Shown here piece by piece: positions 1-64,000 of a stretch of 64,000 nucleotides of DNA. The notes beneath the pieces were generated by a model, which ran no database searches, was not told the origin of the DNA, and saw only the letters and a program-made list of their open reading frames with translations. The stretch's first letter is position 1; each line of letters begins with the position of its first letter. The translations under genes were made by a program, and so were the position numbers. The stretch covers positions 6,200,001-6,264,000 of the forward strand of contig NZ_CP132339.1 of the NCBI RefSeq assembly GCF_030944405.1, read 5' to 3'. The stretch is from Janthinobacterium sp. J1-1 (GTDB lineage Bacteria > Pseudomonadota > Gammaproteobacteria > Burkholderiales > Burkholderiaceae_D).

Positions 1-1
1 C

Positions 2-157
2 AACGAGCGCAACCAGAGCTGCTCGAAAAAGGACGGCACGGGTTTCTATGTGAACCTCGATTGCGCCACCAATACCACCATCCAGCGCGCGCAATTCCTG
101 CAGGACCGCTTCCGCGAGTGTTCGAGCTCGGGCTGCCAGAACAGCAAGCTGCAGTAA
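2..157 (+). CDS. C-terminal fragment of an unknown protein (cut by window start)
   Basis: An open frame enters the window and ends at TAA 155-157. The visible 51 residues are polar and hold four cysteines (CSKK, DCAT, ECSSSGC), which suggests a disulfide-bearing extracytoplasmic or secreted protein, but no family is recognised. It converges on the CYTH/CHAD gene with a 12 bp gap. The N-terminus lies outside the window, so a signal peptide cannot be judged. Confidence 0.5.
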   Translation, partial: NERNQSCSKKDGTGFYVNLDCATNTTIQRAQFLQDRFRECSSSGCQNSKLQ

Positions 158-169
158 TCCCGCTCCAGT

Positions 170-1720
170 TCAACCTGGCAGGCGCGCCGCCTTGAAGCGC
201 CGCCAGGCCTGCCGCATGCCGCGCGCATCGGCCAGTCGTTCGTGGGCGCGCGCCGCCAGGTAGCCGCGCACGAACGACGCTGGCGCCTGCAGCGTCGACT
301 GCTCTTCGGCCAATTGCCGCAGCAAGCCGTCGGCCACCTGCAAGTCATTCAAGCCACCCAGCACATCCTGCAAGCCCGACAATGGTTTGACATACGCACG
401 CACCTTGCCGTCGCTGAACAACGAGGCAAAGAACTCGGCCGCGTAGCGCGTCTTCTTGGCGGCGATCCTGATCTGATGGCGTTCATCGGGCGTGCCGCTG
501 AGCAGCAGCTTGCCGCGCTTGCGCAGGCGGCGCTGGCGCTGGCGCAAGGCCTGTTTTGCAAAGCGCGGCAAGGGTTGCTCCAGTGCCCGGCGCTGACGCG
601 GCGTGCTGCCCTCGCGCCAGCCACACGTGAGCAGCCAGCGCTGCAGGCCCAGCATCAGCCGCGTGTAGCGCACATCGGCCAGCGCTTCGGCCGCCTGCGC
701 GTGGGCGGCGCGGGCTTCCTCGCGCGCGGCCTCGCTCAAGGGCGCCAGGGTGTCGGCATCGACCTCGCCCTCGCAAGGCGCCAGGGTGTCCAGGACCAGC
801 ACATCCCAGTCGCGCGCGGCGCCCAGCTTGGCCACCAGCCAGTCCAGGTCGGCCTGCAGGTCTTCGGGCAAGGCCAGCAGTGGCTTGAACAGCGACAAGA
901 CCGAGCGCAGCCGGCGCAAGCCGACGCGCATCTGGTGCAGGCTTTCCACATCCTCGCTGCTTGCCACGCCGTCCTGGTTGGCGCTGACCTGTTCCAGGCA
1001 ATTGGCGGCGATGGCCAGGAAACCCTGCTGCACCGACAGCTTGTCTTTCAATATCAAAGGCTGCGCCTTGACGGCTTTCACCGGCAAGCCGGCGGCGAGG
1101 CGATAGCCGCGTTCGGCCTTGCTGGCCTGGCCTATCCACAGCGGCACCTCTTGCAGCAGCGCCAGCGCGATGTCGAACAGGGCGGCCTGGCGGCCCGCCT
1201 TCAGTTCCAGTTCCACCTCGCTGACCGGCACGCTGCGCATGCTGTCTGCGCTGCCGTGTTCGATCACGCCCTGGTCCAGCACGCACTCGACCAGGTCGCC
1301 CTGCGGCGTGGCCAGTTGCCACACCGTGCGCTCGATGCGCGTGCCAAACACCGTTTGCAGATTGGCGCGGACGGCGTCCTGGCGCAGCAGCGCGCGCACC
1401 GGCTGCTTGCCTTTGATCAGCGCGTCGAGCGCGTCGAGGTCCGGCGCCGCTCCCGCCACTGCACTCTCCCATTCGTAACGGCTGTGCAGGCCGCCGCGCA
1501 CGCTGCCGCCCGCCTTCAGGGTCTGCACCCAGGCGCCATCGATGTGGCGCACGCGCAGGCCGGCCTGATGGCGGCACAGCTGCAGGTCGGGCGTATCGAC
1601 ATACACGTCGTGCATGGCCAGCAGCACCGGTTCCTGGGTCGCATGGTGCGCCAGCAAGGGATGCTCGCGCAGCCGCGCGGCATGCTGCGGATCGAGCAGG
1701 AGTTTGAGTTCGACTTCCAT
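170..1720 (-). CDS. CYTH and CHAD domain protein (inorganic triphosphatase type)
   Basis: The protein has 516 aa. The N-terminal CYTH domain (about 1-200) opens with the ExExK signature MEVELK that binds triphosphate and metal. The C-terminal CHAD domain (about 220-500) is helical and rich in Arg, Lys and His, with the LHQMRVGLRRLRS and HQIRIAAKKTRYAAEF motifs. This is the E. coli YgiF architecture, an inorganic triphosphatase; CHAD domains bind polyphosphate. Start: ATG at 1720 has CGGAG 8 nt upstream. An in-frame ATG 11 codons upstream (MILFPSPEHA) would also place that site inside the gene and is less likely. The gene diverges from the aldo-keto reductase gene. Confidence 0.9.
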   Translation of the reverse strand: MEVELKLLLDPQHAARLREHPLLAHHATQEPVLLAMHDVYVDTPDLQLCRHQAGLRVRHIDGAWVQTLKAGGSVRGGLHSRYEWESAVAGAAPDLDALDALIKGKQPVRALLRQDAVRANLQTVFGTRIERTVWQLATPQGDLVECVLDQGVIEHGSADSMRSVPVSEVELELKAGRQAALFDIALALLQEVPLWIGQASKAERGYRLAAGLPVKAVKAQPLILKDKLSVQQGFLAIAANCLEQVSANQDGVASSEDVESLHQMRVGLRRLRSVLSLFKPLLALPEDLQADLDWLVAKLGAARDWDVLVLDTLAPCEGEVDADTLAPLSEAAREEARAAHAQAAEALADVRYTRLMLGLQRWLLTCGWREGSTPRQRRALEQPLPRFAKQALRQRQRRLRKRGKLLLSGTPDERHQIRIAAKKTRYAAEFFASLFSDGKVRAYVKPLSGLQDVLGGLNDLQVADGLLRQLAEEQSTLQAPASFVRGYLAARAHERLADARGMRQAWRRFKAARLPG

Positions 1721-1825
1721 GGCGTGCTCCGGGGACGGGAAAAGAATCATTGTAAGGCTGGCGACGCCTGCGCACGCTTGCCGGATTTGCGCGAGAATAA
1801 GCGCTTCACCACCAGAGGAGACACC

Positions 1826-2866
1826 ATGACCTATCACGCCGCCGAGAACCGCTATGAACAGATGCAATATCGCACCTGCGGGCGCAGCGGACTGAAACTG
1901 CCGCTGCTGTCGCTGGGCCTGTGGCACAACTTCGGCGACAGCACCAGCCTGGCCGTGCAGCGCGACATGCTGCGCACGGCGTTTGACCTGGGCATTACCC
2001 ATTTCGACCTGGCCAACAATTACGGCCCGCCGTATGGCAGCGCGGAAAGCAATTTCGGCAAGCTGCTGCGCGACGATTTTCTGCCGTACCGCGATGAGCT
2101 GATCATTTCCACCAAGGCCGGCTGGGACATGTGGCCCGGCCCGTATGGCCAGGGCGGCGGCTCGCGCAAATACGTGCTGGCCAGCCTGGACCAGAGCCTG
2201 AAGCGCCTGGGCCTGGACTATGTCGACATCTTTTATTCGCACCGCTACGACGCCGACACGCCGCTGGAAGAAACCATGGGCGCGCTGGCCACCGCCGTAC
2301 AGCAGGGCAAGGCGCTGTATGTGGGCCTGTCCTCGTATTCGCCGCAGAAGACGGCCGAAGCGGCGGCCTTGCTGCGCGACTGGAAAGTACCGTGTTTGAT
2401 CCACCAGCCGTCGTACAACATGCTCAACCGCTGGATCGAGGACGACGGCCTGCTCGACACGCTTGAACAGGAAGGCATGGGCTGCATCACCTTCACGGCG
2501 CTGGCGCAAGGCCTGCTGAGCGACAAATACCTGGACGGCGTGCCGCAGGATGCGCGCATCAACCGCCCCGGCGGCGGCTCGATGACCAAGGAACACCTGA
2601 GCGCGGAAAACCTGGCCAGGGTGCGCGGCCTGAACCAGATCGCCGCCGCACGCGGCCAGAGCCTGGCGCAGATGGCGCTGGCCTGGGTGCTGCGCGACCC
2701 GCGCGTGACCACCACCCTGATCGGCGCGAGCAGCAGCGCGCAGATCCGCGAAAACGTGGCGGCGCTGCAGCAGCTGGGCTTTACGGAAGAAGAGCTGCGC
2801 GCCATCGATGTGCAGGCGCGCGAGGGGCATATCAATCTGTGGGAGGGGCCGTCAAAGGCCAAATAA
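1826..2866 (+). CDS. mgrA: L-glyceraldehyde 3-phosphate reductase, aldo-keto reductase
   Basis: 346 aa, the same length as E. coli YghZ/Gpr, and closely similar along its whole length (QMQYR.CG.SGL, HFDLANNYGPP.GSAE, IISTKAG.DMWPGPYG, FYSHR). It is an NADPH-dependent reductase of the TIM-barrel AKR fold. The catalytic tetrad can be read: Asp in HFDLANN, Tyr in NNYGPP, Lys in STKAG, His in YSHR. It would reduce toxic L-glyceraldehyde 3-phosphate or related small aldehydes in the cytoplasm. AGAGGAG lies 5 nt before ATG 1826. A hairpin terminator follows. Confidence 0.93.
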   Translation: MTYHAAENRYEQMQYRTCGRSGLKLPLLSLGLWHNFGDSTSLAVQRDMLRTAFDLGITHFDLANNYGPPYGSAESNFGKLLRDDFLPYRDELIISTKAGWDMWPGPYGQGGGSRKYVLASLDQSLKRLGLDYVDIFYSHRYDADTPLEETMGALATAVQQGKALYVGLSSYSPQKTAEAAALLRDWKVPCLIHQPSYNMLNRWIEDDGLLDTLEQEGMGCITFTALAQGLLSDKYLDGVPQDARINRPGGGSMTKEHLSAENLARVRGLNQIAAARGQSLAQMALAWVLRDPRVTTTLIGASSSAQIRENVAALQQLGFTEEELRAIDVQAREGHINLWEGPSKAK

Positions 2867-2889
2867 AGAAGTAACGCAGTAACGCAGTG

Positions 2890-2924
2890 AAAAAAATGGG
2901 CGCCGAATCGGCGCCCATTTTTTT
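2890..2924. terminator. Bidirectional intrinsic terminator
   Basis: Perfect 9-bp stem (ATGGGCGCC 2896-2904, GGCGCCCAT 2910-2918) with a GAATC loop, an A-run before and a T-run after it. It sits between the convergent mgrA and the small membrane protein gene and can end both transcripts. Its downstream T-run reaches the stop codon of the minus-strand gene. Confidence 0.88.
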
Positions 2925-3234
2925 ACGATCCCAGATGCACCAGCGCATGGCCCACATGCTGCCACCAGTGCTCGCGCGACTTGATCTGCTTCAGGCAAGC
3001 CGTGTCGATTTCAGTCGGAAACACGCGGTCCTGGCAGGCTTTTGTCTGCAGGGCGTAGCGCTGGTTTTCCGCCGCCGCCAGGGCCAGCACCAGCCAGATG
3101 GCCAGCGCACATAGCAGGATCAGCAAGCTCCACGGCAAATGATTGGTGGTACTTTTTTCGCCAAAAAATTCGCGCGGCCGCGTCTCGCGGTACATCGACA
3201 TCAAGTCTTTTTGTTTGTCTTGCGTCATTTGCAT
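2923..3234 (-). CDS. Small single-span membrane protein, paralogue of 10417-10623
   Basis: 103 aa. A polar N-terminus (about 45 aa) precedes one strong membrane segment (LLILLCALAIWLVLALAAA). A conserved tail follows: ENQRYALQTKAC, a second Cys, then SREHWWQHVGHALVH. The same tail pattern occurs in the protein at 10417-10623, so the two are members of one unnamed family. Start ATG 3234 has AGGGA 5 nt upstream; a second ATG at 3228 is possible. The function is unknown. The two cysteines and the HWWQH motif at the far side of the membrane segment suggest a periplasm-facing tail, but orientation is a guess. Confidence 0.7.
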   Translation of the reverse strand: MQMTQDKQKDLMSMYRETRPREFFGEKSTTNHLPWSLLILLCALAIWLVLALAAAENQRYALQTKACQDRVFPTEIDTACLKQIKSREHWWQHVGHALVHLGS

Positions 3235-3319
3235 GTGCTTCCCTGGTGTGCTGTGCCGGCCGGCACCAGCCACCATTTTACGCTGCCCGCAGGGCGCCGC
3301 GCAAAATGGTCACACGGTG

Positions 3320-3637
3320 TCAGACAGGGTGGTCCAGCTCTTCGTCGCCTTCGACGTCGTCGATGGAGCGGCCGGGCACCATGCGCTCGATGTGATCGAC
3401 ATCGATATCGCCGCCGTCGGGCGCCGCGTTTTCAGGTTCCACGCCGGCCCGTTCGCCGGTGCCGGCGGCATCGCTGTCGCTGTCCAGGCTTTCCTGGTCC
3501 TGGCCCGGAATGCCCTGCACATCGCTGCCGCTGTCGGAATTGTCGCTGGGGCCCAGTGCGCCCTTGCCATGGCCCGTGCCAAGCACGCGGTCCGGCAGGC
3601 CGGGCAGGTTGTCTGGATCGAGGCTGCTTGCGCTCAT
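3320..3637 (-). CDS. Small acidic, probably disordered protein of unknown function
   Basis: 105 aa, rich in Asp, Glu, Ser, Gly and Pro, with no membrane segment or cysteine. It carries the pattern SSLDPDN..PDRVLG.GHG..ALGPSDNSDSGSD, which I recognise from short hypothetical proteins common in beta- and gammaproteobacteria. AGGAG lies 6 nt before ATG 3637, which supports real translation. No function is known to me. The gene stands alone, divergent from the DUF4148 gene. Confidence 0.75.
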   Translation of the reverse strand: MSASSLDPDNLPGLPDRVLGTGHGKGALGPSDNSDSGSDVQGIPGQDQESLDSDSDAAGTGERAGVEPENAAPDGGDIDVDHIERMVPGRSIDDVEGDEELDHPV

Positions 3638-3725
3638 GCTGTTCTCCTGTTAATAAAATATTACTGTACTCCGCCTGCGGCAACCATGTCGCACGGCTGC
3701 GGTGCACACTATTTGAAAATAATAC

Positions 3726-3754
3726 TTCACAAATGTACTATTCATTGCTATAGT
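3726..3754 (+). promoter_or_regulatory. Predicted sigma70 promoter for the DUF4148 gene
   Basis: TTCACA (3726-3731), a 17-nt spacer and TATAGT (3749-3754), each hexamer one base from consensus, in the divergent 253-bp intergenic region. The only downstream plus-strand gene is the DUF4148 protein at 3891. Confidence 0.6.
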
Positions 3755-3890
3755 TCATTCAAGTAAGCACGCTTCTGATCCAGAAACATGTTTCATCGGC
3801 AGCAAGGCGCCACCCGCGCCCTGCCGCCGAACCGACCGGTACGTGGCGATCCGGCCCATCCACCCAGCCATGCCCAAACAGGAGTTCATC

Positions 3891-4202
3891 ATGCAAGCCA
3901 AATCACTCGCAGCAGTATTGCTGGCCGTCGCCGCCTCGTCGGCTTTTGCCCAAAGCGCAGCGCCAGCCGCCAGCACCCAACTGACACGCGCCGACGTCAC
4001 GGCCGAATATATCCGTGCTCGCAACGCCGGCGAAATCGCCACCAGCGAAGCCGACTATCCTAAAACCCCTGCCACCGCCGCCAGCACCGTGACGCGCGAA
4101 CAGGTCATGAACGAGTTCTACGCCGCCCGCAAGGCTGGCCAGATCCCGCAGACGGAAGCCGATTTCGATATCGCGCAGACGCGTCACCATGTCGTCAAAT
4201 AA
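3891..4202 (+). CDS. DUF4148 domain-containing secreted protein
   Basis: 103 aa with a clear signal peptide (MQAKSLAAVLLAVAASSAFAQ). The mature part contains two copies of a short unit, LTRADVTAEYIRARNAGEIATSEADY and VTREQVMNEFYAARKAGQIPQTEADF, typical of DUF4148 proteins, which are abundant in Burkholderiales and have no known function. CAGGAG stands 6 nt before ATG 3891; the longer frame from 3843 would bury the signal peptide and is rejected. Confidence 0.85.
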   Translation: MQAKSLAAVLLAVAASSAFAQSAAPAASTQLTRADVTAEYIRARNAGEIATSEADYPKTPATAASTVTREQVMNEFYAARKAGQIPQTEADFDIAQTRHHVVK

Positions 4203-4326
4203 AAACCAGTCAGCCGGTTTTTAGCACTACCCCGTTGCGGCGCAGCATGGCCAGGCCACTCCTGGCAAGCTCACCGCGGCGAGCTTTATTACATTGTTTA
4301 CCGATTACTTTCCGTGGAGTTCCCGC

Positions 4327-5736
4327 ATGTCATTGTCCCGCCGTCTGCTGGCCGCCAGCCTGGCCCTTGCCCTTGGCGCTTGCGCCGACATGGGCCATAT
4401 CGCGCCGCAAGCGGTGCTGGCGGACGCGCACGTTCTCGATGGCGGCAGGACGAATGAGGCGGCCAGCGCCGCCATAGACTGGCCGCGCGCCGAATGGTGG
4501 CAAGCGCTGCGGGACCCGCAGCTGGACCGCCTGATGCAGCAGGCGCTGGCCGACAGCCCCACCCTGCGCGGCGCCCAGGCGCGCGTGCGCCAGGCCGAAG
4601 CGCTGGCCGGCGCGGCCGAGGACAAGACCCGGCCACAGGCGGACGCCAGCGTGTCGATCAACCGCGAACTGTATTCGCAGCATGGCAGTACGCCGGCCCC
4701 GCTGGCCGGCAACTATGCCTGGCGCAACCAGGCCACCGTCACCGCCTCCTATGACCTGGACCTGTGGGGCCGCAACCGCGCCGCGCTGGCCGCCGCCCTG
4801 GGCGACGTGCAACTGGCCTCGGCCGAATCGCAGATGGCCCGCCTCGCCCTGGAAACAGCCCTGGTGCGCACCTATATCCAGCTGTCGTACGAATTCACCT
4901 TGCAGGACGTGATACAAAACAGCCTGGCGCAGCGCGCGCGCATTCTCGACATTACCAAGCGCCGCCGCCAGGCCGGCATCGGCACCGAGATCGACGTGGC
5001 GCAGATCGAAACCACCCTGCCGGCCGGCCTGCGCCAGCTGGAGCAGGCCAATGAATCGCTGGCCCTGCTGCGCAACCAGCTGGCGGCGCTGTCGGGCAAG
5101 GGCCCGTCGGCCGGTAGCGCGCTCACGCGCCCGGTGCTGCGGCTGGATCACCCGCTGGCGATACCCGCGGCCCTGCCGGCCGACCTGATCGGCCGCCGTC
5201 CCGATATCGCCGCCCAGCGCTGGCGGGTGGAAGCGGCCGCCAAGCGCATCGACGCGGCCAAGGCCGAGTTTTATCCGAACGTCAACCTGGTGGCGTTTGC
5301 CGGTTTCCAGGCCTTCGGTTTCAGCCATTTCCTGGACGCCAATTCGCAGGTGCGCGGCGCCTCGCCGGCGCTGAGCCTGCCGATCTTTGCCGGCGCCCGT
5401 CTGCGCGCCCAGCTGGGCAGCCAGACGGCCGTGTATGACGGCGCCGTCGAGCAGTACAACGCCACCGTGATCAACGCCATGGCGGACGTCGCCAACGCCG
5501 TGACGAAAGCGCAGTCGCTGCAAAAGCAGCACGCCTTGACGCAGCAGGCGCTGGCCACGGCGCAGCGCGCGCGCGACCTGGCCGAACAGGCCTACAAGGC
5601 CGGCATGAGCGACGCCATCAACATGCTCAACACGCAAGTGGCGCTGCTGGCGGAACAACAGCAGCAGGCACAGAACGGCGCCAGCGAACTCGACCTCTAT
5701 GTTTCCCTGATGAATGCACTCGGAGGCGGAATTTAG
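4327..5736 (+). CDS. NodT-family outer-membrane efflux lipoprotein
   Basis: 469 aa. A lipoprotein signal ends in LGAC (acylated Cys19). Two OEP/TolC-type repeats follow, with landmarks YDLDLWGRNRAAL and PADLIGRRPDIAAQRWRVEAA, typical of the NodT/CmeC subfamily. It should form a trimeric beta-barrel and periplasmic helical tunnel as the outer-membrane exit of a tripartite pump. The downstream MarR, FUSC, DUF1656 and HlyD genes supply regulator, inner-membrane pump and adaptor. Start ATG 4327 has GGAG 7 nt upstream; the frame start at 4294 would disrupt the signal peptide. Confidence 0.92.
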   Translation: MSLSRRLLAASLALALGACADMGHIAPQAVLADAHVLDGGRTNEAASAAIDWPRAEWWQALRDPQLDRLMQQALADSPTLRGAQARVRQAEALAGAAEDKTRPQADASVSINRELYSQHGSTPAPLAGNYAWRNQATVTASYDLDLWGRNRAALAAALGDVQLASAESQMARLALETALVRTYIQLSYEFTLQDVIQNSLAQRARILDITKRRRQAGIGTEIDVAQIETTLPAGLRQLEQANESLALLRNQLAALSGKGPSAGSALTRPVLRLDHPLAIPAALPADLIGRRPDIAAQRWRVEAAAKRIDAAKAEFYPNVNLVAFAGFQAFGFSHFLDANSQVRGASPALSLPIFAGARLRAQLGSQTAVYDGAVEQYNATVINAMADVANAVTKAQSLQKQHALTQQALATAQRARDLAEQAYKAGMSDAINMLNTQVALLAEQQQQAQNGASELDLYVSLMNALGGGI

Positions 5737-5822
5737 GCCAAAGGAGCGTGACTCAAAGATTCGCGTTGCCATAAGACTACAAGATACAATCAGCGCTTTA
5801 TTCATACGCAAAGGAACACGAC

Positions 5823-6329
5823 ATGACAGCATTTGATGCCACCTCGAAGCGGCTGCAACATATCCGCACGCGCATGCCGGCGTTCCCCCTGGAACTGATG
5901 CGCCTGCTGCGCATGACGTATCACATCCAGAAAGGCATGAAGGACCTGACCAATGCGGCGTTGAGAAAGCATGACCTGGTCGATGCCAGCTACATGGTGC
6001 TGGCCGTGCTGTACGGCACGGAAGACGAAACGTCGAGCGCCGCCGTGCTGGGCATGGCCTGCCATGAAAAGCCGGCCAACCTGACGCGCGTGTGCAATGA
6101 CCTGGAAACGCGCGGGCTGATCCACCGTGGCACGCGCCCCGGCGACCGTCGCTCGGTGATGATTTCGCTGACCGACCAGGGCCGCGCCCTGATCGAGACG
6201 GCGCTGCCGGACGTGTATGCGGAAACCTCGACGCTGTATGAAGGCTTTACCGAAGAAGAGCTGCAAGTGCTCGACAAGCTGTACGTGCGCCAGTTGCGCA
6301 ACCTGAACAATATCAACAACCCTGCCTGA
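5823..6329 (+). CDS. MarR-family transcriptional regulator of the efflux operon
   Basis: 168 aa with the winged-helix core of MarR proteins (about 50-140): KPANLTRVCNDLETRGLIHRGTRPGDRRSVMISLTDQGRAL, where the DRRS wing motif is diagnostic. It lies 86 bp after the NodT gene and 13 bp before the FUSC gene, so it is probably the ligand-responsive repressor of this export operon, by analogy with regulators of aromatic-acid pumps. AAGGA lies before ATG 5823. The ligand is unknown; hydroxylated aromatic acids fit the AaeAB relationship. Confidence 0.9.
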   Translation: MTAFDATSKRLQHIRTRMPAFPLELMRLLRMTYHIQKGMKDLTNAALRKHDLVDASYMVLAVLYGTEDETSSAAVLGMACHEKPANLTRVCNDLETRGLIHRGTRPGDRRSVMISLTDQGRALIETALPDVYAETSTLYEGFTEEELQVLDKLYVRQLRNLNNINNPA

Positions 6330-6342
6330 GTTCCTTTTATCG

Positions 6343-8490
6343 ATGACGCCAGCCACAGCACCTTTGCATACAGGCCCCCTGCCGCGGGCCGCACGTTGGC
6401 TGGCGCAAGCGCTGCAGGACTGGCGCGTGACCGAAGGCGAACGCTGGATCTATGTCGCCAAGACCCTCACGGCCGCCTTCTGCGCGCTGTGGCTGGCCTA
6501 CCGCCTGGGCCTCGATTCGCCCAGCACGGCCATGACCACCACCATTATCCTGGCCCTGCCCAGCAGCGGCATGGTGCTGGAAAAAAGCTTTTACCGCCTG
6601 TGCGGCACCCTTCTCGGCTGCACCGCCGCGCTGTGCCTGATCGGCTTTTTCCCGCAGCAGCCGGTGCTGCTGTTCGCCGGCCTGGCGCTGTGGGTGGGCC
6701 TGTGCACCAGCGGCGCCGCGCTGCACCGCAACGCCCAGTCCTATGTGTATGTGCTGTCCGGCTATACCGCCTGCATGATCGTGCTGCCCGCCATCGAGCA
6801 GCCGATGCAGGTGTTCGCGCTGGCCGTCACGCGCGTGGCGGAAGTGAGCCTGGGCATCATCTGTTCGGCGGTGGTCTCCAGCGTGCTGCTGCCGCGCCAC
6901 CAGGGCACGCAGGTGATGCGCTCGGTGGAAGCGCGCTACGCCAAATTCCTCGGCTTCTGCCAGGACGTGCTGCAGCAAAAACTGTCGGCCTCCGAGGTCG
7001 AAGTGACGCATCTGCGCTTCGCGGCCGACGTCGCCGCGCTGGAACTGGGCCGCTCGGCCGCCCTGTTCGAAGTGAGCGACGCCGTCAGCCATGTGCGCGC
7101 GCAAAACCGCAAGCTGCACGCGTTTAACAGCACCTTCATGACGGCGCTGACCACCTTCTATACCTTTCACCGCCTGTTCGAGCGCCTGCAGCGCGACGGC
7201 CAGACCCGGGTCGTCGAGGCCTGCGCGCCGCTGTTCGACATCATCGCCGAAGCGCTGCGCTCGCGCCCGTCGCAGGACTCGCTCGACACCATGCAGCTGC
7301 ACCTGCAGGCGGCGCTGGCGCAGGCCCGTGCGCAGATCGACGGCGCGGATGTCGAACACGTGCAGCGCATCGATTTCGACACCGTCTGCGAACTGCTGGA
7401 ACGCTTCGCGCGCGACATGAGCCGCTTCCATGAAGTCTATTTCAGCCTGGCGCACGACACGCCGCTGGATGTCAGCGCGCCGCAGGCCTATGCGCCGAAA
7501 ACCCCGCCGGCGCTGGTGATCGCAAGCGGCGCGCGCGCCGCCATCAGCCTGGCCCTGCTGGCGCTGGGCGCGTATTTCCTGGCCTGGCCGTATGCCAGCA
7601 CGGCCATGCTGATGGCGGCCGTGTTCTGCGCGCTGGCCTCGTCGGTGCCGCGCCCGATCGCGATGATACGGCAGGTGCTGACGGGCTTCCTGATCGCCAT
7701 GCCGCTGGCGCTGGTGTGCGTATATTTCGTGCTGGTGCACGGCGACGGCTTTCCGATGCTGGTGCTGAGCTTTGCGCCCTTCCTGGCGGTCGGCCTGTAC
7801 CTGATGAGCAATCCGGCCAAGCTGGGCATCGGCCTGGGCGTGGGCACCTTCATGACGCAGATGGCGCCGACCAACCTGATGCACGTCGACGGCGCCGCCT
7901 TTCTCAATACCGGCATGGCGCTGATCGTCGGCCTGATGCTGGCAGGCGTGGTATTTGCCGTGATCCTGCCCGAGCACACCATGGGCCACAAGGACCATGT
8001 GGGGCCGGCCCTGTGGCGCGAGACGCTGCGCGCCTGCACCGCGCGCCTGGCGCAAGGGTCCGCCAACAAGCACCGCTACGACAACCGCATGCGCGACCTG
8101 CTCAGCCAACTCAATGCGGCGGCCGGCCCGGCGCCGGGGGCAGAGGCGCGCGCCGTGGTGCGCCAGGCCCTGACCCTGCTGGAAATCGGTCACTCGGTGA
8201 TCGAAGTGCGCGAACTGGTCGCCACGTCCAGGGCGCCCGGCGTCGCCACCCAGGCGCTGGGCCGCTGCGTGGACGGTATCGCCGCCTGGCTGCGCACGCG
8301 CGGCGATGTCGAACTGCAGGCGGCGATTGCCGCCACCCTGCGGGCCGGCGCCTGCGTGCGTGAAGCGCAGCTCGGCGCCGGCGCCGAACGTGCGCTGCGG
8401 CTGCAGACGGCGCTGGCCGACCTGCATTCCCTGTACACATCCTTGCTCGACCATATGGCGCCTGCCGCCGGAGACTCCCATGCCGCGTGA
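6343..8490 (+). CDS. FUSC-family (AaeB-like) aromatic acid exporter, inner membrane
   Basis: 715 aa. Two blocks of membrane helices (about 40-180 and 390-545) flank a soluble helical region, as in AaeB/YdhK-type FUSC proteins that export p-hydroxybenzoate and related aromatic acids. A second soluble domain forms the C-terminus. It is 13 bp from marR, and its last 11 bp overlap the DUF1656 gene, so translation is probably coupled. No good ribosome-binding site precedes ATG 6343, in line with coupling to marR. Substrate assignment is by family only. Confidence 0.88.
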   Translation: MTPATAPLHTGPLPRAARWLAQALQDWRVTEGERWIYVAKTLTAAFCALWLAYRLGLDSPSTAMTTTIILALPSSGMVLEKSFYRLCGTLLGCTAALCLIGFFPQQPVLLFAGLALWVGLCTSGAALHRNAQSYVYVLSGYTACMIVLPAIEQPMQVFALAVTRVAEVSLGIICSAVVSSVLLPRHQGTQVMRSVEARYAKFLGFCQDVLQQKLSASEVEVTHLRFAADVAALELGRSAALFEVSDAVSHVRAQNRKLHAFNSTFMTALTTFYTFHRLFERLQRDGQTRVVEACAPLFDIIAEALRSRPSQDSLDTMQLHLQAALAQARAQIDGADVEHVQRIDFDTVCELLERFARDMSRFHEVYFSLAHDTPLDVSAPQAYAPKTPPALVIASGARAAISLALLALGAYFLAWPYASTAMLMAAVFCALASSVPRPIAMIRQVLTGFLIAMPLALVCVYFVLVHGDGFPMLVLSFAPFLAVGLYLMSNPAKLGIGLGVGTFMTQMAPTNLMHVDGAAFLNTGMALIVGLMLAGVVFAVILPEHTMGHKDHVGPALWRETLRACTARLAQGSANKHRYDNRMRDLLSQLNAAAGPAPGAEARAVVRQALTLLEIGHSVIEVRELVATSRAPGVATQALGRCVDGIAAWLRTRGDVELQAAIAATLRAGACVREAQLGAGAERALRLQTALADLHSLYTSLLDHMAPAAGDSHAA

Positions 8491-8680
8491 ATTCGCCCTG
8501 TTCGGGGTATTGCTGCCCACCCTGCTGCCCCTGTTCATCCTCAGCATCGCGCTGCAGACCGCGCTGGACCGCGTGTTCGGCTGGCTCGGCGTGTACCGGA
8601 TGGTCTGGCATCCGTCGCTGGCGCGGCTGTGCATCTTTGTCGCCATCTTCGGCGCGCTGTCCCTGTCGCTCTACAAATAA
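8480..8680 (+). CDS. DUF1656 (AaeX-like) small membrane protein
   Basis: 66 aa, with two membrane segments around residues 8-28 and 46-63. MPREFALFGVLLP matches the start of DUF1656/AaeX proteins, which always accompany AaeA/AaeB-type pumps. It starts within the last codons of the FUSC gene (11-bp overlap), with CCGGAG 5 nt upstream of ATG 8480. Its role is probably assembly or stability of the pump; no biochemical activity is known. Confidence 0.9.
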   Translation: MPREFALFGVLLPTLLPLFILSIALQTALDRVFGWLGVYRMVWHPSLARLCIFVAIFGALSLSLYK

Positions 8681-8718
8681 AAAAAACCGTTCAACCTGAT
8701 CAAGGAAGGGATACCGCG

Positions 8719-9612
8719 ATGGTAACCAAACTGACCCGCTACGCAATCACGCTGCTGCTGCTCGCCGCCGCCCTCTGGATCGGCAAGACCGTCTGGGATC
8801 GCTACATGGAATCGCCATGGACGCGCGACGGCCGCATCAAGGCCGACGTGATCAATATCAGCGCCGACGTGGCCGGCACCGTCACGCAGGTACTGGTGCG
8901 CGACAACCAGGTGGTGCACAAGGGCGACGTGCTGTTCGTGGTCGACAAGGAACGCTATGCGAGCGCGCTGGCCCAGGCCGAGGCCGCGCTGGCCGCGCAG
9001 CGCACGGAACAGGGCCGCCGCGGCAAGGAAGCGCAGCGCCGCGCCAGCCTGGACGCCAGCATCGTCTCGACCGAAAGCCGCGAAACGGCGGCGTTTGCCG
9101 CCAGCTCGGCCACTTCGCAGGTGCAGGGCGCGCTGGCCGCACGCAGCCTGGCGCAACTGAACCTGGAGCGCACCACCGTGCGCGCCCCGGTTGATGGCTA
9201 TGTCACCAATCTGAACGTGCACACCGGCGACTTTGCCGCCGTCGGCGCGCCCAAGCTGGCGGTGATCGACAGCGCCTCGTACTACGTCGTGGGCTACTTC
9301 GAAGAGACCAAGCTGGCCATGCTGGCGCAGGACGACAAGGCGGAAATGAAGCTGATGAGCGGCGGCACCCTGCACGGCCATATCGAGAGCATCGCGCGCG
9401 GCATCACCGACCGCGACGCCGCCACCGGCCGCGAACTGCTGGCCGACGTGAACCCCACCTTCAACTGGGTGCGCCTGGCCCAGCGCGTGCCGGTGCGCAT
9501 CCATATCGACCAGCTGCCGGCAAATCAGGTACTGGTGGCCGGCACCACCTGCACCGTGGTGATCACGCCGCATTCGGCGCCGGCGCCGGCGCCGCAAAAA
9601 GCCAAAGCCTAG
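8719..9612 (+). CDS. HlyD-family periplasmic adaptor (AaeA-like)
   Basis: 297 aa. An N-terminal membrane anchor (about 9-27) is followed by RDGRIKADVINISADVAGTV, the lipoyl half-motif, a helical hairpin (about 85-150) and the second half-motif LERTTVRAPVDGYV. This is the membrane-fusion protein that links the FUSC pump to the NodT channel. AAGGAAGG precedes ATG 8719. The stop codon overlaps that of the convergent SDR gene by 4 bp, which marks the operon end. Confidence 0.92.
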   Translation: MVTKLTRYAITLLLLAAALWIGKTVWDRYMESPWTRDGRIKADVINISADVAGTVTQVLVRDNQVVHKGDVLFVVDKERYASALAQAEAALAAQRTEQGRRGKEAQRRASLDASIVSTESRETAAFAASSATSQVQGALAARSLAQLNLERTTVRAPVDGYVTNLNVHTGDFAAVGAPKLAVIDSASYYVVGYFEETKLAMLAQDDKAEMKLMSGGTLHGHIESIARGITDRDAATGRELLADVNPTFNWVRLAQRVPVRIHIDQLPANQVLVAGTTCTVVITPHSAPAPAPQKAKA

Positions 9613-10355
9613 CGCCCGCCGGCGACGTCCAGGAACACTCCCGTCACATAGCTGGCGGCAGGACTGAGCAGGTACAAGATGCCTTCGGCCACTTCCTCGG
9701 GCTGGCCGCCGCGCTGCATCGGCACGCCAGCCTCCAGCCGCGCCACCCGGCCCGGCTCGCCGCCCGAAGCGTGGATCTCGGTGAAGATCAGGCCGGGCCG
9801 CACGCAGTTGACGCGGATGCCTTCCGGCGCCACCTCTTTCGCCAGGCCGATGGTCAGCGTGTCGACCGCGCCTTTCGAGGCCGCATAGTCGACATATTCG
9901 GCGCTGCCGCCCAGGCGCGAGGCCACCGACGACACATTGACGATGCGCCCGCCCTGCCCGCCGTTAGCGGTCGACATGCGCCGCACGGCCTGCTGGCAGC
10001 ACAGGAAATAACTGATCACATTGGTGCGCAGCACGCGCTCCATGCGCTGCACCGAAATATCGACCAGCCGGCACTTCTGCTCCAGCACGCCCACATTGTT
10101 GACCAGCGCGGTGATCGTGCCCAGGCGCGCATCGACTTCGCGAAACAGCCGTTCCACGTCCGCTTCCTGGCCGACGTCGGCCTGCACCGCGATCGCTTCA
10201 AAGCCTTCGGCGCGTATCTGCGCGCACAGCGCCTCCGCCGCCTGCGCGTCGCGCACATAGTTGATGCAGACCGCATAGCCCTGGCGCGCGGCCAGCAGGG
10301 CGGTGGCCGCGCCGATGCCGCGGCTGCTGCCGGTGATCAGGATGACTTCTTTCAT
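9609..10355 (-). CDS. SDR-family NAD(P)-dependent oxidoreductase
   Basis: 248 aa, classical short-chain dehydrogenase/reductase. The cofactor motif TGSSRGIG is at 8-15, NNVG at about 88, catalytic Ser in NVSSVAS, and the Tyr-Lys pair in YAASKGA. Length and motifs fit a FabG-like carbonyl reductase; the physiological substrate cannot be told. A terminator separates it from the upstream DsbA operon, so it is probably transcribed from its own promoter. Confidence 0.88.
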   Translation of the reverse strand: MKEVILITGSSRGIGAATALLAARQGYAVCINYVRDAQAAEALCAQIRAEGFEAIAVQADVGQEADVERLFREVDARLGTITALVNNVGVLEQKCRLVDISVQRMERVLRTNVISYFLCCQQAVRRMSTANGGQGGRIVNVSSVASRLGGSAEYVDYAASKGAVDTLTIGLAKEVAPEGIRVNCVRPGLIFTEIHASGGEPGRVARLEAGVPMQRGGQPEEVAEGILYLLSPAASYVTGVFLDVAGGR

Positions 10356-10371
10356 CGTTGCTCCATGATGT

Positions 10372-10395
10372 TAAAAAGCCCGCACTGGGCGGGCT
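10372..10395 (-). terminator. Intrinsic terminator after the small membrane protein gene
   Basis: AGCCCGC (10377-10383), loop ACTGG, GCGGGCT (10389-10395); on the minus strand it is followed by a run of five T. It ends the DsbA-like/small-protein transcript before the SDR gene. Confidence 0.78.
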
Positions 10396-10416
10396 GGTGG
10401 GGTACTGCTGCGGCGA

Positions 10417-10623
10417 TCAAGGCCGCACGTGTGTCATCGCATACGCCAGGTGCTGCCACCAGTGCGCGCGCGACTGCGCGGCCGCCAGGCACCGCGCGTC
10501 GGCTTCGGCGCAGGCCTTGCTGGCCAGCGCGTTGCGCTGGTTTTCCACATTGACGACGGCCAGCGCCAGCCAGGCGACGAGCGCCAGGGCGACTGCGCAC
10601 AAGGTCCAGGGCAGCTGTTTCAT
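10417..10623 (-). CDS. Small single-span membrane protein, paralogue of 2923-3234
   Basis: 68 aa. Almost at once after MKQLPW it enters a membrane segment (LCAVALALVAWLALAVV), followed by VENQRNALASKAC, a second Cys (ARCLAAAQ) and SRAHWWQHLAYAMTHV. This is the tail of the longer protein at 2923-3234. It starts 3 bp after the DsbA-like stop and shares its transcript, so a role near periplasmic thiol chemistry is conceivable but unproved. Confidence 0.7.
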   Translation of the reverse strand: MKQLPWTLCAVALALVAWLALAVVNVENQRNALASKACAEADARCLAAAQSRAHWWQHLAYAMTHVRP

Positions 10624-10626
10624 GGC

Positions 10627-11316
10627 TTATTTCTTCGCCGGCGCGGGTGCGCCACCGCGCTCTTTCAGGGTGCGCGCCACCAGTTCATCCATCACGCGCA
10701 AGGTCGCTTCCTGGGTCTGGCGCTCGGACTGGCCCGGACGCGACAGCTGTGCCGGCGAGGTCACGAAACGGCCATCGATGACGATGGTCGGCGCGCTGTC
10801 GATCTTGCTGGCGGTGATCAGCTGCTCGTTGCGTTTGAGCTTGGTCTGGACGCCGAACGAGTTGAACATTTCCAGGTATTTCGCCTTGTCGATGCCGTTC
10901 TTGACCAGCAGGTCGAGGATGGCGCCGTCGGTCATCAGGCGGTTGCGCTCGACGTGGATGGCGCGGAAGATCTTGTCGTGGTACTGCTCCAGCACGCCCA
11001 TGGTTTCCAGGGTGGCGTAGGCATGCGCCTGCGGATCTTTCGGGCCCGAGAAAGCCAGATGGACGCGGCGGAAGGCGATCTTGTCGCCCTGTTTCTTGAC
11101 CCAGTCATGCATCAGCGGATCGAGCACATTGCAGTGCGGGCACGAGTACATGAAGAACTCGACCACTTCCACTTTCTTGCCGGTGTCGCTGCGCTGCGGC
11201 GTGGCCAGCGTGGTAAAGCCCGTATCGGCGGCGATTGCGCCACCGCTGGCGGCGAGGAGAAAAGTAGCGGCAAGCACGGGGCTCAACAGGGAACGCAGGA
11301 AGCGCGGGAAACGCAT
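10627..11316 (-). CDS. dsbA: DsbA-like thiol:disulfide interchange protein
   Basis: 229 aa with a signal peptide (MRFPRFLRSLLSPVLAATFLLAASGGAIA), a thioredoxin fold with the active site CPHC (MYSCPHCNVLDPLM), an inserted helical domain and the cis-Pro loop SAPTIVIDGRF. It would oxidise cysteines of exported proteins in the periplasm. Start: of MMKDMTMR, the ATG at 11316 has AAGGA at 7 nt; the alternative at 11322 has almost no spacing. The barrel protein gene lies upstream in the same direction with a 147-bp gap. Confidence 0.9.
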   Translation of the reverse strand: MRFPRFLRSLLSPVLAATFLLAASGGAIAADTGFTTLATPQRSDTGKKVEVVEFFMYSCPHCNVLDPLMHDWVKKQGDKIAFRRVHLAFSGPKDPQAHAYATLETMGVLEQYHDKIFRAIHVERNRLMTDGAILDLLVKNGIDKAKYLEMFNSFGVQTKLKRNEQLITASKIDSAPTIVIDGRFVTSPAQLSRPGQSERQTQEATLRVMDELVARTLKERGGAPAPAKK

Positions 11317-11463
11317 GGTCATATCCTTCATCATAGTGGTCGTGAACAGTGCGAGGTTACCATTTTTTGCGCGCTTGCATCGAGGGCCGATGTCAAAAAA
11401 GGCCAGTGGCGGCCCGCGCGCCATGCCGCTTAAGCCCTGTTTAAGTACCGGGGCGGGCCGGAC

Positions 11464-13038
11464 TCAGAACTGGTAGCGCGCCGACAGGCGCAACTGGCGC
11501 GTATCGTTCTGGTAAATGCTCGAGCGGCAGGCCCGCGCATCGCCATAATGGCGGCGGTCGGTCAGGTTGCTGGCCGCCAGTTCCAGCTGCCAGGCGCCGG
11601 CCTTGTAGGCATAGTGGCCGTCAACCGTGGCAAACGCCGGCACCTGCGCCAGGCAGCTGTTGTCGAAGTCATTGCCATAGCGCAGGGCGCGCAGCCACTG
11701 CACGCCCAGGTCGGCACTGCTGCGGCCTGGCGGCGTCCAGTACAGGCGGGCCGTGGCCAGCGTCTTGGGCACCAGCGCGATATCGGCGCCGTCGTACGGA
11801 TAGTCATCATAGCGGGCATGCGCCTGCTGCAGTTGGCCCTCGATGCGCCAGGCCGGCGACAGCGCCATGCTGGCCTCGATCGCCAGGCCGTCGCGCCGGG
11901 CCGGCTCCAGGTTGCCCGCAAAACCCTGCTGGTTCAGTTCCACCAGGCTCTGGTCGAACACGATCCTGGTCACCAGGCGCTCGCTGAACAGGCGCAGCGA
12001 TGCGCTGCGCTCCTTGCCGCTCCAGTTCAATCCCACTTCACGCTGGTAGCGCAGCTGGCCCGCCAGCGGCCGGTAGCCGGCGCTGGTATAGCCATCGTCA
12101 TCGATACGGTAGCTGCGCGCCGTCTTGGCATACACGCTGGTGTCGGGACGCAGCAAAAAGCTGGCCTGCAGGTCCCAGGCGCGCTGGTTTTCCCAGTCGC
12201 TGCCGCCGGCCGGCAAGTCCGACGGGTCGAGGTGAAACTGTTCACGGCGCAGGCCGAGCAGCAGGCGCGGCGCATGCACGCCGCCAAACGCCAGTTCTTC
12301 GCGCAGCAGCAGCGCGCGCGCATGCTGGCGGCGCGTCAGGTCGCTGGCGCTGTCTTCGGTCGAGCGCGCCGTGCGGCGCTCCCATTGCATCAGGTCGACG
12401 CCAAGTTCGGTATCGGTGCCGACCGTGCCCAGCTTGCCATAGTGGCGCAGGCGCGGTGCCAGTTGCAGCTGGCGGCTGCGGTATGACGACACATCGCTGC
12501 CGGTGTCGCCGGCGTAGGTGGCTTGCGCGCGCTTTTCGCGCAAGGTCGCTTCCACGCCGAGCTCCAAGTTGCCGACATAGCGCTGCACGAAAGCGCTGGC
12601 GCGCGCCACGTCGTAGCGGTAGCGGTCGTCCGGCCAGGCGGCCAGCGGCCAGGCAAGCGCCTTGAGCGCGGTGAATGGCGCGGGGTAGCGGGTTTCCTGC
12701 TCGACCTTGTCGGCACTGAAGCCGAACCGGCCCTGGCGCGACTTCCATTCCGCGCCGAGGCTGGCGCTACGCTCCAGAAACACGCTGCCATCGAGGTAAT
12801 TGCCATTGCGCACCACGTCCAGCGCGGCATCGAGCGACCAGCCCTGCTGGTCGCGCGCCACGCTGGCATGTCCGCTGCGCTGGCCATTCCCGCCCACCTC
12901 GGCCGACAATTCGCCCGAGGTGACAGGCACAGCCGGCGCGCCCTCCTGCCGCGCCTGCTGTGCCAGCGCCGGCATGGCCAGGCCGCACAACAGCACGGTG
13001 CGGACGGCGATCATCAGGGTGGACAGGGCAGGCATCAT
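11464..13038 (-). CDS. TonB-receptor-like outer-membrane beta-barrel without plug domain
   Basis: 524 aa. A signal sequence (about 1-28) leads directly into amphipathic beta-strands. The last third has TonB-dependent receptor barrel motifs (ATVDGHYAYKAGAWQLELAASNLTDRRHY) and the chain ends in Phe (YQF), the outer-membrane insertion signature. The roughly 130-residue plug domain and a TonB box are absent, and the length is short for a receptor. It may be a degenerate receptor or a passive barrel. ATG 13038 lacks a clear ribosome-binding site; ATG 13014 (MIAVRTVLLCG) is an alternative start. The LysR gene lies upstream on the same strand. Confidence 0.75.
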   Translation of the reverse strand: MMPALSTLMIAVRTVLLCGLAMPALAQQARQEGAPAVPVTSGELSAEVGGNGQRSGHASVARDQQGWSLDAALDVVRNGNYLDGSVFLERSASLGAEWKSRQGRFGFSADKVEQETRYPAPFTALKALAWPLAAWPDDRYRYDVARASAFVQRYVGNLELGVEATLREKRAQATYAGDTGSDVSSYRSRQLQLAPRLRHYGKLGTVGTDTELGVDLMQWERRTARSTEDSASDLTRRQHARALLLREELAFGGVHAPRLLLGLRREQFHLDPSDLPAGGSDWENQRAWDLQASFLLRPDTSVYAKTARSYRIDDDGYTSAGYRPLAGQLRYQREVGLNWSGKERSASLRLFSERLVTRIVFDQSLVELNQQGFAGNLEPARRDGLAIEASMALSPAWRIEGQLQQAHARYDDYPYDGADIALVPKTLATARLYWTPPGRSSADLGVQWLRALRYGNDFDNSCLAQVPAFATVDGHYAYKAGAWQLELAASNLTDRRHYGDARACRSSIYQNDTRQLRLSARYQF

Positions 13039-13132
13039 GGCGGCGGGCTGGATAGTATGCGGCGCCGAACGATACGGCAAAGGCGCCTTATTATACTCAG
13101 GGCTTGCAACATGACAACCTATGCAACCACCC

Positions 13133-14023
13133 TCAGCCACCCAGCCGCCCTTCTTCGGCCAGGAAATCGATAAAGGTGCGCACCTTCGACGACAGGTAGC
13201 GGCGGCTGGTGTAGACGGCATGCACCTTGCCGCCGACCAGGGTGTAATCGCCGAACAGGCGCACCAGGCGGCCGGCCGCCAGGTCGGCATCGGCCTGCCA
13301 CGAGGGCAGCAGCGCGATGCCCATCGCGTCCAGCGCGGCCGCATGCAGCAGGCTTTCATTATTCGATTGCAGGACCGGCTGGAATTTGACCTTGAGGGTG
13401 CCCTGCGGGCCGTCGAAGGGCAGTTCATTGCCTGTCGCCATCAAGGAATAACTGATCATGGCGTGCGCGGCCAATTCCTGCGGCAGGCGCGGCGTGCCAA
13501 AACGGGCCAGGTAGGCCGGCGCGGCCACCAGATAAAACATCACCTTGCCGACCGGGCGCGCGATCAGGGCCGGCGACGGCGCCTGGCTGACGCGCAGGGC
13601 CAGGTCGAAACCTTCTTCCACCAGGTTCACCACCCGGCCGCTCAGGTCGATATCGAAGGTCACTTCCGGAAAACGCTCGCGGTAGGCGGCCAGCGTGCGC
13701 GTAAAAATCGGGTTGGCGAACCAGACCGGCGCGCTCAGGCGCAGCATGCCGCGCGGCACCACCGTCGTGCGGCCCACGGTCGCTTCGACTTCATCGAGAT
13801 TGTCGAGCATGTCGCGGCACTGCTCGAAATACACCTTGCCGATTTCCGTCAGGCTCAGGTGGCGGCTGCTACGGTTGAGCAACCTGGCATCGAGGTGGCG
13901 CTCCAGGTGCATCACATGCTTGCTGACCATGGCCGGCGACAGCCCCAGGCGCTCGCTGGCGCGCACGAAACTGTCCAGTTCCACCACGGCGCGAAACACG
14001 CGCATGCTGCGCAAGGTATCCAT
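13133..14023 (-). CDS. LysR-family transcriptional regulator
   Basis: 296 aa. The N-terminal winged HTH (about 1-60; MDTLRSMRVFRAVVELDSFVRASERLGLS) is followed by a substrate-binding domain (about 90-290). It diverges from the DODA-type dioxygenase gene across 113 bp that hold two palindromes, TGATATATCA (14051-14060) and TTGATCAA (14073-14080), so control of that gene is the natural prediction. The effector is unknown. Confidence 0.9.
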   Translation of the reverse strand: MDTLRSMRVFRAVVELDSFVRASERLGLSPAMVSKHVMHLERHLDARLLNRSSRHLSLTEIGKVYFEQCRDMLDNLDEVEATVGRTTVVPRGMLRLSAPVWFANPIFTRTLAAYRERFPEVTFDIDLSGRVVNLVEEGFDLALRVSQAPSPALIARPVGKVMFYLVAAPAYLARFGTPRLPQELAAHAMISYSLMATGNELPFDGPQGTLKVKFQPVLQSNNESLLHAAALDAMGIALLPSWQADADLAAGRLVRLFGDYTLVGGKVHAVYTSRRYLSSKVRTFIDFLAEEGRLGG

Positions 14024-14050
14024 CGGATTCCATCATCAACAAAACGGCAA

Positions 14051-14101
14051 TGATATATCAATATTTGGCGTCTTGATCAACTTCTGGCGCATGACTATAG
14101 T
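14051..14101 (+). promoter_or_regulatory. Predicted promoter and operator of the DODA dioxygenase gene
   Basis: TTGATC (14073-14078), 17 nt, TATAGT (14096-14101). The -35 hexamer is embedded in the palindrome TTGATCAA, and a second palindrome TGATATATCA lies at 14051-14060. These are plausible contact sites for the divergent LysR regulator. The promoter call is by consensus; the operator call is inference. Confidence 0.5.
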
Positions 14102-14136
14102 AGGAGCATTCCCAGCCATCCACCATCGGAGCCGCC

Positions 14137-14952
14137 ATGTCCAGCCCTGCCTTCCCTACCTATTTCCTGTCGCACGGCGGCGGCCCGTGGCCGTTCATGA
14201 AAGACCAGTTCGGCGGCCGCTACGATGTGCTCGAAGCCTCGCTGCAGGATATTCCGCGCCAGATCGGCGCGCGCCCCAAAGCCGTGCTGGTGGTGACGGC
14301 CCACTGGGAAGGGCCGCAATTCCTGGTCTCGGCCAGCCCGCAGCCCGGCATGATCTACGATTACTCGGGTTTTCCGCCGCACACCTATCAGATCCGGTAT
14401 CCGGCGCCCGGCGCGCCCGAGCTGGCGGCACACGTGAAAACCCTGCTCGACGCGGCCGGCCACCCTGCCCGCCTCGACCATGAACGGGGTTTTGACCACG
14501 GCACTTTCAGCGCCCTGTTCCCGATCTACCCGCAGGCCGACATGCCGCTGGTGCAACTGTCGCTGAAGCACGGCTACGATGCGCTGACCCACGTCGAGGT
14601 GGGCCGCGCCTTGGCCAGCCTGCGCCGGCAGGGCGTGCTGATACTGGGCAGTGGTCTGTCCTACCATAACCTGCGCCAGTTCGGCCAGCCCGGCGCCGTC
14701 GCCTCGCACCAGTTCGACGCCTGGCTGCGCCACGCCATGGCCCTGCCGCCGGCCGAGCGCCTGGCGCAGCTGCTGGCCTGGGACCAGGCACCGGGCGCAC
14801 GCCAGGCCCACCCGCAGGAAGACCATCTGCTGCCCCTGATGGTGGCGCTGGGCGCGGCCGAGCAGGAGGCGGCGCAGGTGGTGTACCACGAGGATGATTT
14901 TTTTGGCGCGCTGGCGGTGAGCAGTTTCCGGTTCGGCGCCGCCGCCGCATAA
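14137..14952 (+). CDS. ygiD: DODA-type extradiol ring-cleavage dioxygenase
   Basis: 271 aa, LigB/DODA superfamily. Metal and active-site histidines are visible in YFLSHGGGPW, VVTAHWEG, HERGFDHGTF and LGSGLSYHN. The E. coli homologue YgiD opens DOPA at the 4,5 position with Fe or Zn bound. A LysR gene stands divergently upstream, a frequent arrangement for this family. A strong terminator follows 1 bp after the stop codon. Confidence 0.9.
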   Translation: MSSPAFPTYFLSHGGGPWPFMKDQFGGRYDVLEASLQDIPRQIGARPKAVLVVTAHWEGPQFLVSASPQPGMIYDYSGFPPHTYQIRYPAPGAPELAAHVKTLLDAAGHPARLDHERGFDHGTFSALFPIYPQADMPLVQLSLKHGYDALTHVEVGRALASLRRQGVLILGSGLSYHNLRQFGQPGAVASHQFDAWLRHAMALPPAERLAQLLAWDQAPGARQAHPQEDHLLPLMVALGAAEQEAAQVVYHEDDFFGALAVSSFRFGAAAA

Positions 14953-14991
14953 AAAAAGCGCCGCGACATGCAATGTTCGCGGCGCTTTTTT
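14953..14991. terminator. Bidirectional intrinsic terminator
   Basis: AAAAAGCGCCGCGA (14953-14966) pairs perfectly with TCGCGGCGCTTTTT (14977-14990) around a 10-nt loop. It lies between the convergent dioxygenase and ylqF genes and can serve both. Confidence 0.92.
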
Positions 14992-15005
14992 ACTTCAACG
15001 GCAGA

Positions 15006-15953
15006 TTACGTTCCGCGCTTGCCGCGCGCCGCATTTTTCGCCTTTTCAGCCGCGATCGCTGCCGCAACCGCGGCTTTTTCCGCCATCTCGGCAGCATGCT
15101 GTGCCAGCAGCGCCGCGCGCGTGTCGGGTGTTTCCAGCGAGATGCGTCCCAGGATGCCGCTGCGGTAGTCGAGCAGCAAGGTGTGCGAGGCTTTCTCGAA
15201 GTCGTAGTCGCCGCCCTTGATGCGGAAGCCGCGTTTGGCGGCGATGCCTTCGACCACGCCGATGGCGTCCACTTCGCCGGTCTTGGTGCCGTAGCGCGTG
15301 GCCAGCAGCTCAGGATAGCGCTTCAATAATTCCTCGGCCAGGAACACGGCCACTTCTTCCTCGATCAGCGCATTCGAGCCGATCGCATGGCTGGCCGCCA
15401 GCATCAGGCCGTCGCTGGGGATGGCGATCTTCGGCCACAGCATGCCGGGCGTGTCGACCAGGATGGTGTTCTTGTCGAGGTACAGCTTTTGCTGCATTTT
15501 CGTCACGGCCGGCTCGTCGCCCACTTTCGCCACCCGCTTTTTCAGCAGCGCATTCATCAGGGTCGACTTGCCCACGTTGGGGATGCCCATGATCATGATG
15601 CGCAGCGGTTTCGTCGGTACGCCACGGTGCGGCGCCAGCGACTTGGCCAGCTCGGGAATGCGCGCCACGTCGCCCGGTTTCTTGGTCGTCATCGCATATG
15701 CGGTCACGCCTTCCTGGGCATTGAAGTACGCCACCCAGGCGGCGGTCGCGGCCGGGTCGGCCAGGTCGGTCTTGTTGAGGATCTTCAGGCAGGGGCGCTG
15801 GCGAAACAGGCGCAGCTCGTCCACCATGGGATTGCAGCTGGCTGCCGGCAGGCGCGCGTCGACCACTTCAATCACCAGGTCGGTGTTTTCCATGGTCTCG
15901 GCCGCTTTCTTGCGGGCCGCGTTCATATGTCCTGGGTACCATTGTATCGCCAT
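15006..15953 (-). CDS. ylqF: Ribosome biogenesis GTPase YlqF/RbgA
   Basis: 315 aa. The circularly permuted G-motif order is diagnostic: NKTD (G4, about 60) precedes GIPNVGKST (G1, about 122) and DTPG (G3, about 167). The N-terminus MAIQWYPGHMNAARK is the family signature. It helps late assembly of the large ribosomal subunit. The C-terminus is an unusual Ala/Glu/Lys-rich helix (LLAQHAAEMAEKAAVAAA) ending in basic residues, probably a rRNA-binding tail. Confidence 0.93.
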   Translation of the reverse strand: MAIQWYPGHMNAARKKAAETMENTDLVIEVVDARLPAASCNPMVDELRLFRQRPCLKILNKTDLADPAATAAWVAYFNAQEGVTAYAMTTKKPGDVARIPELAKSLAPHRGVPTKPLRIMIMGIPNVGKSTLMNALLKKRVAKVGDEPAVTKMQQKLYLDKNTILVDTPGMLWPKIAIPSDGLMLAASHAIGSNALIEEEVAVFLAEELLKRYPELLATRYGTKTGEVDAIGVVEGIAAKRGFRIKGGDYDFEKASHTLLLDYRSGILGRISLETPDTRAALLAQHAAEMAEKAAVAAAIAAEKAKNAARGKRGT

Positions 15954-16142
15954 GCTCTTGCCTTCAAAATCGTTCAGTCAATCCGCTATTTTACGTGGTT
16001 GACGGCGCAGCGTCCTGTTTACCGGCGCCGACGCACGCCGTTCGTCGCCGAACGAGACAATTGGTGATAATTCCATGCTAACCATGATGCTAACATCCGC
16101 GCTCCTGCGCCTGCGCCCACCGTCCCCGACCCCGACCGCCCC

Positions 16143-16907
16143 ATGCCATTTGCCCGCCTGTCCCTGCTTGCCCTGCTGGCCTGCTGCCTGTCACCCGCCC
16201 AGGCGCAAGACGCCGGCGCGCCGCTGGACAGCCACGCCGAACAGATCGTCGACGTGCGCGGCACGGCGGACCCCGACCTGCAGCCGTATCGCACCATGCT
16301 CAAGGGACTCGACGCGTATGCCGATCATCAACGCCTGGCGCCCACCGCGCCGCTGCGCTTCAAGCTGCTGGCCGCCACGCCCGCCGTCTCGATGACGGGC
16401 GCCACCCTGCGCCTGGAAGCGGACAATCTGTCGATCGCGATTCCGCTGGCCAACGACGGCACGTTCGCCCTGGCGCGTGACAAGACGGCGTTTGACGCGA
16501 ACGCCGACCTGGTCAGCAACAGGAAGCGCAGCTCGGTGCGCTGGCGCCCCAGCATCGTCACGCCGGGCCTGCCGGCCAATGTGCGCCGCCTGGGCGACTT
16601 GCGCCTGGAATGCGAGGTGCGCTGGGCGGTGGAGCAGGACGCCCTGCCGTTCATGCGCCGCAACCTGTTCAAGCTGGCCGGCGGCCCCTGCCATTCGGCC
16701 ATGATCAGCGTGCCGTATCCGGTCGGCCGCACCCTGGCCGGGGTACTGCTGCGCTCGGGCGAACGCAGCGTGCGCCTGCCCTTGAGCGACGACCGCAACC
16801 GCTACACGCCGCCGCTGCACGACAGCAGCTGGAATGACGATACCTTGCTGACCTTCAGCTACGCCGACGAAGAACATGCCGCCACGCCAGCGCTTAAAAC
16901 CATGTAA
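16143..16907 (+). CDS. Periplasmic protein of unknown function
   Basis: 254 aa with a signal peptide (MPFARLSLLALLACCLSPAQA-QD). The mature part is predicted beta-rich (LRFKLLAATPAVSMTGATLRLEADNLSIAIPLANDGTFAL), with landmarks PGLPANVRRLGDLRLECEVRWA and two Cys (LECEVRW, GGPCHSAM). I recognise no named family. It is alone on its strand, 189 bp from ylqF. The stop codon lies inside a 9-bp inverted repeat. Confidence 0.75.
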   Translation: MPFARLSLLALLACCLSPAQAQDAGAPLDSHAEQIVDVRGTADPDLQPYRTMLKGLDAYADHQRLAPTAPLRFKLLAATPAVSMTGATLRLEADNLSIAIPLANDGTFALARDKTAFDANADLVSNRKRSSVRWRPSIVTPGLPANVRRLGDLRLECEVRWAVEQDALPFMRRNLFKLAGGPCHSAMISVPYPVGRTLAGVLLRSGERSVRLPLSDDRNRYTPPLHDSSWNDDTLLTFSYADEEHAATPALKTM

Positions 16908-16935
16908 ATATTGCCGAAAGGATTTTAATATTTAC
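16904..16935 (+). terminator. AT-rich stem-loop over a stop codon
   Basis: GTAAATATT (16904-16912) and AATATTTAC (16927-16935) form a perfect 9-bp stem with a 14-nt loop, followed by TTTT. The first arm overlaps the TAA of the preceding gene. It is weak as an intrinsic terminator because the stem is almost all A-T. Confidence 0.35.
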
Positions 16936-17035
16936 TTTTAGCAATAAAAATGTGTTTTAATATCGCCTCTTGAATGAAAGGTAATTGTTTCAATTTAACA
17001 ATAGTATATTGAAGCAAGCGAAGGGTATGAGCATC

Positions 17036-17317
17036 ATGATGAGGGAAGACACGGGCCGGCAATCGCCATTGCATGTCGCCGCGCTGGAAGAGCGTTTGAA
17101 ACGCCAGAGCGCCGATACGGCCGGCCTGCAGGCGCTGTACGACCAGCTGGTCAATGAAATCAAGCACCACCGCGACATGCTGCACCTGGACAGCTTCGAC
17201 GCCGACAAGTCGGCCGCCGTCTACTCGCAGGCCTGGCGCGCCTTCATGGCCGGCGACGCCTGCGATTTCCAGACCCACCGCCACCTGAATACCAGCACCC
17301 GCCTGTCCATCTTTTAA
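17036..17317 (+). CDS. Small helical protein of unknown function
   Basis: About 93 aa, mostly charged helix (LHVAALEERLKRQSADTAGLQALYDQLVNEIKHHRDMLHLD), then a short acidic/aromatic tail. No membrane segment. ATG 17036 has AAGGG 10 nt upstream; ATG 17027 is too close to that site, and the TTG-initiated longer frame at 16985 has no site. The 3' end overlaps the stop of the convergent HDAC-like gene by 4 bp. The function is unknown. Confidence 0.6.
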   Translation: MMREDTGRQSPLHVAALEERLKRQSADTAGLQALYDQLVNEIKHHRDMLHLDSFDADKSAAVYSQAWRAFMAGDACDFQTHRHLNTSTRLSIF

Positions 17318-18240
17318 AGCTCCGCCAGCGCCTTGACATGGGCCGCCACGCTGCGCCCCAGCGACGACAGGTTGTAGCCGCCCTCCAGGCAACTGACGAT
17401 GCGCCCTTCGCCATACTGCTTGGCCACCGCCATCATCTGCTGCGTCAGCCAGCTGTAATCCGCCTCGACCAGGCCCATGCCGCCCACGTCGTCTTCGCGG
17501 TGGGCGTCGAAACCGGCGGAAATGAACACCATCTGCGGCCGCTGGCGGTGCAGCGCCGGCAGCCAGTGGTCCAGCACCAGCTGGCGCACCACGTCGCCTT
17601 TCGAGCGGGCCGGCACCGGCACGTTGACCCGCGTGTCGGTATATGACTCGACATCGCTGTAGGGATAAAACGGGTGCTGGAAAAAACTGACCATCAGGAT
17701 GCGCGGATCGTGCGCCACCGATTCGGCCGTGCCATTGCCATGGTGCACGTCGAAGTCGACGATGGCGACCCGCTCCAGGCCGCGCACGTCGAGCGCATGC
17801 TTGGCGGCGATGGCGATATTGTTGAACAGGCAGAAACCCATCGGTTCGCTGGGCCGCGCATGGTGGCCGGGCGGACGGATGGCGCAGAACGCATTGGCGA
17901 TCTCGCCATCGATCACGGCGTCGGTGGCGGAAATGGCGGAACCGGCCGCCGCCAGCGCCGCCTGGTAGCTGTGCGCGTTGAGCAGGGTATCGCCGTCGAG
18001 CGGATAGTAGTCGCCCGGTGGCGGCACATTGTCGCGCACCAGGCCGATGGCCGTCGCGCTGTGGTTGCGTTCGATATCGGACAGCTGCGCGCAGGCGCCC
18101 GTGCGGTGTTCGACCAGGTCGCTGATATGGGCCAGGATCAGCTGGTCGCTGATGGCCTGCAAACGGGCCGGTGATTCGGGATGCCAGTCGCCCATTTCAT
18201 GGCGCTGGCAATCGGGATGGGTATAAATAGCTGTGCTCAT
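17314..18240 (-). CDS. Histone-deacetylase-family amidohydrolase
   Basis: 308 aa, class II HDAC/acetylpolyamine amidohydrolase fold. Signature segments are HPESPARL, CAIRPPGHHA, VDFDVHHGNGT (Zn ligands), SAGFDAHREDD and LEGGYNLSSL. In bacteria such enzymes deacetylate polyamines, acetoin-related or small acyl-amine substrates; the substrate here is open. It diverges from the MoxR operon. Confidence 0.9.
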   Translation of the reverse strand: MSTAIYTHPDCQRHEMGDWHPESPARLQAISDQLILAHISDLVEHRTGACAQLSDIERNHSATAIGLVRDNVPPPGDYYPLDGDTLLNAHSYQAALAAAGSAISATDAVIDGEIANAFCAIRPPGHHARPSEPMGFCLFNNIAIAAKHALDVRGLERVAIVDFDVHHGNGTAESVAHDPRILMVSFFQHPFYPYSDVESYTDTRVNVPVPARSKGDVVRQLVLDHWLPALHRQRPQMVFISAGFDAHREDDVGGMGLVEADYSWLTQQMMAVAKQYGEGRIVSCLEGGYNLSSLGRSVAAHVKALAEL

Positions 18241-18368
18241 TCTTTGTACTTGTTCGCTTTGTCTCTGTCCACGCAGGTAAAATCACAGGCTGGCCCGCGC
18301 CGTCATGGTCTCCATCGCATAATCTACCACGGACACGCTGCCCGCGGGCGCGGTGGCAGGCGCAGGAT

Positions 18369-18398
18369 TTGACCGGCGCTAGCGATTGCACATTAAAT
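18369..18398 (+). promoter_or_regulatory. Possible promoter of the MoxR-DUF58-TgpA-MltB operon
   Basis: TTGACC (18369-18374), an 18-nt spacer and TTAAAT (18393-18398), 28 bp before the ATG of the MoxR gene. The -35 is one base and the -10 two bases from consensus; spacing is acceptable. Confidence 0.4.
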
Positions 18399-18425
18399 AA
18401 TTGCCAGTACCACGACAAGGGTTCC

Positions 18426-19334
<909 letters not shown>

Positions 19335-19337
19335 CCC

Positions 19338-20273
19338 ATGCGGCGCGCCTCCCTGCTGCCCGCGCGCCCCTGGCTGGGCGCGCACCGCGTGCATATCCGG
19401 CCCTCGCGCGCCGGCCTGGCGTTCGCCTTGCTGCTGCTGGCGCTGTGGATCGCCGCCGTCAATTACCAGCTGGCCCTGGGCCATGCGCTGACCTGGTTCG
19501 CCGTCGCCTGCGCCATCACCGACATGCTGTTTGCCAGCCGCAACCTGGCCGGGCTGGCGCTGTCGGCCACGCCGGGCACCATGGTGGCCGCCGGCGGCAA
19601 GGCCCGCTTCGAGCTGCGCCTGATCAACCGCAGCACCCGCCCGCGCCATGCGATCGCCGTGCTGGCGGCCCTGCCGCAGGCGGCGCCGGAACTGGTCGAC
19701 GTGGACGCTGGCGGCGCCGCCAGCGTCCACGTGCTGGTACCTGCCCGTGAACGGGGCTGGCTGGCGGCCCCCGCCGTGCGGCTGTCGAGCAACTTCCCGC
19801 TGGGCCTGTTCCACGCCTGGTGCCACTGGCAGCCGGAAGCGCGGGTGCTGGTCTATCCCTGCCCGGAAGAAGCGGCGCCTGCCCTGCCTGCGAGCATTAC
19901 TGCGCCCCACCCGCAACAACCGGAACTGGCGGGCGTCGCCGCCTACCAGAGCGGCGACCCGCTGCGGCGCCTGGCCTGGCGCCATATCGCCCGCCACGAC
20001 GATGACCATTTATACAGCAAGCAATTCCAGGATATCGGTGGCGGCCAGTACCAGGACGACTTGCTGCTCGACTACGCCGCCCTGCCGCCGCAACTGGGCG
20101 TGGAAGCGCGGCTGTCGCGCCTGTGCGCCTGGGTTCTGGCGGCCGAGCGCTTGCATCTGCCATATGGCTTGCGCCTGGAGCAGATGCTGATCGCGCCAGG
20201 CCAGGGCCGGTTGCACCTGGACGCCTGCCTGCGCGCGCTGGCGCTGCATGGCTTGCCGCAGGCAGCACCATGA
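19338..20273 (+). CDS. DUF58 domain protein, membrane anchored
   Basis: 311 aa. Two N-terminal membrane helices (about 28-65) lead into a beta-rich stretch and the DUF58 core with GVAAYQSGDPLRRLAWRHIARHDDDHLYSKQF, close to the usual Y..GD..R.I.W....R form. DUF58 proteins accompany MoxR ATPases and transglutaminase-like proteins; their biochemical role is unsettled. The stop codon overlaps the next start (ATGA). Confidence 0.88.
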   Translation: MRRASLLPARPWLGAHRVHIRPSRAGLAFALLLLALWIAAVNYQLALGHALTWFAVACAITDMLFASRNLAGLALSATPGTMVAAGGKARFELRLINRSTRPRHAIAVLAALPQAAPELVDVDAGGAASVHVLVPARERGWLAAPAVRLSSNFPLGLFHAWCHWQPEARVLVYPCPEEAAPALPASITAPHPQQPELAGVAAYQSGDPLRRLAWRHIARHDDDHLYSKQFQDIGGGQYQDDLLLDYAALPPQLGVEARLSRLCAWVLAAERLHLPYGLRLEQMLIAPGQGRLHLDACLRALALHGLPQAAP

Positions 20274-22246
20274 TGGGCTGGCTGCGTGAGATGCCGCGCG
20301 AGCGGGCCGATATCTTGCTGTTGCTCCTGGCGGTGGCCATGGTGCTGGCGCCGCACGCCGGGCATTTTCCGCCATGGCTGTCGGTGGCCGCCGCCGTGCC
20401 GCTGCTGTGGCGCGCCGCACTCACCGTGCGCGGTGGGCGCCAGCCGCCGCTGGGCTGGCTGATGCTGCTGGCCATGCTGGGCATCAGCGGCGTGCATATC
20501 AGCTTCGGCACCTTGCTCGGGCGCGATCCCGGCGTGGCCATGCTGGCCCTGCTGCTGTCGCTGAAATCGCTGGAAATGCATGGCCGGCGCGATGTCTTCG
20601 TGCTGGTCTTCATCTGCTTTTTTTTGCTAATGGCCAATTTCTTCCATGCCCAGGGCCTGCTCAGCGCGGCCTGGATGCTGGCCACCGTGATCGTGCTGCT
20701 GGCGGCCCTGCTGTCGTTTCACTATGGCCCCGCACAGCCGCGCTGGCCGGCGCGCTGGCGCCTGCTGGGCCGCATGCTGGCGCTGGCCCTGCCGCTGTCG
20801 GCGCTGCTGTTTTTCATGATGCCGCGCCTGGCCGACCCGCTGTGGGGTGGGGCCGGCATGGGCGCGCACGGCACGACGGGATTGTCCGACAGCATGCAAC
20901 CGGGCGCGATCGCGCAACTGGCCCTGTCCGACGATCCCGTCTTCACCGCGCATTTCACGACTGCGCTGCCGCCGCAAACCGCGCTGTACTGGCGCGGCGT
21001 GGTGCTGGGCAACTACGACGGCGCCAGCTGGACCCGCAGCGCCGCGCCCGAGACGCAGGGCAAGATCGATATCGCGCTGGCCGGCGAACGCCTCGACTAC
21101 CAGGTCGATCTGCTGCCCAGCGGCCAGCGGCGCATCTTTGCGCTGGACTTGCCGCGCAGCATAGAGCGCCTGCCCGGCAACCCCTATGTGGTGTCGCCGG
21201 CGCTGGAAGTGCTGACCGTCCAGCCCATCGCCACCGCCGTGCGCTACCGCGCCAGTTCACAAATCCGCTACCGGCTGCAGGCCCAGCTGACGCCGCAACA
21301 AAAGCAGCCATGGCTGGCGCTGCCGCCCGGCGCCAATCCGCGCAGCCTGGCCTGGGCGCGGCAAATGCGCGCAGGCCAACCCACGCAGCAGGCGGCGATC
21401 GCCGCCGTGCTGGCCCATTTCAGCGCGGCGCCGTTCCGCTACACCTTGCAGCCACCGCTGCTGGGCAAGGACGGCGTCGACGACTTTCTGTTCCGCACCC
21501 GGGCCGGCTTTTGCGAACACTATGCGGGCAGCTTTGTCGTGCTGATGCGCGCCATGGCCATCCCCGCGCGCGTGGTGACCGGCTACCAGGGCGGCTTGCG
21601 CGACGAGGCGGCAGGATCGGTCACGGTGCGCCAGTCCGACGCCCATGCCTGGAGCGAAGTCTGGCTGCCCGATCAAGGCTGGATACGCATCGACCCAACC
21701 AGCCAGGTGGCGCCGATGCGCACCGAGCGCAACCTGGACGCGGCATTGCCGCCCGTGCCGGCGCGGGCCGGTAGCTGGCAGGCACTGGACACCTTGGGCC
21801 ATGCCTGGCAGCGGGCCGAACAGGGCTGGCAACGCTGGGTGCTCGATTACACGCCCGAGCGCCAGCGCGCCATGGTCGACGCCGTGCTGGCGCTGCCGGC
21901 CAGGCAGGTCGCGATCGCTTGCGCCCTGCTGGCCGCGCTGGCGGCGCTGGCCGGCGCCCTGTTCTGGTGGCGCCAGCGCCCGGGCCGGCATCCGGGCGCC
22001 GCGCTCGACCAGTTATATGCGCGTTTTTGCCGCCAGCAGGCGCGTCGCGGACACAGCCGTGCGCCGCACGAAGGGCCGCACGGTTATGCTGCACGGCTGG
22101 CGGCCAGCCCGGCGTCGCCGCGCGCGCACGACGCGATGGCGCGCTTTCTGGCTATCTATGCCGCGATGAAGTATGGTAATGCCAACCCAGACGAACACAC
22201 CCGTGCGCGGCGCACCTTGCGCCGCCTGTTAACACTATGCCGATGA
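20270..22246 (+). CDS. TgpA-like transglutaminase domain membrane protein (DUF3488/DUF4129)
   Basis: 658 aa. Five to six N-terminal membrane helices (DUF3488, about 10-190) precede a periplasmic transglutaminase core with Cys in RAGFCEHYAGSFV, His in DAHAWSEVWL and Asp in WIRIDPTS, so the catalytic triad is intact. One more membrane helix (about 545-570) and a C-terminal cytoplasmic DUF4129-type segment follow. Relatives such as P. aeruginosa TgpA are essential inner-membrane proteins. Translation starts in the DUF58 stop (ATGATG at 20270). Confidence 0.9.
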   Translation: MMGWLREMPRERADILLLLLAVAMVLAPHAGHFPPWLSVAAAVPLLWRAALTVRGGRQPPLGWLMLLAMLGISGVHISFGTLLGRDPGVAMLALLLSLKSLEMHGRRDVFVLVFICFFLLMANFFHAQGLLSAAWMLATVIVLLAALLSFHYGPAQPRWPARWRLLGRMLALALPLSALLFFMMPRLADPLWGGAGMGAHGTTGLSDSMQPGAIAQLALSDDPVFTAHFTTALPPQTALYWRGVVLGNYDGASWTRSAAPETQGKIDIALAGERLDYQVDLLPSGQRRIFALDLPRSIERLPGNPYVVSPALEVLTVQPIATAVRYRASSQIRYRLQAQLTPQQKQPWLALPPGANPRSLAWARQMRAGQPTQQAAIAAVLAHFSAAPFRYTLQPPLLGKDGVDDFLFRTRAGFCEHYAGSFVVLMRAMAIPARVVTGYQGGLRDEAAGSVTVRQSDAHAWSEVWLPDQGWIRIDPTSQVAPMRTERNLDAALPPVPARAGSWQALDTLGHAWQRAEQGWQRWVLDYTPERQRAMVDAVLALPARQVAIACALLAALAALAGALFWWRQRPGRHPGAALDQLYARFCRQQARRGHSRAPHEGPHGYAARLAASPASPRAHDAMARFLAIYAAMKYGNANPDEHTRARRTLRRLLTLCR

Positions 22247-23415
22247 GACGCTTCTTGCCTACCACTACCTCGACCACCTCCGCTTTCTTGATGTCCCTGC
22301 TGCTGGCCGGCTCCTCCATGACGCACGCCGCGGAAAACAGCCAGATTTCCGCCGCCGACCGTGCCCGGGCGGTCAAGGCCGCGAAACAGGGCACCAGACA
22401 GGACGCAAATAAGCCCGCCGCCAAAAAGGCGCCCGCCAAGTTTGACTTCGAAGGCGAATTCGTCAACTACGCCAGCTGGAGCGAGGTGCGCGCCTTTCTC
22501 GATGACATGGCCGCCAAGCACGGTTTTGACCGCGCCGAACTCGATGTGCTGATCGGCAAGGTGCGCTACGTGGACACTACGGTGCAACTGATGAAACCCG
22601 CGCCACCGGGCAAGCCGAAGAACTGGCAGGCCTACAGCGCCCGCTTTATCGAACCGGTGCGCATCAATGCGGGCGTGAAGTTCTGGAACGAGAACGCCGA
22701 GGCGCTGGCGCGCGCCGAACGCGACTATGGCGTGCCGGCCAATATCATCGTCGGCATTATCGGCGTGGAAACCGTGTATGGCCGCAATACGGGGCGCTTC
22801 CGCGTGCTCGACGCGCTGACCACGCTGGCGTTTTCCTATCCCGAAAGCCCGAACCGCACGGCCCGCATGGCCTTCTTCAAGGGCGAACTGGAAAACGCGC
22901 TGCTGTTCGCGCGCAAGGACGGCATCGATCCGCTGACACTGCTGGGGTCGTATGCGGGCGCCATCGGCCTGCCCCAGTTCATGCCCAGCAGCATCATGAA
23001 ATATGCGGTGGACTTCGATGGTGATAGTCACATCGACCTGCGCAACTCGACCGCCGACGCGATCGGCAGCGTGGCCCATTTCCTGGTTGAGCATGGCTGG
23101 AAACGCGACGATCCGGCCACCAGCGTGTATCCCGTGACGGTGTCGCCGAACCGTGTTTGGGAAAAATTCCTCGGCCAGGGACTGGAAGCAAAATTCCCTC
23201 TGGCAGAGCTGCAGCAGGCCGGCGTGAGCAGCGTGGCGGCACCGCCACAGAATATGTTGTACGGTTTGATCGACTTGCAAAATGGCTCAGAAGCAACAGA
23301 GTACAGCTTGGCAAGCAATAACTTCTTTGCTATAACTCAGTACAACAGAAGTTACTTCTATGCTATGTCTGTCATCGATCTGGGCAAGGCTGTCAGCGAA
23401 GCGCGCGCTCGCTAA
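22237..23415 (+). CDS. mltB: Membrane-bound lytic murein transglycosylase B
   Basis: 392 aa with a signal region (about 1-30), family 103 transglycosylase. Catalytic Glu is in IIGVETVYGRNTGRFRVLDAL; LPQFMPSSI.KYAVDFDGDSHIDL carries the EF-hand-like calcium loop described for MltB. No lipobox Cys is visible, so it is probably the soluble periplasmic form. It overlaps the TgpA gene by 10 bp, which ties a cell-wall lytic enzyme to the MoxR-TgpA unit. Confidence 0.92.
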   Translation: MPMRRFLPTTTSTTSAFLMSLLLAGSSMTHAAENSQISAADRARAVKAAKQGTRQDANKPAAKKAPAKFDFEGEFVNYASWSEVRAFLDDMAAKHGFDRAELDVLIGKVRYVDTTVQLMKPAPPGKPKNWQAYSARFIEPVRINAGVKFWNENAEALARAERDYGVPANIIVGIIGVETVYGRNTGRFRVLDALTTLAFSYPESPNRTARMAFFKGELENALLFARKDGIDPLTLLGSYAGAIGLPQFMPSSIMKYAVDFDGDSHIDLRNSTADAIGSVAHFLVEHGWKRDDPATSVYPVTVSPNRVWEKFLGQGLEAKFPLAELQQAGVSSVAAPPQNMLYGLIDLQNGSEATEYSLASNNFFAITQYNRSYFYAMSVIDLGKAVSEARAR

Positions 23416-23853
23416 CCGGAAGTCGGTGTAAAGTTATAATGTTACTTGTAAGAAAGCGTAAGCGCGATTGTAGCGGCTCAGGAACATGTTTATGGTGCAC
23501 TGATCAGCATCGCGCTCGCTGAACTCGCGAGCGATCCGACAGCATCAAAATTGGAAATGGTTTTTCACTTAACTTTTGTCAAAGTACAATTTTTGGTCTA
23601 TCATGTAAATGGTAAAGAATACATGGCTGTTGCAGCAAGACAACAAAAATCAGGGGTGTCACACGATTGTCACACTTTCTAACCTGAAACTAAATCCTGC
23701 TGTACAATTGTGTATATATTATGAAAAACTGTATCCCGGATCGTACCATGTGTGAATTCGTTCCTTTTAGTAAAGAATGAACATGAACGCAGCAAGAGCG
23801 AGCTCCGAGTGTTTTTACTTTGCAGTGCAACTACAGAAGGAACAAACAACATC
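23416..23853 (+). promoter_or_regulatory. Long leader region with promoter before the small HTH gene
   Basis: 438 bp without a gene. It holds a good sigma70-type promoter, TTGTCA (23576-23581), 17 nt, TATCAT (23599-23604), and a 7-bp hairpin CGCTCGC/GCGAGCG (23513-23533). The distance from promoter to ATG (about 240 nt) implies a long untranslated leader, which could carry regulation. The sequence is more AT-rich than its surroundings. Confidence 0.5.
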
Positions 23854-24186
23854 ATGACAAATCAAGTCGGCATTGATATGAACAGCGATTCGGACTCCGA
23901 CGATCTGTTGCAATACAACCCCAACAGATTACTCGACACCCTGATCGAAAACCTGCGCCTGAAAAATGACGCAGCCCTGTCGCGCGCACTCGAAGTGGCG
24001 CCGCCAGTCATCAGCAAAATCCGCCACCACCGCCTGCCGGTCGGCGCTTCGCTGTTGATCCGCATGCACGAAGTCAGCGATCTGAGCATTCGTGACCTGC
24101 GTTACCTGATGGGTGACCGTCGCAACAAATTCCGCATCAGCGACAAGCAATTCAAGCCAAAAGAAGGCGAAACGCCACAAGGCTGA
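23854..24186 (+). CDS. Small putative HTH DNA-binding protein
   Basis: 110 aa. Residues about 30-85 (LIENLRLKNDAALSRALEVAPPVISKIRHHRLPVGASLLIRMHEVSDLSIRDLRYLMGDRR) look like a Cro/XRE-type helix-turn-helix: ALSRALEVAPPVISKIR matches the helix 2-turn-helix 3 pattern. The tail is lysine-rich. ATG 23854 has AGAAGGA about 12 nt upstream, rather far. The partner and target are unknown; I know of similar unnamed proteins in Oxalobacteraceae. Confidence 0.7.
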   Translation: MTNQVGIDMNSDSDSDDLLQYNPNRLLDTLIENLRLKNDAALSRALEVAPPVISKIRHHRLPVGASLLIRMHEVSDLSIRDLRYLMGDRRNKFRISDKQFKPKEGETPQG

Positions 24187-24208
24187 TCCTGCCGCTTACG
24201 CAGGTTTT

Positions 24209-24229
24209 CCCTCCCCGCCATGGGGAGGG
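24209..24229. repeat. Short GC-rich inverted repeat
   Basis: CCCTCCCC (24209-24216), loop GCCAT, GGGGAGGG (24222-24229). It lacks a T-run on either strand, so it is more like a REP-type intergenic palindrome than an intrinsic terminator. A weaker relative lies at 62951-62976. It separates the convergent HTH and cysM genes. Confidence 0.5.
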
Positions 24230-24282
24230 GGTAGTTACCGTCTTTCCCAGGCCGTTCTGGCCACCCTCAGTTCCATCTTGAT

Positions 24283-25185
24283 TTACGCAGGAAAAACCCC
24301 GGTAGAAAGATAGCGGTCGCCGCGGTCGCAGACCACGAACACGATGGTCGCATTCTCGACGGTTTGCGAAATGCGCAGCGCGATTTCGCAGGCGCCGGCC
24401 GCTGAAATACCGCAGAACAAGCCCTCTTCCGCCGCCAGGCTGCGCGCCATGCGTTCGGCCACGCCCTGGCTCACGTATTCGATCTGGTCGACGCGCGTCT
24501 TGTCGTAGATTTTCGGCAAATACGCTTCCGGCCATTTGCGGATGCCGGGAATTTGCGAACCCTCTTCCGGCTGCGCGCCGATGACCTGGATCGCCGGATT
24601 CTGTTCCTTCAGATACCGCGAGACGCCCATGATGGTGCCGGTAGTGCCCATGGCGCTGACAAAATGCGTGACCCGCCCTTCGGTGTCGCGCCAGATTTCC
24701 GGCCCCGTGCTTTCATAGTGGGCGCGCGAATTGTCTTCATTGCCGAACTGGTCGAGGATGATGCCGCGGCCGTCCTTCTGCATCTGCTCGGCCAGGTCGC
24801 GCGCATATTCCATGCCGCCGGTCTTGGGCGTGAGCAAGATATCGGCGCCATACGCGGCCATGCTCTGGCGCCGCTCGACGCTCAGATTGTCGGGCATCAG
24901 CAGCAGCATCTTGTAGCCGCGCAGGGCGGCGGCCATGGCCAGCGCGATGCCGGTATTGCCGCTGGTCGCTTCGATCAGGGTGTCGCCCGGCTTGATCTGG
25001 CCGCGCTCTTCGGCACGCTTGAGCATGGACATGGCGGCGCGGTCCTTGACGGAGCCGGCCGGATTATTGCCTTCCAGCTTGCCGAGAATGACGTTGTTGC
25101 GCGCAAGCGCATCCGCGCCCGGCAAACGTGTCAGCCGTACCAGCGGAGTATTGCCTATCGTATCTTCAAGTGTCTTGTAAGCCAT
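24283..25185 (-). CDS. cysM: Cysteine synthase B
   Basis: 300 aa, PLP-dependent beta-elimination family. PLP-Lys is in NPAGSVKDRAA, the phosphate loop is EATSGNTGIALAM, and IGNTPLVRL opens the chain. GIRKWPEAYLPKI fits the CysM rather than the CysK type, so it should make cysteine or S-sulfocysteine from O-acetylserine and sulfide or thiosulfate. Start at ATG 25185; the longer frame to 25419 reads an unrelated upstream extension. Confidence 0.92.
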   Translation of the reverse strand: MAYKTLEDTIGNTPLVRLTRLPGADALARNNVILGKLEGNNPAGSVKDRAAMSMLKRAEERGQIKPGDTLIEATSGNTGIALAMAAALRGYKMLLLMPDNLSVERRQSMAAYGADILLTPKTGGMEYARDLAEQMQKDGRGIILDQFGNEDNSRAHYESTGPEIWRDTEGRVTHFVSAMGTTGTIMGVSRYLKEQNPAIQVIGAQPEEGSQIPGIRKWPEAYLPKIYDKTRVDQIEYVSQGVAERMARSLAAEEGLFCGISAAGACEIALRISQTVENATIVFVVCDRGDRYLSTGVFPA

Positions 25186-25440
25186 CGTGTCGCTTCGCGT
25201 AAATTCAACAAAGACCCATTCTAATATGAGAAGCAGGGCCGCGTGTCGCCGATGGCGGCGGCTGACCAGCAGCGCAGCGCCATCCACGCTCGCCGCGCCA
25301 GGCCGCATGAATGCTTGCTCACAGCGATTTTTCGCTGCCGCACAGCAGGCTTTTGGCACGCGGCGCGGGCTTGCGCTAGACTGGCCGGCATCAGTTATTT
25401 TTCTTATTTGCTTATTCACTTGCCACCAGACGGATCAGCC

Positions 25441-27204
25441 ATGCACAGCAGCGCACCCGAATTCATTCCCGAAGCCACGCCGGACGATCCGCTCCAGGCC
25501 AATACCCTCGACCTGCGCGGCCGCAGCCACCAGATTTCGCCGGTCTTCAACGACGCCGAACTCGAACGCCTGCAGCGCTACGGCAAGGTCAGGCATTTTG
25601 CCGATGGCGACACCTTGTTTCAGGCGGGCAACAGCAGCTTCGGCATGCTGGTCATTTTGTCGGGCCGGGTCGCCGTCACGCGCCATGAGGTCATGGGCCA
25701 GGATACGCTGCTGCGCGAGGTGGGCCGGGGCCACTTCATCGCCGAAGTGGCGCAGCTGTCGGGCCGGCCCACCTTGGTCAACGGCGCGGCCGTGGGCGCG
25801 GTGGAATTGCTGGAGGTCAGTTCGGAATCCTTGCGCGCCCTGCTGGTGGCGGAAGCGGAAATGGGCGAGCGCATCGTGCGCGCGCTGATCTTGCGCCGCG
25901 TGGGACTGATCGAGTCCAACTCGGGCGGGCCGGTGCTGGTGGGACCGCGCGGCAATGCGAATATGTTCCAGCTGCAAAGCTTCTTGACCAGCAACGGCCA
26001 TCCGCACACCGTGCTCGATCCGGCCAGCGACCCGGCCGCGGCCGCGCTGCGCACGCGCTACCAGCCGACGGCGCAGGAATGGCCGCTGGTGGTCTGCCCG
26101 GACGGCAAGATCATGAAGAATCCGGACAACGCCGACCTGGGCCGCTGCCTGGGCATGCTGCCCGACCTGTCCGGCGACAAGATTGTCGACGTGCTGGTGG
26201 TGGGCGCGGGCCCGGCCGGCCTGGCCACCGCCGTGTATGCGGCTTCGGAAGGCTTGTCGGTGCTGGCGCTCGAGCAGCGCGCCTATGGCGGCCAGGCCGG
26301 CGCCAGCGCCCGCATCGAAAACTACCTCGGTTTTCCAACCGGCATCTCCGGCCGCGCGCTGGCCGGGCGCGCCTATGTGCAGGCACAGAAATTCGGCGTC
26401 GAAGTGGCCACTCCCGCCAATGCCGCCAGGCTCGAATGCGACGGCTGGCCGCTGCGCCTGACCTTGTCCGATGGCGTCACCGTGCGCGCCCGCACCGTGG
26501 TGCTGTCGTGCGGCGCACGCTACCGCCGGCCCTCGCTGGCGAACCTGAAAACGTATGAAGGGCGCGGCATCTATTACTGGGCCTCGCCGATCGAAGCCAA
26601 GCTGTGCCGCCAGGAAGAGATCATCCTGGTGGGCGGCGGCAATTCGGCCGGCCAGGCGGCCGTGTTCCTGTCCGGCCATGCCGCCAAAGTCCATATGGTG
26701 ATCCGTGGCGCCGGGCTGGCCGCCAGCATGTCGACTTACCTGATCGAGCGCATCGCCGCCACGCCGAATATCACCTTGCACACGCACACGGAAATCATCG
26801 CGCTCGAAGGCGACGACGATGGCTTGAGCGAGGTGCGCTGGCGCAACAATCAAACGGGCGAAGAAGCCGATTGCGCCGTGCGCCGCGTGTTCCTGTTCGT
26901 CGGCGCCGACCCGAATACCGACTGGCTGCACGGCTGCGCCGTGGCGGTCGACGCCCAGGGGTTTATCCGCACCGGCTTCGACGTTACACGCGCCGAATGC
27001 AGCAAGCTCGGCGACAAGCCCATCTCGCCGGCCGAGCTGCCGGACCGCGCCGCGCTGGAAACCAGCGTGCCGGGCGTGTTCGCGATCGGCGACGTGCGCG
27101 CCGGCTCGACCAAGCGGGTGGCGGCCGCCGTCGGCGAAGGCGCGGCCGTGGTGTCGCAGATCCACAGCTTTCTGGCCAGGCTGCCGGCCGACGCCGTCAA
27201 ATGA
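25441..27204 (+). CDS. cNMP-binding / Trx-like / TrxR-like fusion flavoprotein
   Basis: 587 aa in three parts. A cyclic-nucleotide-binding fold (about 30-155) comes first. A Trx-like segment (about 163-240; SFLTSNGHPHTVLDP..PLVVCPDGKIMKNP) has no CxxC. A thioredoxin-reductase-like FAD/NAD(P) module (about 248-585) has GAGPAG, GGQAGASARIENYLGFP, the second nucleotide motif VGGGNSAGQAA, and GVFAIGDVR. The CxxC expected near GIYYWASPIEAKLC is absent, so electrons probably pass to another acceptor. It may sense a nucleotide or redox signal. Confidence 0.88.
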   Translation: MHSSAPEFIPEATPDDPLQANTLDLRGRSHQISPVFNDAELERLQRYGKVRHFADGDTLFQAGNSSFGMLVILSGRVAVTRHEVMGQDTLLREVGRGHFIAEVAQLSGRPTLVNGAAVGAVELLEVSSESLRALLVAEAEMGERIVRALILRRVGLIESNSGGPVLVGPRGNANMFQLQSFLTSNGHPHTVLDPASDPAAAALRTRYQPTAQEWPLVVCPDGKIMKNPDNADLGRCLGMLPDLSGDKIVDVLVVGAGPAGLATAVYAASEGLSVLALEQRAYGGQAGASARIENYLGFPTGISGRALAGRAYVQAQKFGVEVATPANAARLECDGWPLRLTLSDGVTVRARTVVLSCGARYRRPSLANLKTYEGRGIYYWASPIEAKLCRQEEIILVGGGNSAGQAAVFLSGHAAKVHMVIRGAGLAASMSTYLIERIAATPNITLHTHTEIIALEGDDDGLSEVRWRNNQTGEEADCAVRRVFLFVGADPNTDWLHGCAVAVDAQGFIRTGFDVTRAECSKLGDKPISPAELPDRAALETSVPGVFAIGDVRAGSTKRVAAAVGEGAAVVSQIHSFLARLPADAVK

Positions 27205-28587
27205 TCAGCGCAGCGGCGTCGGGTAGCTTGCCACGCTGACATTGCCGTCGCGGTCGATCGCCTGCACGCCAAAGAAGTAATTATCTTTCGACAGCGCCAG
27301 TCTCGCTTCCGTGACATTGCCGACGTCCTGCGCGCCCTGCCACTGGTCGGCCGTGGTGGCGCGCCAGACCACGCGGTAGCCGGCCAGGTCCGGTTCCGTG
27401 TTCGGCTGCCACACCAGCGTGGTGGCGTTTTCCAGCTTGGCCGTGCGCACCTGCACCCGGGCCGGCGCGGCTGGCGCCAATGCCAGCGAGGCCAGCGCGG
27501 CGGCGTTGACGCGCGTTACCTTGGCCACGTAATCGTAGTCGACGAATTGCGGCAGGTCGCCGTACTGCACCCCGTTTTCCACCCGCACATCCTGGTGCTG
27601 GTGCGCGAAATCCTCGTTCGGCTCGGTAAAGCGCAGCGCCGCATAGCCTTGCGCCAGGAACGGCATATGGTCGCCACCGCGCAGGTAGCGGTCGGCGCGC
27701 TGGATCACGTTGACCTTGAAACCCGGCACATAGCGTTCGCCCACCTGTTTTACATGGCGCGCCAGCTGGCGCGAGATGGAATCATTTTCGCCACCGGTGG
27801 CCACCAGGCCGCGCACGCCGTCGCTCATTTCCTTCACCGCCGGGATGCCCTCGGCAAACAGGCGCACCTGGCCGCCGTCGACCGTGCCGTCGTCGGCGCG
27901 CGAACTGCCGATGATGTCATTGTTGAGCATGCCGGCGATATTAAGCTGCTTCAATTTTGCCTGCTGCGCCCAGTGGCCGGAGCCCAGCAGGCCCTGCTAT
28001 TCGGCCGCCACCGCCATGAACACCAGCGTCGCGTCGAACTGCTGGCGCGCCATCACGCACGCCATTTCGATCACGGCGGCCGTGCCGGAAGCATCGTCGT
28101 TGGCGCCCGGCGCATTGCCGCTGGCGTCCATCACGTCGGTGGCGCGCGAATCATAGTGGCCGCTGACCACATAGATGCGCTGCGCCGACTGCGGGTCGCT
28201 GCCGGGCAGGGTCGCCACCACGTTGACGATTTCGGTCGGGCGCGAGATGCGCTTCGACACCGGCGTCACATGGCTGTCGAACGCCACCTGCAGCCGCCCG
28301 CCCGCCTGCGCGCCGCAACGCTCGAGTTCGGCCTTGATCCAGCGCCGCGCCGCGCCGATGCCCTGCGTGTCGGACACCGTATCGGACATGGTATGGCGCG
28401 TCTGGAAGCTGACCAGCTTGCGCACATGGGCTTCGATGCGCTGCGGCGAAATGCCGGCCACCAGTTGCACGATGGCCGGCTGCAGCCGGTCCTCGGCAAC
28501 CTGTTGCACTGGCGCCGCCGATACGCCGGCGGCCGCCATCCAGCTTGACAGCAGGCCCGCCGTCACACCCGTCAACATCCTGATCAT
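27205..28587 (-). pseudogene. M28-family metallopeptidase broken by an in-frame amber codon
   Basis: Reading from ATG 28587 gives a signal peptide, then the M28 zinc motifs SGHYDSRAT and GANDDASGTAA, up to AVAAE, where TAG (27997-27999) stops translation after 196 residues. The same frame continues with QGLLGSGHW, NNDIIGSS, further M28 sequence and a fibronectin III-like C-terminus, down to 27205. Functional relatives read EEQGLLGS here, so TAG replaces the second Glu, a metal ligand, by one substitution (GAG to TAG). The intact product would have been about 460 aa. The downstream part has an in-frame ATG (27954) but would lack half the active site. Confidence 0.85.
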
Positions 28588-28878
28588 CTTGCCCGTCTCC
28601 GAAAAATAGTCGTGGCAGGCATTCTCGCATTCTTCACGGCCAGCGTGGCCGGCCTACACAAAACTTAACATGATCATTATTACCATTAAAATAATTGTTG
28701 TTTTCAAGACATGGCATGCGCGTTTCTGGTCCAGGCTGCCATAATCTGGTCAACAAGACATAATAGTTGTCTTAGATATACAAGATTAGCAGGACCGGCC
28801 GCAAGGCCGCGACACCAACGTTGGCCAAAAAGCTTGCCGACAGTCTGTACTCCCCCCTGTCTCTACTGGAGCTTTTTG
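28588..28878 (+). promoter_or_regulatory. Divergent intergenic region upstream of the PEP-CTERM gene
   Basis: 291 bp between the divergent M28 and PEP-CTERM genes, AT-rich in its centre. It contains an inverted repeat AAGACA (28755-28760) / TGTCTT (28768-28773), 7-nt loop, a possible operator. No promoter close to consensus could be fixed. GGAG lies 7 nt before ATG 28879. Confidence 0.35.
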
Positions 28879-29640
28879 ATGCGCAATATTACTGTGATGC
28901 TGGCGCTGGCCGCCGCTACCCTGATCAGCACGACCGCCGCACAGGCACAAACCAACCTTGTCAAGAACGGCGATTTCGAGCTGACCAGCAATGGCACCTC
29001 GAAGCAGATCAATGAAGGCACGACCGCCCGCGCCGACCGCACCTACCTGACCGACTGGACCAGCAAGGGCTACAACTTCGTCCTGAACGGCAGCAATATC
29101 GACAGCACCACCGCGCAGACGGCGCTGGCCCTGTGGGGTCCGAATTCCTACGGTGGCCGCGACGCGACATCGCAGAACGGCCTGGGCGTGAGCCCGACCG
29201 GCGGCAATGTGCTGGCGGCCGACTGGGATTATTTTGCCGGTCCTGTCTCGCAGCAGATCAGCGGCCTGGTGGCCGGCCAGGCTTACACCCTGAGCTTTTC
29301 CTACGGTGCGGCGCAGCAAGTCGGCTACAGCGGCGCCAACGCGATCAACTACTGGGATGTGTCGCTGGGCGGCAGCACGCAGCAGACCGCTTCCCTGTCC
29401 AACGCCAGCCACGGTTTCACCGGCTGGCAGCAGGCCAGCATGACGTTTACCGTCACCAGCAGCAGCGAATTGCTGTCGTTTATGGCCAAGGGCGGCCCAT
29501 CGGGCGCGCCGCCATTCATGCTGCTCGACGGCGTCGCGCTGGTCTCGGCCGTGCCGGAACCGTCGACCTGGGGCATGCTGCTGGGCGGCCTGGGCCTGCT
29601 GGCCTTCATGGCACGCCGCCGCAAGGCCGCCGCCGTCTAA
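28879..29640 (+). CDS. PEP-CTERM sorting domain protein
   Basis: 253 aa. Signal peptide (MRNITVMLALAAATLISTTAAQAQ), a beta-sandwich-like body beginning NLVKNGDFEL (carbohydrate-binding-like), and the tripartite C-terminal sorting signal VPEPSTWGMLLGGLGLLAFMARRRK. Such proteins are recognised by exosortase EpsH/XrtA and end at the cell surface or in exopolysaccharide. No exosortase is in the window. A strong terminator follows. Confidence 0.92.
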   Translation: MRNITVMLALAAATLISTTAAQAQTNLVKNGDFELTSNGTSKQINEGTTARADRTYLTDWTSKGYNFVLNGSNIDSTTAQTALALWGPNSYGGRDATSQNGLGVSPTGGNVLAADWDYFAGPVSQQISGLVAGQAYTLSFSYGAAQQVGYSGANAINYWDVSLGGSTQQTASLSNASHGFTGWQQASMTFTVTSSSELLSFMAKGGPSGAPPFMLLDGVALVSAVPEPSTWGMLLGGLGLLAFMARRRKAAAV

Positions 29641-29658
29641 GGGGCGCTGGCGCAGACT

Positions 29659-29691
29659 AATCCGGACCGGCCTTGCCCGTCCGGATTTTTT
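29659..29691 (+). terminator. Intrinsic terminator after the PEP-CTERM gene
   Basis: AATCCGGAC (29659-29667) and GTCCGGATT (29679-29687), 11-nt loop, followed by a T-run to 29691. Confidence 0.9.
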
Positions 29692-29719
29692 GCTTTGATT
29701 CCACTTTTCACATCTCGCC

Positions 29720-30577
29720 ATGAGCTCGCTGCAAGCCATCCTCTCCCATTTGCCCGGCCTGGCCGTCGACGTGCTGCGCCTGGGCATCTGGCTGCTCGCC
29801 TTGACCATGCTGTTCGTGCCGCTGGAACGTTTTTTTGGCCAGCGCCACGCCGGCCGCAGCAAGCGGGAACTGGCCGGCGACCTGGGCTTTTATTTTCTCA
29901 GCAGCCTGCTGCCGGCCCTGCTGCTGGCGGCCCCGCTGGCGCTGGTCGCGGTAGCCGGACAGCGGCTGCTGCCCGATGCCGTGCCCGCCGCGCTGGGCGC
30001 GCTGCCGCTATGGGCCAAGGTGGCGCTGGGCTTGCTGATCGGCGAAGTCGGTACTTACTGGGGGCACAGGCTCAGCCATGAAATACCATGGTTGTGGCGT
30101 TTTCATGCCGTGCACCACAGCACCAGTCACATGTATTTCCTGGCCAATACCCGTACGCACCCGGTCGACATGGTGGTCACGCGTTTGTTCGGCATGACGC
30201 CCTTGTATCTGCTGGGCCTGGCAGGTCCAGGCGCCGCCGGCAGCGCCGCGCCCGTGGCGCTGCTGCTGGTGGGCACCGTGTGGGGCTTTTTTATCCACGC
30301 CAACCTGCGCTGGCGTTTCGGCCCGCTGGAATGGCTGGTCGCCACGCCCGCCTTCCACCACTGGCATCACAGCAAGTTCGACCATATCAACCGCAACTAC
30401 GCCTCGACCCTGCCTTTCCTGGACCGCGTGTTCGGCACCCATTACCTGCCGCGCGCGTGGCCCGAGGCGGTCGGCATCGAGGCCGCCATGCCGGTCAGCC
30501 TGGGCGGGCAGTTGATGGCGCCGCTGCGCCGTGCCGCCGCCAGCCCGCCAGCAGCAGCGCCAGGGTCAGCAGACTAA
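29720..30577 (+). CDS. Sterol desaturase / fatty acid hydroxylase family membrane protein
   Basis: 285 aa with four or so membrane segments. The eight-histidine di-iron signature is present: HRLSH (HxxxH), HAVHHS (HxxHH), HHWHH (HxxHH) plus HP in RTHPVDM. Related bacterial proteins hydroxylate or desaturate membrane lipids or carotenoids. The 3' end overlaps the convergent MFS gene by 83 bp, and its last 27 residues (Pro/Ala-rich) may be unneeded extension. Confidence 0.88.
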   Translation: MSSLQAILSHLPGLAVDVLRLGIWLLALTMLFVPLERFFGQRHAGRSKRELAGDLGFYFLSSLLPALLLAAPLALVAVAGQRLLPDAVPAALGALPLWAKVALGLLIGEVGTYWGHRLSHEIPWLWRFHAVHHSTSHMYFLANTRTHPVDMVVTRLFGMTPLYLLGLAGPGAAGSAAPVALLLVGTVWGFFIHANLRWRFGPLEWLVATPAFHHWHHSKFDHINRNYASTLPFLDRVFGTHYLPRAWPEAVGIEAAMPVSLGGQLMAPLRRAAASPPAAAPGSAD

Positions 30578-31889
30578 GCCCGCACAACAGCCACAGCGCG
30601 GCACGGAAACCGGCCTGGAAGTGCGCCGCGCCGCCGGCCGCCTGGAAGACCATGCTGGCGATCGTCAGGCCCAGCGCCGCGCCAAGATTGTGCAAGGTCC
30701 ACGAGGCGCCCATCGCCACGCTGGCCAGCGCAGGCGGCACGCACGCGAGCGCGGCCACGGTGGCCGGCCCCAGGATGCAGCCCCAGCCGATACCCATGAC
30801 AGCCAGCGCCGCGATCACCCACGTCCAGCCGGAGTCGCTTGTAAAACTGGCCTGCATGGCGGCCGACAGCGCCAGGAAAGCAAAACCCGTCACCAGCAGC
30901 GGCGCCGTGCCATGGCGATCGGCGGCGCGCCCGGCCAGCGGCGACACGCAAGCCATCACGGCAGTCACCGGCAACAGCAGCCAGCCGATGGCGGCACTGC
31001 CCTGGCCGCGCACTTCGCTCAGGTACAAGGGCAGCAGGAAAAACGCGGCGCAATAGAAAAACGCCAGCGAAAAGTTGGCCAGCGCGGCCAGCAGGAAACG
31101 CCCGTTGACGAACAGGCCCGGCTGCAGCAGCGGTGATACCACCTTGCGCTCGACCAGCACGAATACCAGCAGCAATGCCAGGCCCGCGCCCGCCGTGCCC
31201 AGCGTCAAGCTCGACCACCAGCCCCAGGCGCCGCCTTGGGCGATCGCCAGCAGCAGGCAGGGCAAGGCCACGGCCAGCAGCACAAAGCCCGCCACGTCGA
31301 AACGTGCACGCACGCCGCGCGATGCGTCCACCCGGCCCAGGCACAGCAGGAAGGCCAGCGCGATCAGCGGCACGTTGAGCAGGAACACCGAGCGCCAGCC
31401 GAGGCTGGCCACCAGCAGGCCACCGGCGACGGGCCCGATCGCCAGCCCCAGCCCATTGGCCGCGAACAGCAGCCCCAGCGCCCTGCCCCGCTCGCTGTCG
31501 GGAAAGGCATGGGCGACGATGGCGGCCGAGGTCGTGTACAGCGCCGCGCAGGCCACGCCCTGCAGCAGCCGGCAGGCGATCAGCGCCGCCATCGACTGCG
31601 CCAGCCCAGCGCCCAGCGAGGCCGCGCCAAACACCAGCATGCCCGCGTACAGCAAACGGCGCCGGCCCAGCAGGTCGGCCAGGCGGCCGGCGGCCACCAT
31701 GCAGGCCGACAGGGCCATCACGAAAATGGTGACGATCCATTGCGCCTGTTCCACATCGGCCTGCAGGCTGTGCTGGATCGCGGGCATGGCGGTATTGACG
31801 ATGGTGAAATCGATACAGCCGAGAAAACTGGCAATGGCGATGCCCGCCAAGGCCAGCCAGCGGCGGCGATTGCTTGAAGTGTTGTTCAT
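30495..31889 (-). CDS. MFS transporter, DHA2 (14-helix) drug-export type
   Basis: 464 aa, very hydrophobic, predicted 14 membrane helices. Motif A is GRLADLLGRRRLLYAG after helix 2, and the helix-5 region GLAIGPVAGGLLVASLGWRSVFLLNVP is the antiporter motif C of proton-drug antiporters. It is divergent from a LysR gene, so induction by the LysR ligand is likely. Its 3' end overlaps the convergent hydroxylase gene by 83 bp. Confidence 0.92.
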   Translation of the reverse strand: MNNTSSNRRRWLALAGIAIASFLGCIDFTIVNTAMPAIQHSLQADVEQAQWIVTIFVMALSACMVAAGRLADLLGRRRLLYAGMLVFGAASLGAGLAQSMAALIACRLLQGVACAALYTTSAAIVAHAFPDSERGRALGLLFAANGLGLAIGPVAGGLLVASLGWRSVFLLNVPLIALAFLLCLGRVDASRGVRARFDVAGFVLLAVALPCLLLAIAQGGAWGWWSSLTLGTAGAGLALLLVFVLVERKVVSPLLQPGLFVNGRFLLAALANFSLAFFYCAAFFLLPLYLSEVRGQGSAAIGWLLLPVTAVMACVSPLAGRAADRHGTAPLLVTGFAFLALSAAMQASFTSDSGWTWVIAALAVMGIGWGCILGPATVAALACVPPALASVAMGASWTLHNLGAALGLTIASMVFQAAGGAAHFQAGFRAALWLLCGLSLLTLALLLAGWRRHGAAAPSTARPG

Positions 31890-31965
31890 GGAGTTCCTTG
31901 CCTGGTTCGGCCCATGATTTTATTGGCGACGGCAAGGCGGCAGTCTGGCCACTCATTCGCATGAT

Positions 31966-31989
31966 TTGATACCATGACGATCGAATCAA
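31966..31989. promoter_or_regulatory. Possible LysR operator between the MFS and LysR genes
   Basis: TTGAT (31966-31970), 14 nt, ATCAA (31985-31989): an interrupted palindrome in the 114-bp divergent spacer, of the size seen in LysR-type sites. It lies 14 bp before the LysR start, which suits autoregulation. Confidence 0.4.
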
Positions 31990-32003
31990 TTACAAGGCAC
32001 CGC

Positions 32004-32933
32004 ATGATTTCCAATGAACGCTTTGCCGGCATCCGCGCCTTTGTGCAAGCCGTCGAGGCCGGCAGCTTCAGCCGCGCCGCACAGCAGCTGGGCCTGTCGC
32101 CATCGAGCGTGGGCAAGGCCGTCGCGCGGCTGGAACAACGGCTGGATGTGCGCCTATTTCACCGCACCACGCGCAGCCTGTCGCTGACCGACGAAGGCCT
32201 GGCCTTCCACGACAGCTGCGTGCGGGCGCTGGCGGAACTGGAACAGGCGGAAAATGCGCTGGCCGAGCGCCGTATGCAGCCTGCGGGCCGCCTGCGCATC
32301 GCCGTGCCGGTGCTGCTGGGGCGCGACTGGGTCATGCCGCTGCTGCTCAAGCTGGCCGGGGATTACCCGGCGCTGGAAATCGAGGCGCGCTTTTCCAACC
32401 AGCCGGTCGACTTTGCCGAGCAAGGCTGCGACCTGGCCGTGCGCATCGGCCTGCTCGACGACAGTGCCAGCCTGGCGGCGCGCCAGCTGGGCATGCAAAA
32501 GCTGGTGGTGTGCGCGGCGCCGGCCTACCTGGCGCGGCATGGCGCGCCAGCGACGCCTGGCGCCTTGAACGGCCATGCCTGCATCGGCATGCTGCGTGAT
32601 GAGCAGCTGGAAGCCTGGCAACTGCGCGAGGCCAACGGGAGCATCAGCGTGCACCTCAGCATGAAAATCAGCGCACGCCTGCGCCTGGGCAATCTGGAAG
32701 CGGTCAAGCAGGCGGCGCTGGCCGGCCATGGCCTGGCGCAGCTGCCGCGCTGGCTGGTGGAGCAAGAACTGGCCAGCGGGCAATTGCAAGCGGTGCTGGA
32801 AGCGTACGCGGGACCGGGCCTGCCCCTGTACGCCGCCTGGCCCGCCTCGCGCGCCATGACGGCGCGGCTGCGGCTGGTGATCGATACCTTGCGCGGCAAT
32901 GTGCCGGCCGGCTTGCAAGGAACTGCCGACTGA
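32004..32933 (+). CDS. LysR-family transcriptional regulator
   Basis: 309 aa. N-terminal HTH (FAGIRAFVQAVEAGSFSRAAQQLGLSPSSVGKAVARLE) and a C-terminal effector-binding domain (about 90-300) of the CrgA/AaeR-like group. ATG 32004 has AAGG 7 nt upstream; the longer frame from 31974 (MTIESITRHR) has none. It probably controls the divergent MFS exporter. Confidence 0.9.
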   Translation: MISNERFAGIRAFVQAVEAGSFSRAAQQLGLSPSSVGKAVARLEQRLDVRLFHRTTRSLSLTDEGLAFHDSCVRALAELEQAENALAERRMQPAGRLRIAVPVLLGRDWVMPLLLKLAGDYPALEIEARFSNQPVDFAEQGCDLAVRIGLLDDSASLAARQLGMQKLVVCAAPAYLARHGAPATPGALNGHACIGMLRDEQLEAWQLREANGSISVHLSMKISARLRLGNLEAVKQAALAGHGLAQLPRWLVEQELASGQLQAVLEAYAGPGLPLYAAWPASRAMTARLRLVIDTLRGNVPAGLQGTAD

Positions 32934-32937
32934 ACGC

Positions 32938-33249
32938 TTATTTTTTCTCGGCCACTTTCACCGCCGGCTTGACCGCCCCGGCCTTGCCCTGGCCATTGAC
33001 CTGCAAGCCCGCTTCGGACAGCTTGACGGCGCTTTTCGGGCCGATGCCCTTGACCCGGGTTTCAAAGTCGGACCAGTCCTTGTACGGTCCCTTGGCGCGT
33101 TCATCGATGATGGCTTTCGAGGTCGCCGGGCCGATACCCTTGACGCTGTCGAGCGCCGCCTGGTCGGCCTTGTTGACGTCCACCTGGGCCATGGCCAGGC
33201 CCATTGTCGCGGCAAGGGTAGCCACGGCCAATACAAGTTGTTTAAACAT
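32938..33249 (-). CDS. ComEA-like helix-hairpin-helix secreted protein
   Basis: 103 aa. Signal peptide (MFKQLVLAVATLAATMGLAMAQ), then two HhH units: VDVNKADQAALDSVKGIGPATSKAIIDER and DWSDFETRVKGIGPKSAVKLSEAGL. The tail is Lys/Ala-rich. ComEA proteins bind double-stranded DNA in the periplasm during natural uptake; short versions like this are widespread, and a role in uptake is only inferred. GGAG lies 8-9 nt before ATG 33249. Confidence 0.88.
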   Translation of the reverse strand: MFKQLVLAVATLAATMGLAMAQVDVNKADQAALDSVKGIGPATSKAIIDERAKGPYKDWSDFETRVKGIGPKSAVKLSEAGLQVNGQGKAGAVKPAVKVAEKK

Positions 33250-33408
33250 GGGAAAGTCTCCGTAGTGTGGTTGAAGAACACTGAAACGGCAGACAAGACA
33301 GCGCCTGGCCGTCATCGAAGTTTAGCGGACGCGGCATGGGCCGGCGGAGGTGGCGCAGCGGAAGGCCTGCGCCAGATCAAGCGAACTGGCGCAGGCGGTA
33401 CGGAAGAT

Positions 33409-34362
33409 TTATTGCGGGAACAGTTCCGCGCGCGTGACGGTGGCCGTGCCCAATTTGCCAACCACGATGCCGCCGGCGCGGTTGGCCGTGCGTACGGCGT
33501 CGCCCAGGCCCATGCCGGCGCCCAGCATGGCGGCCATGGTGGCGATCACCGTGTCGCCGGCGCCGGACACATCGAACACTTCGCGCGCGTCGGTCGGCAT
33601 GTGCAGCACCTCATCGGCCGTGTACAAGCTCATGCCCTCTTCCGAACGGGTCAGCAGCAAGGCGTCCAGGCCCAGCTGCGAGCGCATCTGCTGGGCACGC
33701 TCGGTCAGCTGCTCTTCCGTGCTCCAGTTGCCGATAATGCGGCGCAGTTCCGACTTGTTCGGCGTCAGCACTGACGCGCCCGCGTAGCGCGAAAAATCGT
33801 CGCCTTTCGGATCGACCATCACGATCTTGCCGGCCGCGCGCGCCGCCTTGATCATGTCGGCCACATTCACCAGGCTGCCCTTGGCATAGTCGGACAAAAT
33901 CACCACGTCGCAGTCGGGCAGCAGGGTATTGAACTGCTTGAGCTTGTCGCGCAGCACCGTATCGCTGGGCGCATCCTCGAAATCGATGCGCAGCATCTGC
34001 TGCTGGCGGCCGATCACGCGCAGCTTGATGATGGTGGAAATGGCGGCATCGCGCTGCAGGTGGCTGCGGATGCCGTCCTCGCCCAGCAGGCGCTCGACCT
34101 GGCTGCCCGCCTCGTCGTCGCCGACCACGCCCAGCAAACTGGTCTTCGCGCCCAGCGCGGCCGCATTGCGCGCCACGTTGGCCGCACCGCCCAGGCGCTC
34201 TTCGCGCCTCTCGATGCGCACGATGGGCACCGGCGCTTCCGGCGAAATACGGCTGACGTCGCCAAACCAGTAACGGTCCAGCATCACGTCGCCCACCACC
34301 AGCAGGCGTACCCTGGCCAGGCTGTCTGGCGCCGTCAAGCTTGCCACCTCGTGCGCGCTCAT
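33409..34362 (-). CDS. rfaE1: D-glycero-beta-D-manno-heptose-7-phosphate kinase
   Basis: 317 aa, PfkB/ribokinase fold. [16 protein letters not shown] and the C-terminal anion-hole/base motif [11 protein letters not shown] are diagnostic. It is the kinase half of HldE (RfaE domain I) encoded alone, as is usual in Burkholderiales. It phosphorylates heptose 7-phosphate for the LPS inner core. It starts inside the end of ugd (4-bp overlap). Confidence 0.93.
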
Positions 34363-35726
34363 GCCGGCACCTTGATCGAGCGGCCGATGCCGTGGTATTC
34401 GATACCATGCATGGCCATGCTGTCCGGCTCGTACAGGTTGCGGCCGTCAAAAATCACCGGCTGTTTCAAGCGCTTCTTGATCAGCTCGAAGTCGGGGCTG
34501 CGGAACGCTTTCCACTCGGTCACGATCACCAGCGCATCGGCATCGACCAGGGCGTCGGACGGGCTGTCGGCATAGCGGATGTTCGCCAGTTGCCCTGATG
34601 TGAGGTCCAGCGGCAGCACGCGCTGCGCTTCCGCCATTGCCACCGGGTCATATACGGCCACCGTGGCGCCGCGCGACAACAAATCGGCCAGCAGCACGCG
34701 CGCCGACGCTTCGCGCATATCGTCCGTGTTCGGCTTGAAAGCCAGCCCCCAGATGGCGAAGTGGCGTCCGGCCAGGTCATTGCCGAAGCGTGTGATCACC
34801 TTGCCGCCCAGGATATGCTTTTGCCGGTCGTTCACCGCTTCGACGGCGCGCAGTATCAGCAACTCCTGGTCGTGGCCACGGGCCGTGCGTTCCAGCGCCT
34901 GCACGTCTTTCGGGAAGCACGAGCCGCCATAGCCGCAGCCGGCGTACAAAAAGCTGTAGCCGATGCGCGGATCGGAACCGACGCCGCGGCGCACCGCTTC
35001 GATATCGACGCCGACCTTGTCGGCCAGGTTGGCCAGTTCATTCATGAACGAGATGCGCGTGGCCAGCATGGCGTTGGCCGCGTACTTGGTGAACTCGGCC
35101 GAGCGCACGTCCATCCAGTAGGTGCGCTCGCGGTTGCGGTTGAACGGCGCGTACAGGCTGCGCAGCAGGTCGCGCGCGCGCTCGCCTTCCGGTGTCGTAT
35201 CGACGCCGATCACGATGCGGTCGGGCCGCATGAAGTCTTCCACGGCCGCGCCTTCCTTGAGGAACTCGGGGTTCGAGGCGACAGAAAACGTGGCATAGGT
35301 GGCGCGCAGGTCCAGTTCGGCCTGGATGGCGGCACGCACTTTTTCGGCCGTGCCGACCGGTACCGTCGACTTGTCGACGATAACCTTGTATTCGTTCATG
35401 TACTTGCCGATGCCACGCGCGGCGGCCAGCACGTATTGCAGGTCGGCCGAGCCGTCTTCGTCGGGTGGCGTGCCGACGGCGATGAACTGCAGCACGCCAT
35501 GATGGGCGGCCGCTTCCACGTCAGTGGAAAAGGTCAGGCGGCCGGCGGCGCGGTTGCGCGACACGACTTCTTCCAGGCCAGGTTCATGGATGGGGATGCC
35601 GCCGCTGTTGAGCAGTTCGACTTTTTTCGCGTCGAGGTCAAGGCAAAAGACGTCATTGCCCAGCTCGGCCAGGCAGGCGCCCGTGACGAGGCCGACATAG
35701 CCGGTGCCGATAATGGTGATTTTCAT
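34359..35726 (-). CDS. ugd: UDP-glucose 6-dehydrogenase
   Basis: 455 aa. N-terminal NAD-binding [23 protein letters not shown], catalytic Cys in [12 protein letters not shown], and a C-terminal UDP-binding domain with [14 protein letters not shown]. It makes UDP-glucuronate for capsule, exopolysaccharide or lipid A modification. It is translationally coupled to rfaE1. The ORF could be extended to 35771, but ATG 35726 matches the family start. Confidence 0.95.
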
Positions 35727-35765
35727 GGTTGTACCGTATGGATAAAAAGCAGGTCTTACATAGAA

Positions 35766-35802
35766 GTACACGCCACATTGCCCGAGGCAAGGTGACGTGT
35801 AC
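35766..35802 (-). terminator. Long hairpin after lapB
   Basis: A 17-nt arm (35766-35782) pairs with 35786-35802 with two mismatches and a 3-nt loop, just past the lapB stop. There is no clean T-run directly after it, so it could be a processing or stabilising hairpin as well as a terminator. Confidence 0.5.
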
Positions 35803-35805
35803 GAA

Positions 35806-36981
35806 TCAGTTCATGACGTTGAGTTCTTCGGTGCGGCGCGGTGGGTAGGTTTCCCACTTGTTGCAGCCGGGGCAGTGCCAGTAGAACTGGCGCGCCTTGA
35901 AGCCGCAGTGGCTGCACTGGTAGCGGGCCAGTTTTTGCGTGTAGCCGTGCACCAGGTTTTTCACCATCGACAATTCGGACCAGATCGCCGCCGGCGCGTC
36001 CATCATGCGCGCTTCGAGCAGCTTGTCCAGGCCCAGCAGGGTCGGCGTGCGGCGCAGCTCGGCGCTGACCAGCTGCTTGGCGGCGTCGACGCCGTCCAGG
36101 TCCAGCACCGCCTTGAACACCACTTCGATCAAATCGATCGACGACGCTTCCTCCAGGTAGGAACGCAGCAGGTTGATGCCTTCCTGCGGGCGGCCCAGCT
36201 TGCTGTATCCATCCATCAGGCGCTGCGCCACCAGCGCCACGTGCGGCACGCTTTGCTGCTCGACGCGACGCCAGGTCATGATCGCTTCTTCCACGTCGCC
36301 GCGCGCCAGCAGCACATCGCCCGTCAATATCGTGGCGCGCACGCTCTTGCGGTCGGTCTGCAGCGCTTTTTCCAGCAGCGGCATGGCTTCGTCGGGTTTC
36401 AGATGCACCAGCGCGTCATGCGCCAGCTCGCAATAGAACTGCGCGATTTCCTTCTGGCGCGCGCCGGCACCCGATTCCTGCAAGCCCAGCGCCGCTTCGA
36501 TGGCGCGTGGCCACTCCTTTTCGCGCTGGAAGATTTCCAGCAGCGCCCGGCGTGCCTGCACCGCATATTGCGTCTCGACCAGGCCATTGAAGGTTTCTTC
36601 GGCACGGTCCAGCAGGCCCGCTTTCAGGTAATCCATGCCCAGCTCATAAGCGGCGTGCACCTGCTGTTCCTGCGGCAGGTCCGGGCGCGCCAGCAGGTTT
36701 TGATGGACGCGGATGGCGCGTTCCGTCTCGCCGCGGCGGCGGAACAGGTTACCCAGCGCGAAGTGCATATCGGCCGATTCGGGATCGAGCTTGACGATTT
36801 CGATAAACGAGTCGATGGCCTTGTCATGCTGTTCGGTGAGCAGGAAATTCAGGCCCTTGAAGTAATTGCGCGGCAGGCTGCGCGATTCCGACACCAGCTG
36901 ATGGATGTCGACGCGCGCGGCGATCCAGCCCAGTGCAAAAAACAGGGGGATGCCCAGGAACCACCAGAATTCAAATTCCAT
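35806..36981 (-). CDS. lapB: Lipopolysaccharide assembly protein LapB
   Basis: 391 aa. An N-terminal membrane anchor ([18 protein letters not shown]), a series of TPR repeats (about 35-340) and a C-terminal rubredoxin-type metal site CSHCGF...CPGCNKW. LapB (YciM) recruits FtsH to degrade LpxC and so balances LPS with phospholipid. LapA lies 45 bp upstream, as in other proteobacteria. Confidence 0.95.
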
Positions 36982-37026
36982 GCGATAGTTTTTATTCGTA
37001 TAAGAGAAAAAAGAAAGACCGCAGCA

Positions 37027-37332
37027 TCAAGGCTGGGTACTGACGCCGTCCGGTTGCGGCTGCACATTCGGCGACACGCCGACGGTCTGCAGCGCGGCGA
37101 TCGTGGTTTTTTGCCGGGTCGCTTCACGGCGGTGGCGGAACACGGTCGGTGTCAGGGCCAGTACGCCCAGGCTGGCGCCGGCGACAAAAAAGCCCAGCAG
37201 CATCAGGACCAGCGGACCACGGATTTCATAATTGAGGAAGACATGCAGGTCGACCACCTGCGCATTCTTCAGCGCAAAGCCGAAGAACAGGACGAAAAGA
37301 ACACAGCCAACGATGGTGGAGATGATTTTCAT
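37027..37332 (-). CDS. lapA: LapA-family membrane protein
   Basis: 101 aa, two membrane helices (about 3-20 and 40-63) with NAQVVDLHVFLNY between them, typical of LapA (DUF1049). The C-terminus is cytoplasmic, basic and then polar. ATG 37332 is used; the longer frame to 37410 has extra upstream sequence with no site. Paired with lapB. Confidence 0.88.
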   Translation of the reverse strand: MKIISTIVGCVLFVLFFGFALKNAQVVDLHVFLNYEIRGPLVLMLLGFFVAGASLGVLALTPTVFRHRREATRQKTTIAALQTVGVSPNVQPQPDGVSTQP

Positions 37333-37408
37333 CGATAGGTCCAGACCAAGAAAAACGGCAATACAAAGGGGGTTCGTGCCACACGGCACAAAGCTTCGCC
37401 ATATTAAC

Positions 37409-37437
37409 AAAAAAAAGCGGCATCCAAGGACGCCGCT
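37409..37437 (-). terminator. Intrinsic terminator after ihfB
   Basis: AGCGGC (37416-37421) with GCCGCT (37432-37437), plus inner TCC/GGA, and on the minus strand a run of eight T follows. It ends the rpsA-ihfB transcript before lapA. Confidence 0.85.
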
Positions 37438-37464
37438 CTTTGTTTTCCGCCTTCCAGCAGACGA

Positions 37465-37770
37465 TTAATCCTCGATGATCGGTTGTCCGACCATCGCGTC
37501 CACGCGCTCGCGCAACTGTTTGCCCGGCTTGAAGTGAGGCACCCGTTTTTCAGGCACCATCACCTTGTCGCCCGACTTCGGGTTGCGGCCGATGCGCGGT
37601 GGCCGGCTGTTCAGGGCAAAACTGCCAAAACCGCGGATCTCGATGCGCTGGCCGGTCGCCAGGGCGTTGGTCATCGCATCGAGAATGGTCTTGACGGCAT
37701 ACTCCGCATCTTTCGCCACCAGCTGAGAATAACGCTCAGCGAGGCGGTTGATCAGCTCGGATTTTGTCAT
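37465..37770 (-). CDS. ihfB: Integration host factor subunit beta
   Basis: 101 aa, HU/IHF fold: [59 protein letters not shown] with the DNA-intercalating Pro in RNPKSG. It heterodimerises with IhfA and bends DNA. It lies 18 bp after rpsA, the usual rpsA-ihfB pair. Confidence 0.96.
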
Positions 37771-37788
37771 CTGCCAGTATCCGCAGTC

Positions 37789-39501
37789 TTAGTTCTTGTT
37801 ATCGAACTTGGCTTTCAACAAGGCGCCCAGGCTGGTGGTGCCCGAAGCTGCGTTGTTGTCGGTAGCGGCCATCTTCTGCATGGCTTCCTGGGTTTCAACA
37901 TTGTCTTTCGCTTTGATCGACAGTTGGATACCACGGGCTTTGCGGTCGATGTTCAGCACCATTGCTTCAACGGTGTCGCCGACTTTCAGGTGCGTACCAG
38001 CATCTTCAACGCGGTCGCGCGAGATTTCGGAAGCGCGCAGGTAGCCTTCAACTTCTTCGGACAGTTGGATCACGGCGCCTTTAGGCTCAACCGATTTAAC
38101 GGTACCGGTTACCAGCGAGCCTTTGTCGTTCATGGCTGCGAAGTTGTTGAATGGGTCACCTTCCAGTTGCTTGACGCCCAGGGAAACGCGCTCGCGCTCA
38201 ACGTCGATGGCCAGAACGATGGCTTCCAGTTCGTCACCTTTCTTGAAGCGACGCACGGCTTCTTCGCCGGTTTCGGTCCAGGACAGGTCGGACAGGTGCA
38301 CCAGACCGTCGATGTTGCCGGCCAGGCCGATGAACACGCCGAAGTCGGTGATCGATTTGATCGCGCCGCGGACTTTGTCACCTTTCTTATGGGTAACACC
38401 GAAGTCGTCCCATGGATTGGCTTTGCACTGTTTCATGCCCAGCGAAATACGACGACGCTCTTCGTCGATTTCCAGAACCATTACTTCTACTTCGTCGCCC
38501 AGTTGGACAACTTTGTTAGGAGCAACGTTTTTGTTCGTCCAGTCCATTTCGGAAACGTGTACCAGACCTTCGATACCTTGTTCCACTTCAACGAATGCGC
38601 CGTAGTCGGTCAGGTTCGTTACTTTACCGAACAGACGGGTGCTTTGTGGGTAACGACGGGACAGACCGGTCCAAGGATCGTCGCCCAGTTGTTTCACGCC
38701 CAGCGAAACACGGTTTTTCTCTTGATCGTATTTCAGGACTTTGGCGGTGATTTCCTGGCCAACCGTCAGGACTTCCGACGGGTGACGTACACGGCGCCAT
38801 GCCAGGTCGGTGATGTGCAGCAGGCCATCGATACCGCCCAGATCCACGAACGCGCCGTAGTCGGTGATATTTTTGACGACGCCGGTCACGACCGTGCCTT
38901 CTTTCAGCGTTTCCATCAGTTTCTGACGCTCTTCGCCCATCGAAGCTTCGATGACGGCGCGACGCGACAGAACCACGTTGTTACGCTTGCGGTCCAGTTT
39001 GATGACCTTGAATTCGAGGGTCTTGCCTTCGAATGGGGTGGTATCTTTCACTGGGCGGGTGTCAACCAGCGAACCCGGCAGGAATGCGCGGATGCCGTTG
39101 GTCAGGACGGTCAGGCCGCCTTTGACTTTGCCATTGACGGTACCGACGACGATTTCGCCCGATTCCATCGCTTTTTCCAGGGCCAGCCACGAAGCCAGAC
39201 GCTTGGCTTTATCGCGCGACAGGATGGTATCGCCGAAACCGTTTTCCAGCGATTCGATCGCCACGGAAACGAAGTCACCAACTTTGACTTCCAGTTCGCC
39301 GTGGTCGTTCTTGAATTCTTCGACAGGGATGAATGCTTCGGATTTGAGGCCGGCGTTAACGATCACGAAATTGTGGTCGAGGCGCACGACTTCAGCGGAA
39401 ATAACTTCGCCGGAGCGCATATCTTGACGCGACAACGATTCCTCGAAGAGCGCAGCAAAACTTTCCATACCGGTAGATTCGTTAGTTGTAACAGTAGACA
39501 T
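37789..39501 (-). CDS. rpsA: 30S ribosomal protein S1
   Basis: 570 aa with six S1 (OB-fold) repeats; repeats 3-6 show the [12 protein letters not shown] pattern ([28 protein letters not shown]). It binds mRNA and helps initiation. The start is taken at ATG 39501 (MSTVTTNE); a GTG three codons upstream is an alternative. Codon use is markedly more A/T-ending than its neighbours, as expected for a highly expressed gene. Confidence 0.96.
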
Positions 39502-39613
39502 AGGGTTCACACAGGTTATCCAGCAGAGATCGCACGATGCGACTTAAACTGGGTTAGGTTTTTGACACACCCGGACAGGCCAGGAGCCGTCAACGGGCAC
39601 CACATAGCTCACG

Positions 39614-40282
39614 CTATTTCATTGCAGCTGCATGCCATTTCAACACGGTTTCGACGGCTTCATCAGCCGTCATCGCCGAGGTATCAAGGACATGCGCCCC
39701 TTCCGCGGGGACCAGCGGCGCAATCGCACGGTGAGTATCACGTTCGTCCCGCGCCTGCAAATCCATCAGAAGGTCTTCCATATTAGCAGAAAAACCCTTG
39801 TCTATCAATTGCTTGTAGCGCCGTTGCGCGCGCGCCTCGACGCTGGCCGTCAAAAACACTTTCAACTGGGCATGCGGAAAGATCACCGTGCCCATGTCGC
39901 GCCCGTCGGCCACCAGGCCCGGCGTCTTGCGAAAACCCAGCTGCAGGCTGACCAGCGCATGGCGCACGGTTGGCAGCACGGCAATCTTCGAGGCCGTGTT
40001 GCCGACCTCTTCCGCGCGGATCTGCTCGGTGACGTTTTCATGTGCCAGCAGGATCTCGCCATTGGCAAAGTGACAAGGCAGATGCTCGGCCAGCTTGGCC
40101 AGCGCGTGCTCGTCGCGCAGGTCGGTGCCGCGGCGCAGGGCCGTCAGCGCCGTCAGCCGGTACAGCGCGCCCGAATCGAGGTAATGAAAGCCGAGCTTGT
40201 CGGCCACGCGGTGCGCCACCGTGCCCTTGCCGGAAGCGGTGGGGCCGTCGATGGCGATGACCGGGATATGGGTTGTGGACAT
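39614..40282 (-). CDS. cmk: Cytidylate kinase
   Basis: 222 aa. P-loop [24 protein letters not shown], and [13 protein letters not shown] are the CMP-kinase motifs. It phosphorylates CMP and dCMP. It is 15 bp downstream of aroA in the block aroA-cmk-rpsA that is conserved across proteobacteria. Confidence 0.95.
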
Positions 40283-40297
40283 GGTTGGCTTTATCGA

Positions 40298-41659
40298 TTA
40301 AATCAAAGTGTCTTTGGCAATCCCCGCAAACGCGGCGAAATACTCGGGGAAGGTCTTGGCCACGCATTTCGGGTCATTGATGCGCATTTCATTGCCACGA
40401 CGGGCGGCGCCGTCCAGCGAGGCCAGCGAAAAGCACATCGCCATGCGGTGGTCGTCATAGGTGTCGATGGTGGCGGCAGAGATCTCGGCCGGCGGCGTCA
40501 CGCGCAGGTAGTCCGCGCCCTCTTCCACGTCGGCGCCCAGCTTGCGCAATTCGGTCGCCATCGCCGCCAGGCGGTCGGTTTCCTTCACCCTCCAGCTGGC
40601 GATATTGCGCAAGGTACTGGTGCCGTCCGCATACAGCGCCGCCACCGCGATCGTCATGGCCGCGTCGGGAATATGGTTGAAGTCCATGTCGACCGCCTTC
40701 AGGGGGCCGTTCGAGCGCGCCTCGATCCAGTTCTCGCCCATGGTAATGGTCGCGCCCATCTGCTGCAGGGCTTCGACGAAACGCACGTCGCCCTGGATGC
40801 TGTCGCGCCCCACGCCTTCCACCCGCACCGGGCCGCCGCCGATCGCGCCGGCCGCCAGGAAGTAGGATGCCGACGACGCGTCGCCTTCGACGTGGATGGT
40901 GCCCGGGCTTTGATACTGCTGGCCAGGCTGCACCGTGAACGACTGCCAGCCGTCATGTTCGACCGTCACGCCGAAGCGCTGCATCAGGTTCAGCGTGATT
41001 TCGATATACGGCTTCGAGATCAGTTCTCCCGTCACGTCGATGGTCACCGCATGGTCGCGCGCCATCAAAGGCGCCACCATCAGGAGGGCCGTCAGGAACT
41101 GGCTCGACACATTGCCGCGCACGGCGATGCGCTGGGCATGGATATGGCCGCGGCGGATGCGCAGCGGCGGAAAGCCGTGCTCGCCCGTGTATTCGATCTG
41201 CGTGCCGACCGCGTTCAGCGCGTCGACCAGGTCGCCGATCGGACGCTCGTGCATGCGCGATACGCCGTGCAGCGTGTAATCGCCACCGATCACGGCCAGA
41301 GCCGCCGTCAGCGGGCGGATCGCCGTGCCGGCATTGCCCATGAACAGATCCGCTTCGTGATTCGGCAACACGCCGCCGCAGCCTTCCACATGGTGCACCT
41401 GGTGCAAGCTGGCGGCATCCGCATTCAGGTCGAGTTCATCCTGGGTCCACTTCACGCCCAGCGAGGTCAGCGCGGTCAGCATGACGAAAGTGTCGTCCGA
41501 GGCCAGCAGGTCGACGATCTTGGTCGTGCCCTTGGCCAGCGCGGCCAGCAGCAGCACGCGGTTCGAGATGCTTTTCGAGCCGGGCAGGCGCACCGTGCCT
41601 TCGGCGTGGATCACCGGCTTCAGATCGATATGGTGGGGGTAGTGCTTGGTCTGGGTCAT
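40298..41659 (-). CDS. aroA: 3-phosphoshikimate 1-carboxyvinyltransferase (EPSP synthase)
   Basis: 453 aa. [31 protein letters not shown] and [10 protein letters not shown] are the active-site segments; the phosphate/PEP contact R in KETDRL is also present. Glycine in GNAGTAIRP is the class I type. It acts in the shikimate pathway. Start ATG 41659 has AAGGA 6 nt upstream. Confidence 0.95.
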
Positions 41660-41678
41660 GCTCAATCCTTCAAAAATT

Positions 41679-42581
41679 TTAGGTAGGCGCCGGTGTTTCC
41701 GCCGTTTCAATCGCCTCTATCCATTGCTGCCGCGCGTGCTGTGCGTTGACGTAGACATGTTCAATCGCCGCGCCATCCTTGGCCGCCAGGTGCGCGCGCA
41801 AGGCGCTCAGCTGCGCCATATAGGAATCGAGCTCGGCCAGCAGCGCCGGCTGGTTGGCCAGGCTGATATCGCGCCACATTTCGGGCGACGAGCCGGCAAT
41901 CCGCGTAAAGTCGCGAAAACCGCTGGCCGCATATTGAAACAGCAGGCCGGCATGGGGCTTGTTGGCGATATCGTCGACCAGCGCAAAGGCCAGCAAGTGC
42001 GGCAGATGGCTGACGGCGGCAAATACCTTGTCGTGTTCTTCGGGGCTCAAGGTATGCAAAATGGCGCCGCAGGCGCGCCAGGCGGCAGCCACTTTCTCCA
42101 CATCGGCTTCAGCGTTTTCCGCCAAGGGCGTCAGCACCACTTTCTTGCCCTGGTACAGATCGATAATGGCCGCATCCGGCCCGTTGGTTTCGCGGCCCGC
42201 GATCGGGTGGCCGGGCACGAACTGCGCCACCTTGTCTTTCAACGCCTCGCGCGCCGCCAGCACCACATCGGACTTGGTGCTGCCCGCATCGGTGACGATG
42301 GTACCCGGCCGCAGATGCGGCGCGATCGCCGCCAGGATGGCGCCGGTCTGCGCCACGGGCGCCGCCAGCAGCACCAGGTCGGCGCCGTTCAAGGCTTCGG
42401 CCATGTCGCCGCCTATCTCGTCGATGATGCCGAGTTCCAAAGCGCGCGCCATCGACGCCTGCGAGCGGCCCATGCCGACCACGTTGTGGACCGCGCCCGC
42501 ATGCTTCAGGGCGCGCGCAAACGAGCCGCCGATCAGGCCCGCGCCAAAGATGACAACCTTGTTCAATCCAGGCGTCATCAT
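41679..42581 (-). CDS. tyrA: Prephenate dehydrogenase
   Basis: 300 aa. NAD(P)-binding [25 protein letters not shown], and catalytic His in PGHPIAGRE (GHPIAG). It makes 4-hydroxyphenylpyruvate for tyrosine. No chorismate mutase or ACT domain is attached. It is 4 bp from the end of hisC and 19 bp before aroA. Confidence 0.94.
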
Positions 42582-42585
42582 GGGA

Positions 42586-43692
42586 TCAAGCCAGCGCTTT
42601 CGTCAGCGCGGCGATAAAGATGGCGTTTTCCTGCGGCAGGCCGATGGAAATGCGCAGCCATTGCGGCAAGCCATAGCTGCCGACCGGACGCACGATCACG
42701 CCCTGTTTCAGCAATGCCAGGTTGACGCGCGCACCGGCTTCGTCGTCATCGCCCACTTTCACCAGCACGAAGTTGCCGTGCGACGGCACATATTCCAGGC
42801 CCAGCGCCTCGAATGCTTCCGTGAACTGCTGGTAGCCGGCCGCGTTGTTGCGCGCGCTTTTTTCCAGGAATTCCTTGTCGTTCAGGGCGGCGATCGCGGC
42901 TGCCTGCGCCATCGAGTTCACATTGAACGGCTGGCGGATACGGTTCATCAGGTCCGTCAGCACCGGCTGGGCGATGGCAAAGCCCACGCGCAGTCCGGCC
43001 AGGCCATACGCCTTCGACAGGGTGCGCGACACCACCAGGTTCGGATACTGGCGCACCCAGTCGGTCGACTCGTACTGGTCGTCGGCCGACAGGAATTCGT
43101 TATAGGCTTCGTCCAGCACGACGACGACATGCTGCGGCACTTTCTGCAGAAACGCTTCGATCTGCGCGGCCGACAAAAAGGTGCCGGTCGGGTTGTTCGG
43201 ATTGGCGATAAACAGCAGGCGCGTGTCGTCGGTAATGGCCGCGGCCATCGCGTCGAGGTCATGGCCATAGGCCTGCGCCGGCACCACCAGGTGGCGCGCG
43301 CCCAGGCCCTGCGTGGCCAGTGCATACACGGCAAAGGAATACTGCGAATACACGACCGCCTGGCCGTGCTGCACGAACGCGTGCGCGGCAATTTCCAGGA
43401 TATCGTTGCTGCCGTTGCCCAGGGTGATCCAGTCGGCCGGCACGTCATAGCGCTGCGACAGCACGGCTTTCAGGTCGAAACCGTTGGCGTCCGGGTAGCG
43501 GCCCAGGTCATCGATGGCGGCGATCATCGCCTGCTTGGCCGAGTCCGGCATGCCGTACGGGTTTTCATTCGAGGCCAGCTTGACGATGGAGGCTTCGTCG
43601 AGACCGAATTCACGCGCAACTTCCGCGATCGGTTTGCCGCTCTGGTAAGGAGCGATGGCGCGGACGTATTCAGGACCGATATTTTTAGACAT
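42586..43692 (-). CDS. hisC: Histidinol-phosphate / aromatic aminotransferase
   Basis: 368 aa, class II PLP aminotransferase. LASNENPYG, NPNNPTGT, the PLP lysine in SRTLSKAYGLAGLRVG, and R in WLRISIG are conserved. Sited between pheA and tyrA, this copy (often called hisC2) probably serves phenylalanine and tyrosine synthesis as well as histidine. Confidence 0.92.
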   Translation of the reverse strand: MSKNIGPEYVRAIAPYQSGKPIAEVAREFGLDEASIVKLASNENPYGMPDSAKQAMIAAIDDLGRYPDANGFDLKAVLSQRYDVPADWITLGNGSNDILEIAAHAFVQHGQAVVYSQYSFAVYALATQGLGARHLVVPAQAYGHDLDAMAAAITDDTRLLFIANPNNPTGTFLSAAQIEAFLQKVPQHVVVVLDEAYNEFLSADDQYESTDWVRQYPNLVVSRTLSKAYGLAGLRVGFAIAQPVLTDLMNRIRQPFNVNSMAQAAAIAALNDKEFLEKSARNNAAGYQQFTEAFEALGLEYVPSHGNFVLVKVGDDDEAGARVNLALLKQGVIVRPVGSYGLPQWLRISIGLPQENAIFIAALTKALA

Positions 43693-43735
43693 GGTGTGCT
43701 TTAAAAGTTGGTAATTGATTGGGCTGGTGGCTGTT

Positions 43736-43807
43736 GTTGGGTTACGCTGCGCTAACCCAACCTACGGCTCATTGTAGGTCGGATTAGGCCGCAGGCCGTA
43801 ATCCGAC
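43736..43807. repeat. Pair of intergenic palindromes (REP-like)
   Basis: GTTGGGTTA (43736-43744) pairs with TAACCCAAC (43753-43761) across CGCTGCGC. GTCGGATTA (43778-43786) pairs with TAATCCGAC (43799-43807), with an inner GGCC/GGCC pair. The second unit belongs to the common intergenic type GTCGGATTA...TAATCCGAC found in many proteobacteria. Both lie between pheA and hisC, where they could stop or stabilise mRNA. Confidence 0.75.
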
Positions 43808-43820
43808 ACCACCGTTGGCG

Positions 43821-44891
43821 TCACAGGCTGACCGGATACGACCCCAGCACCTTGAAGAACGCCGCATTGCCCTGCAGTTCAGCCAGCGCCTGCGCCACGG
43901 CAGGGTTGTGCACGTGGCCTTCCACGTCGACATAGAAATAATACTCCCAGCTGCCCATGCGGGCCGGGCGCGACTCGAAGCGCGTCATCGACACGCCGTG
44001 CTTGGCCAGCGGCGCCAGCAACTGATACACGGCGCCGGCCTTGTTCGGCACGGCCAGTACCAGCGAGGTCTGGTCCTTGCCCGACGGCGCCGTTTGCAGC
44101 GTTCCCACCACGGCAAAGCGGGTACGGTTGTGCGGGTCGTCCTGGATATGGCCCTTGACCACGCCCAGCTTGTACTGGGCGCCGGCCAGTTCGCTGGCAA
44201 TCGCCGCGACCGCACCGTCTTCGCCGGCCAGGCGCGCCGCTTCCGCGTTCGAGGCCACGGCGTGGCGCGCGATATTCGGGTAGTGCTGGTTCAGCCATAC
44301 CTGGCACTGGGCCAGCGCCTGCGAGTGGGCGCAGATCGAGGTCACGCCGTCCATATTGCCGCTCTTCGTCATCAGGCTGTGATGCACGGCGATCGACACT
44401 TCGCCACTGATGATCAGGCTCGTTTGCAGCATCAGGTCCAGCGTGCGGTTGACGGCGCCTTCCGAGGAATTCTCGATCGGCACCACGCCAAAGTCCGCCG
44501 TGCCCGCTTCGGCCGAGCGGAACACTTCATCGATGGAGGCGCACGGCAGGCCTTCGACGGCGCTGCCGAACTGCTGGTACACGGCCTGCTCGCTGAAGGT
44601 GCCGGCCGGGCCCAGGTAGGCGACGGTGACGCGCTTTTCCAGCGAGCGGCAGGACGACATGATTTCGCGGAAGATGGTCTGCACTTCGCGGTCGCCCATC
44701 GGGCCGGGGTTGCGCTCGGCCACGCCACGCAGTACCTGCGCTTCACGCTCGGGGCGGAACACGGGCGCCTGGGTTTCGGCCTTCACATGGCCCACTTCCT
44801 GCGCGATCAGCGCGCGGCGGTTCAGCAGGTCGAGGATTTGCGCGTCGATCGCATCGATCTGTTCGCGCAGGGGTTTCAATTTATCGGTCAT
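43821..44891 (-). CDS. pheA: Bifunctional chorismate mutase / prephenate dehydratase
   Basis: 356 aa. Chorismate mutase AroQ-type helices (about 1-85; LREQIDAIDAQILDLLNRRALIAQEVG), prephenate dehydratase (about 90-270; YLGPAGTFSEQAV, IENSSEGAVNRTLD), and a C-terminal ACT domain with SRPARMGSWEYYFYVDVEGH, where phenylalanine binds for feedback inhibition. 78 bp separate it from serC. Confidence 0.95.
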   Translation of the reverse strand: MTDKLKPLREQIDAIDAQILDLLNRRALIAQEVGHVKAETQAPVFRPEREAQVLRGVAERNPGPMGDREVQTIFREIMSSCRSLEKRVTVAYLGPAGTFSEQAVYQQFGSAVEGLPCASIDEVFRSAEAGTADFGVVPIENSSEGAVNRTLDLMLQTSLIISGEVSIAVHHSLMTKSGNMDGVTSICAHSQALAQCQVWLNQHYPNIARHAVASNAEAARLAGEDGAVAAIASELAGAQYKLGVVKGHIQDDPHNRTRFAVVGTLQTAPSGKDQTSLVLAVPNKAGAVYQLLAPLAKHGVSMTRFESRPARMGSWEYYFYVDVEGHVHNPAVAQALAELQGNAAFFKVLGSYPVSL

Positions 44892-44969
44892 GGTGTTGTT
44901 TCGTCAGCTGTACTTCAATCATGGCCGCACGGCCTGCGCCGGCGGCGGCCGGCGCTCGTCGATGCGACG

Positions 44970-46076
44970 TCAGCGTCCGGCAAACTCGTTCAAATAATCG
45001 ACCAGGGCTTGCACGCCTTCGATCGGCATCGCGTTATAGATCGATGCGCGCATGCCGCCGACGGACTTGTGGCCCTTCAGTTGCAGCAGGCCGCGCTGCT
45101 TCGCGCCGGCCAGGAAGGCGTCGTTCAGGCTTTCGTCGCGCAGGTAGAACGGGATCGTCATGCGCGAACGGTATGGTGGTGCGACACGGTTCTGGTAGAA
45201 GTCGTCCGCGTCCAGCGCCGCGTATAGCAGCGCCGCTTTCTCAATATTACGCTGTTCCATGGCCGCCACGCCACCTTGCTTTTTCAGCCACTGGAATACC
45301 AGGCCGGCGATATAGATGCCATAGGTGGGCGGCGTGTTGTACATCGACTCGTGTTCGGCCACGTTGGCCCAGTCGAAGGCCGACGGGCAAATCGGCAGCG
45401 CATGGCCCAGAAGGTCGTCGCGCACGATCACCACCGTCAGGCCGGCCGGGCCGATATTCTTCTGCGCGCCACCGAAGATCACGCCGTACTGCGACACGTC
45501 GACCACCCGCGACAAAATATGCGAGGACATGTCGGCGACGATGGTGGTGCCGGCGGGGACTTGCGGCGCCTGCTGGAACTCGACGCCGTCGATGGTTTCG
45601 TTGGTGCAGATATGCAGGTAGGCGGCGCCCGGCGTCAGCTTCCATTCATCGACTGGCGGCACACCAGTGAAACCGGCCGCCTGCGACGAAGCGGCCACAT
45701 TCACCTTGGCATATTTGGCCGCTTCCTTGATGGATTTGCCGGACCACGAACCCGTCTGCACGAAGTCGATGGTGGCCGGCTGGTTTGCCGCCAGGCCCAC
45801 CAGGTTCATCGGGATAATGGCGTTTTCGCCCAGGCCACCACCCTGCAGGAACAGGATCTTGTAGTTGTCGGGTACGGCCAGCAGCTCGCGCAGGTCGGCC
45901 ACGGCCTGCTTGTAGATGGAAATGAATTCGGGGCCGCGGTGGCTCATTTCCATCACCGACATGCCGCTGCCATGCCAGTCCAGCATTTCGGCTGCGGCTT
46001 GCGCCAGCACTTCCTTGGGCAGCACGGCGGGGCCGGCGGAGAAGTTATAAATCGGGTTGACGACAGCTTGGGTCAC
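44970..46076 (-). CDS. serC: Phosphoserine aminotransferase
   Basis: 368 aa. [32 protein letters not shown] with the PLP lysine, and RASIYNAMP near the end are typical. It makes phosphoserine from 3-phosphohydroxypyruvate and also serves pyridoxal phosphate synthesis. The gyrA-serC-pheA order is usual in Burkholderiales. Confidence 0.96.
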
Positions 46077-46094
46077 GATGCATTCCTCAGATTG

Positions 46095-46679
46095 TTAATG
46101 CGGCGGCTGCGTGGCCGCCCGCAGGACTTGTTCCAGCACGGCGTTGACGCGGGGAATCAGCACGCGCTGGCTGATCGCCATCGACTCGGCCGACAGTTGC
46201 GGCATGGTGGCCAGCATCTTGCGGCCCAGCGGCGTCTGGTAGAACGCCGTCAGTTGCTCGATTTCCTGCACCGTGTAATAGCGTGCGTACAAGGGCACCA
46301 TTTCGGCGCCCAATTCGTCGATCAGGCTCTGGTCGCCCAGCACCTGGGTCAGGGTGGCCACGGCCAGCGGAATCTCCTCTTCCGCATTGGCCAGCGCGCG
46401 CGCCTTGCGCTCTTCCGTGAGCTCGGCGTTGCCGCTGATATTCTGCACGGCGGCCTGGCGCATCATGGCCGGCACCGATTGCAGCATCTGGTCGAAAATC
46501 TGCCGCGTCAGCGCGGGGAACTGCATCGCGTCCAGCATGCGGCGCACGGCCACCTTCATGGCCGGGCTGGGCGCGATCTGGCGCGCGGGCGCCGCCTGGG
46601 TGCTCTGGGCCAGGGCCGGCAGGGTGGCAAGAAAGGCCAGCGAAAAGGCGGCAAAAAAAGTGGCGACGATTTTTCTCAT
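46095..46679 (-). CDS. DUF2059 domain periplasmic protein
   Basis: 194 aa. Signal peptide (MRKIVATFFAAFSLAFLATLPALAQ), then the DUF2059 region with VPLYARYYTVQEIEQLTAFYQTPLGRKML, its signature. The function of the family is unknown. It sits between gyrA and serC, a conserved position in this group. Confidence 0.9.
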   Translation of the reverse strand: MRKIVATFFAAFSLAFLATLPALAQSTQAAPARQIAPSPAMKVAVRRMLDAMQFPALTRQIFDQMLQSVPAMMRQAAVQNISGNAELTEERKARALANAEEEIPLAVATLTQVLGDQSLIDELGAEMVPLYARYYTVQEIEQLTAFYQTPLGRKMLATMPQLSAESMAISQRVLIPRVNAVLEQVLRAATQPPH

Positions 46680-46722
46680 GGCGGTTCAGTATTGAATAGG
46701 GTAAAAAGCGCGCGCAATAGCA

Positions 46723-46748
46723 ATTGGGGCTCCCGAAAGAGCCCCAAT
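46723..46748 (-). terminator. Terminator hairpin after gyrA
   Basis: ATTGGGGCTC (46723-46732) with GAGCCCCAAT (46739-46748), 6-nt loop, 5 bp past the gyrA stop. The T-tail on the minus strand is poor (TTGCTATT). Confidence 0.6.
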
Positions 46749-46752
46749 CATC

Positions 46753-49440
46753 TTACTCCGGCTGCGCCGGGTCCGTCTCGTCGCTCGCCGGGTCGGCCGG
46801 ATCGACGCTCGCCACCGGTGCCGCAGCGGCCTCCGTCGTCAGCTCGACTTCGTCGATATCGGTTTCGACCACGCGTTGCAGGCCAGACAGCTTGGTGCCG
46901 TCTTCCACCGCGATCAGGGTCACGCCTTGCGTGGCGCGGCCCATTTCGCGGATCTCCGACACGCGGGTGCGGATCAATACGCCACCAGTGGTGATCAGCA
47001 TGATTTCGTCGGTCGTGTTGACCAGGGTGGCGGCAACCACTTTACCGTTGCGCTCGCTGGTCTGGATCGCGATCATGCCTTTCGTGCCACGGCCATGGCG
47101 CGTGTACTCGAGGATAGGCGTACGCTTGCCGTAACCGTTTTCGGTGGCCGTCAGCACCGACTGCTGCTCGTTCTCGGCCACCAGCAGCGCGATCACGTGC
47201 TGGCCTTCTTCCAGGTTCATGCCGCGCACGCCGCGCGCCGTGCGGCCCATCGGACGCACATCGTTTTCGTCGAAGCGCACTGCCTTGCCCGAATCCGAGA
47301 ACAGCATCACGTCGTGCTTGCCGTCGGTCAGCGCCGCGCCGATCAGGAAGTCGCCGTCGTCCAGGTCGACCGCGATGATGCCGGCCTTGCGTGGATTGCT
47401 GAAGTCCTTCAAAGGCGTTTTCTTGACGGTACCCAGGCTGGTCGACATGAACACATAATGGTCTTCCGGGAACGTGCGGTTCTCGCCCGACAATGGCAGG
47501 ATCACGGTGATCTTTTCGTTGTCCTGCAGCGGGAACATGTTGACGATCGGCTTGCCGCGCGAATTGCGCGAGCCTTGCGGCACTTCCCATACCTTCAGCC
47601 AGTACATGCGGCCACGGTCCGAGAAGCACAGGATGTAATCGTGGGTGTTCGCAATGAACAGCTGGTCGATCCAGTCTTCCTCTTTGGTCGCCATCGCCTG
47701 CTTGCCGCGTCCGCCGCGCTTCTGCGCGCGGTATTCGCTAATTGGCTGCGCCTTCATGTAGCCGGTGTGCGACAGGGTCACCACCATGTCCTGCGGGGTG
47801 ATCAGGTCTTCGGTTTCCAGGTCGGTCGCGTTCAGTTCGATCTGCGAGCGGCGCACGTCCTTCTTGCCGGCGCCGTATTCGTTCATCGCCAGGGTCATTT
47901 CGTCGGTGATGATGACGGTCACGCGTTCCGGTTTGGCCAGGATGTCGAGCAAGTCGGCGATATGTTCCATCACTTCCTTGTACTCGTTGACGATCTTGTC
48001 CTGCTCCAGGCCGGTCAGGCGTTGCAGACGCATCTGCAGAATCTCTTGCGCCTGGTCGTCCGACAGCTTGTACAGGCCGTCGGCCTGCATGCCGTAGTGC
48101 TTCGGCAGGTTTTCAGGACGATACGCATCCACGCCGCCCGGCGTATTGCCGTCGCCGGTGCGGGCCAGCATTTCGCGCACCACGGACGAATCCCATGGAC
48201 GCGCCATCAGCTCGACCTTGGCGATCGGCGGCGTCGGCGCGGCCTTGATGATGGCGATGAAGTCATCGATATTGGCCAGCGCGACGGCCAGGCCTTCGAG
48301 CACATGGCCGCGTTCGCGCGCCTTGCGCAGTTCGAACACGGTGCGGCGCGTGACCACTTCGCGGCGGTGCGACAGGAAGCATTGCAGCATCTGCTTCAGG
48401 TTCAGCAGCTTCGGCTGGCCATCGACCAGCGCCACCATGTTCATGCCGAAGGTGTCCTGCAACTGGGTCTGCTTGTACAGATTGTTCAGCACCACTTCCG
48501 GCACTTCGCCGCGTTTCAGCTCGATCACCACGCGCATGCCCGATTTGTCGGACTCGTCGCGGATGTCGGAAATGCCTTCCAGCTTCTTGTCGCGCACGTT
48601 TTCGGCGATGCGTTCCAGCAGGGATTTCTTGTTGACCTGGAATGGCAGCTCGTCGACGATGATGGCGATGCGCCCGCCGTCCTTGCCGTATTCCTCGAAG
48701 TGGGTCTTGGCGCGCATCACCACGCGGCCACGGCCGGTACGGTAGCCGTCGCGCACGCCCGAGACGCCATAGATGATGCCGGCGGTCGGGAAGTCCGGCG
48801 CGGGGATCAGTTCGATCAGTTCATCGATCGTGCAGTCCGGATTGCGCAGCACGTGCAGCGCGCCGTTGATCACTTCGGTGATGTTGTGTGGCGGAATATT
48901 GGTCGCCATGCCGACGGCGATACCGGACGAACCGTTGATCAGCAGATTCGGAATGCGGGTCGGCAGGACCGACGGTTCCTTTTCCTTGCCATCGTAGTTG
49001 GGCACGAAGTCGACGGTGTCCTTGTCGATGTCGGCCAGCAGTTCGCCGGCGATCTTGTCCAGGCGGCACTCGGTGTAACGCATGGCGGCGGCGGCGTCGC
49101 CGTCGACGGAGCCGAAGTTACCCTGGCCATCGACGAGCATGTAGCGCAGCGAAAAATCTTGCGCCATGCGCACCAAGGTGTCGTAGATCGACGCATCGCC
49201 GTGGGGGTGGTACTTACCCATGGTTTCGCCGACCACGCGGGCGCACTTGACGTAAGGGCGATTCCACACGTTGTTCATTTCATGCATCGCGAACAGGACG
49301 CGGCGGTGCACTGGCTTCAAGCCATCACGCGCGTCAGGCAAGGCCCGACCGACGATCACGCTCATGGCGTAATCGAGGTAGCTCTTGCGCATCTCTTCTT
49401 CGAGGGAAATAGGGATTGTTTCTTTTGCGAATTGATCCAT
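46753..49440 (-). CDS. gyrA: DNA gyrase subunit A
   Basis: 895 aa. The start [17 protein letters not shown], catalytic Tyr122 (AMRYTE), and the GyrA-box in the C-terminal pinwheel (QKRGGRG) are in place; the tail is acidic ([16 protein letters not shown]). The quinolone region reads [13 protein letters not shown], which by direct count places Ala at 83 and Asp at 87 with E. coli numbering. Ser or Thr is usual at 83. With GyrB it introduces negative supercoils. Confidence 0.97.
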
Positions 49441-50028
49441 TGGCGGTTCGACTGATCTCAGGCTGTGGTTAACTTATCTGCTACGCAATGTATGACGCAA
49501 TACTGCATATCCTGGGCGGCTGTTGTCGTGGAGTGGCTGGCAAAAGGGGCGGGACGGTTGCAGGAGAGCAGCGCCGCCATCGGCTTTTTGTCAGGCACGC
49601 CCAACAGTCAAGCGTACGATTTTAGCATGCGCGCCCTGCCGCAAGTGCAAATTGCCAGGCGTGCCGCAAATTCCAAAGCCATGCCAGGCGCGCACCGGCA
49701 CTGTGCATGATTGCTTGACAATAGTGCATATCAGCAATATCAGTTCAAGTACTCTGCCCACAAAACAGGCACAAAATGTAACCGGATGTCACGGGCGCGT
49801 CATAATCGGGCATTTTCGTTGCGTAGTTACAACATGCAGTCTAAAATCGCGGAAGCTTTGATTTGCCCACGGTCGTGCGCTACGGATGCGTGTGGCAAAA
49901 TGAAGTAGAAGTTAATTGCTAGTTTCGCAATCTGAACGAGCGTTGTGGTCGACATGATAAAATCCCGGCATGTATGACCAGTAGCGCCGTGTTGTTCTGC
50001 GGATATCACCCCCCGAAAGGAAAAAAGA
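49441..50028. promoter_or_regulatory. 588-bp divergent intergenic region, gyrA / ompA
   Basis: No gene is supported here. A perfect -35 TTGACA (49715-49720) with 17-nt spacing to TATCAG (49738-49743) faces ompA but lies about 290 bp upstream. Toward gyrA, the minus strand has TTGCGT, 17 nt, ATAAGT within 49461-49493. AAAGGA precedes ompA ATG by about 8 nt. A long leader for ompA, a gene often under small-RNA control, is plausible. Confidence 0.4.
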
Positions 50029-50739
50029 ATGAATAAATTTGTAACGCTGTTTTTCGCTGCATCCGCAGTGATTGCTGGCTCGGCTTCGGCTCAAACCCCA
50101 ACCTCGCCACCATTCGCTCCAGTGACCACCGACATCAAAGCACCAACGCCAAAGAGCGCCTATGTGCAAGATGCCCGCGGCGTAATCGTGCGTGACCCAT
50201 TCGGCCTGTGCTGGCGTACCGGCTACTGGACACCTGCTGACGCGGTGCCAGGTTGCGACGTGCCACTGTGCGTAGAACCAGAAACCCTGCAAAACGGCAA
50301 ATGCGTGGCACCTCCGCCACCAGCAGCACCAGCGCCTGCTCCAGCACCAGCGCCAGTGGTTGTGCCAGTACCAGCAGCTCCGACCTCGGAAAAAGTCAGC
50401 TTCGCCGCTGATGCCTTCTTCGACTTCGACAAAGCCACCCTGAAACCAGAAGGCAAGTCGAAACTGGATCAGCTGACCACCCAACTGGGCGGCATCAACC
50501 TGGAAGTCATCATCGCCGTCGGTCACACTGACTCGGTCGGTACCGATGCTTACAACCAGAAACTGTCGGTACGTCGTGCTGATGCTGTCAAAGCCTACCT
50601 GGTTTCCAAAGGCGTTGAAAGCAACCGCGTGTACACCGAAGGCAAAGGCGAGAAACAGCCAGTTGCTGACAACAAAACCGCCGAAGGCCGTGCGAAAAAC
50701 CGTCGCGTGGAAATCGAAGTTGTTGGTACCCGCAAGTAA
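50029..50739 (+). CDS. ompA: OmpA-family outer-membrane protein
   Basis: 236 aa. Signal peptide (MNKFVTLFFAASAVIAGSASAQ), a short N-terminal region with three Cys, a Pro/Ala/Val linker (about 88-120), and a C-terminal OmpA domain (FFDFDKATLKPEGKSKLDQL, GHTDSVGTDAYNQKLSVRRADAVKAYL) that binds peptidoglycan. No room exists for an eight-strand barrel, so it is the short type. Codon use suggests high expression. A strong terminator follows. Confidence 0.93.
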   Translation: MNKFVTLFFAASAVIAGSASAQTPTSPPFAPVTTDIKAPTPKSAYVQDARGVIVRDPFGLCWRTGYWTPADAVPGCDVPLCVEPETLQNGKCVAPPPPAAPAPAPAPAPVVVPVPAAPTSEKVSFAADAFFDFDKATLKPEGKSKLDQLTTQLGGINLEVIIAVGHTDSVGTDAYNQKLSVRRADAVKAYLVSKGVESNRVYTEGKGEKQPVADNKTAEGRAKNRRVEIEVVGTRK

Positions 50740-50758
50740 TTGCCCCGCCGGCTGCGCC

Positions 50759-50818
50759 TGATCTGTCCATCAGATCAAGCGCAATCGATAAAAACCCCGC
50801 CACGGCGGGGTTTTTTTT
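50759..50818 (+). terminator. Double hairpin terminator after ompA
   Basis: First stem TGATCTG (50759-50765)/CAGATCA (50771-50777); then CCCCGC (50795-50800)/GCGGGG (50805-50810) and a run of eight T (50811-50818). The second is a textbook intrinsic terminator; the first may protect the 3' end. Confidence 0.92.
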
Positions 50819-50863
50819 CGTCCGTGGCTGCCCGTTTCGAAAAATGCCGCTATCATTCCACCC

Positions 50864-51559
50864 ATGAACGCCGACCCTCTTGAAATCCAAAAATTCAGTG
50901 AGCTGGCCCACCGCTGGTGGGACCCCACTTCCGAGTTTCGTCCCCTGCACGAAATTAACCCCCTGCGCCTGGAATGGATCAACGCGAAAGTGCCGCTGGC
51001 CGGCAAGCGCGTGATCGACATCGGCTGCGGCGGCGGCATCCTGGCCGAATCGATGGCCCGCAAGGGCGCCAGCGTGACGGGCATCGACCTGTCCGAAAAA
51101 GCCCTGAAAGTGGCCGATTTGCACAGCCTGGAGTCCGGCGTCAATGTCCGCTACAAGCTGATCGCCGCCGAAGCCATGGCCGCCGAAGAAGCAGGCCAGT
51201 ACGACGTGGTGACCTGCATGGAAATGCTCGAGCACGTGCCCGACCCGGCCGCCATCGTGCAAGCCTGCGCCGCGCTGGTCAAGCCCGGTGGCCATATCTT
51301 CATGTCGACCCTGAACCGCAACCCGAAAGCGTATCTGTTCGCCGTGCTGGGCGCCGAATACATCCTGCGCCTGCTGCCGAAAGGCACGCACGACTACGAC
51401 AAATTCATCACCCCGGCCGAACTGTCGCAATTTGCGCGCAGCGCCGGCCTGGACGTGAACAGCATGCGCGGCATGGGCTACAATCCACTGACCAAGATCT
51501 ACTCGCTGAACAACGATACCAGCGTCAACTACCTGGTGGCCTGCACCCGGCCTTTGTAA
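50864..51559 (+). CDS. ubiG: Bifunctional 2-polyprenyl-6-hydroxyphenol / 3-demethylubiquinol O-methyltransferase
   Basis: 231 aa, class I SAM methyltransferase: [11 protein letters not shown] at the N-terminus, [16 protein letters not shown] (SAM loop), [11 protein letters not shown] and [22 protein letters not shown] are UbiG signatures. It does both O-methylations in ubiquinone synthesis at the membrane. The ompA-ubiG-gph order is conserved in related genera. Confidence 0.95.
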
Positions 51560-51577
51560 GCCAAAAGCAACAATCAA

Positions 51578-51599
51578 GGCGGCTGCGGCCGCCATTTTT
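51578..51599 (+). terminator. Possible terminator between ubiG and gph
   Basis: GGCGGC (51578-51583), loop TGCG, GCCGCC (51588-51593), then A and five T. It may only lower read-through, since gph follows in 36 bp. Confidence 0.6.
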
Positions 51600-51634
51600 C
51601 ATTTTCACCCACTTTTACCGAGTCCGCGCCCGCC

Positions 51635-52339
51635 ATGACCACCGACCACCTGCCCGCCCCGCGCGCCATCCTGTTCGACCTCGACGGTACCCTGGCCGAC
51701 ACCGCACCCGACCTGGCGGCCGCCATCAACCTGATGCGCTCGCGCGCCGGCCTGGCGCCCACGCCCTACGAAGTGCTGCGCCCCACGGCCTCGGCCGGCG
51801 CGCGCGGCATGATAGGCGCGTCCTACGGCATCGCCCCCGGCGAGAGCGGCTACGAGCCCCTGAAGAACGGTTTTCTGGACAACTACGAAGCGGCCCTCGC
51901 GGTGGAAAGCCGTTTATTTGACGGCATCCCCGCGCTGCTGGACGGCTTGACGTCGCTGGGCCTGCCCTGGGGCGTGGTCACCAACAAGGCGGCCCGCTTT
52001 ACCGACCCGCTGGTCGGCCAGATTGGCCTCTCCGCCGCCGGCTGCGTGATCTCGGGCGACACCATGCCCCACCCGAAACCCCACCCCGCCCCCCTGCTGG
52101 AAGCGGCCCCCCGCCTGGACCTGGCGCCGGAATCCTGCTGGTACGTCGGCGACGACCTGCGCGACATCCAGGCCGGCCGCGCCGCCGGCATGCGCACCAT
52201 CGCCTGCGCCTGGGGCTACTGCGGCCCGGTCGAACCTTTATCGTGGAATGCGGATTATCTGCTGGAGACGCCGGCTGCGTTGCTGGAGCTGGTCAGTGGG
52301 GTAGTACTGGCGGAGCGGGAAAGGCAGTTGGCGGCTTGA
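51635..52339 (+). CDS. gph: Phosphoglycolate phosphatase
   Basis: 234 aa, HAD superfamily: nucleophile Asp in LFDLDGTLADTAPDL, TNK in VVTNKAARF, KPHP in MPHPKPHPAPLLEAA, and YVGDDLRDIQAGRAAGM. It clears 2-phosphoglycolate formed by DNA repair or oxygenation. The coding 3' end is followed after about 30 bp by the ssrA copy array. Confidence 0.93.
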   Translation: MTTDHLPAPRAILFDLDGTLADTAPDLAAAINLMRSRAGLAPTPYEVLRPTASAGARGMIGASYGIAPGESGYEPLKNGFLDNYEAALAVESRLFDGIPALLDGLTSLGLPWGVVTNKAARFTDPLVGQIGLSAAGCVISGDTMPHPKPHPAPLLEAAPRLDLAPESCWYVGDDLRDIQAGRAAGMRTIACAWGYCGPVEPLSWNADYLLETPAALLELVSGVVLAERERQLAA

Positions 52340-52422
52340 TCCGGCATCTGCCGTGAGTGATGTTCACTACTGCAAATGCATCATGCAAGACTATGAACTT
52401 TGCGCTGCAATGAAGGTGTTGT

Positions 52423-52675
52423 GGGGACGACCTGGCTTCGACGTGGGTTGCAAAGCAGCGCAGGGGATACCGAGGGCGGGCTACCTCGTCAATACAACCT
52501 GAAAAAGCGTAACTGCCATCGATCACTCTACGCACTGGCAGCTTCATCGCTGTTAGCTCTGGAACACCTCGTCCCTGGGGTGGGCCGTCAAAAGCTCCTG
52601 AGTCACCACAGGGCTGGTCGTATGCTGGGTTACTTGGCGTCCGGATAAATAACAGGTAACGCGCTTGCCCATCAC
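52423..52675 (+). pseudogene. Truncated ssrA copy 1
   Basis: Begins GGGGACGACCTGG like the intact gene at 53218 and matches it through the pseudoknot region down to CGCTTGCCCAT, then diverges. The last roughly 100 nt with the acceptor 3' strand and CCA are missing. The tag frame is damaged: resume codon GCC, one base deleted, TAA changed to TCA. The upstream sequence (from about 52373) also matches the ssrA promoter region, but the -10 TACAAT reads TGCAAT. It cannot be charged with alanine. Confidence 0.85.
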
Positions 52676-52683
52676 GGCGCAGC

Positions 52684-52750
52684 AGGGAATTCTCGCCGCA
52701 TGCGGCGAGCCTGCGTAGCGGCTGGGCGCCTGCTGGCGCCCAGCCTTCCC
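52684..52750 (+). repeat. Structured element, copy 1 (two hairpins inside an outer stem)
   Basis: Outer stem GGGAA (52685-52689)/TTCCC (52746-52750). Hairpin 1 is the palindrome CTCGCCGCATGCGGCGAG (52692-52709). Hairpin 2 is GGCTGGGCGCC (52720-52730)/GGCGCCCAGCC (52735-52745). It replaces the missing 3' end of ssrA copy 1. Confidence 0.8.
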
Positions 52751-52820
52751 ACATCTTCCAGAGGCACGTACGAATGCATCATGCAAGACTATGAACTTTG
52801 CGCCTCAACGAAGGCTCTAT

Positions 52821-53073
52821 GGGGACGACCTGGTTTCGACGTGGGTTGCAAAGCAGCGCACGGCATACCGAGGGCGGGCTATCTCGTCAATCCACCCAGA
52901 ACAACTTAACTGCCATCGATCACACAACGCACTGGCAGCTTCATCGCTGTTAGCTCTGGAACACCTCGTCCTTGGGGTGGGCCGTCAAAAGCTCCTGAGT
53001 CACCACAGGGCTGGTCGTATGCTGGGTTACTTGGCGTCCGGCTAAATAACAGGTAACTCGCTTGCCCATCACG
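52821..53073 (+). pseudogene. Truncated ssrA copy 2
   Basis: Starts 398 bp after copy 1 with the same 5' end and the same truncation point. The promoter-like TACAAT has become CTCAAC. The tag region carries the same damage as copy 1 (GCC resume, TCA in place of TAA), so both copies descend from one broken ancestor by tandem duplication. Confidence 0.85.
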
Positions 53074-53081
53074 GCGAAGCA

Positions 53082-53146
53082 GGGAATTCTCGCCGCATGC
53101 GGCGAGCCTGCGTAGCGGCTGGGCGCCTGCTGGCGCCCAGCCTCCC
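53082..53146 (+). repeat. Structured element, copy 2
   Basis: Almost identical to copy 1: the same CTCGCCGCATGCGGCGAG palindrome and GGCTGGGCGCC/GGCGCCCAGCC hairpin, outer pairing GGGA/TCCC. Confidence 0.8.
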
Positions 53147-53191
53147 CACATCGTCAAATAGCAGGCACGAATGCATCATGCAAGAGTGTGA

Positions 53192-53217
53192 AGTTTGCGC
53201 TACAATGAAGGTTCTGT
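53192..53217 (+). promoter_or_regulatory. ssrA: ssrA promoter region
   Basis: TACAAT (53201-53206) lies 12 bp before the first G of tmRNA, at the right place for a -10; it is preceded by TTTGCGC. The same segment is duplicated, with decayed -10, before both truncated copies. Confidence 0.6.
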
Positions 53218-53578
53218 GGGGACGACCTGGTTTCGACGTGGGTTGCAAAGCAGCGCAGGGCATACCGAGGGCGGGCTACCTCGTAAATACAACCTGAAAA
53301 AACTTAACTGCAAACGATAACTCGTACGCACTGGCAGCTTAATCGCTGTTAGCTCTAGAACACCTCGTCCTTGGGGTGGGCCGTCAAAAGCTCTAGAGTC
53401 ATTTACAGGGACTCGTCGTATGCTGGGTTACTTAGCGTCCGACTAAATAATAGGTAACTCGCTTGCCCATAACGTGCACATCCGTGCTGGCTGAGTTAAA
53501 TTAAATGATAGTGCTAAGTATGTAGAACTGTCTGTAGAGTGCTTGCGGACGCGGGTTCGATTCCCGCCGTCTCCACCA
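53218..53578 (+). ncRNA. ssrA: Transfer-messenger RNA (tmRNA)
   Basis: 361 nt, one-piece. The 5' GGGGACG pairs with 3' CGTCTCC (53568-53574) before ACCA, and GGTTCGATTCC forms the T-loop. The tag frame from GCA 53310 to TAA 53342 encodes ANDNSYALAA, a normal protease-recognised tag. It rescues stalled ribosomes with SmpB. The last bases overlap an 18-bp direct repeat. Confidence 0.97.
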
Positions 53579-53590
53579 CTGGATAAAAAA
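53573..53590 (+). repeat. att-like direct repeat, left copy (ssrA 3' end)
   Basis: CCACCACTGGATAAAAAA, including the last six bases of tmRNA. An exact copy is at 53799-53816. Many integrative elements use the ssrA 3' end as attachment site. Confidence 0.6.
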
Positions 53591-53634
53591 TAATGGCCCC
53601 CGAGCGCAAGCGACGGGGCCATTATTTTTTATCC
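53581..53634. terminator. ssrA: Perfect 20-bp stem terminator after ssrA
   Basis: The 20-nt arm 53581-53600 (GGATAAAAAATAATGGCCCC) is exactly complementary to 53615-53634, 14-nt loop. The right arm holds a T-run of six, the left an A-run, so it can end transcription from both sides. Confidence 0.85.
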
Positions 53635-53660
53635 AACGACGAAACAGCCGAGAACCGAAT

Positions 53661-53755
53661 CCGCGTCCGGCACGGACGCGGGGCGTAGCGGGGAATTCGC
53701 CTCGCATGCGAGGCGCCCGCGAAGCGACGTTGCGCTGCAGCGCAACGGCTCCCCG
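53661..53755 (+). repeat. Structured element, copy 3 with different stems
   Basis: An extra hairpin CCGCGTCCG (53661-53669)/CGGACGCGG (53673-53681) comes first. The outer stem is CGGGGA (53689-53694)/TCCCCG (53750-53755). Hairpin 1 is GCCTCGCATGCGAGGC (53699-53714); hairpin 2 is GTTGCGCTGCAGCGCAAC (53729-53746). Linkers match copies 1 and 2 (GGAATTC; GCCCGCGAAGCGAC against GCCTGCGTAGCGGC), while stems differ and stay paired. Confidence 0.75.
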
Positions 53756-53798
53756 ATTCTTCTGACTAAAAAAGCACCAACGGCGTCTTCCCCATCTC

Positions 53799-53816
53799 CC
53801 ACCACTGGATAAAAAA
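53799..53816 (+). repeat. att-like direct repeat, right copy
   Basis: CCACCACTGGATAAAAAA again, in the context CATCTCCCACCACTGG, which resembles the ssrA end GTCTCCACCACTGG with one inserted C. It sits at the edge of the AT-rich segment. No integrase gene was found. Confidence 0.55.
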
Positions 53817-53955
53817 GTAAGGTCTCCATAGGTAATCGACAACACGCTACTCTTTATCCGATCACAATAATAGGCTGATATAGAATACGCACCTTAACTC
53901 TTGCGAATTTTTTTGGAAATCGGAAATATTACTTGGAGCTGGATTAGCTCCTTGA

Positions 53956-55413
53956 TCATATTGCAGCAACTATTTTTTTCCTCCTTTTAGGTATCGATTG
54001 CACCACATCAGTCACCCCTAAATTTTCTATTGCAGCTACTTTTTTTGCATGCCTTTTCTTGAGAGGAGGAATTTTTTGTGTAGCTATAGGACCAACTATC
54101 GTAGCTTGGGTACTTTTCTCAATATAAGGAATTGAATATATTGAAAAGTATGCATCTTGAAATTCTTTACTATCGCAAAAATTATAAAATAAAGGCCACT
54201 GATGATAGGAAAGCTGCTCTATTAGCTCACCTTTCTTACCAATACTGACCATTATTTCACATGCTTTTTTCGAATCATTTCTCAATACAGCATCAGCCAA
54301 CTTAAATTCACGAATACAAGCCGACCAATCAAATTTCTCAAGCAAAGAAAAAGTTTCCTTTTCCTTTTTTAGATTTGACAAGGCAATTGAAGTATTTACA
54401 ACCCTAATCCTAACATCCATTTCTCTGCAATTAGCAATGAAAATCTGACTCAATGCGAAGCGCCCAAATTCAGCAGCTAAAGCCCAGTTTTTAATTTTCA
54501 GTAAATCATATATATTAGCATTCATTGATCGATTAGCGATCTCTGACTGTTTTGGGGCGATTTTTCGCCATAACGTATGAACTAACATAAATGCAACTTT
54601 ACTTAGAAGATTAATAGAGCGTTCAAAATATGGCTGCCCAAGTCCCAATTTTGAGCCTATGATTGGCCGCTCTTTGAATTGGTAACCTTCTCTCTCGCAT
54701 AATATAATATATTGTTCGCTAACTATCCCACCTGTATGCGTCATTAAATTTCTTCGCTGCCCGAGCTCAACAAACTCCGACCATTCTTCAAATTTCCTAA
54801 GTGGCAAAGCGAATTTCTTCTCAAGCATTCCAAATTGTTCGATGTAACTTTCACGCTTAAAAGAATCAATCTCCTTATCAAGCAAATCATTTTTAACCGC
54901 CATCAATGATTCAAACTCCAATAAATCACTTAGCGAAATTTCACGCGAAATGCTCTTATAAAGCTCTGGCTTAATAGAATATAGAGCTCTAAGTAAGGAG
55001 CCGATAAATACATCATACTGCCCAAACAGGCCCACAAAAAGACTTCGCTCCAATACTTCCAATGCATTTGATTTTGCGATGCGTGAATAGTTTTCAATAG
55101 CGCTAAGCATTTTGCTAGCACCATGAGGGTCTGACACAGGAAATATTATTTTTCCGCTAGAGTCCTCATATTTTGCTATTTCCTTTTCCAATTTTTCAAT
55201 TTCTGAGCTGTGCCTTTTCCCGATTGAAGGAATAGAAATATAGATTGCCTCTCTTAAATCATTCATCCCATCAAGAAAATCACTCAAAATAATCGATAGC
55301 AAGTTTTCTTTTTTATTTTCAGCCTCAAGCATATCAGAAAAACTCGATGACATTTCAGCATCAACCATAGCTTCTTTAATTTCATCAGCCTGCTCCACAT
55401 CAGAATTATTCAT
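53956..55413 (-). CDS. Unknown protein with a HEPN-type R-X4-H motif (island cargo)
   Basis: About 485 aa, soluble, mainly helical. Charged coiled-coil-like stretches (about 55-85) precede a central region with ELGQRRNLMTHTGGIVSEQY, where R221-N-L-M-T-H226 fits the R-X4-6-H motif of HEPN ribonucleases, with the polar residue after R. The C-terminus is Lys-rich (KKRHAKKVAAI, IPKRRKKIVAAI). The gene is markedly AT-rich with rare codons for this genome and lies next to the ssrA repeat, so it is probably acquired. Start ATG 55413 has AAAGAG upstream; an extension to 55485 would add a hydrophobic N-terminus. A defence role is conjecture. Confidence 0.7.
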   Translation of the reverse strand: MNNSDVEQADEIKEAMVDAEMSSSFSDMLEAENKKENLLSIILSDFLDGMNDLREAIYISIPSIGKRHSSEIEKLEKEIAKYEDSSGKIIFPVSDPHGASKMLSAIENYSRIAKSNALEVLERSLFVGLFGQYDVFIGSLLRALYSIKPELYKSISREISLSDLLEFESLMAVKNDLLDKEIDSFKRESYIEQFGMLEKKFALPLRKFEEWSEFVELGQRRNLMTHTGGIVSEQYIILCEREGYQFKERPIIGSKLGLGQPYFERSINLLSKVAFMLVHTLWRKIAPKQSEIANRSMNANIYDLLKIKNWALAAEFGRFALSQIFIANCREMDVRIRVVNTSIALSNLKKEKETFSLLEKFDWSACIREFKLADAVLRNDSKKACEIMVSIGKKGELIEQLSYHQWPLFYNFCDSKEFQDAYFSIYSIPYIEKSTQATIVGPIATQKIPPLKKRHAKKVAAIENLGVTDVVQSIPKRRKKIVAAI

Positions 55414-55872
55414 TATTACTCTTTCGAAATATAAATAAAAACAAAGTATACTTAAGACAAAAAAATTAAATCTTGAAAATTTCAATAAAAATTACCTGAA
55501 ATGAAAATTCACGCACGACATAAATTTTGAAATTTTTTAAAAATATTTTCCATAAAATTCTTATAATATCACAATTTTATTTATATAAATACATTGCAGG
55601 CAATAAATTTTTATATATCACAACCCTACAACATTACTAGGATCTACTTCATCTTATTTCGAAACCATCTTACCCAACCATTAGAATTTTCATACAAACT
55701 AATTAATCATCAAGCATTCAACCAGTACCCTAGAAATCCTAATTAAAAATTCTATCACGTTCCAATCCTCTAAAAATGCGGAGTGGTATCTTTATGGCAG
55801 TGTCGGCCGAGTAGGTTCTGTAAACCAACAAGCAATAATACTCTTTAAGCACATCATGGGAACAAATCCCCA
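55414..55872. other. AT-rich intergenic segment, no gene seen
   Basis: About 460 bp of very AT-rich sequence upstream of the HEPN-motif gene. It probably holds that gene's promoter. Nothing else can be supported. Confidence 0.5.
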
Positions 55873-56073
55873 TTACGACACGGTCTTATAAGGCTGGGGG
55901 CGCCATTCGTACACAATCTCAGCTTGGAGGCCGTCTCCGGCATGCAGGTCAAGGCGTACAGGCACGGGATCAGGTGCGCCAAACGACACGGTCTCAGCAA
56001 TACCAATGTCTTGACCTACAGTTGTCTGTCGAGTAATGCAGCCATTGCTGAATTCTAGTGAGCAGACGTTACC
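55873..56073 (-). pseudogene. C-terminal gene fragment R1, related to R2 at 57602-57734
   Basis: An open minus-strand stretch of 66 codons bounded by in-frame stops and without a start codon. It ends ...IVYEWRPQPYKTVS and includes CITRQTTVGQDIGIAET. Parts recur at 57602-57734 (25 identical bases at 55986-56010 and 57710-57734), there broken by stops. This looks like the end of a protein once linked to the nearby cassettes. Family not recognised. Confidence 0.5.
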
Positions 56074-56184
56074 TTAGAAGGCTTCTCCCAAAACTACCCC
56101 CATCCTTGTCCACCCACAACACCCCCAATACGCTCCAGCCTCACCATCACCCAGCACACACCACTCACGTTCTGGGGGCGCAAA

Positions 56185-56571
56185 ATGGACCACAGCTACT
56201 TTCACGCCGCTGCCTTGCAGCGCAAGCAAAAAATAGGCGATGGAGACTGTGTCACCCTGATCAAGGAATTCACTTCTGCTGGCCCAACCATGCGCTGGCG
56301 CGCTGGTGCTGAGGTTCTGAACAATCCGGCGATCAGGCCAGGAACGGCGATTGCCACTTTCGTCAAAGGACGTTATCCCAATCACCCAACCGGCAATCAC
56401 GCAGCATTTTTTCTGCGGCATGGCGTTGACGGATTCTGGGTCATCGACCAATACAAAGGCCGACCATTGATACAGTCGCGTTTCATCAGTACCAAGAACC
56501 TGACAACAAATGGTGCTTTCATCGATCCCAGCAATAACGCCAGAGCATTTTCGGTAATCGAGGCACCATGA
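56185..56571 (+). CDS. BPSL0067-family protein, probable peptidoglycan amidase effector
   Basis: 128 aa. IGDGDCVTLIKEFT supplies a likely catalytic Cys, GNHAAFFLRH a His, and WVIDQYKGRP, IDPSNNARAFSVIE complete the BPSL0067 pattern. The fold resembles NlpC/P60-type cysteine amidases, and relatives lie beside type VI secretion genes. No signal peptide, which fits an effector delivered by a secretion machine. It overlaps the STY0301-like gene (ATGA). Confidence 0.75.
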   Translation: MDHSYFHAAALQRKQKIGDGDCVTLIKEFTSAGPTMRWRAGAEVLNNPAIRPGTAIATFVKGRYPNHPTGNHAAFFLRHGVDGFWVIDQYKGRPLIQSRFISTKNLTTNGAFIDPSNNARAFSVIEAP

Positions 56572-57065
56572 CGTCACCATCCCCTTACCGCTCGACATCA
56601 AGTTGCGTTGCAATTTGCACTGCGGCCTGCGTGCTATCGTGCAATACCGTTGTACATGCCTCCAGCATCACCATCCTGTGTCCTGCTGAATTTCCTGTGC
56701 AAGCAATCAACTTCGGCACACCACCTCAGGGCTGGATGCCTTTCGCGCCCTCCTCGCTGCGGGTCGGCAGTGGTGAACTGATGTACGGGCCACCTTCGAG
56801 CTACCAGTCAGCAAAGCCCTCAAGCTACCGGGAAGAACGCAGCCGTAATATCGCAATCTGGACGCTGAGCGAATTGACAAAGGAAGAGAAATGGCTCAGC
56901 TGCGGTTATGGCATGGCGGCCGAATTGACACTGTCGCAGCAATTGCCGAGAAATTTATCCGAGTGTACGATTACCACCAACAAAGACAGCCATCGGAATG
57001 TGACTGCCGTGCATGCGACTTGTACGTTATCGGAGGTAAAAACGCCTGCTACAAAGAAGAAGTAG
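56568..57065 (+). CDS. STY0301-family protein, probable cognate immunity protein
   Basis: 165 aa. A signal sequence (about 1-32) gives periplasmic export. ITILCPAEFPV near the mature N-terminus, GWMPFAPSSLRVGSGELMYGPP, and CGYGMAAELTLSQQLP are STY0301 features. Cysteines suggest disulfides. Position directly behind, and overlapping, the BPSL0067-like gene makes it the natural periplasmic protector against that hydrolase. The 3' end runs into remnants of a second cassette. Confidence 0.72.
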   Translation: MTSPSPYRSTSSCVAICTAACVLSCNTVVHASSITILCPAEFPVQAINFGTPPQGWMPFAPSSLRVGSGELMYGPPSSYQSAKPSSYREERSRNIAIWTLSELTKEEKWLSCGYGMAAELTLSQQLPRNLSECTITTNKDSHRNVTAVHATCTLSEVKTPATKKK

Positions 57066-57142
57066 CAAGGCTTGGCGGTGGGCGGGTGCGGTTTTTAATC
57101 GGCCACGACGACCATCTTCATATTGAAATCCGGGAGCATTGA
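57062..57142 (+). pseudogene. Remnant: C-terminus of an M74 murein endopeptidase
   Basis: Only the last 26 codons remain, including GHDDHLHIEIREH, equivalent to NHDDHFHVDIR of the intact endopeptidase at 57860. The stop TGA overlaps the ATG of the next gene, as in the intact cassette (there ATGA). The rest was lost when the STY0301 end was joined here. Confidence 0.7.
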
Positions 57143-57519
57143 TGAATCTCCGTTTGCTGATACTTGCAACGCTCTTGCTCCACATCACCTCCGTCATGGC
57201 GGCCGATACGTCCCCACCAAGCACACCCAAGCCCTTGCGTGGCGACTATCAACTCTATGGCGGTACCTTGTCGGAAATGCTGCCGCCCACGCCCAGCGAC
57301 AAGAAGGTGGCGTTCATGGTGACGGGGGCCGCCGCGAAAGACCTGTTCCTGCAGATCGGGCCGGATGTCGCCAAGGAAAATGCGTGCAGTGAGGCAAAGG
57401 ACTACCGGGAGCGCCGACGCGGGGATTTATCGTGCGTGCACATGAAAGGCGCAGAATATAGCTGCTATTTCGGACTCGACCTCAAGACCGGAAAAGGCAT
57501 ACATGGTGCCATCTGCTAG
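57142..57519 (+). CDS. Small secreted protein, orphan immunity-like paralogue A
   Basis: 125 aa. Signal peptide (MNLRLLILATLLLHITSVMAA). The mature part is PLRGDYQLYGGTLSE..PSDKKVAFMVTGAAAKDLF and ends YSCYFGLDLKTGKGIHGAIC. It is paralogous to 58330-58701 (YTIYSGELG..PSKNDRKLAIEISGPAAKDIF, YRCFLGYDLRAGKDIPGASC). CGGGAG lies 5 nt before ATG 57142. Its partner enzyme is gone, so it is an orphan, perhaps kept for protection. Confidence 0.72.
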   Translation: MNLRLLILATLLLHITSVMAADTSPPSTPKPLRGDYQLYGGTLSEMLPPTPSDKKVAFMVTGAAAKDLFLQIGPDVAKENACSEAKDYRERRRGDLSCVHMKGAEYSCYFGLDLKTGKGIHGAIC

Positions 57520-57859
57520 CAATAAGCCGCTCCGCCTTTTCACGAGACCGGGGTCACGGCGATGGTCTTCATCTACCAGTCACGGAGCCCAGGGTCAGGT
57601 CCGCCATTCGTACACGATCTCAGCCCATGAAGTCTCCGGCATGAAGGTCACGGCTCGGAGTAAGTTCAGTCACAGGGCACGTAGTCACGAGATCAGTTCC
57701 GCCATGACAACACGGTCTCAGCAATACCAATGTCCGGACCAAAAATCACTGCGCTATCTCAGTGTCAATGTAAATAGCTCAGGTATGGTCCTCCATACAC
57801 GATTGCTATTCGGCAGTGCAGCCGCTCCCAACCACCATACAGATTGACGGAACCCCAGC
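57520..57859 (-). pseudogene. Decayed cassette debris with fragment R2
   Basis: 340 bp without an intact gene. At 57561-57584 the plus strand nearly repeats the endopeptidase codons at 58139-58162 (one mismatch), a second remnant of that gene. At 57602-57734 the minus strand is a stop-riddled copy of R1. This is debris of at least one lost enzyme cassette. Confidence 0.55.
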
Positions 57860-58333
57860 ATGCTGGAAATTCAACCCAGAGATAAACGCGGCTATTTCAT
57901 GCTTCCGCAGGCGCCAGAGGATGCCGGCTACTACGTCTACGGCACGCCAGTCGACGGTGCTGGCCAATATGCTGACCCTGTATTGCTCTCGGTAATTTTC
58001 TTTGTGGAACGTCACTGGCAAACCACGGAGAAGAGGAAATTCGGCGTTGGCAATATCAGCCAGGCCGGCGGCGGCAGCTACAGCAAACATAGCAGCCACA
58101 AGAACGGCTTGCAAATGGATATACGTGCACTACGCGCGGATGGTCTTCATCTGCCAGTCACGCGATTTGATCACCAATACGATCAAAAAGCAACAAAAAG
58201 ACTAATAGAGATTTTTTATTCACATCCAGCCGTCAAGAATATTCTGTTCAATGACAAGGATATTCCTCGCGTGCAGCACTGGTTAAATCACGACGATCAC
58301 TTCCACGTCGATATAAGGGCAACACCAAAATGA
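57860..58333 (+). CDS. Penicillin-insensitive murein endopeptidase-like protein (M74/LAS fold)
   Basis: 157 aa. The zinc motifs are SHKNGLQMDIRAL (H..D) and NHDDHFHVDIR (HxH), as in MepA. The length is only the catalytic core; there is no signal peptide, unlike housekeeping MepA, which suits an effector delivered by a toxin system. It would cut peptide cross-links of peptidoglycan. Its stop overlaps the next gene's start (ATGA), a toxin-immunity-like order. ATG 57860 has only a weak site (ACGGA). Confidence 0.75.
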   Translation: MLEIQPRDKRGYFMLPQAPEDAGYYVYGTPVDGAGQYADPVLLSVIFFVERHWQTTEKRKFGVGNISQAGGGSYSKHSSHKNGLQMDIRALRADGLHLPVTRFDHQYDQKATKRLIEIFYSHPAVKNILFNDKDIPRVQHWLNHDDHFHVDIRATPK

Positions 58334-58701
58334 AGCCGCTGCTCCTGATTATCTTCCTCTCCACCCTGCTCCACACAGTTCACGCCGCCGACCTGCCCAT
58401 GCAACCCGCCAGAATCAAATCACTGAAGGCCGAGTACACGATCTATTCCGGAGAGCTGGGCAACGAGCACGCGCCAAGCAAGAACGACCGGAAGCTGGCG
58501 ATCGAAATCAGCGGTCCGGCGGCGAAAGATATCTTCGACTCCCTCTATCCAGACGCCAAAGTCACGTGCAGCGGTGAGCAAGGCGAACGCTTGCGCAGCA
58601 AGGGAAACCTGTGGTGCTCGTTTCTTCCCACTACAGGGTACCGCTGCTTCCTCGGTTATGACCTGAGAGCAGGCAAGGACATTCCTGGCGCAAGCTGTTA
58701 A
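58330..58701 (+). CDS. Small secreted protein, putative immunity partner B
   Basis: 123 aa. Signal peptide (MKPLLLIIFLSTLLHTVHAA), then a compact domain with four Cys (VTCSGE, NLWCSF, YRCFLG, GASC). It overlaps the endopeptidase by 4 bp and should act in the periplasm, where the enzyme's target lies. Paralogous to 57142-57519 and to a fragment at 58725-58841. Immunity is inferred from order, export and duplication. Confidence 0.72.
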   Translation: MKPLLLIIFLSTLLHTVHAADLPMQPARIKSLKAEYTIYSGELGNEHAPSKNDRKLAIEISGPAAKDIFDSLYPDAKVTCSGEQGERLRSKGNLWCSFLPTTGYRCFLGYDLRAGKDIPGASC

Positions 58702-58724
58702 ACCAGCTATTTTCGCTGAACATC

Positions 58725-58841
58725 AGATGCCTGCGCAGCAAGCGCGATGTCTGGTGCATCTGCCAGCCGCCCAATCAATACCGCTGCTTCCTGGGCTTTG
58801 ATCTGCGCACCGGCAACAGTATCGCTGGCGCCAGCTGCTGA
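58725..58841 (+). pseudogene. C-terminal fragment of a third immunity-like paralogue
   Basis: The frame reads RCLRSKRDVWCICQPPNQ, then YRCFLGFDLRTG and GASC, to TGA 58839-58841. It matches the last third of 58330-58701 (LRSKGNLWCS, YRCFLGYDLRAG, GASC). No start or upstream part remains. Confidence 0.75.
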
Positions 58842-59000
58842 CTGATCCCAGCCACAGCCGAGCCAGCCCATTCCCCATCCACCCCGCCAAAATCGCAGCC
58901 CATCGCACCCCGCTGGCATCGCCACCCTATATTCCCTATCGTCCCTAACACACCGGCCCAGGCAATCACGCCGCCGATCCACCTCGAACAGGGAGGCCTC

Positions 59001-60404
59001 ATGCTGAACCTTTCCACGCTCCGCCTCGCCACAGCACCGCTGCTGACACTGCTGCTGGTCCTGTACTCCTCCGCCAGTCAAGCCCAGGATCACACCCTGG
59101 CCACCCGCATCGACAACGCCATCGCTCCCCTGTTCAAAGCTGGCGAGCCCGGCGCCACCATCATCGTCACCAAAGCCGGTCGCCCCGTGTTTCGCAAGGC
59201 CTACGGCATGGCCGATATCGCCAGGGGCAGGCCGATGACACCGGAGGCGCTCATGCGCATCGCCTCGGTCACCAAGCAATTCACCGCCACCGCCGTCCTG
59301 ATGCTGGCCGACGAAGGCAAGCTGGCCCTGGACGACGATATCACCCGGTTCCTGCCCGACTACCCGACCGGTGGCAAGCGCATCACCATCAAGCAGTTGC
59401 TGACGCATACCTCGGGCATCGCCAACTTTACCAGCAAGCCCGGCTTTGAAGCCGGCGTGGCGAAAGACATGACGCCGGGCCAGATGATCGACACCTTCAA
59501 GAACGATCCGCTGCAATTCGAGCCGGGCACCCGCTACGCGTACAGCAACTCGGGCTACTTCCTGCTGGGGGCGATCATTGAAAAAGTCTCGGGCCTGTCG
59601 TATGCCCAATTTGTCGAGCAGCGCATCTTCGTGCCGCTAGGCATGAGCAACAGCGCCTACGATGGGCACGAACGCGGCAGTGCAGTGCGCGCGCAGGGTT
59701 ATACCCGCGGCAACGCCGGCGCCAGCTTCGAGTACGGCAAGGTCGCCAGCATGACGCAGCCGTATGCGGCCGGCGGTTTGGTGTCGACGGTGGACGACCT
59801 GGCGCGCTGGGATGCGGCTGTCAGTGCCGGCACGCTGTTTAAGCCGGCCAGCCAGCAAAAAGCGCTGACCGCCCATATCTTGCCCGATGGGAAAAGCGTG
59901 CCATATGGCTACGGCTGGAGCATCGGCAAACTGCGCGGCATGACGATGCAGTCGCATGGGGGCGGCATCTACGGCTACTCTTCCTACGCCTTGCGGCTGC
60001 CCGCGCAACAGCTGTACGTTGCCGTGCTGACCAATGCCGACAACGGCATCCCGGCCGCCGAAATGATCGCGATGAAGGCGGCAGCGATCGCGGCCGGCAA
60101 CCCCTTCCCGGAGCACACGGCGATCACGCTGGACGCCAAGGTGCTGGAGGCCTATCAGGGCAGCTACAGAATCGATGACAGCAATACACGCAATTTCCGC
60201 AGTGAAGGCGGAAAACTGGTGATGGATCGCAATGGCCGCAACAAAGTGGTGCTGACGGCTTTTTCCGACACGGGTTTCTTGATTCCCAACTCGGTGGCCT
60301 ACGTGGAGTTCGGGCGCGATGCCGAAGGCGCGGTAAGCAAGGTCACATTCCATGGCCCTGGCGAGCCGGTGGTGCATGCGCGGATAGGCGCGCTGGCGCC
60401 GTAG
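59001..60404 (+). CDS. Serine hydrolase, class C beta-lactamase / penicillin-binding family
   Basis: 467 aa with a signal peptide (about 1-28). The catalytic motifs are SVTK (SxxK), YSNSGY (YxN), and HGGGIYGYS in the KTG position. Such beta-lactamase-fold proteins include D-aminopeptidases and esterases; antibiotic hydrolysis is not implied. A C-terminal beta-barrel-like domain of about 90 aa (YQGSYRIDDSNT) follows. It converges on the HD-domain gene with a hairpin between. Confidence 0.88.
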   Translation: MLNLSTLRLATAPLLTLLLVLYSSASQAQDHTLATRIDNAIAPLFKAGEPGATIIVTKAGRPVFRKAYGMADIARGRPMTPEALMRIASVTKQFTATAVLMLADEGKLALDDDITRFLPDYPTGGKRITIKQLLTHTSGIANFTSKPGFEAGVAKDMTPGQMIDTFKNDPLQFEPGTRYAYSNSGYFLLGAIIEKVSGLSYAQFVEQRIFVPLGMSNSAYDGHERGSAVRAQGYTRGNAGASFEYGKVASMTQPYAAGGLVSTVDDLARWDAAVSAGTLFKPASQQKALTAHILPDGKSVPYGYGWSIGKLRGMTMQSHGGGIYGYSSYALRLPAQQLYVAVLTNADNGIPAAEMIAMKAAAIAAGNPFPEHTAITLDAKVLEAYQGSYRIDDSNTRNFRSEGGKLVMDRNGRNKVVLTAFSDTGFLIPNSVAYVEFGRDAEGAVSKVTFHGPGEPVVHARIGALAP

Positions 60405-60411
60405 CACCATG

Positions 60412-60438
60412 TGCCGGGATCAGGACACGATCCCGGCA
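60412..60438. terminator. Hairpin between convergent genes
   Basis: TGCCGGGATC (60412-60421) and GATCCCGGCA (60429-60438), 7-nt loop. No T-run on the plus strand, so termination is uncertain. Confidence 0.5.
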
Positions 60439-60452
60439 TGCAGTATCTCTCG

Positions 60453-60896
60453 CTACGATCCTGCCATCAAATACCTGATCGCCCGTCCATATTTTTCGAT
60501 CCGCTCCAGATCCTTCTGCGACGGCTCGGCAATCCTCGACAAATCACTATTCTCCATCAGATCCGCCAACTTGACCTTTTTACCCACCGGATCGAGCGCC
60601 GCGCGCGCCACGAAGTCCTCGTACGACTCGCCCTCCACCTTGGTCACCGCGCGCAAGCCATTGATCACCTCGGCAGAAAACCCTTCCCGCTCCAGGTCCT
60701 CGAACGTGACCTCGCTATCCTCCACCACATCATGCAGCACGGCCACGATCTGCTGTGCGCCCGGCGCCACGCGCAGCATCACGCGCAAGGGGTGCAGGAT
60801 GTAGGGCGCGCCGCCCTTGTCGACCTGGCCGGCATGCGTGCGCGCGGCAATCTCGATTGCGCGCTCCAGCGTTCCCTGTCCCGAAATATCCTTCAT
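60453..60896 (-). CDS. HD-domain protein, MESH1/SpoT-hydrolase-like
   Basis: 147 aa, all HD domain: AIEIAARTHAGQVDKGGAPYILHPLRVML, AVLHDVVEDS, and VKLADLMENSDLSRI give the H..HD..D metal set of RelA/SpoT-type hydrolases. It may hydrolyse ppGpp or a related nucleotide. Start ATG 60896, 2 bp after the stop of the EI24-like gene, so the two form an operon. Confidence 0.85.
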   Translation of the reverse strand: MKDISGQGTLERAIEIAARTHAGQVDKGGAPYILHPLRVMLRVAPGAQQIVAVLHDVVEDSEVTFEDLEREGFSAEVINGLRAVTKVEGESYEDFVARAALDPVGKKVKLADLMENSDLSRIAEPSQKDLERIEKYGRAIRYLMAGS

Positions 60897-60898
60897 CT

Positions 60899-61732
60899 TC
60901 ACTCCTTGACGAGCACGGCCTTGCGCCAGCCGCGGCGCTGCAGATGGCAGACGCTCGTGCACAGCACGGCGGGCAACAATAAATTCAGTACCGGAATCAA
61001 CATCAGCAGGCACAGCAACAATCCCAGGAAAACGATCGCCGGACGCTGCTGGCGGCGCAAGGCCCGCTGCTGCTCCTTGTCGAGCACGCCTTCGGCCACC
61101 GCGCCGTAGATGAACCACACATTACAGGCCAGCAGCCAGACAATCAGCACGCACATGGCCCAGATGGGGATCAGCAGCGACAAGACCAGCAGGATGCGCC
61201 ACAGCCAGCGCGGACGGGTAGCCGACGACGCCAGGTCAGCTGGCGCCTGCCACAAGGCGTAGCGGCGCGCCACCACCTCTTTGGCGCGGGCAAGAAACAG
61301 CCAGCGCAGCGGCAAGCGGGCCGTGCCGATGGAGGCGACGACAAACACCAGTACATAGAAAAAAGTGGCCAGCGCCAGCAGCACCAGCGCGATCTGGGCG
61401 ATTGACAGCAGGGCCTGGCCGACACTGCCGAGGCTGCCGACGACATTGCTCATTTGCGAGACCGTGGCCGGGCCGGTGGCAATCGGCGCCACGCCTTGCA
61501 TCACGCCCAAGCCCATCAGGCCGCTGACGGACAGCATCGCCAACATCGCGCTCAGCTCCAGGAAAAAGCGCCCGAAATGCAGGTACAAGGCCAGCCACAG
61601 GCTCACCACGATCATGCACCACAGTGCGGAACGCCACCACAGTCCGGCATGGCGCGTGTCGCGCAAGCCCAGGCCGATGCAGGTCGACGCTTCGCGCAGG
61701 GACTGCGACCAGGTTTGCAATGTCTGTTTCAC
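60899..61732 (-). CDS. EI24 / CysZ-like multi-span membrane protein
   Basis: About 277 aa with four or five membrane helices; long hydrophobic spans about 38-110, 125-150, 190-225 and 245-270. The helix layout, and the family tail LIPVLNLLLPAVLCTSVCHL, resemble the EI24/CysZ-type domain. A GTG at 61732 (VKQTLQTWSQSL) is taken as start; the frame can run to a GTG at 61807. The role is unclear. Confidence 0.65.
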   Translation of the reverse strand: MKQTLQTWSQSLREASTCIGLGLRDTRHAGLWWRSALWCMIVVSLWLALYLHFGRFFLELSAMLAMLSVSGLMGLGVMQGVAPIATGPATVSQMSNVVGSLGSVGQALLSIAQIALVLLALATFFYVLVFVVASIGTARLPLRWLFLARAKEVVARRYALWQAPADLASSATRPRWLWRILLVLSLLIPIWAMCVLIVWLLACNVWFIYGAVAEGVLDKEQQRALRRQQRPAIVFLGLLLCLLMLIPVLNLLLPAVLCTSVCHLQRRGWRKAVLVKE

Positions 61733-61918
61733 GATGGGGCATCCGGTATCAAGGGCGGATGCGGCGATCCGTATGTTGCCGATTGTACAGGCGAGGCAGC
61801 CGCGCACGGCTGGTGGCGTGTGCCGTACAAGTTGAAAAAAGCGCTATGATTTCATTGCCTGGCAGCAGAAACGGCCGGCAAGCCTTCCTCTGATCACGCC
61901 CCCCTGGTGGAGGATACG

Positions 61919-62944
61919 ATGAAAAATGACAGTGCAGTAAAGCAGATCCGGCAAGCCCCGCCGCGCAAGCCGCTGGCCAAGGACGTGGTGGTGGTCGGTG
62001 CATCGGCCGGCGGCTTGCAGGCGCTGGCCCGGCTGGTCGGGCAGTTCGACACGGACTTTCCCGCCGCCATGCTGATCGTCCAGCATATGGCGGCCACGGC
62101 CTCGTCCGAGCCGCTGCTGCATCTGTTGCAAAGAACGGGGACACTGCCCTGCAAGATCGCCACCGATGGCGAAAAAATCCTGGCCGGCCATGTCTACCTG
62201 GCCCAGCCCGATCACCATCTGATGATCTCGGGCGAGCGCATCGCCATCACCAAGGGCGCACGCGAGAACAGGGCGCGGCCAGCCATCGATTCGCTGTTCC
62301 GTTCGGCCGCCGTGGCGTTCGGCAACCGCGTGGTGGCCGTGGTGCTGACCGGCTACCTGGACGACGGCAGCGAAGGACTGGTGGCCGTCAAGCGCTGCGG
62401 CGGCACCTGCGTGGTGCAGGATCCCGACGATTGCGCCTATCCGGACATGCCGCAAAATGCGCTGCGGCTGGCCAAGGTCGACCATTGCCTGCCGATTGCG
62501 CAGATGGGCGTGCTGCTGGCGAGCCTGGTCAAGCGGCGCAAACGCAAGCAGGCCGCGATTCCCGACGATATCGCGGTCGAGGCCACCATCGCACACCGCG
62601 TGCTGAGTGACCTGGAATCGGTGGAGGAACTGGGCGAGCAGGTGCCGTTCAATTGCCCGGGCTGCGGCGGCGTGCTGTGGCAGATGAAGAAGGGAAAACT
62701 GTTGCGCTACCGCTGCCATACGGGGCACTCCTATACGGCCGCGACGCTGATGGCGGAACAGAAGGCGAAGATGGAAGAAACCCTGTGGATCGCGCTGCGC
62801 ATGTTCGAGGAGAACCGCAACCTGCTGATACGCATGGGGGCGCAGGGCGAGGCCGGCCCCTCCCACGCCGAGCGCATCGGACAAGCCCAGGTGCATATCG
62901 ACCGCATCCGCGCCATGTTGAAGTCGGAGACGGCCACGGCCTGA
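61919..62944 (+). CDS. Stand-alone CheB-type methylesterase with C-terminal zinc-ribbon-like region
   Basis: 341 aa. The CheB catalytic domain (about 20-210) has Ser29 in VVGASAGG, His56 in VQHM and Asp in TGYLDDGSEG. The receiver domain of chemotaxis CheB is missing. After a linker, CPGCGGVLWQMKKGKLLRYRCHTGHSYTA gives a C-x2-C...C-x2-H-type cluster, followed by a helical tail with MEETLWIALRMFEE. This layout is common in free-standing CheB proteins of non-chemotactic signalling. GGAGG stands 6 nt before ATG 61919. Confidence 0.88.
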   Translation: MKNDSAVKQIRQAPPRKPLAKDVVVVGASAGGLQALARLVGQFDTDFPAAMLIVQHMAATASSEPLLHLLQRTGTLPCKIATDGEKILAGHVYLAQPDHHLMISGERIAITKGARENRARPAIDSLFRSAAVAFGNRVVAVVLTGYLDDGSEGLVAVKRCGGTCVVQDPDDCAYPDMPQNALRLAKVDHCLPIAQMGVLLASLVKRRKRKQAAIPDDIAVEATIAHRVLSDLESVEELGEQVPFNCPGCGGVLWQMKKGKLLRYRCHTGHSYTAATLMAEQKAKMEETLWIALRMFEENRNLLIRMGAQGEAGPSHAERIGQAQVHIDRIRAMLKSETATA

Positions 62945-62950
62945 TCTGCT

Positions 62951-62976
62951 ACCCTCCCCATGCTCAGGGAGAGGGT
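62951..62976. repeat. Imperfect GC-rich inverted repeat
   Basis: ACCCTC (62951-62956) and GAGGGT (62971-62976) around CCCATGCTCAGGGA, similar in style to the palindrome at 24209-24229. It sits between convergent genes. Confidence 0.4.
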
Positions 62977-62986
62977 CCATCGAACG

Positions 62987-64000
62987 TCAAAAATCCACGT
63001 TCGCCGACAACCACAATCTGCGGCCATCCATATTGTTCACATAGCGGCTGCTGTAGGTCAGCGCCGGGCCGGACGTGGCGCGGTATGGCTGGTAGTCGAT
63101 AAAGTCCTTGTTGAGCAGGTTGTACACGGCCGCGTTCAGGGTGATCTTTGGCGTGACCTGATAGCTGGCGCCCAGGTGCAGCATGGTGTAACCCTTGTAG
63201 TCGCCCAGTGCGGCCTTGGCGGCGCGGGTGGAGGCCGAGGTGCCGGGGTCGCGGAAGCGGTCGCTACGGTATTCGGCGCGCAGCCAGCTCTTCCATTCAC
63301 GCGTGATATCCCACGTCAGGCGCGCGTTGACGGCGTGTTTCGGCGTGTCGCCCAGCGGCTGGCCGGCGTTGCTGCCGCTCTTCTGTTCGCTTTCCGTATA
63401 GGTGTAGTTGGCGCTGGCGGCAATCGTCTTGCTCAGCTGGAAGCGGGTGTTCATTTCCACGCCGCGCGTGACGGCTTCGTCGACGTTGATCGACTGGCCA
63501 AACGCATCGACCCTGGGCCAGTTGCCGAAGCTCACGCATCCCGGGCGATTCGGCGACAGGCTGTAGGTGCAATTGATCAGGCCGGTGCCGGTGGTGATCT
63601 TGTCCTTGAATTCATTGTTGAACACGGCAAAGCTGGCGGTCCAGCCGGCCAGGTTGTCGAAGTAGGCGCCCAGCTCGGTGGTGGTGCTGGTTTCCGGTTT
63701 CAGGCCGGGGCTGCCGACCAGCGGGATCGTGCCCTGGCCGCCGAAGCCGTTGATGCCGGGCGACAGTTGCTCGACGCGCGGCGTCTTGTAACCCTTGCTG
63801 AGGCCGCCTTTGACGGTCCAGTTCGGCGTCGCGTTCCACACCGCATAGCCGCGCGGGCTGGTCTGGCCGCCGAAGATGCTGTGATCGTCATAGCGGGCGC
63901 CCAGGGTCAGCGCGAAACTTTCCAGCAAGCGCCATTCGTCTTCCGCGAACAGGGCTTTTTGCGTGAACTCGAATACTGTCGGCGCCACGCCGTCGGTCAT
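62987..64000 (-). CDS. TonB-dependent receptor, C-terminal part (cut by window end)
   Basis: 338 codons, including the stop, of beta-barrel; the N-terminal signal, TonB box and plug are beyond the window. Barrel motifs such as LGARYDDHSIFGG, KGGLSKGYKTPRVEQLSPGI, GLKPETSTTTELGAYF and the ending NVDF are typical of FepA/BfrD-like siderophore receptors. The Met at the window edge is probably internal. The ligand cannot be told. Confidence 0.85.
   Translation of the reverse strand: MTDGVAPTVFEFTQKALFAEDEWRLLESFALTLGARYDDHSIFGGQTSPRGYAVWNATPNWTVKGGLSKGYKTPRVEQLSPGINGFGGQGTIPLVGSPGLKPETSTTTELGAYFDNLAGWTASFAVFNNEFKDKITTGTGLINCTYSLSPNRPGCVSFGNWPRVDAFGQSINVDEAVTRGVEMNTRFQLSKTIAASANYTYTESEQKSGSNAGQPLGDTPKHAVNARLTWDITREWKSWLRAEYRSDRFRDPGTSASTRAAKAALGDYKGYTMLHLGASYQVTPKITLNAAVYNLLNKDFIDYQPYRATSGPALTYSSRYVNNMDGRRLWLSANVDF

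Follow-up and report, generated by a model that had tools for sequence, protein, structure and literature searches.

The DNA analysed here, a stretch of 64,000 nucleotides from Janthinobacterium sp. J1-1 (the window; positions 6200001-6264000 of a two-contig genome of 6.95 Mb), contains three copies of a folded repeat that we call E. E forms a large family of folded repeats, which are probably small, non-autonomous DNA insertions that join 3' of a G and duplicate the target upstream of the insertion point. The insertion footprint is seen directly, as direct repeats whose left copy ends at the first base of E, and from it we infer the joining chemistry. Small folded repeats are common in bacteria, and the apparent target-duplicating insertion of E points to an unusual route for their spread. 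Target duplications, a fixed 5' border after G and hits in tmRNA and tRNA genes together provide a testable footprint for the spread of repeats without a RAYT. E insertions may also explain some of the partial tRNA and tmRNA genes met by annotation pipelines.

The tmRNA locus

The locus is hosted by an intact tmRNA gene (ssrA) at 53218-53578, which lies between a HAD hydrolase gene and a 509-codon ORF and is identified by Rfam RF00023 (205 bits) and ARAGORN; this gene and the other features of the locus are on the + strand. The tag ANDNSYALAA can be read from its sequence. ARAGORN gives the tag for 53218-53578 as GNSLAHNVHIRAG, and the ANDNSYALAA frame, followed by TAA, is found further upstream. 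From the sequence, the automatic tag call looks wrong and ANDNSYALAA looks like a standard tag.

Self-comparison of the window gives the order direct repeat, E, direct repeat, E, intact tmRNA gene, with a further E 105 nt downstream of the gene. A unit of 397-398 bp therefore occurs twice upstream of the intact gene, and in each unit the region upstream of tmRNA is followed by ~255 nt from the tmRNA 5' end and then by E. Direct repeat 1 (52375-52676) holds the upstream region and a truncated, decayed tmRNA 5' part (from ~52423) that has lost its tag stop codon. It matches 53170-53474 at 90%, gives a weak tmRNA model match and ends with the G preceding E. E copy 1 and its 3' tail follow at 52677-52772, with a folded core at ~52677-52744 and a match to model R1 at 52673-52751 (74.1 bits). 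Direct repeat 2 (52773-53073) is a second decayed, truncated tmRNA 5' copy, recognised by self-comparison and the tmRNA model. E copy 2 with its tail (53074-53169; model R1 match at 53070-53148, 74.6 bits; repeat family D1) is the tandem duplicate of copy 1. Direct repeat 3 (53170-53474) consists of the upstream region and the 5' part of the intact gene, again by self-comparison. The truncated tmRNA copies are worn: in both of them the tag stop TAA has become TCA, unit 2 has lost its TACAAT-like -10 region, and they score 35.7 and 43.1 bits, below the family cut-off, while the intact gene scores 205. Copies 1 and 2 most plausibly go back to a single event that was followed by duplication. Since these two, in tandem units 397-398 bp apart, are not independent, only a single stem replacement can be read from the window by itself.

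Behind the gene, a terminator-like hairpin visible in the sequence (53581-53634) is followed by a second hairpin (53661-53681), whose 5' side belongs to an inverted tmRNA T-arm copy (inverted repeat I1). Copy 3 sits behind both. With its tail it occupies 53683-53798, and its folded core (~53683-53749) is supported by fold and by the strongest match in the locus to model R1 (53679-53756, 82.2 bits). An 18-nt direct repeat found by self-comparison flanks this copy, the left member (53573-53590) being the tmRNA 3' end and the right member lying at 53799-53816. These 18-nt repeats, which begin at 53573 and 53799, were considered as att sites of an island and rejected; they look like the worn form of a tandem unit that is whole in three other loci (L018, L040, L045).

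The module downstream of tmRNA in which copy 3 lies is common to other families of the order. In three of the 28 order-level best-match loci (L312-L339), namely L320, L321 and L331, a tmRNA gene is followed at 90-100 nt by an E on its own strand. E also lies 82-104 nt downstream of tmRNA in L340, L341 and L343, loci that were chosen because their coordinates fell close to a tmRNA match or on its contig. The inverted T-arm hairpin precedes E in all six of these loci, and E is located just 3' of tmRNA terminators in three families. Either the association of E with tmRNA is old, or the site has been hit repeatedly. In a read-through transcript, base pairing between the inverted T-arm hairpin (window 53546-53669; six other loci) and the 3' end of tmRNA is conceivable.

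The comparison of filled and empty sites covered the tmRNA loci of the genus. Among 30 such loci, five have E downstream by a strict pattern, 15 have a related hairpin by eye and 10 have neither within 150 nt. The related form in one of these genomes (G004, locus L058) scores 40.6 and 42.0 bits by model. More than one tmRNA 5' end is present only in the window (three) and in G004 (two) among the 30 loci, and a single tmRNA copy therefore looks ancestral.

Fold and paired changes

E is formed by a folded core of ~68 nt and a variable 3' tail, and its GC content is 0.69 in copy 1 and 0.72 in copy 3. After the preceding G, the core reads G-Y-GNA-GCNGG, then GAATT, hairpin 1 (7 variable base pairs with a loop of ~CATG) and CCNGC-GNA-R-C. 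Two bases separate this part from hairpin 2 (7 variable base pairs with a TGCA-type loop, ~NTGCAN), after which the tail begins. GAATT is a 5-nt bulge, the two GNA motifs face each other as a symmetric internal loop, and Y pairs with R. The middle base of GNA varies on both sides; in 96 copies it is T in 41, A in 22, C in 20 and G in 13 on the 5' side, and T in 31, A in 25, C in 21 and G in 19 on the 3' side. The fold of copy 1 has a z of -5.2 relative to dinucleotide shuffles, with 0/200 shuffles as good, and that of copy 3 a z of -2.5, with 1/200 as good.

The common linkers first noticed in the three window copies are confirmed, as is the difference in both hairpins between copies 1 and 2 on the one side and copy 3 on the other. 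Two parts of the layout need correction. The best fold of copy 1 lacks the outer stem GGGGA/TCCCC and has GCNGG/CCNGC as its closing helix; an outer GGGG/CCCC stem can be added in the fold of copy 3. The supposed AATTC linker is really the end of the GAATT bulge together with the first base of hairpin 1.

Pairing has been counted in an alignment (A2) of 96 distinct copies picked for pairing in both hairpins and in column pair 12-41. In this alignment 97.9% of 2016 cells are paired and 549 two-sided changes are found, counts that are partly circular for helices 3 and 4 and for pair 12-41, on which the copies were selected. Sliding the partner by 1-3 columns as a control leaves 26-43% paired. 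Helix 1 (columns 5-6/47-48), which played no part in the selection, is 96.9% paired. Its column pair 6-47 has five pair types (UA 52, CG 35, GC 4, AU 2, UG 1), with 2 copies unpaired. A second test used pattern matches that were not chosen for pairing. Among the matches listed, at least five of the six variable hairpin-1 pairs counted are formed in 64/74 betaproteobacterial matches, 3/44 from other named taxa and 2/4 unplaced ones, and the helix-1 pair forms in 69/74, 18/44 and 3/4, respectively, again among the matches listed. Two of the three non-betaproteobacterial matches with paired hairpins, from Pseudidiomarina and Pseudoxanthomonas, look like true members. The proposal that stem letters change while pairing is kept and the unpaired linkers stay fixed thus extends from the window to a multi-genome family, the unselected helix 1 included. 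The accompanying question, whether homologues break the pairing as often as they keep it, is answered by the betaproteobacterial matches listed, where pairing is kept far more than broken (64/74 for hairpin 1).

G-U pairs are rare in E. They make up 32/1974 pairs (1.6%), compared to 32/436 (7.3%) in a set of 20 predicted tRNAs from the same loci (Fisher p 4e-9). Because pairing without G-U is pairing on both DNA strands, this rarity argues for maintenance of the pairing in DNA. Either the folded DNA matters, or template switching from arm to arm keeps the palindromes near perfect. E is a strong example of paired bases that change together with few wobble intermediates, and it cautions against the use of covariation as proof of RNA function.

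These observations also bear on the suggestion that E is a structured RNA, either a small RNA or an mRNA 3'-end or attenuator element, selected for its fold and dispersed only secondarily. Fixed unpaired bases and covarying stems would suit such an RNA, and so would the position of E just after tmRNA terminators in three families. An 80-nt transcript, BprJ1, has been described from a Bordetella BRE region in the accessible text of PMC3110155 and would count in the same direction if BRE and E are the same family. We nevertheless consider an RNA rather unlikely, given the scarcity of G-U pairs in comparison to the tRNAs of the same loci, the copies of E that are antisense to genes (between rapZ and hprK) or lie within the end of an ABC-transporter gene, and the decay of the tmRNA -10 region in unit 2. 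Moreover, in the window and 16 other loci no Rfam family except tmRNA is matched at gathering score, with weak sub-threshold matches near E.

Direct repeats and the route of insertion

The base preceding E is G in 96/96 copies of A2, at a position unused in their selection, and in 307/315 model matches, a figure biased by the model itself. From the 315 unique copies collected, the 311 with enough flank were tested for direct repeats, defined as a sequence that ends no more than 3 nt from the first base of E and recurs over at least 14 nt within about the next 450 nt. Such repeats, with the left copy ending at the first base of E, enclose 43/311 copies, and the control, in which right flanks were taken from other loci, gave 0. 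The remaining 268/311 copies, which lack such a repeat, may be older and decayed or may have arisen in another way. When the border was left out of the criteria, in a looser first test, 41/151 copies were positive against 9 in the control. Arrays share targets and inflate the raw count, and by reading, the 43 copies correspond to ~13 separate sites, the tmRNA-3' module or the hprK/rapZ site being common to several of them. Window copy 2 is outside the 43 since a mismatch near the border ended its alignment.

The duplicated target is 16-390 nt long, and in recognisable target genes the left copy is cut at E while the right copy is whole. Targets inside the tmRNA gene were read in the window, with 302 nt duplicated, and in L411 from another genus, with at least 97 nt; in L058 the target is the tmRNA T-arm (390 nt). 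The L058 duplication can be explained by recombination between the T-arm and its downstream copy. Among tRNA genes, the targets are the D-loop of tRNA-Phe, twice in tandem (L344, 19-22 nt), and in L292 the D-loop of tRNA-Arg and, from the other strand, its T-loop (25 and 66 nt). Targets at gene ends are the 3' end of hprK beside rapZ (L046 and relatives, 26 nt), the 5' end of atpC (L302, 57 nt) and the 5' end of an ilvD/edd-family gene (L373, 31 nt). In L327 the target is a CCCTTCAAGGGG palindrome.

A footprint of this kind could in principle be a passive by-product, in which hairpins provoke slippage and tandem duplication and E hitchhikes and is homogenised without any insertion step. Tandem arrays of flank plus E with periods of ~70-400 bp and the near-perfect palindromes agree with this account, and the first repeat of the second L292 copy, in the tRNA-Arg T-loop, is preceded by half of a further E, its 3' half. 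That copy is for this reason ambiguous and could be a plain tandem duplication. However, at L302, L344, the D-loop copy of L292 and the window locus, the first direct repeat has no model-detected E in front of it, which argues against plain tandem duplication of an E-bearing segment, since this should leave a leading E. In addition, the breakpoint is occupied by E in unrelated target genes of different genomes, each time with an identical 5' border following a G, and E is common to several genera and families. A passive origin is therefore, in our judgement, highly improbable. As a separate observation on L292 (genome G322), one intact tRNA-Arg gene is flanked by two E copies on opposite strands, each accompanied by a partial copy of the tRNA, and the 3' half of a third E is situated further out.

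Insertion of E as a folded DNA repeat could proceed as follows. E would move as single-stranded or nascent DNA, and its 5' end would be joined to a 3'-OH following a G. At the imprecise 3' end of E, the growing strand would re-enter the target upstream of its exit point, and this upstream re-entry would give a target duplication of variable length. The near-perfect palindromes may be upheld by template-switch correction between the arms, by selection on the fold, or by both. We tentatively raise the possibility, in which we have a good deal less confidence than in insertion as such, that this amounts to a new mode of mobility in the Burkholderiales. In tmRNA and tRNA genes and at gene ends, a folded strand would be joined to the target 3' of a G and the fork would then re-enter upstream, so that each insertion would duplicate 16-390 nt and spare the host gene; the stems would evolve by arm-to-arm template switching, and the GNA/GNA loop and GAATT bulge would be read by a putative protein.

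Two known arrangements resemble the E loci in part. The E. coli tyrT repeats hold a tRNA gene end, and like them the E loci have tandem units with a partial tRNA gene beside an intact one. The E loci differ in having a shared E at the border, and this E is met again at unrelated genes in other genomes. E is also small, non-autonomous, folded and dispersed in the manner of MITEs such as Correia/NEMIS. MITEs, however, are bounded by terminal inverted repeats and duplicate a short target of fixed length, whereas the target duplication of E is variable (16-390 nt) and ends at its 5' border.

Distribution, candidate movers and related repeats

Further copies were sought beyond the three of the window, and they are numerous. 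A fourth copy is present in the same genome at 427263-427340, for a genome total of 4 by model R1. With the same model, E is found in 128/195 genomes of the family (33/44 genera), 40/300 genomes of the order and 6/274 genomes at class level, each with the own genome included, and in 18/98 genomes of one further family; these are undercounts, as strict filters miss weak copies, with a few weak class-level matches that lack the motif. A check of 17 foreign loci at class level found the motif in 12, and in 5 there was no motif near the place read. Two E queries gave no match to plasmids. A viral origin was considered and set aside on the matches obtained, namely 15 pattern matches in IMG/VR and, in phage records, 3 short matches confined to the tmRNA end.

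The preliminary description raised the possibility that E is a REP-type substrate of a Y1 transposase and proposed a search for linked TnpA-REP genes. A REP/BIME element with a REP-associated Y1 (HUH) transposase as its mover would account for a folded, multi-copy repeat that occurs singly, in inverted pairs and in tandem, and the joining of one precise end is, as we understand it, chemically like HUH transposition. A Y1_Tnp gene is present in 180/195 family genomes. Nevertheless, E is carried by 9 of the 15 genomes without Y1, some of them rated 100% complete and one with at least 24 matches (per-genome counts are lower bounds at about 24 scored candidates), and its presence is much the same with Y1 as without it (119/180 and 9/15, Fisher p 0.78). 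No family-like E was found at the Y1 genes of 31 loci in 20 genomes (30 of the 40 matches in 19 E-bearing genomes and one in the own genome), in a scan that allowed two substitutions and mostly covered 1.5 kb on each side. GTAG is not kept in E. E also has target duplications, and to our knowledge transposition of the IS200/IS605 type produces none. Mobilisation by a Y1 transposase is thus quite unlikely, and the proposed link to such an enzyme is not supported.

Other movers were looked for by clustering the ORFs within 2.5 kb of E and reading by eye the first 120 residues of the 25 largest clusters. The clusters are mostly shared host loci (rapZ/hprK, the ABC transporter, others) and spurious frames, and no transposase, integrase or RT was seen among these 25. 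The direct repeats of the window enclose 96 and 208 bp, which leaves no room for an integrase gene. What survives of the idea that E is an att-like folded site is only that E sits in tmRNA and tRNA genes.

E is, by architecture, a REP-like, untagged repeat. REP/BIME sequences with their RAYT (TnpA-REP) are short, folded, interspersed repeats that form inverted pairs and insert in other palindromes, and Bordetella is among the untagged REP-like families, according to the accessible text of PMC2817692 and PMC3733652 for the former and of PMC3733652 for the latter. Like REP/BIME, E is multi-copy, folded and inverted or clustered, with a modest copy number in the genome of the window (4). Unlike them, it has no conserved GTAG at the palindrome foot, combines two hairpins with an internal loop and a bulge that are both fixed, shows target duplications, and has neither linkage to Y1 (31 loci) nor correlation with it (195 genomes).

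The closest described relative could be the Beta-proteobacterial repeat element (BRE) of Bordetella reported by Hot et al. 2011 (PMC3110155). In the accessible text of that paper, BRE is ~90 bp long (75-91), GC-rich, chromosomal and mostly intergenic, with some copies in ORFs. It is often tandem, its copy number varies between strains, mobility has been suggested, and Table 2 of the paper contains no Oxalobacteraceae. E resembles BRE in length, GC content, betaproteobacterial class, tandem habit and the lack of a plasmid match (two queries). Its fold, covariation, target duplication and tRNA/tmRNA link have no counterpart in the description of BRE in that text. E and BRE, likened here by description, may well be one family. 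A search of the open-access literature with the 11-mer sequence word of E gave no relevant published name among the matches listed, and no account of the fold of E, of its target duplications or of tmRNA/tRNA copies carrying E was found in that literature.

Several individual copies deserve mention. The fourth copy of the genome (G000:C1:427263-427340; L252:2964-3041, - strand) extends over the final codons of an ABC-transporter ATPase gene, with E encoding C-terminal residues of the protein, and a similar copy with like flanks is present in L086. E between hprK and rapZ (L046, L047, L080, L143 and relatives) recurs in Janthinobacterium and, judged by common flanking ORFs, occurs in Massilia, Duganella and Pseudoduganella too; in L046 it is antisense to the genes. 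RapZ binds stem-loop RNAs, and the presence of E at its gene is probably a coincidence. In L238-L251 (G082) and L327 (G582), E is interleaved with a CCCTCCCCTTCAAGGGGAGGG-type palindrome in mosaics like BIMEs. Near position 2000 of L256 (G157), foreign DNA that may be an insertion sequence seems to split one E copy within hairpin 2.
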